Shown piece by piece: positions 1-23,913 of a stretch of 23,913 bases of DNA (position 1 is its first letter; every line of letters begins with the position of its first letter). Origin of the DNA: a virus. Below the pieces are notes generated by a model that saw nothing but the letters and a program-made list of their open reading frames with translations, searched no databases and had not been told where the DNA came from. The position numbers and the translations under genes are program-made. The DNA is taken from positions 1-23,913 of the IMG/VR virus record IMGVR_UViG_3300047121_000359, one strand, 5' to 3'.

Positions 1-233
1 ACGTTGATGAGATACTGCCGTTCGGAGTCGGCGAGCCCGCCTTGCAGCGCACCGATCGCATAGGTGATCGCGACGCGCGACGCTTGCAGCGCCTCCTCCA
101 GCCTCTCGCACCGCGCCTGAGCGGCGGTGAGCGCGGCGAGGTGGTCATCGAAACGCACCCACTCGCCGTCGGGCATGTCGTTGATCTCGCCTTCCATTCC
201 CGTCCAGAAGTCGTACCGCTTCACGTCGCTCAT
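1..233 (-). CDS. Hypothetical phage protein, 3' end cut by window edge
   Basis: The first 77 codons can be read leftward from an ATG at 233, beginning MSDVKRYDFWTGMEGEIND, and the frame stays open to the window edge. It has an acidic N-terminal part followed by a helical segment (residues about 32-52, AALTAAQARCERLEEALQAS) that could form a coiled coil. Small phage early proteins often show this plan of a short beta-rich head plus a coiled coil, but I do not recognise a named family. The ATG overlaps the stop of the upstream gene by ATGA, which supports the start and implies translational coupling in the leftward operon. Function unknown; the C-terminus is outside the window. Confidence 0.6.
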   Translation of the reverse strand, partial: MSDVKRYDFWTGMEGEINDMPDGEWVRFDDHLAALTAAQARCERLEEALQASRVAITYAIGALQGGLADSERQYLIN

Positions 234-979
234 TGGCCCGAGCCTCCCTTCGCGCTGCGGGCGGCGAGACAGGCGTCGGCGTAGTCGAAGGCCGTCTGCG
301 CGATGTCGTCGGGTTCACCGGCCGTGCCTGGATTCGCCAGCACGCCTTGCAGCGCCGCCATCGCGAACCGATCCCGCAGCGTCAGCGCCTCGCTCGCCTC
401 GACGGGGGCGGCGGGCGGAGTGATCTCAGCGACACGCTCCGGCCCGGACGCCCAGTCGACACCGATCGTGTACCGGGGCGCGAACGTCGCGGCACGAGCG
501 AGCACGCGGCGAACGGCGTCGTTCATGCCCGGTTCGATGCGCCACGCGCGGTCCCCGAACAGCGCCTCTTTGATCTCGACAATCATCTCGTCGAGCACGT
601 CATCCGAGAGCGCTCCCGGTGCAGGCGACACGGGCGCAACCGACGGCGCGGCGGCGGGACGGGCGTCCAGTTCTTCCCGGTCAGCCAGCGCAACGCTCGC
701 GAACCGCTTGACCTGCGCCTCCAGCTCCGCGACGCGCGTGCGCAGGGTGGCGGACGTGCGCTGCTCGTCCTTCAAACCGTTGAACAGCTCGACAGCGGTG
801 CGGCCCTGTTCGGCGCGCTTTTCGTCCATCGCCTCCAGCTCCGCGCGCCCCACGAGGTCCGGCAGCGCGGCGCGCACGTAAGCGATCGCAGCGTCTTCGT
901 CGGGCAGACGAAAGCTCCACCCGTCGAACAAGTCGCTGGCCATCTTGAGGTGCATCCACGGGTTTCGTTCGTTCGTCAT
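230..979 (-). CDS. Hypothetical protein with central coiled coil
   Basis: 249 residues starting MTNERNPWMHLKMASDLFDG. The frame is open about 50 codons further upstream, but that extension is Arg-rich and overlaps the ribbon-helix-helix gene at 997-1206, so the ATG at 979 is preferred. Residues about 60-115 are rich in Glu, Arg and Leu with heptad-like spacing (LRTRVAELEAQVKRF), suggesting a coiled coil. An Ala/Pro-rich linker follows, then a second helical region (DDVLDEMIVEIKEALFGD). I recognise no catalytic motif. It lies in the leftward early operon and overlaps the next gene by ATGA. It may be an accessory DNA-binding or structural adaptor protein, but that is a guess. Confidence 0.6.
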   Translation of the reverse strand: MTNERNPWMHLKMASDLFDGWSFRLPDEDAAIAYVRAALPDLVGRAELEAMDEKRAEQGRTAVELFNGLKDEQRTSATLRTRVAELEAQVKRFASVALADREELDARPAAAPSVAPVSPAPGALSDDVLDEMIVEIKEALFGDRAWRIEPGMNDAVRRVLARAATFAPRYTIGVDWASGPERVAEITPPAAPVEASEALTLRDRFAMAALQGVLANPGTAGEPDDIAQTAFDYADACLAARSAKGGSGQ

Positions 980-996
980 GTCTCGTCTCGGTGCGC

Positions 997-1206
997 TCAC
1001 GGCGCGGTGTGTGTCCTCAGTCGGTTCGCGCAGGGCCGATCGGCCCACGCGACGAGTATCTGCCGGATCAGCGCGTTGCGGCTCTCGCCCACGCGCGCGG
1101 CTTCGGCGTCGATCATGTCGCACACCCACTCGGGCACGGCCACGGCGTCGATGCGCACGCGGTCCAGCTTCGGGCGGGTGTGAACGGGTTCGTCGGTGTC
1201 GCTCAT
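997..1206 (-). CDS. Small ribbon-helix-helix-like DNA-binding protein
   Basis: 69 residues. Residues about 14-54 (LDRVRIDAVAVPEWVCDMID, then AEAARVGESRNALIRQILVAW) fit the ribbon-helix-helix (CopG/Arc) plan: a short beta strand with alternating residues, then two helices in which the second begins after a Gly-x-Ser/Asn turn. Such proteins dimerise and bind operator DNA. Its ATG overlaps the stop of the gene at 1203-1493 by ATGA, so it is co-translated in the leftward operon. It may regulate early transcription, but no cognate operator is proven. The family call rests on the pattern only. Confidence 0.55.
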   Translation of the reverse strand: MSDTDEPVHTRPKLDRVRIDAVAVPEWVCDMIDAEAARVGESRNALIRQILVAWADRPCANRLRTHTAP

Positions 1207-1493
1207 CGGTTCGTCAGCGCATCATGCGTCGCGAGCAGCCAGCGCCTCACCAACACGAGCGGGCTCGGCTCCGCTTCGGTGTACCGGCGCGGTTTCGACG
1301 CCAGCGCCTCGTTCACGCTCGACAGCAGCACGGCGACGGTGCGGTGATCGCAGTCGGACAGGTCGAGTTCGTCGAGCCGCGGGATCACGGCGTCGGATCC
1401 GGCGCGGACGGCGGCGAGGTCGGCAAGCCGGGCGTCGTCGTTCGACGTTGTGGCAGCGGGTTGCACGGCGAGTGTTCGGAGGGGGTGGTACAT
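1203..1493 (-). CDS. Hypothetical 96-aa protein
   Basis: 96 residues beginning MYHPLRTLAVQPAATT. It is mostly helical in appearance, with an acidic stretch (IPRLDELDLSDCDHRTVAVL) and a basic C-terminal helix (PLVLVRRWLLATHDALTNR). I recognise no family. It starts two bases after the stop of the upstream small membrane-protein gene and overlaps the downstream gene by ATGA, which supports expression as part of the leftward early operon. Function unknown. Confidence 0.5.
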   Translation of the reverse strand: MYHPLRTLAVQPAATTSNDDARLADLAAVRAGSDAVIPRLDELDLSDCDHRTVAVLLSSVNEALASKPRRYTEAEPSPLVLVRRWLLATHDALTNR

Positions 1494-1495
1494 GG

Positions 1496-1597
1496 TCAGA
1501 TCACGAACGGGGTGATGACGAGCAGCGCGAAGAACGCCGCGGAGAGGATCGCTTCGCGCCAGGTCGCGCAGCGGGAGGTGGGGTGGGTGTCGGTCAT
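1496..1597 (-). CDS. Small single-span membrane protein
   Basis: 33 residues: a polar N-terminus (MTDTHPTSRCATWRE) followed by one hydrophobic segment, AILSAAFFALLVITPFVI, that runs to the C-terminus and would span a membrane. A longer frame upstream to 1684 exists, but it crosses the inverted repeat at 1650-1717 and looks non-coding, so the short form is preferred. It ends two bases before the next gene. Small membrane proteins in early phage operons can act in superinfection exclusion or host membrane modulation; nothing here identifies which, if either. Confidence 0.45.
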   Translation of the reverse strand: MTDTHPTSRCATWREAILSAAFFALLVITPFVI

Positions 1598-1649
1598 GCA
1601 GACATCATCGGCAGCGTGGGCCCGCTCCGGTGCGGAAATCCGCGGAAAG

Positions 1650-1717
1650 GCGCCGACCTGCCGTAACCCGTCCCGAAACCACAAGTTCCATCCTCTTCGG
1701 GGTGAGCAGGTCGGCGC
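1650..1717. repeat. 12-bp inverted repeat enclosing a nested 6-bp repeat
   Basis: GCGCCGACCTGC at 1650-1661 is matched by its exact reverse complement GCAGGTCGGCGC at 1706-1717. The 44-base interior contains a second inverted pair, CCCGAA at 1672-1677 and TTCGGG at 1696-1701. It occupies the only sizeable gap of the leftward operon (1598-1723). As RNA it could fold into an interrupted hairpin. It could be an attenuator, a small structured RNA, an mRNA stability element or an operator pair. There is no adjacent T-run typical of a rho-independent terminator. Confidence 0.6.
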
Positions 1718-1723
1718 GGTTCT

Positions 1724-1909
1724 TCACTGGCTCGCCGTCTCCGCGCGCTCGCGCATCGCTTCCACCGCGCGGGTGATCGCGGCGAGGTCGCTCAGGACGG
1801 CGGCCCAGTCGGGCGTCTCGGCCTTCAAGGACTCGCCCAGGATGCGGACGTTCGCGGCGAGCGCGACTTGTTGGTGACGGAGGAGGCGTTGGGTCGGGGT
1901 GGGTTTCAT
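1724..1909 (-). CDS. Hypothetical 61-aa helical protein
   Basis: 61 residues beginning MKPTPTQRLLRHQQVALAAN, predicted all-helical and amphipathic, ending AMRERAETASQ. The pattern (two helices joined by an ETPDW turn) resembles many small phage proteins of unknown role. Its ATG overlaps the stop of the gene at 1906-2130 by ATGA, so the start is well supported and coupling is likely. The next gene leftward lies beyond the inverted repeat at 1650-1717. No function can be assigned. Confidence 0.55.
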   Translation of the reverse strand: MKPTPTQRLLRHQQVALAANVRILGESLKAETPDWAAVLSDLAAITRAVEAMRERAETASQ

Positions 1910-2130
1910 GTCAGAGCCAGGACAGCCGCAACCGCGGCGATGATGAGCGCAGCCGCGACGATGCGGCGGCGTGTGCGTTGGAGGCGGCGACCGCGGGCGA
2001 CGTGAGCGCGGCGGGCGATGCGGGTCTCGTTGAATGCCTCGCGCAGTTCGATGAACAGCGCGCGCCGCATCAGTTCGATGCGTTGGAGGCGCTCTTGGGC
2101 CGCGGCGTGTTCGGGGGTGAAGGTCACCAT
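1906..2130 (-). CDS. Small tail-anchored membrane protein
   Basis: 74 residues starting MVTFTPEHAAAQERLQRIEL. A long charged helix with many Arg residues is followed by a C-terminal hydrophobic segment, IVAAALIIAAVAAVLALT, preceded by RGRRLQRTRRR. This is a tail-anchor plan with positive residues at the cytoplasmic border. A much longer upstream frame exists but overlaps the acidic zinc-ribbon gene out of frame and is disregarded. The start codon shares one base with the preceding stop (TGATG). Its role at the host membrane is unknown; it could resemble spanin or holin-like accessory proteins, but no lysis genes are nearby. Confidence 0.5.
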   Translation of the reverse strand: MVTFTPEHAAAQERLQRIELMRRALFIELREAFNETRIARRAHVARGRRLQRTRRRIVAAALIIAAVAAVLALT

Positions 2131-2357
2131 CACGCCCTCTCCCGCGCCTGCAACTTCCCGCCGCAGCTCGTGCACCGCACAAGCCCCGCCGCCTTGTTCG
2201 CGTCGTGCTCGTCGTCGAACTGGCCCGCGTCCTGTTCCTCGCCGAACAGCTCGCAGTCCTCGTCGGGAGTCAAGCGCGCGTAGCAGCGGAACTCGAACAC
2301 GGGGCGGTTGTCGTCGTCGTCGCGGTCGTCGGATCCGGGCGGGTCGAAGTCGTCCAT
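2130..2357 (-). CDS. Acidic protein with C-terminal CxxC zinc-ribbon-like motif
   Basis: 75 residues from the ATG at 2357. The N-terminus is very acidic (MDDFDPPGSDDRDDDDNRP), followed by FEFRCYARLTPDEDCELFGEE and a C-terminal GLVRCTSCGGKLQARERA. Four Cys (FRC, DEDC, RCTSC) could bind one zinc. The acidic head resembles DNA-mimic or anti-repressor-like peptides only in charge. It is the first gene of the leftward operon and lies immediately left of the divergent control region. Function unknown. Confidence 0.55.
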   Translation of the reverse strand: MDDFDPPGSDDRDDDDNRPVFEFRCYARLTPDEDCELFGEEQDAGQFDDEHDANKAAGLVRCTSCGGKLQARERA

Positions 2358-2449
2358 GCGCCCCACCTTGACGCGCCCGCTCCGCCCCGTCAACAGGAAA
2401 ACGCACTTTCCCGCTACTTTCCTCCGCGCGCCCCGCTACACTCCAGCCC
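2358..2449. promoter_or_regulatory. Divergent early control region
   Basis: This 92-bp gap separates the leftward operon from the rightward regulator gene. It contains TTGACG (2368-2373) and its inverted copy CGTCAA (2388-2393), so each strand has a -35-like hexamer. It also has two direct copies of CCGCTAC, starting at 2411 and 2433. TACACT at 2437-2442 is a plausible -10 for the rightward gene; transcription would then begin almost at the ATG (2450), giving a leaderless mRNA. The divergent layout beside an XRE-like regulator suggests an operator region. The exact promoters are uncertain. Confidence 0.4.
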
Positions 2450-2755
2450 ATGAGCAAGAAAACCAACCCCTTCGGCACCGCATCGGACGCCACGCGCTCA
2501 CTTCGCGTCGGCCGTCCCGCGTCGTCGCCGACCGTTCCGACGCGGCGCGTCTTCCTGCCCGGACTCGCGGCGGCTCGCATCGCGTCCGGCTTCTCCATCC
2601 AGATGCTCTCCGATGCCGTCGTCGAGTGCGACGGGCCGCGCATCGCGCTCACGACGCTGCGCAAGTGGGAGGACCGCTCCAACTCGGCGCCGGCCGAAGT
2701 CGTGCGGTTCCTCGCGGCTGCGCTGCGGACGACGCAGAAGGGGTTGCTGCAATGA
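2450..2755 (+). CDS. XRE-like helix-turn-helix regulator
   Basis: 101 residues. A basic, Ser/Thr-rich N-terminal tail (about 35 residues) precedes a compact domain (residues about 38-100): LPGLAAARIASGFSIQMLSD, then IALTTLRKWEDRSNSAPAEV and VRFLAAALRTTQKGLLQ. The order of helix, HTH with TLRKWE in recognition-helix position, then a helix ending in ALRTT matches XRE/Cro-type DNA-binding domains. It is transcribed divergently from the leftward operon across a 92-bp control region, as phage immunity or Cro-like regulators often are. It overlaps the next gene by ATGA. Whether it represses or activates cannot be told from sequence. Confidence 0.6.
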   Translation: MSKKTNPFGTASDATRSLRVGRPASSPTVPTRRVFLPGLAAARIASGFSIQMLSDAVVECDGPRIALTTLRKWEDRSNSAPAEVVRFLAAALRTTQKGLLQ

Positions 2756-3006
2756 GCTTCTCGTATTGGTCGGAAGAACTGCGTCGGATCTCAATGCACG
2801 TTTCCGAGATGAAGGTGCACGCGCCCAACGTGGAGCAGCCGAAAGCTGTTCAGGTAGTGCTACTCGAAGCAGCCATCGCCGCCGTTGCGCGGTGGGAGAG
2901 GCGCTTCGACGAGCAGCACGAGAAAACACGAAAGTGTCAACGTGAGATCACGAAACTGCGGCGCGAACTGAAGCACGCGCTCGCGGCGAACGCTGCCAAA
3001 GACTGA
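2752..3006 (+). CDS. Hypothetical coiled-coil protein
   Basis: 84 residues starting MSFSYWSEELRRISMHVSEM. The second half (RWERRFDEQHEKTRKCQREI then TKLRRELKHALAAN) is a basic amphipathic helix likely to form a coiled coil. It overlaps the upstream XRE-like gene by ATGA and precedes the exonuclease gene by 41 bp. No catalytic or metal-binding motif is visible. It could be a partner of the recombination proteins downstream, but this rests only on location. Confidence 0.5.
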   Translation: MSFSYWSEELRRISMHVSEMKVHAPNVEQPKAVQVVLLEAAIAAVARWERRFDEQHEKTRKCQREITKLRRELKHALAANAAKD

Positions 3007-3047
3007 ACACGCGTCCGCGTGTACTCGCATCACCACCGAATCGAACC

Positions 3048-3926
3048 ATGTCCAACTTTGCATTCATCGAACGCACCGACCGCGTGAACTGGTCCACGCT
3101 GAAAGCGATCCAGACCAGCCCCCGCCACTACCGGCACCTGCTCGCGAACCCGCGCGCCGACACCGATGCGCTCAAGCTCGGGCGCGCGGTGCACTGCGCG
3201 GTGTACGAGCCGCAGCACTTCCACGCGCGCTACGTCGTCGAGCCGCGCTTCAACCGCGCGATGAACGACGACACCGCGATCGCGAAGGGCTACGAGGGAG
3301 GCAAGCAAGCCGCCGCACTCTGGGTCGCGGACGTCGCCGCCCGCGCCGTCGGCAACCCGCACCCGCCCGAGATCATCCCGGCGGAGTTCCGCGACCGCGC
3401 GTTGGCGATGCGCGACTCGCTCATGGCCGATCCGGTGTCGGCGCCGCTCATCATCGGCGGGCGCGCCGAACTGCCGATCGAGTGGACCGACGCACGAACC
3501 GGCATCGAGTGCCGTGGCCGCATCGACCACATCAACGGCCGCGTGTCCGACCTCAAGTCCGCCGCCGACATCGCAGGATGCGAGCGAGCCGCGGCGCGCT
3601 ACCTCTACCACGCGCAGCTCGCGTGGTACGTCGACGGTGCGCGCGCGGCCGGGCTCGACACGAGCGAGGCGCCGTGCCTCATCTTCGTCGAGTCGGTCGC
3701 TCCGTTTGACGTGATCGTGCTCACGTTTGACGAGGACGACCTCGCGGCGGGGCGCGCGGTGTACCGATCGGCGCTGGATCGGTTGGCGGAGTGTCGCGCG
3801 ACCAATCGCTGGCCGGGCGTCGGCGGCGGAGTGGCGCGGCGAATCCAGATCCCGGCGTGGGCGATGCAACCCGAACACGAGGCCGGGCCTGTCGAAGTTC
3901 TCGACGGGGCCGACTTCAACGTGTGA
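3048..3926 (+). CDS. PD-(D/E)XK exonuclease-like protein (RecE/Cas4 type, QxxxY motif)
   Basis: 292 residues. The motif order of the RecB/Cas4/RecE-type nuclease fold is complete: GRAVH at 45-49 (metal-binding His), E141 in RAELPIEW, GRID with D160, DLK at 168-170 (the D/ExK catalytic pair) and QLAWY at 190-194 (QxxxY). Phage proteins of this type degrade one DNA strand from a double-strand end to give 3' overhangs for recombination, with a partner annealing protein. The two downstream genes look like ssDNA-binding or accessory proteins, which fits a recombination operon. The ATG at 3048 lacks a clear Shine-Dalgarno and sits in an AACCATG context. It could equally be a repair or packaging nuclease. 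Confidence 0.75.
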   Translation: MSNFAFIERTDRVNWSTLKAIQTSPRHYRHLLANPRADTDALKLGRAVHCAVYEPQHFHARYVVEPRFNRAMNDDTAIAKGYEGGKQAAALWVADVAARAVGNPHPPEIIPAEFRDRALAMRDSLMADPVSAPLIIGGRAELPIEWTDARTGIECRGRIDHINGRVSDLKSAADIAGCERAAARYLYHAQLAWYVDGARAAGLDTSEAPCLIFVESVAPFDVIVLTFDEDDLAAGRAVYRSALDRLAECRATNRWPGVGGGVARRIQIPAWAMQPEHEAGPVEVLDGADFNV

Positions 3927-3946
3927 CACCTAACCAAAACGAAACC

Positions 3947-4354
3947 ATGGACTCACGACTGCTGTTCCCCGAGAAGTACCTCAAGAGCGACGACTTCGCA
4001 GGCCGCGAGGTCACGTTCACCATCCGCGAGGCCAAGAGCGAGATGCTCCACAAGCCGAAAGGCGAGGAGGAGGCGATCGTCCTCTATTTCGAGGAGCTTC
4101 ACGCGAAGGCGCTCGCAACCGGACGCCCGCAGAATCAGAAGCGCATCGCGCTCGGCAAGACGTTGCAGCGCGATCTCGAATCCGTGCTCGGCTCATCCAT
4201 GACCGAGGACTGGAAAGGGCGTCGCGTCACGTTCTTCCGCGGCCCCGCGCTCGCAGGCGGCAAGCAGTGCATCCGCGCGAAGGCGGCGGCACCGCTCGCG
4301 CCCGCACCGACAACCACCACACCGACCGACACCACCACACCCAAGGAATCCTAA
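3947..4354 (+). CDS. Conserved phage hypothetical, probable recombination accessory protein
   Basis: 135 residues beginning MDSRLLFPEKYLKSDDFAGR. The start LFPxKYLKxxDxxGxxVTxTI, followed by VLYFEE and a WKGRRVTFF segment near residue 88, is a pattern I recall from short phage proteins near replication or recombination genes; I know no established function. The alternating beta-strand character suggests an OB-like fold. The C-terminus (about 25 residues) is low-complexity Ala/Pro/Thr (PAPTTTTPTDTTTPKES). It lies between the exonuclease and the SSB-like gene, with only three bases to the next start. The upstream frame extension to 3791 overlaps the exonuclease and is not used. Confidence 0.55.
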   Translation: MDSRLLFPEKYLKSDDFAGREVTFTIREAKSEMLHKPKGEEEAIVLYFEELHAKALATGRPQNQKRIALGKTLQRDLESVLGSSMTEDWKGRRVTFFRGPALAGGKQCIRAKAAAPLAPAPTTTTPTDTTTPKES

Positions 4355-4357
4355 ACC

Positions 4358-4804
4358 ATGGTCCACATCGACATGACCGACGACGGCTCGCGCGATCTCG
4401 TCTCCGGCATCAACCTCTGGCAAGTCGCGAGCGCCTATTCGAAGGTCTCGCAGAACGGCGACGACATGCTCGTCGTGAAGCTGCTCTACGGCGCGTGTTC
4501 GGTCGAGGACACGATCATGCTCACCGGCCGCGGCTGGTACGGCATCGGCCGCAAGAAGCTGTTCGCGCTTGGCCTCGCGCCCGACATGGTGGGCGAACTC
4601 GACCCGATGACTCTCGTCGGCCGCAAGGTCTGGGTCGCGACCGAGGTGCAGACGTCGTTCGTCGACAAGCGGACGGGCGAAACGCGCGAGTGTCAGCCGC
4701 GGCTGATCGTCGACATCAAGAAGCTCCAGAGCGCGGGATACCAGGCCGAGTCGATCGTGCCCGAAGGCGCGACGATCCCGGACGGATCCGAAATGCCCTT
4801 CTGA
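4358..4804 (+). CDS. SSB-like/DUF669-like DNA-binding protein
   Basis: 148 residues. A beta-rich core (DMLVVKLLYGACSVEDTIML, then GWYGIGRKKLFALGL and LVGRKVWVATEVQTSFVDK) ends with PEGATIPDGSEMPF. Phage replication and recombination proteins that bind ssDNA (DUF669-type, SSB and relatives) often share a middle LxGxxxxxxV segment and a terminal acidic tail with a Pro-Phe tip, like the DDDIPF of bacterial SSB. Here the tip is weaker in charge (DGSEMPF). An AAGGA sits about 10 bases before the ATG. Context beside the exonuclease supports a ssDNA-binding or annealing role; I cannot distinguish these. Confidence 0.55.
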   Translation: MVHIDMTDDGSRDLVSGINLWQVASAYSKVSQNGDDMLVVKLLYGACSVEDTIMLTGRGWYGIGRKKLFALGLAPDMVGELDPMTLVGRKVWVATEVQTSFVDKRTGETRECQPRLIVDIKKLQSAGYQAESIVPEGATIPDGSEMPF

Positions 4805-4819
4805 CCTCGCGCCGCACCC

Positions 4820-4855
4820 CGCGCCCCGTGTCGTCTTCGGACTGCGCGGGGCGCG
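4820..4855. terminator. Bidirectional hairpin terminator between convergent genes
   Basis: CGCGCCCCG at 4820-4828 pairs perfectly with CGGGGCGCG at 4847-4855. Inside the 18-base loop is a smaller GTC-TTCG-GAC hairpin with the very stable UUCG tetraloop. It lies exactly between the converging stops at 4804 (plus) and 4862 (minus). On the plus strand it is followed by TTCGTTT. The position and fold are what a shared terminator would show; the weak T-run makes efficiency uncertain. Confidence 0.6.
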
Positions 4856-4861
4856 TTCGTT

Positions 4862-5374
4862 TCAGCGAGGCTCGCCCTTGCCGTGGTGCTGATGCGGGCG
4901 AAGCGCCGCGATCGCATCACGGACGGGAGCGATCATCGCGGCGAGCTTGTCGCCGTGGTGATTGTCGTCTTCGCGGTGCTCGTGTTGCAGCTCGCGCGCG
5001 TAGCGGTCGACTTGCTGGACCGCGTGCATCAACGCCTCGTGCATGTTCACGGCCTGCTCCATTAGCTTCTGATCGTCATAGCCGGGGTAGCCGTTGATGA
5101 CGCTCTCGCCCTTGATCTTGTCCCAGCGAAGACTGATGACGCGCGGATGGTCGAACCCGTCCGGGTCATCGACTGCCGGATGAGGCGGGCCAGCCAGGAG
5201 CATGAACCACGCGCCATCGCGCTTCGTCAGACGCTTCTTGTGCAGCCGCCGCTCAAGCCGCACGTTCTGCTCGTTGTCGATCCAACGCCACGGGCGCTTC
5301 GTGGTGCCGGGGAGCACGTTCAGACAGTCGTCGATGAGCGCGCTCAGGTTCTTGTCGTCGTTCGTGCTGGGCAT
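4862..5374 (-). CDS. Hypothetical phage protein
   Basis: 170 residues starting MPSTNDDKNLSALIDDCLNV. It has a Trp/Arg-rich segment (TTKRPWRWIDNEQNVRLERR), then a beta-strand region with FMLLAGPPHPAV and RVISLRWDKIKGESVINGYP, then a helix (LMEQAVNMHEALMHAVQQVD) ending in a His-rich charged tail. The plan recalls large heterogeneous families of phage accessory proteins (Ead/Ea22-like), but identity is not proven. The start is preceded by AGGAGAC, a good ribosome site seven bases from the ATG. That site overlaps the stop of the small Cys-rich ORF upstream. It is transcribed leftward with the RusA-like gene. Confidence 0.55.
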   Translation of the reverse strand: MPSTNDDKNLSALIDDCLNVLPGTTKRPWRWIDNEQNVRLERRLHKKRLTKRDGAWFMLLAGPPHPAVDDPDGFDHPRVISLRWDKIKGESVINGYPGYDDQKLMEQAVNMHEALMHAVQQVDRYARELQHEHREDDNHHGDKLAAMIAPVRDAIAALRPHQHHGKGEPR

Positions 5375-5383
5375 GTTCGTCTC

Positions 5384-5560
5384 CTACTTCAACGGTTCAA
5401 GAGTCACGAGGCACCCACTCGGCTGCCCCGGTTCGTGGTACTGCTTGCGCACGTCGAGCGCGCATACGATGCAGTTATCGCGCGGGGCGTGGCGTGCGCG
5501 AGCACAGCTTGCAAACGCGGTCGCGCCCGGTCGGGTTGCCCTTCTTCTTCCCGAACTCAT
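5384..5560 (-). CDS. Small Cys-containing ORF overlapping the RusA-like gene
   Basis: 58 residues from an ATG at 5560, overlapping the last 86 bases of the resolvase gene in another frame. The N-terminal part is Arg/Ala-rich and may be only a shadow. The C-terminal half (PRDNCIVCALDVRKQYHEPG then QPSGCLVTLEPLK) looks like a genuine small metal-binding protein, with CxxC and a further Cys. Its stop TAG lies within the ribosome site of the next gene. It fills an otherwise empty 100-bp gap. The true start could be internal at a non-ATG codon. Confidence 0.35.
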   Translation of the reverse strand: MSSGRRRATRPGATAFASCARARHAPRDNCIVCALDVRKQYHEPGQPSGCLVTLEPLK

Positions 5561-6236
5561 CAAGCGGCTTCAAGCCGCCGCAGTAGGAGCAGATTTCCGA
5601 ATCGACCGTGGAGTCTTGGCCGATGCCGACAAGTAGCCGCGGGTCGCTCTTCTGCACAGACCAATCGACGCGACGGATCGAATACCACCGGTCGTCAAGT
5701 TCGGTGGCGTCTTTCACAGCATCGCACACGAGGTCGATGAAGTTCACCGCATCGCCGCGGTTGTCGGACTTCTCGACGAAGATGTCGAGCCACAGCTTGT
5801 TGCGTGCCACGCGGTGGCCGCTTTGGGCGATCGCTGCGCGAAGCAACATGCAGATGTGGTTGCGGCGCTGCCTCGCATCACGCCGCAGCACGACGTGTGA
5901 GGCCGTGACGTTGCGCCAGATGGCGTTCTTCGACATGCCGTAGCTGAACGGCACGGCGACAGCGACGCGCCAAGCGAGAGTTGGTGAAGGCGTCGAGGCC
6001 ATCCACTCCAAGGACACCTTGGGATCTCCGTTCTCAACAGCGGCGGCCCGACGAGCGGCCCGGCGTTGGGCGACCTGGGCCTTTTGGTGTTCCGATTGAG
6101 GCTTCGCGTGCGCCCGCATCCACAGCCGCTTGCGTTCGCGGTCCTTGGCATCGGAGCACGGCTCGCAGTAGCGGTTCAATGGACCCCGCCGCGGGGCGAC
6201 GGCCGCACACACTTCACACGTCATGGTTTCCGACAT
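5475..6236 (-). CDS. RusA-like Holliday-junction resolvase with zinc ribbons at both ends
   Basis: 253 residues. Residues about 93-192 match the RusA fold: VPFSYGMSKNAIWRNV near 95, a basic helix (RRDARQRRNHICMLLRAAIA), WLDIFVEKSDNRGDAVNFID at 149-168 and ELDDRWYSIRRVDW. The acidic residues D158, D162, D168 and D181/D182 with N165 correspond to the D-x-DN...D...DD metal-binding cluster of RusA enzymes, which cut Holliday junctions during phage recombination. Unusually, CxxC pairs flank the domain: C7/C10 with C24/C27, and C216/C219 with C242/C245 in a CSYCGGLKPLDEFGKK context typical of DNA-binding zinc ribbons in phage nucleases. A second ATG at 6224 has GGAA upstream and may be the true start. 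Confidence 0.65.
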   Translation of the reverse strand: MSETMTCEVCAAVAPRRGPLNRYCEPCSDAKDRERKRLWMRAHAKPQSEHQKAQVAQRRAARRAAAVENGDPKVSLEWMASTPSPTLAWRVAVAVPFSYGMSKNAIWRNVTASHVVLRRDARQRRNHICMLLRAAIAQSGHRVARNKLWLDIFVEKSDNRGDAVNFIDLVCDAVKDATELDDRWYSIRRVDWSVQKSDPRLLVGIGQDSTVDSEICSYCGGLKPLDEFGKKKGNPTGRDRVCKLCSRTPRPAR

Positions 6237-6376
6237 GGCGTTTTATCATAGCCATCCGATGCCGTGGGCGGGGCACCCCATGCGCAGTAACCCGGACGGA
6301 GAACTGCTGAGTGTCGCAGGCGGGAATCCGTAGCGCCTAGGTGGAACGCCGTGGCGCGACGCGGCACAGTGTGCGC
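6237..6376. promoter_or_regulatory. Divergent control region between resolvase and replication operons
   Basis: 140 bp between divergent starts. On the minus strand TATGAT (6245-6250) is a good -10 match just upstream of the resolvase start. Initiation there would leave almost no leader before the ATG at 6236, or about 14 bases before the ATG at 6224. No convincing -35 is visible. Nothing promoter-like is obvious for the rightward replication genes except the short CACAGT before the ATG at 6377. The region is rich in GC with short inverted repeats and carries no ORF. Confidence 0.35.
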
Positions 6377-6559
6377 ATGGACGCGCTGACGCTTCGCCAG
6401 GTCGCTGACCGGCTCCAGGTTTCCACTCAGACCGTGCGCCGCATGATCGCGCGCGGCGAGTTCCCCGCTCCGGTTCGCGTGTCGACGAAGGCCCGGTGGC
6501 CGGTCGACGTCGTGACGTGCTGGCTCGCCGCGGAAGCCGCGAAGGCGGTGCGCTCGTGA
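6377..6559 (+). CDS. AlpA/MerR-type small helix-turn-helix protein (excisionase-like)
   Basis: 60 residues: MDALTLRQVADRLQVSTQTV followed by RRMIARGEFPAPVRVSTKAR and WPVDVVTCWLAAEAAK. This is the classical small winged-HTH of AlpA/HTH_17 proteins: a helix, an HTH (QVADRLQVSTQTVRRMI), a turn GEFPAPV, and a final W-x-x-x-x-V-x-x-W segment that contacts DNA. Such proteins act as excisionases or transcriptional regulators. It begins the rightward replication operon and overlaps the initiator gene by GTGA. An initiator-loading or regulatory role is as likely as excision, since no integrase is in view. The 12-codon upstream extension to 6341 is disregarded. Confidence 0.7.
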   Translation: MDALTLRQVADRLQVSTQTVRRMIARGEFPAPVRVSTKARWPVDVVTCWLAAEAAKAVRS

Positions 6560-7503
6560 CCGTCCCCGACGACTTCCGACCGCCGTGGATCTGCTGGTGG
6601 ATCGCCGATTGGGCGGGATCCGATCGCGTCGCTCAGCTCGACACCGTGGCGCGCCTCGTGCTCGCGGAACTCTTCTGGCTCGAAGGTCGCGCAGGGCCGT
6701 TCAAGCCGGATGCGAAGAGCATTGCGAAACGCATTCGCCTAGCATCCGACGAGGTGGCCGAATCGCTCCCGCAGATCGCCGCTTTCTTCGACGTGCTGCC
6801 GGATGGGCGGTGGTCCAACCCCAAGGCGGCGAAGGAACGCGCCAACGCCTACACCCGGTCGCAGCGAGCCGCGATCGGCGCGGAAGGCCGCTGGAAGGGG
6901 CATCAAGCGGCACCGGATGCGAAGCGCAATGCGCCCCGCAATGCTCGGGAGGATGCTCGGGACCATGCTCGGAGTGATGCTCCAGACCATGCGGTCTCAC
7001 GTCTCACGTCTCACGTCTCACAACCTCACAACACAGAGCCCAAAAAAGAGGCGAGCACGCCCCCGGCGCCTGACGGCGCCCGCCCCCGGAGGGGGCTCGT
7101 TCTCGCCGCGGCGATCGCGCTTCTCCCGGCCGAGCACGAGGTCGGACTCGGCACCGCGTGGCGCGGATGGTGCGAGCACCTGTGGCAGCGCAAGAAGCCC
7201 ACCGAGTCGGCGCTGCGCAAGCACCTCGCCTCTCTGGCGAAGATCGTCCTTGCCCGCGGGTACGAGCCCGCCGTGAAGCTGCTCGACGAGGCCGTCGGCG
7301 CCAACGCGCAGGGGCTCCAGGGCTGGGCGATCGAAGCGGCGATGAAGCCGCCCGGCCTGAACGGCCACGCACACAACGGCCGCATGAGCGCGGCCGAACG
7401 TGAAGAGGCTCGATCCGCCGCAGCGATGGACCGCTTCGCCGGTCCCGATCGACCCCGAGTCGCAGACCTCGCCAGCTACCTCGCCTCCCACCCCCGCACA
7501 TGA
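6556..7503 (+). CDS. Replication initiator-like protein (DUF1376-like N-terminus)
   Basis: 315 residues from a GTG overlapping the previous stop (GTGA). Residues about 1-110 resemble the DUF1376 winged-helix region of phage and prophage replication proteins: PPWICWWIADWAGSDRVAQL, then a segment LVLAELFWLEGRAGPFKPDA, and FFDVLPDGRWSNPKAAKERA leading to a Gly-Arg-Trp element. Residues about 120-155 are tetrapeptide repeats (DAKR NAPR NARE DARD HARS DAPD HAVS), encoded by 12-bp DNA iterons. A Pro/Arg linker follows, then a C-terminal helical domain (RGWCEHLWQRKKPTESALRK) like the DnaT/DnaD-related part of replication proteins. It probably binds the origin and recruits the helicase with the next gene. 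Confidence 0.6.
   Translation: MTVPDDFRPPWICWWIADWAGSDRVAQLDTVARLVLAELFWLEGRAGPFKPDAKSIAKRIRLASDEVAESLPQIAAFFDVLPDGRWSNPKAAKERANAYTRSQRAAIGAEGRWKGHQAAPDAKRNAPRNAREDARDHARSDAPDHAVSRLTSHVSQPHNTEPKKEASTPPAPDGARPRRGLVLAAAIALLPAEHEVGLGTAWRGWCEHLWQRKKPTESALRKHLASLAKIVLARGYEPAVKLLDEAVGANAQGLQGWAIEAAMKPPGLNGHAHNGRMSAAEREEARSAAAMDRFAGPDRPRVADLASYLASHPRT
6917..7021 (+). repeat. Iteron array inside the replication gene (candidate origin)
   Basis: ATGC recurs at exactly 12-bp steps at 6917, 6929, 6941, 6953, 6965, 6977 and 6989. Three consecutive units share ATGCTCGG (6941, 6953, 6965) and a fourth begins ATGCTCC. They run directly into four perfect tandem copies of GTCTCAC at 6994, 7001, 7008 and 7015. 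The following 7022-7052 is the least GC-rich stretch nearby and contains AAAAAA. Iterons inside the initiator gene followed by an easily melted region is the layout of the lambda origin within gene O, so this is a candidate replication origin. Alternatively it is only a peptide repeat. Confidence 0.5.
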
Positions 7504-8024
7504 ACCACACCCGCCAGTCCATGACGTTCGCCCTCGACTACATCCAGGGCGTGTTCGGCCCGAGCTTCTTCCCCGTCAACGAGGCGCGGCTCGCCGCGTG
7601 GAGTGACCAGCTCGCGGACCTTTCCGACGAGGAACTGCTGCGCGCCACGCGCTCAGCCTGCACGCACGCGGAGCGAGGCCAGCCGCCGATGCCGTCCGAC
7701 ATTCGAGCGCACGCGCGCGGCAAGTGGACCGTCGAGACGCGAAACGCGACCGACTGCCACGGCAACCAGACCAGCACGCTCGAACGGTTCCACGTTCACC
7801 GCGACCCCGCGAGCGGTGCGGTGCTCTGCGCGTTCAACTCGAAGTTCGACCTGATCGACTACGCCACGCAGAACCACATCGCGAGCGCGGCGAAGGTGCG
7901 CCGCGAGATGCCCCACCTGCTCCCGCCCGCGGCGCTCGCGCAGATCGCGCGCGAGAACGGACGCGGCAACGGCCCGCGACTCGACGACGGGCGCACGGAC
8001 TTCAAGGGGATGCTCGGCGAATGA
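7500..8024 (+). CDS. Helicase-loader-like replication protein
   Basis: 174 residues. The N-terminal 70 residues (ALDYIQGVFGPSFFPVNEAR, LAAWSDQLADLSDEELLRAT and an H-x6-PPMPSDIRAHAR end) match the helical N-terminal plan of phage helicase loaders and inhibitors such as G39P-type or lambda P-like proteins, in which an F/W-rich helix bundle is followed by PPxxxxxR. The C-terminal half has a conserved-looking strand region and ends with DGRTDFKGMLGE. It overlaps the initiator gene by ATGA and the next gene by ATGA, so the three are co-translated. The loader assignment is inferred from this pattern and from context. Confidence 0.45.
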   Translation: MNHTRQSMTFALDYIQGVFGPSFFPVNEARLAAWSDQLADLSDEELLRATRSACTHAERGQPPMPSDIRAHARGKWTVETRNATDCHGNQTSTLERFHVHRDPASGAVLCAFNSKFDLIDYATQNHIASAAKVRREMPHLLPPAALAQIARENGRGNGPRLDDGRTDFKGMLGE

Positions 8025-8437
8025 CTCACTGGAACACGCCGCACGTCCCGAAGGACGGCGAGAAGCCCTACGAAGCCCCGCGCGCCGGTCGCGACTGGCC
8101 GAAAGTCCCCGTGTGCAAGTGGGACACGACGCTCGAAGTCGGGTTCATGCACCTGCTGAACGGCGACCTGCGCGCGGTCCGCATGGCGCGAAACACGATG
8201 CTCGCGATGCACCGCACGATCGAAGCCGCGGCCGAGAAGTTTGCGGCTCAGATCGAGGCGGCGGACAACCCTCTACCCGGCATCGTGCACCCCGAAAACG
8301 TCGGCTACTGGCGCGGCGTCGCGCCCAACCTCGCGGCGCTCGCGGCGGAGCACTGGGATCACGTCCGCGGTCTGCCGCACGCGAAGGCCGACGGCGAGCG
8401 GTCCTACAAGGGGAACACCCGCGTCGACATCTTCTGA
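8021..8437 (+). CDS. Hypothetical protein of the replication operon
   Basis: 138 residues beginning MTHWNTPHVPKDGEKPYEAP. A short Pro/Lys-rich N-terminus is followed by helical segments (EVGFMHLLNGDLRAVRMARN, LAMHRTIEAAAEKFAAQIEA, PNLAALAAEHWDHVRGLP) and a C-terminal SYKGNTRVDIF. I know of no family. It is the last gene of the operon and overlaps the loader-like gene by ATGA. The terminal VDIF resembles the acidic-aromatic tips used to bind replication clamps or SSB partners, but this is weak. Function unknown. Confidence 0.5.
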   Translation: MTHWNTPHVPKDGEKPYEAPRAGRDWPKVPVCKWDTTLEVGFMHLLNGDLRAVRMARNTMLAMHRTIEAAAEKFAAQIEAADNPLPGIVHPENVGYWRGVAPNLAALAAEHWDHVRGLPHAKADGERSYKGNTRVDIF

Positions 8438-8508
8438 GACCCGCCCACCCCGCGGGGTTGCACTTCCCGACATCCCGTGCCACCATCCGCCTCGGTTTCG
8501 TTTCGGCG

Positions 8509-8540
8509 GGGGCGGCGTTAGCGCATGGCGCCGCCCCTTT
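8509..8540 (+). terminator. Hairpin with short T-run upstream of the packaging module
   Basis: GGGGCGGCG (8509-8517) pairs perfectly with CGCCGCCCC (8529-8537), with an 11-base loop, followed by TTT. It lies in the 120-bp gap after the replication operon, which also has the palindrome ACCCCGCGGGGT at 8447-8458 right after the stop. An ATG at 8525 falls in the loop, an argument against starting the next gene there. It is probably a terminator or attenuator between early and late genes. Confidence 0.45.
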
Positions 8541-8557
8541 CACAGCGAGGCCAGACC

Positions 8558-8977
8558 GTGACGGACGAAGCGACACAGCACCCTAGGCCGTCGCCCATCA
8601 GCGGCGTGCCGCCCCCGGTCGAGCACTACTGGCAACCGGGCCAGTCCGGCAACCCCGGCGGCCTGTCCAAGAAGCGCCGGATCTCGAACGCGATGGAACG
8701 CCTGCTCGACCTGAGCATGGCCGAACTCGACAGCTACGAGCCGAAGACCGTCGCCGAGGGCCTGGCGCTCGCGATCATCCGCAACGGCTCGATGGACCCG
8801 CGCTTCACGACGCACGCGCTCGAACGCACCGAGGGCAAGGTCGCCGACACGATCCGCCACGAGGGCGGCCCGCAGCCGCTCCAGATCATTCTGGCCGAAG
8901 CCAAGCGGCCGACAGACCAACCCGACGCCGAAACGATCCTGCGCGATCCTGCGCAGTCTGGTGACCAGCCCAGCTAA
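8558..8977 (+). CDS. DUF5681-containing protein, possible small terminase or packaging accessory
   Basis: 139 residues from a GTG preceded by GCGAGG. Residues about 24-38 carry YWQPGQSGNPGGLSKKRR, the signature of the DUF5681 N-terminal region found in many phage and prophage proteins near terminase genes. A helical stretch (ISNAMERLLDLSMAELDSYE then EGLALAIIRNGSMDPRFTTH) follows, then an acidic tail. Its position at the head of the late module, before TerL, fits a role in DNA recognition for packaging. No clear HTH motif is visible. The upstream ATG at 8525 would place the start in a hairpin loop and is not favoured. Confidence 0.55.
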   Translation: MTDEATQHPRPSPISGVPPPVEHYWQPGQSGNPGGLSKKRRISNAMERLLDLSMAELDSYEPKTVAEGLALAIIRNGSMDPRFTTHALERTEGKVADTIRHEGGPQPLQIILAEAKRPTDQPDAETILRDPAQSGDQPS

Positions 8978-8984
8978 CCCAACC

Positions 8985-10094
8985 ATGCCGCGCTTCCGCT
9001 ACTGGGCCGCCCGCCTCCCCTGGATTCGCCCGATCCGCACCGGCTTCTTCGACTCGCTCGGCTGCGCGTTCGCCGCCGCCGTCGCGCTCGTCCTGCTCGT
9101 GCTCGCCGTCGGCCGCGCCGACTCCGCCCCCGCCATGCCGACGCCGATCACGCTCACCGCCTGGGCCTACCACCCCGACCCGTCCGGACCGTCCGCGACG
9201 TTCCTCGTCGATCGCACCGTGGCGCCGACGCTCCCGTTCCGGCCGTGGCGCATGGTGCTGGCCGGCGGCGGATTCGCTCCCGGCAGCGGCGTCGCGCCGA
9301 CGACGTACACGCCCGGCACCGATGCGCTGATCGACCACTGGCACGCGCGCGGCGACGTGGTGATCTTCGTCGGGTACACCGTGGCCGACTCGAACTTGCC
9401 CGGCGGCGGCGCGTTTGACCCCGCGCTGTGGACGACGATCGCGCCTGCGCACCTCGCGATCAACCCGGCGTCGATCACGTCGCGCCACGGCGAGGGCGAC
9501 ATCGTGCACGCGATCCAGTCGCTCCGGTACAGCGGCATCCCCGGCATCCCCGACCTCGATCGGCGCGATGGTCGCGGCGTCGTGTTCGGCAAGTCGGCCG
9601 GGTCGCTGCTCGCTTGGTGGGTTGGCGGCGGGCGGGATCGCGCCGATCCGCTCGCGTTCCGTGACCGGTTCCGCGTGTCGACGACCGTGGCTGCGACGAT
9701 CCATCACCCGACGATCGTGCACTTCTCGGCGCTGCCCGAGACGTGGGTGCAGAACCACTACGCCGACGCGTCTGGCGTGCTCCCGGCCGCACTCGGCGAC
9801 GTGCCGGACGCGACGCTCGCGCACGGCTCCGTCCTGCGCTGGGGCTACACCGCGCAGCCCCCGGCGTTCTGCTCCGCGCCCGAGCCGCAGCAGTTCCACG
9901 GGTCGCACAACTGGCAGAACTTCCAGCACGTGCTGAACACGACCGACCTGCACCCGATCGACCACGTGTTCGCCGCGGCGATCATGCCCGGCGCGAACAC
10001 CGGCAGCGTGTACCTCGAACCGAACCAACCGATCGGCGACGCGCACGCGGCACGTGCGGCGTGGGTCGACGCGATCGAGGCGGCGCTCCAATGA
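8985..10094 (+). CDS. Membrane-anchored alpha/beta hydrolase-like protein with intact nucleophile elbow
   Basis: 369 residues. A hydrophobic segment at about 28-43 (AFAAAVALVLLVLAVG) after a basic N-terminus suggests a signal anchor. The rest has the order of an esterase-type alpha/beta hydrolase: an oxyanion-loop-like VLAGGGFAPGSG at about 91-102, then GVVFGKSAGSLLAWW at about 198-212 with the GxSxG elbow (Ser204), and later His-containing loops (FHGSHNWQ, DHVFAAAIMPG) that could supply the catalytic His. Its substrate is unknown; a surface polysaccharide or lipid is possible. It is oddly placed between packaging genes. Its middle resembles the N-terminal part of the fusion protein at 20541-22049. 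A GTG at 8961 is an alternative start. Confidence 0.55.
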   Translation: MPRFRYWAARLPWIRPIRTGFFDSLGCAFAAAVALVLLVLAVGRADSAPAMPTPITLTAWAYHPDPSGPSATFLVDRTVAPTLPFRPWRMVLAGGGFAPGSGVAPTTYTPGTDALIDHWHARGDVVIFVGYTVADSNLPGGGAFDPALWTTIAPAHLAINPASITSRHGEGDIVHAIQSLRYSGIPGIPDLDRRDGRGVVFGKSAGSLLAWWVGGGRDRADPLAFRDRFRVSTTVAATIHHPTIVHFSALPETWVQNHYADASGVLPAALGDVPDATLAHGSVLRWGYTAQPPAFCSAPEPQQFHGSHNWQNFQHVLNTTDLHPIDHVFAAAIMPGANTGSVYLEPNQPIGDAHAARAAWVDAIEAALQ

Positions 10095-10300
10095 GGATCG
10101 TCGCCAGCCCGTTCGAAGCCATCCCCGCCGGTCGCGTGTTCGCGATCCACGGCGGGCCGCTCACCGGTCAACGCGTCGTGTTCACCGACACGCCCGTCGT
10201 CGACTCGTTCGAGGCGCAGGGCGCGACGTACCGGCGCACGTCGTGTGGGTTCCGCGTCGACCCGCTCATCACGCAACCGGACGAGCACTTCGCCGAATGA
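10091..10300 (+). CDS. Hypothetical 69-aa protein
   Basis: 69 residues, MRIVASPFEAIPAGRVFAIH through a C-terminal TQPDEHFAE. The segment GRVFAIHGGPLTGQRVVF looks like a small beta-barrel strand pair, as in short DNA-binding or head-associated proteins, but no family is recognised. The ATG overlaps the stop of the hydrolase gene by ATGA, and its own stop overlaps the next gene in the same way, showing tight translational coupling in the late operon. Function unknown. Confidence 0.45.
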   Translation: MRIVASPFEAIPAGRVFAIHGGPLTGQRVVFTDTPVVDSFEAQGATYRRTSCGFRVDPLITQPDEHFAE

Positions 10301-10461
10301 GCCTCGCGCCGTCGATCGACCACTGGCCGACCAAGTGGCGCGAAGCCTTCCACGAACGCGCCGCCATCATGGAGTTCGACGGCCGCATGTCGCGCGCCGA
10401 CGCTGAACGAGAGGCCGAGAAGTCGACCCGACATGACAACGAAGCCCGGCCCCGCCAGTGA
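10297..10461 (+). CDS. Hypothetical 54-aa charged protein
   Basis: 54 residues, MSLAPSIDHWPTKWREAFHE followed by RAAIMEFDGRMSRADAEREA and a basic tail. It is almost entirely helical and charged; the W-x3-W-R-E-x-F segment and the AEREAE end recall small phage proteins that precede primases or terminases. It starts by ATGA overlap and its end overlaps the following gene by 29 bases in another frame. No function can be given. Confidence 0.4.
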   Translation: MSLAPSIDHWPTKWREAFHERAAIMEFDGRMSRADAEREAEKSTRHDNEARPRQ

Positions 10462-10663
10462 CTTCGACACGTCCCCCGCGATGCAACGCGCCGCGTTCGA
10501 CGTCGCACGGCGTGACTCCGCGATGGGCCGCGGCGTCGACGTGCAGCGTGTGGCCGATGCGCTGACGGCCCAGGGCTACCGGACCTCGGCGCGCACGGTC
10601 GATCGGTTCCTGCGGCGGGCGCACCCGGAGCTGTTCAACAGGAAGCCGCACTCGACAGCGTGA
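10433..10663 (+). CDS. Small HTH-like protein preceding TerL
   Basis: 76 residues. After a flexible start (MTTKPGPASDFDTSPAMQRA), residues about 35-66 (VDVQRVADALTAQGYRTSAR then TVDRFLRRAHPEL) have the spacing of a helix-turn-helix: AxALTxxGYxTSxRTVxRFLRRAH. This is the kind of N-terminal domain seen in small terminases and in phage regulators. It overlaps TerL by GTGA and the preceding gene by 29 bases. It may be the true DNA-recognition (small terminase) partner of TerL, in competition with the DUF5681 protein upstream. Confidence 0.45.
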   Translation: MTTKPGPASDFDTSPAMQRAAFDVARRDSAMGRGVDVQRVADALTAQGYRTSARTVDRFLRRAHPELFNRKPHSTA

Positions 10664-12744
10664 TCCAACTCCGCCGCGAGTTCCTGCCGAAGCAACTCGC
10701 GTTCATCACCGCGACCGATCCGAACGTCCTCTACTCGGGCTCGGTGCGCGCGGGGAAGACCTACGCGCTGTGCACGAAGACAGCGATGCGCGCGTGCGTC
10801 CCCGGCGCGCGTGAGGGCCTGTGCCGCAAGCACCGCGTGACGCTCACGGCGACGACGCTCGTCACGTTGCTCCAGGGCGACGGCATGAATCCGCCCGTGC
10901 TGCCGCAGGGCCAGTACACGCACAACAAGGTCGATGGCGTCATCCGCATCAACGGCGGCGGCGAGATCGTGTACTTCGGCCTCGACGACCCCGCGAAGAT
11001 CGGCTCGCGCTCGCTCACGGGCGTTGCGATCGACGAAGCGGCGGAGGTCACGGAAACCGACTGGGACATGCTCCAGACCCGGGTATCGGTCGAGGTTCCC
11101 GGACTGCCGCGCATGGTCTACGGCGCGTGCAACCCGGGGCCGCCGATGCACTTCCTGGCGAAGCGGTTCGGGCTCGCTGCCGGACACCGCGCGATGGCCG
11201 GCCACGTCGTGTTCCGCACCCAGTCGGCCGAGAACTGGTTCCTGCCGCGCGACTACCTCGACCGCATCGACACGCTGACGGGCGTCGCGCGCCGACGGCT
11301 CGTGCTCGGGGAGTGGTGCGGCGCGGAGGGCCTGGTCTATGACAACTGGGACCGCGAGCGCCACGTCCGCGTGCGCGAGGGGCCGTGGGTGCGCGCGAAG
11401 ATCGGCTGCGACGACGGCTTCTCGAACCCGTTCGCCGCGCTCCTGGTCGGCGTCGATTCGGACGGCCGGATGCACGTCATGGCCGAGCGGTACTCGCCGG
11501 GCCTGTCGCTGGCGCAGAAGATCGCGCGCATCCGCGAGCTGGTCGCGATCGAGCCGAAGGCGGCGCAGGAGCTGATAGTGTTCGATCCGTCGGCGGCGCA
11601 GCTCCGCGCCGAGGTGAGGCTCGCCGGGTTCGCGACCGCCGCGGCCGAGAACGACGTCGACGCGGGCATCCAGGTCGTGCGCCAGCGGCTCGAAGATCCG
11701 GGCGACGGGATGCCGCGGCTGACGGTCGACCCGAGTTGCGAGAACCTGATCCGTGAGTTCGAGACGTACGAGTACGCCAAGGATCCGAGTGGGGTCCAGA
11801 AAGACAAGCCCAAGAAAGAGAATGACCACGCGTGCTTTGTCGGGTCGACGCGTGTTCGAACGCGCGAGCGCGGTTGGGTGCGCATCGACTCAGTGGCGTG
11901 CGGCGAGCACGTGCTTACGCCGACGGGGTTCGAGCCGGTGCTCGGTGCTGGTCAGACCGGCGTGCGCGATGTCGTGGAGTTCGAGTTCGAGTCCGGGAAT
12001 CGGGTGACATGCACGCCGGATCATCGGTTCCTTACAGATGAATACCGGTACGCGTCGCTATCCTTCGGGGATGGACGATCCGAAGGTGGTGACGGCGACG
12101 CGGCAGGACTGGAACGGGGTGCGCTGGTACCGGTGCGGGTTCTACTTCACGCGGGAGAAGAAGGGCGGCGGCCGGATGGCGCTACACCGCGCGGTGTGGG
12201 AAGCGGCGAACGGCCCGATTCCCGATGGCTACCACGTGCACCACGTGAACGAGGACCGGGCGGACAACCGGTTGGCGAACCTCACGATGATGCTCGGGTC
12301 CGAACACATGCGGATGCACATGACGCCGGAGCGGTGCGAGGCAGCGCGCGTGCACATGCTCGCCAACGTCATCCCGAAAGCGCGCGCGTGGCACTCGACC
12401 GAAGCGGGGCGGCAGTGGCACGCTCAGCACGGCGCGGACGTGTGGCAGAAGCAGCCCTATCGCACGCTCGTGTGCGAGATCTGCGGCAAGGACTTCCAGA
12501 CGCGTGTGAGCGAGAAGCGGCAGCGGTTCACGTGCTCGAACAACTGCAAGATGACCCGGTATCGGCGGCTGAACCGCGAACGGATGCGGCAGTACGGGCG
12601 CGAGTACGCGGCGCGGCGGAAGTCTTCTGCCTCGCAACCCCCTCCCGCTGCTTCGTGATCGAGGGCGGGTTCGTCGTTCACAACTGCGACGCGCTGAAGT
12701 ACCTCGCGATGTCGCTCCGCCGCGCGTCCCTCGGCATTGCCTGA
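10660..12744 (+). CDS. terL: Terminase large subunit interrupted by an intein
   Basis: 694 residues as translated; 410 after removal of a 284-residue intein. The ATPase has Walker A GSVRAGKT (27-34) and Walker B VAIDEA with D125/E126. The RNase H-like nuclease has catalytic Asp candidates in GCDDGFSNPFA (D251/D252), VFDPS (D309) and the NDHA|CDAL motif (D389). TerL pumps DNA into the prohead and cuts concatemers. The intein lies between A391 and C676, inside the third nuclease motif, so no active nuclease can form before splicing. The start is a GTG overlapping the previous stop. Extein length is normal for this family. Confidence 0.85.
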   Translation: MIQLRREFLPKQLAFITATDPNVLYSGSVRAGKTYALCTKTAMRACVPGAREGLCRKHRVTLTATTLVTLLQGDGMNPPVLPQGQYTHNKVDGVIRINGGGEIVYFGLDDPAKIGSRSLTGVAIDEAAEVTETDWDMLQTRVSVEVPGLPRMVYGACNPGPPMHFLAKRFGLAAGHRAMAGHVVFRTQSAENWFLPRDYLDRIDTLTGVARRRLVLGEWCGAEGLVYDNWDRERHVRVREGPWVRAKIGCDDGFSNPFAALLVGVDSDGRMHVMAERYSPGLSLAQKIARIRELVAIEPKAAQELIVFDPSAAQLRAEVRLAGFATAAAENDVDAGIQVVRQRLEDPGDGMPRLTVDPSCENLIREFETYEYAKDPSGVQKDKPKKENDHACFVGSTRVRTRERGWVRIDSVACGEHVLTPTGFEPVLGAGQTGVRDVVEFEFESGNRVTCTPDHRFLTDEYRYASLSFGDGRSEGGDGDAAGLERGALVPVRVLLHAGEEGRRPDGATPRGVGSGERPDSRWLPRAPRERGPGGQPVGEPHDDARVRTHADAHDAGAVRGSARAHARQRHPESARVALDRSGAAVARSARRGRVAEAALSHARVRDLRQGLPDACEREAAAVHVLEQLQDDPVSAAEPRTDAAVRARVRGAAEVFCLATPSRCFVIEGGFVVHNCDALKYLAMSLRRASLGIA
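11833..12684 (+). mobile_element. Intein in TerL with an out-of-frame HNH endonuclease gene
   Basis: 284 codons from Cys1 (TGC 11833-11835) to the terminal HN (12679-12684), followed by Cys+1. Block A is CFVGSTRV and block B is GNRVTCTPDHRFLT with the TxxH pattern at positions 61-64. Blocks F and G are VFCLATPSRCFVIEGG and FVVHN. Between blocks B and F the intein frame reads as about 190 residues of Arg/Gly/Ala-rich, disordered-looking sequence without endonuclease motifs. The same DNA in the +1 frame encodes an HNH protein. Protein splicing should join DHA to CDAL. The long non-conserved insert may be tolerated as a loop, or splicing may be impaired; the sequence cannot decide. Confidence 0.85.
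12071..12658 (+). CDS. HNH homing endonuclease nested in the TerL intein, +1 frame
   Basis: 195 residues from the ATG at 12071 (an ATG at 12038 would add 11). The start VVTATRQDWNGVRWYRCGFY is followed by LHRAVWEAANGPIPDGYHVH and HVNEDRADNRLANLTMM, the H-x(n)-HH...N...N pattern of phage HNH_3-type homing endonucleases. A C-terminal zinc finger (CEICGKDF then FTCSNNCK) follows. These enzymes are normally free-standing or in introns and cut intein- or intron-less alleles to spread the element. Here the gene overlaps the TerL intein in another frame and stops within the block F codons. The ribosome site is weak (GGGG next to the ATG), so expression may depend on TerL translation. Confidence 0.8.
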   Translation: MDDPKVVTATRQDWNGVRWYRCGFYFTREKKGGGRMALHRAVWEAANGPIPDGYHVHHVNEDRADNRLANLTMMLGSEHMRMHMTPERCEAARVHMLANVIPKARAWHSTEAGRQWHAQHGADVWQKQPYRTLVCEICGKDFQTRVSEKRQRFTCSNNCKMTRYRRLNRERMRQYGREYAARRKSSASQPPPAAS

Positions 12745-12814
12745 GTCCCCGGATTGACAGCCCCGGGCCGCTCGCCCCTTGACCGGCCAACCTCGGCAGG
12801 TTCCAAGCTGTCCA

Positions 12815-15793
12815 ATGGGGCGTCGTGTCCAGCCGAAGAAGCCTGCCGCCACGAAGGGCGCGTCCGTGCCGAACCGGCTCGCGACGTACGGCGAGGCGAT
12901 CTACGAGCTGCACGAGCTGGGGTCGCTGTTCCACAACGCGAACCTCGGCGTCGCGTCGCAGGTCAAGGACCCCTACAAGGACTCCGCGCTCGTGTTCGCG
13001 TGCATCCGCGTGCGCGCGCAAGCGGTCGCGACGGCGCCGCTCGTGCTGTACGCGAGCACGAAGGACGACGCGCAGACGATCGAATCGGGGCCGCTGTTCG
13101 ACGTCCTCGCGAACCCGAACCCGTGGATGTCGTGGCGCCGCTTGGCGTACATGACGCAGGTCTTCAAGGACCTGCCCGACGGCGCGTGCTACTGGCTCAT
13201 GTACGGGCCGGGCGGCGAGTACCTGAAGCCGGGCGCGATCCCGGTCGAGATCTGGCCGCTGCGTGGCGCGCACTGCAAGCCGGTCGACGATCCGATGAAG
13301 ATGATCCCGGCCGAGTACGAAGTCTCGGTGTCGGGCAAGTCGAAGCGCATCCCGGCCGCGGCGATCCTGCCGATCCTCGACATGGACCCGTCCGCGTACC
13401 TGCGCGGGTTCAGCCCGTCGGCGGCCGTCGCGTCCGAAGTCGAGACGCTGTTCGGGCTCTCGCAGTACGACCGGAAGATGGCGGCGCGGCTCGGCCTGCC
13501 GTCGGTCGTGATGCAGACGGACGTCGAGATGCTCGACGAGCAGATCAAAGCCGCGCAGAGCAAGCTCGAAGAACGCCTCGGCCCGCACAACGCAGGCAAG
13601 CCCGTCGTCGTCGGCAACGGGTTCAAGCCCATCGCGATCGGTCAGACCGCCGCGGACATGGGCCACAAGGACCTGCGCGAGTGGGAGCGCGACATGATCC
13701 TCGCCGCGTTCGGCGTTACGAAGCCGCTGCTCGGGATCACTGACGACGTGAACCGCGCGAACGCGGACGCGGCGGTGCAAGTCTTCTGGCGCGGCACTGC
13801 CGTCTACCTGCTGCGCGACCTCGAAGACGACATCCAGACGCGCTTCGTGCGCACGCGATCGGGACCGGAGCGCGCGTACGCGTGCGGCTTCGACACGTCG
13901 ACGGTGCCTGCGATGCAGGAGAACGCGACGGAAATGATCGCGAACCTGAAGGTTCTGAGCGACATGGGCGTTTCGGTGCCGATCGGCGCAAAGCTGCTCG
14001 GCTGGGATGTCGACGAGGAACTGCTCGAACAGATCGAAGCGCAGGCGGAGGCGAAGAAGGCGGCCGACGCGGAAGCGCGCGCGGCTGCGGCTGCTGCGTT
14101 CGCGGGCGGGAGCGTTGCGGACGACGACGAAGAGGACGAGCAGCCGCAACCGCCGCAGCAACTCGCCCGCCCCTCCAAGGAGCAACGCGAGAAGCAACGC
14201 GCCGCAATCCTCGACGAGATCGCACCGCTCGAAGCGCGGCTCGCGAAGAAGATCGCCGCGACGCAGCGCGACTACGTGCTCGCGTTGCGCAAGGGCCTCG
14301 ACAAGTACGCGAAGCTCGTGGCGCGCACGCCCGCGACGACGCTCGCGACGCCCGAGGAAGCGCTTGAAGCGGTGCTCTCGCTCGCGCCGCCGTTGAGCGA
14401 GTTCACGCCGCAGCTCGCGAAGGAAGCGCGTCCGATCCTCGAAGCGATGTTCAAGAAGAGCGCAGAGGCGCTCGCGGCCGAGCTGGGCAAGTCGCCGCTG
14501 TCGATCACCGGCCCGGAAGCCGCGATCCTCATCACGAAGCGCGTTCAACTCGTCGAGGGCACGCTCACGACGCTCTCCGCCGAAGTGACCGACGCGCTCG
14601 CGAAGGCGCTCGTTGACTCGGCCGGGTTCTCGTCCGCATCGCTCGCGGAAGCCGTGCAAGGCGCGCTCGAAACGATGCGCGGCGAGATCACGCACAAGCT
14701 CGACAACCTGCCGCAGCGCGCCGGAACGATCGCGCGCACGGAGACGGCATCGGTGCAAGGCGCGGCGCGTCACGCCGAGATGGTTGCGCAGGGCGTCGAG
14801 CGTCACGAGTGGATCAGTGACGTCGACGACGCGACGCGCGACAGCCACGCCGAACTCAACGGCAAGGTCGTGAAGGTCGGCGAGTCGTTCCGCGACGACA
14901 TCACGCTGCGCTGGGTCGGCGATCCGGCGGCGCCGATTGGCGAAACAGTGAACTGCTTCCCTGGCGATGTCGTGGTCGCGTCCGCGGGTGTGCAGCTCGG
15001 CTATCGGCGGATGTACGACGGGCCGATGTTGCGGCTGTCACTGCGGTCGGGTCGCGTCCTGTCCGTCACCCCGAATCACCCACTGCTGACCGAGCGTGGG
15101 TGGGTTGCAGCGCGCGACTTGAATGCGGGAGACAACCTCATCCGCTGCCGCGGGCTGGATGTCGCTCGCCCGTCGAACCCAAACGTACAGCGAGGTCCAG
15201 CCGCGTTCAGCGAGGTATTGGACGCGCTCCACATGGTGGGGGATCGTCGCGGGGTGCGCGCTTTGGACGTGAACTTCCACGGCGACGGGGAAGGCGGCGA
15301 GGTCGATGTTGTACGGCCCGAGCGCGAGCTGCTGTTCGGTCGGCACGCAGCGCTCAGCGAGCAAGTCGCGCAAAGCGAGTTCGCCCCCGCCGACAGCGAC
15401 ATGCGATCGTTCGCGCCATTGCGCGATGCGGGCGCTTTGCGTTTGCGCGCGCGGTCGACCACGGAGCGCGACATTGGCGGCGAGGCATCGCGCTTGGCGG
15501 TCCTCGAATGTCGCACGCGACGCGGCGACGACCGCAGCTTCGGACCTGTTGCGCGGGCGCACTCCCGCCGCGATCAAGCGTCGGCGAACCGTGCCGCGGT
15601 CGATGGCGAGGGCATCAGCCAGCGCCTTCTCGGATTCACCGGCGAGGTATCGACGGATCAGGTCGTCGGTGTCGATTCCCGTGAGTTTCGCGGTCATGTC
15701 TTCAACCTCCAAACGCGGTCAGGGTGGTACGTGGCCGATGGGATTGTAGCACATAACTGCCGTTGCGCTGTAGCGCCCGTCATCGAGGACTGA
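12815..15793 (+). CDS. Portal-MuF fusion protein interrupted by an intein
   Basis: 992 residues as translated; 724 after removal of a 268-residue intein. Residues 1 to about 390 are an HK97-family portal (SALVFACIRVRAQAVATAPL, LRGFSPSAAVASEVETLFGL, AFGVTKPLLGITDDVNRANA), which forms the dodecameric DNA entry ring. A charged linker (DDDEEDEQPQPPQQ) and a long helical region follow. Residues about 560-713 are a MuF-type head protein (GTIARTETASVQGAARHAEM, then WISDVDDATRDSHAELNGKV), ending in the NCRC motif split by the intein at residue 714. Portal and MuF are usually separate neighbouring genes, so this is a natural fusion. The 36-base upstream extension to a TTG is disregarded. Confidence 0.8.
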   Translation: MGRRVQPKKPAATKGASVPNRLATYGEAIYELHELGSLFHNANLGVASQVKDPYKDSALVFACIRVRAQAVATAPLVLYASTKDDAQTIESGPLFDVLANPNPWMSWRRLAYMTQVFKDLPDGACYWLMYGPGGEYLKPGAIPVEIWPLRGAHCKPVDDPMKMIPAEYEVSVSGKSKRIPAAAILPILDMDPSAYLRGFSPSAAVASEVETLFGLSQYDRKMAARLGLPSVVMQTDVEMLDEQIKAAQSKLEERLGPHNAGKPVVVGNGFKPIAIGQTAADMGHKDLREWERDMILAAFGVTKPLLGITDDVNRANADAAVQVFWRGTAVYLLRDLEDDIQTRFVRTRSGPERAYACGFDTSTVPAMQENATEMIANLKVLSDMGVSVPIGAKLLGWDVDEELLEQIEAQAEAKKAADAEARAAAAAAFAGGSVADDDEEDEQPQPPQQLARPSKEQREKQRAAILDEIAPLEARLAKKIAATQRDYVLALRKGLDKYAKLVARTPATTLATPEEALEAVLSLAPPLSEFTPQLAKEARPILEAMFKKSAEALAAELGKSPLSITGPEAAILITKRVQLVEGTLTTLSAEVTDALAKALVDSAGFSSASLAEAVQGALETMRGEITHKLDNLPQRAGTIARTETASVQGAARHAEMVAQGVERHEWISDVDDATRDSHAELNGKVVKVGESFRDDITLRWVGDPAAPIGETVNCFPGDVVVASAGVQLGYRRMYDGPMLRLSLRSGRVLSVTPNHPLLTERGWVAARDLNAGDNLIRCRGLDVARPSNPNVQRGPAAFSEVLDALHMVGDRRGVRALDVNFHGDGEGGEVDVVRPERELLFGRHAALSEQVAQSEFAPADSDMRSFAPLRDAGALRLRARSTTERDIGGEASRLAVLECRTRRGDDRSFGPVARAHSRRDQASANRAAVDGEGISQRLLGFTGEVSTDQVVGVDSREFRGHVFNLQTRSGWYVADGIVAHNCRCAVAPVIED
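15038..15697 (-). CDS. Antisense Vsr/EDxHD-like homing endonuclease inside the MuF intein
   Basis: 219 residues. The N-terminus is an HTH (DDLIRRYLAGESEKALADAL, then AIDRGTVRRRLIAAGVRPRN). The C-terminal domain has TEQQLALGPYNIDLAAFPVA followed by VEVHVQSAHP and YLAERGWTSLYVWV. E121, D132, E141 and H143 follow the E...D...ExH pattern of Vsr-like PD-(D/E)XK enzymes, including the EDxHD family associated with intein-linked homing. The ATG at 15697 is preceded by a perfect GGAGGT seven bases upstream. A five-codon extension to a TTG lacks such support. The reading frame covers intein blocks B to F on the other strand. Mere openness of this frame is expected in GC-rich DNA; the motifs and ribosome site are the evidence. 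Confidence 0.75.
   Translation of the reverse strand: MTAKLTGIDTDDLIRRYLAGESEKALADALAIDRGTVRRRLIAAGVRPRNRSEAAVVAASRATFEDRQARCLAANVALRGRPRAQTQSARIAQWRERSHVAVGGGELALRDLLAERCVPTEQQLALGPYNIDLAAFPVAVEVHVQSAHPATIPHHVERVQYLAERGWTSLYVWVRRASDIQPAAADEVVSRIQVARCNPPTLGQQWVIRGDGQDATRPQ
15705..15710 (-). promoter_or_regulatory. Antisense Shine-Dalgarno site within intein block F
   Basis: The plus-strand ACCTCC reads GGAGGT on the minus strand, seven bases before the antisense ATG at 15697. On the plus strand the same bases encode Asn-Leu-Gln within the block F segment VFNLQTRS, so the site is compatible with the splicing motif. It is one of the best ribosome sites in the window and decides the start of the antisense endonuclease gene. 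Confidence 0.65.
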
Positions 15794-15795
15794 AC

Positions 15796-16734
15796 ATGAA
15801 TCGACTCGCTCACCTCATCGCGACCGAACAGGCCAGCAAGCGCGACCTCGAAGCGGCTGGCGTCGAGGCCGTGAAGCTCGCGAAGTACGCAGACGATCTG
15901 CCGCGATTCCGCACGAACGCGACGAAGCCGCTCAGCATCGACGAGGAGTCGCGCACGATCCGTTACGTCTGGAGTGACGAGACCGTCAACGACTACGGCG
16001 ACATGGTGCGCACCGCTGGCATCGGCCTGACGCGCTACAAGTCAAACCCGATCGCGCTGTGGATGCACGACATGAAGACGCCGATCGGCCTCGGCGATCG
16101 AATCGGCAAGGAGAACACGCAACTGATCGGCGGGATTCAGTACGCAGAGGCGGGCACGTCGCCGTTCCACGACATGACGTGGAGCCTTGCGAAGCAGAGC
16201 ATCGTTTCGGCGGTGTCGATGGGTCTCGACTACCTCGACCGTGTGTGGCACGAAGACGAGCAGCGCACAAAGCTCGGCCTCGGCCCTTACGGCGTCGAGG
16301 TCACCCGCTCGGAACTGCTCGAAATCTCCCTCGTCTCGATTCCTGCAAATCCGAACGCGCTGCGCCTCGCGCGTGAGCAACTCGCAAGCGGCCTTTCGCG
16401 CGACGTGTCTGACGACGAATGGACCGCGCTGTTCCCGCAGGCGACCGAGCGCGACTGGGCCGAACGTGCCCGCGCGATCCGTCGCCGCACGGTGGCGCTG
16501 TCGACGCCGCAACCCGACGCCGCGTTGATCGCGCGCGTCACCCAACTCGAACACGAGCTGCGCGAACTGCGCACGCTCGCGGTAGGCCAGCGTGCCGTCG
16601 TCGGTGCCCGGGAACGGGCCGATGCCGACACGGCCGACGCGCTGGCCGCGATGGATGCGCTGACGCGCGCGTGCGATTCCCGCCGTGCGTTGTCCGCGCT
16701 CGACCAACTCACCAAGCGCGCCCCGAGCGCGTGA
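15796..16734 (+). CDS. Prohead protease, HK97 (U35) family
   Basis: 312 residues starting MNRLAHLIATEQASKRDLEA, two bases after the portal stop. The U35 motifs are present: WMHDMKTPIG with catalytic His91, IVSAVSMGLDY with the Ser candidates at 138 and 141, and the signature ELLEISLVSIPANPNALRLA at about 173-192. This serine protease trims the scaffold (delta) part of the capsid protein during maturation. The C-terminal third is helical and charged (ARVTQLEHELRELRTLAVGQ) and may act as scaffold. The order portal, protease, capsid is canonical. Confidence 0.85.
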   Translation: MNRLAHLIATEQASKRDLEAAGVEAVKLAKYADDLPRFRTNATKPLSIDEESRTIRYVWSDETVNDYGDMVRTAGIGLTRYKSNPIALWMHDMKTPIGLGDRIGKENTQLIGGIQYAEAGTSPFHDMTWSLAKQSIVSAVSMGLDYLDRVWHEDEQRTKLGLGPYGVEVTRSELLEISLVSIPANPNALRLAREQLASGLSRDVSDDEWTALFPQATERDWAERARAIRRRTVALSTPQPDAALIARVTQLEHELRELRTLAVGQRAVVGARERADADTADALAAMDALTRACDSRRALSALDQLTKRAPSA

Positions 16735-16742
16735 CGACTCAC

Positions 16743-18023
16743 ATGGATCTTCTCATCGAACTCGACAAGCGCATGGCCGCGCTGTCGAACACGGCGGCCG
16801 AGCAAGCCAAGGCGCTGCTCTCCGCTGGCCTCCCCGATCAGATCAAGGCAGGCATCGCGGCGGAACTCGCCACGGTGCGCACCGAACTGGCTTCGCTCAA
16901 GGACATGCACACGCGTGTCGACCGCGAGCGTCTGCCGGGCCTGGAGTACGCGAAGCAGGGCGAGGACGGCAAGTTTTCGATCTGGCGTTGCGCGCTCCTG
17001 TTCTCCGACCTTCAGCGCGACAGCCGCGCCTGGGAGCGCAAGGAGTACGGCGTCGAAGTCGAGGCGATGCGCCAAGTGCGCGAAGCCCGCAACCAGCTCG
17101 CCGCGTTCAACATCGGCGCGACCTCGGCCGGTGGCGTGTTCGTCCCGAACACCGTGATGATGGACTCCATCATCCCGGAACTGTCGGCGCGATCCGTCGT
17201 CGAGCAAGCGGGCGCGTCGTCCATGAACGGCCTCGTCGGAAACTTCGACTGGCCGGTCGACCAAGGCGGCATCGCGGTGTCGGAGATCGACACCGAATCG
17301 GAGCAAGCCGCGACCGAGACGAGCGACACGTTCAAGCTGATCAGCGTCAAGGCGCACACGATCAGCGGCAACTGCTCGCTGACGCGTGGCATGCGCAACC
17401 AATCGGCCGCGGCGATGGAGCCGTGGATCCGCTCGAAGCTGGCCTCGAAGCTGGCGCTCAAGCAGGACCAACACGCGCTCGAAGGTTCGGGCGTGGGTGC
17501 GATCCCGCGTGGTGTCATCAACACGACCGGCATCGGCACGCAGTCGTGGTCGGGCCTCGACTACGGTCCGTCGCTCTCGGGCACGAACCAAAACATCGAC
17601 CTCACGCTGCGCACGATGGCCTACGCGCCGCTGATCGCGAACTTCATGGAGACGGGTGGCCGTCCCGGTTGGATCGCGCAGCCGCAAGTCGGCCTGAAGA
17701 TCGCGTCGGTCCAGGACGGCGAGAACCGCCCGGTGTTCGGTTCGAACAGCGCGGCGATGCTCACGAGTCTGATGGGCGTTCCGTTCTGGAACACCTCGAA
17801 CGTCACCGCCGCGACCTTCACCTCGTCGAACCGCTACCTCGTGTACGCGGCCGACTGGGCCAAGCTGCGCCTGTGCCGCTGGGGCGGAATGGACTTCCGC
17901 GCCGGTTACGTCGCCTCCGACATGCTCGCGGACGTCACGACGATCGCCGCGTTCATGGACCACGACATCCTCGTCGAGCAACCCAAGGCCTTCGTGCGCG
18001 CAACGTCGCTCACGGCTGCGTGA
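16743..18023 (+). CDS. Major capsid protein, HK97 fold
   Basis: 426 residues. The N-terminal about 55 residues are a helical coiled-coil segment (MDLLIELDKRMAALSNTAAE ... ELASLKDMHTRVDRER) of the delta-domain type that is removed or acts as scaffold. The mature shell region begins near TSAGGVFVPN (127-136), followed by MDSIIPELSARSVVEQAGA, PVDQGGIAVSEIDTESEQAA, and a DQHALEGSGVGAIPRGVINT loop at which HK97-like capsids carry conserved G and P. The C-terminal DHDILVEQPKAFVRATSL closes the P-domain. It follows the protease by eight bases. The cleavage site cannot be fixed from sequence. Confidence 0.85.
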   Translation: MDLLIELDKRMAALSNTAAEQAKALLSAGLPDQIKAGIAAELATVRTELASLKDMHTRVDRERLPGLEYAKQGEDGKFSIWRCALLFSDLQRDSRAWERKEYGVEVEAMRQVREARNQLAAFNIGATSAGGVFVPNTVMMDSIIPELSARSVVEQAGASSMNGLVGNFDWPVDQGGIAVSEIDTESEQAATETSDTFKLISVKAHTISGNCSLTRGMRNQSAAAMEPWIRSKLASKLALKQDQHALEGSGVGAIPRGVINTTGIGTQSWSGLDYGPSLSGTNQNIDLTLRTMAYAPLIANFMETGGRPGWIAQPQVGLKIASVQDGENRPVFGSNSAAMLTSLMGVPFWNTSNVTAATFTSSNRYLVYAADWAKLRLCRWGGMDFRAGYVASDMLADVTTIAAFMDHDILVEQPKAFVRATSLTAA

Positions 18024-18042
18024 TCCAAGGAGGATTCACACC

Positions 18043-18474
18043 ATGCAACAACTCGATCCGCAGACCTACTCCAAGGCTGTGAACACTCTCGCTCCGCTTT
18101 CACGCGCAGCGATCCAATCGTTCGACGGCTCGGCCGTCGACACGGCGGGATACAGCGGTGGATGGGCCAAGATCCTCATCCACTGCGGTGCGCTCGACAA
18201 CAACGTGACTCTGACCGGAGTCGTTGCCGATGCGACGACTTCGGGCGGAATCTACACGAGCATCGCGAACTCGGGCTTCACGATCGCCACGAGCGCCGAC
18301 GACAACACCGTCGTCGTGGGCGTCGTTCGCCTTCGTCCGCGTTCGCAGTTCCTTCGCGTCACGACGACCCACGCCGCTTCGGCCAACGCGTGCGTTTACG
18401 GCGTGACGATCGAACTGTTCGGCCCCGATCGCGCCGTCGACTACGGCGAAACGCTGCGCTTCGGCCCGGCGTGA
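18043..18474 (+). CDS. Decoration-like or minor capsid protein
   Basis: 143 residues, MQQLDPQTYSKAVNTLAPLS onward. From residue 40 the sequence is beta-rich (NVTLTGVVADATTSGGIYTS, FLRVTTTHAASANACVYGVT, IELFGPDRAVDYGE), like a beta-sandwich. A strong AAGGAGG (18027-18033) nine bases before the ATG predicts high expression, in keeping with a head decoration protein placed directly after the capsid gene. It shares its overall plan and an LFGP/LFDP end with the protein at 18545-18955, suggesting a tandem duplication. Confidence 0.55.
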   Translation: MQQLDPQTYSKAVNTLAPLSRAAIQSFDGSAVDTAGYSGGWAKILIHCGALDNNVTLTGVVADATTSGGIYTSIANSGFTIATSADDNTVVVGVVRLRPRSQFLRVTTTHAASANACVYGVTIELFGPDRAVDYGETLRFGPA

Positions 18475-18480
18475 CCTGAC

Positions 18481-18509
18481 CCGCGCCGCGTCGGCTCACC
18501 CCGGCGCGG
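18481..18509. repeat. 8-bp GC hairpin between the two decoration-like genes
   Basis: CCGCGCCG at 18481-18488 is matched by CGGCGCGG at 18502-18509 with a 13-base spacer. It starts shortly after the stop of the first gene. There is no T-run, so it is more likely an mRNA stabilising or partial termination element than a strong terminator. It fills much of the 70-bp gap. Confidence 0.45.
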
Positions 18510-18544
18510 CGCACACCCTGCGACTTCGAACCGAACCGCACACC

Positions 18545-18955
18545 ATGACAGGCGAACTCGAACTCACACTGAAAGCGACGCCGGGCCTGTTGATCGGCTC
18601 GCGCGCACCCGGAACGTACACCTCGACGGCGGTCGACGTGACTTCGTTCGAGTACGTCTACATGCACGTCATCTCCGTGCTGAACAACGGCGCGGTTGGA
18701 AGCGTGGCGCTCCAGTCGTCCGACGATTCGAGCACGGGCTTCGTGTCCGTCATCGGCTCGGCGATCGCGTTCTCCGACGCGTTGAACGGCCGCGCCGACA
18801 TCTGGCGCCGCATCCGAACGCGTCCGCTCAAGCGCTACGTGCGGCTCGTGTACGTCATCTCGTCCGGCACCACGCTGGGCACGGGCGCGTTGCTGTACCT
18901 GTTCGACCCGATGAACGGGGCCGACCAAGACATGACCTACCAGACGCCGCTCTGA
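18545..18955 (+). CDS. Decoration-like protein, related to the preceding one
   Basis: 136 residues. Beta-strand-rich (AVDVTSFEYVYMHVISVLNN, GSVALQSSDDSSTGFVSVIG, KRYVRLVYVISSGTTLGTGA) with an LLYLFDPMNGADQDMTYQTP end. The strand order and the VRLVYVISSG / LRVTTTHAAS and LFDP / LFGP correspondences suggest descent from the same ancestor as the gene before it. The ATG lies in a CACACCATG context without a Shine-Dalgarno. A role in capsid decoration or head-tail joining is inferred from position only. Confidence 0.5.
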   Translation: MTGELELTLKATPGLLIGSRAPGTYTSTAVDVTSFEYVYMHVISVLNNGAVGSVALQSSDDSSTGFVSVIGSAIAFSDALNGRADIWRRIRTRPLKRYVRLVYVISSGTTLGTGALLYLFDPMNGADQDMTYQTPL

Positions 18956-18959
18956 GCGA

Positions 18960-19550
18960 ATGGCAACCATCGACCTCACGACAACGGCGCGCGTGCGCTC
19001 CCTGCTGGGCCTGCCCGACGACGACACGTCGGCCGACACGAACGTCGGTCGACTGATCACGTCGGTGTCGGCGCGCATCGAGCGGTACATGCGCCGTGGC
19101 GTCGAGGCTGCGGCGCGCACGGAGACGTTCGACGTGATGCACGGCCGGTACACGTACGCGCTCCATGCGTACCCGGTCACGACCGTGACGAGCGTCAAGA
19201 TCGCGACGAGCTACAACTTCGCCGCGGCGGGCGCGAAGACGTCGAACACCGACTACCACGTCGACCTTGCGGCGGGCATCGTCGAGCAGCTGACGACGTG
19301 GCTCACTGGCCCGCGCGTGCTCCAGGTCGTCTACACCGGCGGGCTCGTTGCGAACACGGCGGCGGTGCTGTCGAGCTACCCCGATCTCGCCGACGCGTGC
19401 GAGAAGCAGGTCGTCGAGGAGCACAACCGGCGCGGGTCGATGCTGCGGTCGTCGACGAACACCGGAGGCGCGACCGAGACGAGCGCGGCGGTCACGCTCA
19501 TCCCGATCGTGCGCGAGATCCTGGCGCCGTACCGGAGGCCGATCCTGTGA
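18960..19550 (+). CDS. Head-tail connector protein (gp6-like)
   Basis: 196 residues. The N-terminal helical part (TTTARVRSLLGLPDDDTSAD, NVGRLITSVSARIERYMRRG) followed by a beta-rich middle (VMHGRYTYALHAYPVTTVTS) and a helix (LADACEKQVVEEHNRRGSML) is the plan of HK97 gp6-type connectors, which form a ring below the portal. Location right after head genes and before a gp10-like protein agrees. It starts four bases after the previous stop and overlaps the next gene by GTGA. Confidence 0.6.
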   Translation: MATIDLTTTARVRSLLGLPDDDTSADTNVGRLITSVSARIERYMRRGVEAAARTETFDVMHGRYTYALHAYPVTTVTSVKIATSYNFAAAGAKTSNTDYHVDLAAGIVEQLTTWLTGPRVLQVVYTGGLVANTAAVLSSYPDLADACEKQVVEEHNRRGSMLRSSTNTGGATETSAAVTLIPIVREILAPYRRPIL

Positions 19551-20182
19551 CGTCGAACGTCGAGATCACGGTGCCGGTCCAAGCGTTCCTGAGCATCGGG
19601 ACGCGTGCGGTCGATGGCTCCGTCACGCGCGCAAAGAGTGCGGCGCAGCAGGCCGTGCTCCGGCACCAGCGCGCCATGATCGACTCGTTCCGCGGGTACA
19701 GCGGGACGAAGGGCGACCAGCTCCAGCGCCGGACGGGCGACCTCAAGCGATCGTTCGGCGTGGGCCTCGACCCGAACGCGCCGAGGTCGTTCAGCGCGAG
19801 CATCCGGTACGCGAAGCTGCAAGAGTTCGGCGGCGTCGTGAAGCCGACGGGCGGGCGTCGGTTCCTCACCATCCCGCTCAAGGCCGCGCTCATGCCCGGT
19901 GGCGGATTCCGCCCCGCCGCTCGACTCGTGAACCGTGGCGCCGGATGGCACACGGCTGGGCGCGTTCCGGGCGGTGCTGCCGACACGCAGACGTTCATCG
20001 CGAAGGGCGTGATCTTCGGCAAGGGCGCGAACGGCCGCCCGCTCGCGCTGTACGCGCTGAAGCGGTCCGTCAAGGTCCCGCCGCGCCTGCGATTCTTCGC
20101 GACGTGGCAGGGCCAGGAAGCCGCGCGCGAGGCCGACTACGCGAAGGCGCTCGACGACGCCACGCGGGAGGCGGTGCGCTGA
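19547..20182 (+). CDS. HK97 gp10-like neck/tail-completion protein
   Basis: 211 residues from a GTG overlapping the previous stop. Core features of the gp10 family are visible: a long N-terminal helix (VTRAKSAAQQAVLRHQRAMI), LQRRTGDLKRSFGVGL, and IRYAKLQEFGGVVKPTGGRR, where the Y-A-x-x-x-E-F-G-G segment is diagnostic, then FLTIPLKAAL. A large insertion rich in Gly follows. Such proteins complete the neck and join head to tail. The stop shares one base with the next ATG (TGATG). Confidence 0.65.
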   Translation: MTSNVEITVPVQAFLSIGTRAVDGSVTRAKSAAQQAVLRHQRAMIDSFRGYSGTKGDQLQRRTGDLKRSFGVGLDPNAPRSFSASIRYAKLQEFGGVVKPTGGRRFLTIPLKAALMPGGGFRPAARLVNRGAGWHTAGRVPGGAADTQTFIAKGVIFGKGANGRPLALYALKRSVKVPPRLRFFATWQGQEAAREADYAKALDDATREAVR

Positions 20183-20544
20183 TGCCGACGACCATCGGGA
20201 CCCTGGACTCGTGCTTCGAGTCGTCGCAGCTCACGTACCAGCGCTGGCAGGTCGCATCGAACGGCCGCGGCGCAAGGTTCGTGCGGCAGACGAACACGAG
20301 CGCGAGCCCGAACACGAACGAGGTCGAGGTGCGCCGATGGGCGGTGCGCGCCGAACTCGCCGGGCAGGCTCAGTTCGAGGACCTGGAATCGCAGTGGGAG
20401 CTGTCCCGCGGCGGCGTGTTCTCGCACGTCTGGACTCCGCCCGACGAATCGTCTCCGATCACGGTCCGCATCGCTTCGTTCCAACAGGTCTACGCCGCGC
20501 ACGGTCGCTTCGAGATCGCGATGGAACTGGAGGAGGATCTGTGA
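20182..20544 (+). CDS. Small tail-completion-like hypothetical protein
   Basis: 120 residues starting MPTTIGTLDSCFESSQLTYQ. It is beta-rich with RRWAVRAELAGQAQFEDLES, VFSHVWTPPDESSPITVRIA and FEIAMELEEDL. The position between the gp10-like gene and the tail-terminator fusion corresponds to a neck or tail-adaptor protein, but I see no diagnostic motif. Its last codons contain GGAGGAGG, which serves as the ribosome site of the next gene. Confidence 0.45.
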   Translation: MPTTIGTLDSCFESSQLTYQRWQVASNGRGARFVRQTNTSASPNTNEVEVRRWAVRAELAGQAQFEDLESQWELSRGGVFSHVWTPPDESSPITVRIASFQQVYAAHGRFEIAMELEEDL

Positions 20545-22049
20545 GCGCGCCCTGGACCCCGAGCCACACGAACGTCAGCTACCCGCCGGGCGTCGGCACC
20601 ATCGCGCCCACGGAGCGGTGCAACGTGTTCGTGCCGGACGGCTCGGCTCCGAGCGGGGGGTGGCCGGTCCTGCTTTGGATCGAAGAGACCGCGCTCACCG
20701 CCGGCGCGCGTCAGACGTCGATCGCGGCGGGCCTCAACATCGGGCACCAGTGCCTTGCGCGCGGGATCGCGTTCGTCTCGGCCACGGTCGCGCGCGTCGC
20801 GACGTCCGGTGCCGAAGCGGTCACGGGCGGCGGGCTGTTCGATCGACCCGGACAGGCGCGGTGGAACTCGGGCACCTACCCGAGCGCGTGGAAGAGCGCC
20901 GTTCACCTCGTCCAGTGGGCCCGCTCGCAGGCCGCGACGTACGGGTTCGACGCGTCCGACGTGTCGATCGGCGGCGAGCTGGCGGGCGCGGACCTCGCGC
21001 TGTGGGCCGGTGCCGGTCCCGACTGGCCCGCGGTCGGCGGCTCGGCTCAGTTCCGATCGGGCGTCTCGCACCGCGCGCAGGGCGTCGTCGCGCTGCGGCC
21101 GTGCGGCATGTTCCCGGCCGTGGCGATCGCGACTGCGGCCGTCGGGTTCGCGGAGAACGGCGCACCGGGCACGCCTGCCGCCGAACTGGGCGACGTTGAC
21201 CCGCTCGACAAGCTCGGCGCCTCGCCGTGCTCGGTCATGTTCGACGCGGCCGGGGTGCGCACGTCGAACGCGTCGCAGCCGGTGTTTGTGTGGGGCTCGG
21301 GCGCGGTCGGGTCTGCGGACTTCACGCTCGCCTCGTCCGTGCCGACGCTCTCGAACACGCTCACGACGACGGGCGACGCGTGGGGCGCGCACATGCTGCG
21401 GCGGCAGCTCATGGGGCTCGGTGGCGGTGCGTTCCGGTTCCATGAACGCAGCTCGACCGCGCTCCACTCGGCCCGCTACCAGGACCGCAACGGCTACGCG
21501 ACCGAGATCCTCGCCGACGACGAAGACGTGTACGCACGCGCGGCGCAGTGGGTCGCAGGTGTCGCGGGCAACGCGCCGCCGATCGAGCCCGCTGCCGAGC
21601 GCGTCGTGCGCAACGTCATGGCGTCGCTGCTCAGTGTGCGCGCCGGGGCGACGTACTGGCACACGATCTTCAACGTGAACCGTGGCCCGTCCACGCAGGC
21701 GCTCAAGGACTCCGCGCTCCCGAACGTGTGGGTGACGTCGTTCGGCACCGATGCGCAAGGCGCCGGTCGAGACCAGACCGCGACGAACGAGCGCACGCTG
21801 CGAATCCAGGTCGACGGGTACATGCTCGCGGGAACGCAGCACGGCCCGGCTCGCGCTGAGCGTCTCGCGCATGACATGGAGCGCGCGATCCTCGCAGACC
21901 CGACGCAGTGCGGGCTCGCGATCGACACACTCGTGACCGACGTCGCGATCGGCATTCCTCCGACGGATCAGATGCAGAGCTTCGGCGCATCGTTGACCGT
22001 CGAGGTTCGATACCGGACCGTTTCCACTGACCTTCTGCTCACGACCTGA
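20541..22049 (+). CDS. Fusion: inactive alpha/beta-hydrolase-like domain + tail terminator
   Basis: 502 residues from a GTG with GGAGGAGG upstream. Residues about 1-343 resemble an esterase-type alpha/beta hydrolase: WPVLLWIEETALTAGA (oxyanion region, normally HGGG), RWNSGTYPSAWKSAVHLVQW, then DVSIGGELAGADLALWAG. At the nucleophile elbow GESAGA of such enzymes the Ser is replaced by Leu147, so the domain looks catalytically dead, unless another residue serves. Residues about 350-502 (AERVVRNVMASLLSVRAGAT, LPNVWVTSFGTDAQ, RIQVDGYMLAG) have the plan of gpU/tail-terminator proteins that cap the tail tube. The fusion is the unusual point. It follows the neck genes and precedes the tail tube gene, as a terminator would. 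Confidence 0.55.
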   Translation: MSAPWTPSHTNVSYPPGVGTIAPTERCNVFVPDGSAPSGGWPVLLWIEETALTAGARQTSIAAGLNIGHQCLARGIAFVSATVARVATSGAEAVTGGGLFDRPGQARWNSGTYPSAWKSAVHLVQWARSQAATYGFDASDVSIGGELAGADLALWAGAGPDWPAVGGSAQFRSGVSHRAQGVVALRPCGMFPAVAIATAAVGFAENGAPGTPAAELGDVDPLDKLGASPCSVMFDAAGVRTSNASQPVFVWGSGAVGSADFTLASSVPTLSNTLTTTGDAWGAHMLRRQLMGLGGGAFRFHERSSTALHSARYQDRNGYATEILADDEDVYARAAQWVAGVAGNAPPIEPAAERVVRNVMASLLSVRAGATYWHTIFNVNRGPSTQALKDSALPNVWVTSFGTDAQGAGRDQTATNERTLRIQVDGYMLAGTQHGPARAERLAHDMERAILADPTQCGLAIDTLVTDVAIGIPPTDQMQSFGASLTVEVRYRTVSTDLLLTT

Positions 22050-22058
22050 GGCACCACC

Positions 22059-23300
22059 ATGGCAGTCATCTTCTATCCCGCCCGGCAGATCGCCGCCGCC
22101 GTCGAGTCGAGCGAAGGAACGCAGTACGCAGCCGCCTCGATGGCGGTCGCGGACTTGATCCAGACGCTCGACCCGCAGATCCAGCTCACGCCGAACCGCT
22201 TCGAGCGCAACCTCGCGCGACGCGGATTCGGCATGGTCCCTTCGCACTACGCGAAGGGCACCGCGCGTCTGACGTTCGGCGTCGAACTCGCGGGCAACAC
22301 GGACAACGCGAGCGCGCTGACGAACGCGCCGAACTGGGGCAAGCTCATGGAAGCATGCGGTTCGGTGCAGAAGGAAGTCGGATCGCTCGGAACTGGCGCG
22401 ATCACGGGCGGCCCGATCCAGCACGGCGAGACGATCACGGCAGGCGCGACGGCGATCGCGCTCGGCTACACCTACACGGGTGAGTCGGTCATCAGCGTCG
22501 AGAAGGCGGGCAGTGCGCTCACGGCTGGCGCTGCGACGACGAGCGTGTCGTCTTCGACGTTCACCATCGCGACGTTGCTCGGGAACGTGCTGTCGGGCTA
22601 CGCGTGGCACCCGAGGAGCGTCGAGGGCTCGAACAAGACGCTCACGTTCCACCTGAACATCAGCGGCCAACGCTTCCAGGTCTACGGCGCGCGTGGCACG
22701 TGCTCGTTTGCGTTCAACGTGCACGATCGCGTCATCGCGAACTTCACCTTCGACGGCATCTTCGACGAGGTGGACGCGAGCGCGGCTCTCTCCGAGACCG
22801 GTTCGACCGCCTTCAAAGCCATGACGCCGCCTGCGTTCGTTGCGGCCGCTTCGACACTCACGCCTCGCGCAGCCGACGGCTCGTTCGGAACCGCGATCAG
22901 CGGCGCGGATCTGTGCTGGGACTCGGCGACGTTCGACCTCGGCGTCTCGACCGTCATGCGCAAGTGCGCGAACGGCACGGACGGCTACATCGCCGCGGTC
23001 ATCACGGGCCGCGCGCCGACGTTCTCGTTCAACCCGGACGACCCTGGCGTCGCGAGCTACGCGTACATCCAGAAGCTCATGGATGGCACGCAGGCGCGCG
23101 GCTACCTGCAATGGGGCTCGGCACTCGGGAACCGTTTCCTGCTCAAGCTCCCGCACCTGCAAGCGCAGACGACCACGATCGGCGAGCGCGACACGCGCAT
23201 GAACCAAGCCATCACCTACGACGCGACGCTCGGCTCGTTCGAAGGCGCGGCCGATCGTTCGGTCGGATTCGACAACGAGTGGCTGCTGATCAACTACTGA
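22059..23300 (+). CDS. Major tail (tube) protein
   Basis: 413 residues. Beta-rich throughout, with the tail-tube plan: an N-terminal arm (MAVIFYPARQIAAAVESSEG), a PQIQLTPNRFERNLARRG segment, long Ser/Thr/Ala-rich beta regions, and a C-terminal GERDTRMNQAITYDATLGSF domain. The region LSETGSTAFKAMTPPAFVAA to FSFNPDDPG may be an immunoglobulin-like insert. It is followed by the small chaperone-like gene, the normal order for tail tube and assembly chaperone. Several hundred copies would line the tail. Confidence 0.65.
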   Translation: MAVIFYPARQIAAAVESSEGTQYAAASMAVADLIQTLDPQIQLTPNRFERNLARRGFGMVPSHYAKGTARLTFGVELAGNTDNASALTNAPNWGKLMEACGSVQKEVGSLGTGAITGGPIQHGETITAGATAIALGYTYTGESVISVEKAGSALTAGAATTSVSSSTFTIATLLGNVLSGYAWHPRSVEGSNKTLTFHLNISGQRFQVYGARGTCSFAFNVHDRVIANFTFDGIFDEVDASAALSETGSTAFKAMTPPAFVAAASTLTPRAADGSFGTAISGADLCWDSATFDLGVSTVMRKCANGTDGYIAAVITGRAPTFSFNPDDPGVASYAYIQKLMDGTQARGYLQWGSALGNRFLLKLPHLQAQTTTIGERDTRMNQAITYDATLGSFEGAADRSVGFDNEWLLINY

Positions 23301-23322
23301 CCACGACTCTCGGAGACTCACC

Positions 23323-23706
23323 ATGCCCATCGCACTCGACCCCAAACGCCGCGACGACTTCATCATCGAAGCCGAGCGCGGCACGCCCGACACGGCGACC
23401 GTGTTCCAGATCCGCGCACTGACCTACCGGCAGCGGCGCGACATCGAAGACAAGGTGCACTCGCTCAACCATGCCACGCGCGAAGTGTTCACGAACGCGG
23501 GGCTGATGCGCATGCTGCGCCTTCGGTACGGACTCACCGGCTGGCGCAACTTCAAGGCGGCGAACGGCGACCCGATCAAGTTCGACACCGACGCGAACGG
23601 CAACGCGACCGACGCAACGCTCGACTTCATCGACGACGACTCGGCCAGCGAGATCTCGGACGCGATCGCGGAGCTGTCCGAACTCCCGAAGGCGGACCGG
23701 GACTGA
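23323..23706 (+). CDS. Tail assembly chaperone-like protein
   Basis: 127 residues, starting MPIALDPKRRDDFIIEAERG. ERGTPDTATVFQIRALTYRQ RRDIEDKVHS is followed by helices and an acidic C-terminus (FIDDDSASEISDAIAELSEL). The R-A-L-T-x-R-x-x-R-D-I-E segment and position directly after the tube gene match tail assembly chaperones, which hold the tape measure protein. GGAG lies nine bases before the ATG. A frameshifted second form is usual in this family, but I saw no clear slippery heptamer. Confidence 0.5.
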   Translation: MPIALDPKRRDDFIIEAERGTPDTATVFQIRALTYRQRRDIEDKVHSLNHATREVFTNAGLMRMLRLRYGLTGWRNFKAANGDPIKFDTDANGNATDATLDFIDDDSASEISDAIAELSELPKADRD

Positions 23707-23708
23707 TC

Positions 23709-23913
23709 GTGGCAGCAGCGGCGCGCATGTTCGGCGGCGAGATGATCAAAGCCGACTGCCGTAGCTGCCTCGTGAAAGACCCGCGCGAACGTGCATCGCG
23801 GCGGGTCGCGTTCGGGTGCGACGCTCCGGCGCCGCGTCCGGTCTGGCGTGTCGCGTGCTCGTGTTGCAGCGGGCCCGACGACACGCCCCATCCCGAGTGC
23901 GGCGAGTGCGGCG
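23709..23913 (+). CDS. Cys-rich zinc-binding protein, cut by right edge
   Basis: 68 codons from a GTG (23709), with an ATG alternative at 23727: MFGGEMIKADCRSCLVKDPR, then VAFGCDAPAPRP, VACSCCSG, and HPECGECGG at the edge. Eight Cys in CxxC, CxCC and CxxC groups imply at least two zinc sites. I recall small zinc-binding phage proteins between chaperone and tape measure, where a peptide with C-x2-C...GCDxP...C is found, but the role is unknown. It starts two bases after the preceding stop, and its frame is -1 relative to the chaperone. Confidence 0.5.
   Translation, partial: MAAAARMFGGEMIKADCRSCLVKDPRERASRRVAFGCDAPAPRPVWRVACSCCSGPDDTPHPECGECG

Follow-up and report, generated by a model that had tools for sequence, protein, structure and literature searches.

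The stretch of DNA analysed here (the window; 23,913 nt) is an IMG/VR record, that is, a metagenomic virus fragment, with a GC content of about 67%. In it, terL and a portal-MuF fusion gene are each interrupted by an intein, and the DNA of each intein also encodes a second protein in a different frame or on the opposite strand. Scans with exact peptides of single proteins returned almost solely one identical contig, perhaps from the same sample; the relatives described below were reached through alignments. The features are as follows.

10660..12744, + strand: terL (large terminase), intein-bearing; Pfam Terminase_3, PHROG terminase
11833..12684, + strand: TerL intein, 284 codons; Cys1 at 11833, TPDH at 12013-12024, block F, C-terminal HN, Cys+1 at 12685
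12038..12658, + strand: nested HNH endonuclease ORF; HNH_3 (PF13392), E=1.9e-15; ATG at 12038 or 12071
12815..15793, + strand: portal-MuF fusion gene with the second intein; Phage_portal 5e-39, Phage_Mu_F 6.8e-9
14954..15757, + strand: MuF intein, 268 codons; Cys1, TPNH at 15068-15079, block F HVFNL at 15695-15709, terminal HN, Cys+1
15038..15697, - strand: predicted antisense Vsr/EDxHD-like homing endonuclease gene; ATG at 15697, stop at 15038-15040; HTH and nuclease
15705..15710, - strand: Shine-Dalgarno GGAGGT, 7 nt before the antisense ATG; reverse of block F codons N-L-Q
15743..15751, - strand: extended -10 TGCTACAAT of the antisense gene; reverse of the I-V-A codons just before the terminal HN

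Anatomy of the two inteins

The TerL ORF is open end to end as one continuous frame (10660-12741). Its intein lies in a motif of the TerL nuclease domain, DHA^CDALKY, and ends with an Asn at 12682-12684. Relatives carry the intein at the same site, and in intein-less relatives the motif DH..DALRY is unbroken. Against the Pfam Intein_splicing model this intein scores a weak 17.9 bits, under the cut-off of 35.8; its identification thus depends on motifs and relatives. The MuF intein scores 38.5 bits, above the cut-off, and because portal and MuF share one reading frame, it interrupts a fusion of two head proteins. C1, H42 and N268 are invariant in the MuF intein alignment (A6). AlphaFold2 predicted two confident Hint halves for this intein (blocks 71-96 and 82-93), joined by a stretch of low confidence (<50 across most of residues 123-230).

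A reading of the window made earlier from its letters alone (the sequence-only reading) had placed both inteins, called their motifs and stated that neither has an in-frame endonuclease. The positions and motif calls are correct: both ORFs are open, and both inteins have Cys1, block B (TPDH or TPNH), block F, HN and Cys+1. Likewise, no in-frame endonuclease domain was found in either intein.

Position 4 of block F is a Cys (VYCL, VFCL) in many TerL inteins, including that of the window (12620-12684) and those of loci L106-L113, and residue 1 is also a Cys. The block-F Cys resembles class 3 inteins, and the splicing chemistry may be different. Three MuF inteins (L038, L040 and L041) have an apparent Ala in place of Cys at position 1, which suggests that some members of this antisense-nuclease family splice as class 2 or 3 inteins. 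Elsewhere in the window, a long ORF without a Pfam match lies just upstream of the terL region (8961-10094), and an ORF of the structural module (20211-22049) has weak alpha/beta-hydrolase matches.

Nested genes and their registers

The ORF within the TerL intein DNA had been read as an HNH gene in a different sense frame, and its HNH_3 match bears this out; the protein also matches PHROG 15471 (6.8e-29). It is on the same strand as terL, with the TerL frame at HNH frame +2. Among 87 HNH relatives, the window included, 57 are nested in a TerL intein, 43 with TerL at HNH+1 and 14, the window among them, with TerL at HNH+2. A further 12 lie between the halves of a split TerL intein, 14 are free-standing beside an intein-less terL, and there are four others. 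In none of the 87 is the HNH in frame with the TerL intein. The two registers in different phages, and the split and free-standing forms at the same locus, go beyond what the sequence-only reading had noted. When relatives were instead sampled by the splicing domain only, 54 of 56 distinct TerL inteins had a nested out-of-frame HNH and the other two were split; this sampling, here and for MuF below, covers the closest relatives of each query rather than all inteins.

The nested, split and free-standing states are intermixed on the HNH tree, whose support is weak. It is plausible, from these arrangements, that the split or nested forms arose when a free-standing HNH with terL as its target inserted into an intein located at that target. 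In Yuaviruses and others (L011, L015, L016, etc.), a free-standing HNH directly follows an intein-less terL. L182 has a TerL intein and its HNH as a separate downstream ORF. No Shine-Dalgarno sequence is present at the HNH start of the window, and across the nested HNH genes such sequences are modest in number (10 of 57, vs. 3 and 2 in the other frames).

The antisense protein of the MuF intein has no name from Pfam alone, and the profile of its family was required. That profile matched 3hrl (8.7e-6), I-Bth0305I (PDB 3r3p; 0.0016) and, weakly, Vsr. REase_MTES_1575 is matched by 53 of 66 members, many of which also match N-terminal HTH families, and seven residues, including D132 and E141, are invariant in all 66 sequences. 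The AlphaFold2 model of the nuclease has a pLDDT of 94, and its best solved fold according to Foldseek is again I-Bth0305I (3r3p), with a probability of 0.99 but an E value of only 0.03. By profile, predicted fold and active-site acidic residues, the protein qualifies as Vsr/EDxHD-like, in agreement with the sequence-only reading of an opposite-strand gene of this kind.

The codons of this minus-strand gene lie exactly opposite those of the MuF intein. A tblastn search with the antisense protein returned 110 phage records, e.g., from Gordonia, Mycobacterium, Pseudomonas and Salmonella (Guernseyvirinae) phages; beneath the matches listed, the annotation mostly names a hypothetical protein or the head morphogenesis/MuF gene. 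In viral contigs, a scan by alignment for the MuF nuclease yielded 157 relatives, of which 80 were kept. The register was counted in 91 relatives (84 loci, the window and six bacterial-genome loci, one of them from a Firmicute), all found by nuclease similarity. In all 91, the nuclease is antisense and codon-aligned and the intein frame is free of stops; in none is the nuclease in frame with the MuF intein. The remaining two antisense frames contain 2-28 stops each. Three further phages agree with this register, including Escherichia phage Snoke, whose annotation marks the intein and leaves the antisense gene unmarked. Sampling by the splicing domain only gave an antisense nuclease in 70 of 71 distinct MuF inteins. 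The exception, L242, is a shrunken mini-intein from which most of the nested gene is gone, with the mirror of the active site (FHGDG..EI) kept; by its sequence, it is a fossil of the antisense gene. The sequence-only reading had taken normally in-frame nucleases in homologous loci as a sign of sequencing indels in the window. Such indels are ruled out, as the nuclease is never in frame in relatives.

High GC alone could give one such ORF, and chance was therefore tested on relatives. In the MuF register, a stop arises in the intein frame solely opposite the nuclease codons TTA, CTA and TCA. With expected stops computed from local codon usage and the background taken from exteins, 313 of these mirror-stop codons were expected and none was seen in 67 representatives of <80% identity; the corresponding log10 P of about -161 is overstated because relatives share ancestry, and product P values generally overstate independence. 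The same is seen for TerL: 134 stops were expected and none found in the +1 register (40 representatives), as were 127 and none in the +2 register (10 representatives). For the TerL overlap of the window alone, 3.8 stops were expected (P=0.016).

Divergence follows the codons of the nucleases. In 25 of 25 disjoint TerL pairs the third codon positions of the HNH, which fall on first or second positions of the intein codons, are the most divergent. In 25 of 25 disjoint MuF pairs the third position of the nuclease, which is the first of the intein, diverges more than the first position of the nuclease; the totals are 2716 (third), 2119 (first) and 1507 (second). Identity across the MuF overlap is 52% for the nuclease vs. 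38% for the intein frame. Where the nuclease C-terminus mirrors block B the pattern is reversed, and the intein frame is the conserved one. Further, an intein string that recurs in relatives, FHGDG..EVDVV, is the mirror of the active-site stretch of the nuclease, GPYNIDLA..VAVE. Lack of conservation of the nested frames would have spoken against the sequence-only reading; as judged from these comparisons, the registers in TerL and MuF are conserved and under protein-level selection.

Expression signals and alternative alleles at the MuF site

The antisense gene appears to take its start signals from conserved intein motifs. Block F (G-H-V-[YF]-[DN]-L-Q), read on the opposite strand, is GGAGGT, seven bases and ATG. 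Of 45 distinct loci, 33 begin the antisense gene with ATG and 7 with GTG, and a Shine-Dalgarno match of at least 4 bases is present in 41. The Leu codon of block F is CTC in 25 of 32 loci, vs. 6.6 expected. Loci that seem to start elsewhere mostly do start at block F and have an extra HTH.

An antisense sigma70 promoter was found in the intein C-terminus in 34 of 60 loci, vs. 1.8 expected when the same peptides were recoded with local codon usage; the thresholds were set after the motif had been seen, but the contrast is nonetheless large. In 24 of the 60 the -10 box occupies one fixed place, about 32 bases from the start, and is preceded at a distance of about 17 bases by a -35 box that often reads TTGACA. 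In 14 loci, including the window, a -10 that is usually extended lies over the codons preceding the terminal Asn, 51 bases from the start. As controls, 7 of 1320 antisense extein stretches matched, as did two sense-strand stretches of the same region in the 60 loci. The intein peptide by itself does not account for how often the promoter and the ribosome-binding site are retained.

The MuF site is also found without the intein. Across MuF, Salmonella phages SE1 and GRNsp27 align at about 93% identity, and Gordonia phages Fosterous and ChadMasterC at about 97%; within each pair, the insertion that sets the two apart is precisely the intein. The empty alleles read HPN-CRS and VIN-CRC, and the motif HPN^CR(C/S) is restored in GRNsp27 and ChadMasterC. 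This presence/absence polymorphism points to mobility. In Gordonia phages Nordenberg, Lennon and Barsten (L185, L188 and L190), a different intein occupies the same site, with a codon-aligned LAGLIDADG-like ORF on its opposite strand; in phages nearly identical to this group, the site is either empty or filled by the Vsr-like allele. Differences by codon position in the Nordenberg-type ORF are 12/7/45, and identity is 93% for the nuclease vs. 72% for the intein frame. No Pfam family matched this ORF, and a LAGLIDADG_3 search of that phage was empty; the LAGLIDADG-like reading rests on I-MsoI (E 0.003), on remote homing-endonuclease matches (2e-6 to 5e-6) and on the codon-position counts. At one and the same site, then, an unrelated second nuclease has come to lie in this antisense register. 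To the two unrelated nuclease folds of the sequence-only reading, which our analysis confirmed, the MuF site adds a third, LAGLIDADG-like one in another of its alleles.

Proposed mechanism and relation to known systems

We propose that these are homing inteins whose splicing and homing reside in two separate proteins made from overlapping genes, a reading that we consider highly probable. The anatomy, the registers, the selection in two frames, the promoter and ribosome-site signals and the empty sites are features of the sequences themselves; expression, splicing, cleavage of empty sites and homing are what we infer from them. The TerL and MuF frames would be translated straight through to give an intein-bearing precursor. 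The intein, two Hint halves and a mostly disordered peptide that shadows the nuclease, would excise itself by splicing. The same DNA would encode a free-standing endonuclease, a sense-frame HNH in terL and an antisense Vsr/EDxHD-like protein in MuF. Translation of the HNH would begin inside the TerL message, where start signals are weak, whereas the MuF nuclease would be transcribed from the sigma70 promoter that lies within the intein C-terminus and translated from the ribosome site and start codon of block F. When phages co-infect, a terL or MuF allele that lacks the intein would be cut by the corresponding nuclease, and the break, mended on the filled allele as template, would acquire intein and nested gene together.

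The sequence-only reading had also suggested that endonuclease expression could be regulated apart from the host protein. For MuF, the antisense promoter, ribosome-binding site and start codon lend this sequence support; for TerL no such support was found. With host-type RNA polymerase acting on the antisense promoter, the MuF nuclease need not await late expression, and this promoter might even provide early nuclease from within a late gene. It is reasonably likely that the homing endonuclease of late-gene phage inteins is commonly encoded by a separate gene that overlaps the intein, that three or more nuclease families have reached this state in three or more registers, and that in MuF the reverse strands of block G and block F supply the sigma70 promoter and the ribosome site and start, respectively, such that homing is timed apart.

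A chance high-GC ORF is ruled out by the low-GC relatives, the stop tests and the divergence tests. A related explanation is that the nested ORFs are shadows produced by high-GC codon bias, and that the truly conserved sequence is an intein linker. The window is indeed GC-rich, and a codon-aligned antisense frame is the easiest to keep open, with only TTA, CTA and TCA forbidden. But the registers hold at 31-49% GC, with the TerL registers persisting down to 31%; the MuF-nuclease relatives, bacterial and prophage loci included, span 40-69%, and GC bias is therefore not the cause. Further, divergence and identity favor the nuclease codons, the nuclease domains match known families, and the middle of the intein is predicted to be disordered while the nuclease is modeled with high confidence. 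We thus regard the shadow explanation as barely credible.

Programmed frameshifting could instead join nuclease to intein in one fused protein that performs both jobs. This could in principle occur for the sense-strand HNH of TerL, which in the window lacks a Shine-Dalgarno sequence, but it is impossible for the antisense MuF gene. Moreover, TerL has two registers, and the same HNH family occurs free-standing or between split-intein halves; frameshifting is very unlikely. It is also improbable that the nested nucleases are decayed passengers whose mobility is past and whose frames are kept only because essential genes forbid stops. Any frameshift would indeed break terL or MuF as well, and shrunken L242 retains only remnants of the nuclease mirror. 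Against this stand the invariance of the catalytic residues, the purifying selection visible by codon position, and a promoter and ribosome site retained beyond the needs of the intein peptide. Overlapping genes for separate splicing and homing proteins therefore remain our preferred explanation.

The double coding is real, general and kept in hundreds of related phages, and it seems to have gone unnoticed. An intein that lacks an in-frame nuclease is normally classed as a mini-intein no longer capable of homing. In many phage inteins, however, a nuclease may persist in another frame, where a survey of protein sequences only would miss it. These loci also provide sizeable families of genes that overlap completely and lend themselves to statistical tests; in one, a long antisense overlap, each gene has an identifiable job. 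They suggest a route by which a selfish gene housed in a late structural gene may be expressed apart from that host. The free-standing, split and nested HNH forms at one TerL site offer a handle on the origin of homing inteins, and the Gordonia presence/absence pairs make homing directly testable. Our survey revealed no earlier account of an intein with a nuclease gene in a different frame or on its other strand; as the survey covered open-access papers, priority is uncertain.

Classical homing inteins have much in common with the present ones: a Hint domain, location in conserved motifs of essential genes, an endonuclease and empty-site alleles. Intein nucleases have been described in review as fusions, translated as part of the intein (PMC3943268), and nested HEN domains are found at a conserved insertion site (PMC6801210). 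The TerL inteins of mycobacteriophages lie in the ATPase domain and have an in-frame LAGLIDADG nuclease (PMC5050341); here, the intein is in the nuclease domain of TerL and the HNH is never in frame.

The MuF nuclease shares its nuclease domain, by profile and fold, with I-Bth0305I. The latter is intron-associated (the 3r3p chain is named “Mobile intron protein”), whereas the MuF nuclease has an N-terminal HTH and is antisense to an intein. In 2009, as cited in PMC12350094, Dassa et al. reportedly described fractured genes, in which a free-standing nuclease lies between the halves of a split intein, and the origin of the EDxHD family. The likeness lies in a locus that encodes nuclease and splicing activity as distinct proteins, and in the EDxHD/Vsr family; indeed, the 12 TerL relatives noted above have the split layout. 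Fractured genes, however, are split by the nuclease; in the window TerL and MuF are both continuous ORFs, and their inteins are contiguous with the nuclease overlapping them.

The nearest precedent is the ShiLan element, an out-of-frame HNH on the sense strand of phage DNA methylase genes, whose patchy distribution suggests homing (Arsenault, Gosselin and Gogarten 2025, PMC11855218). As in TerL here, the HNH is out of frame on the sense strand and the host frame stays open. As far as described, the ShiLan insertion has no splicing domain that could be detected and no antisense counterpart (PMC11855218), whereas a complete intein surrounds the HNH of the window. Compared with that account of ShiLan, the present system has complete inteins, three nuclease types and one antisense arrangement with its own putative promoter.
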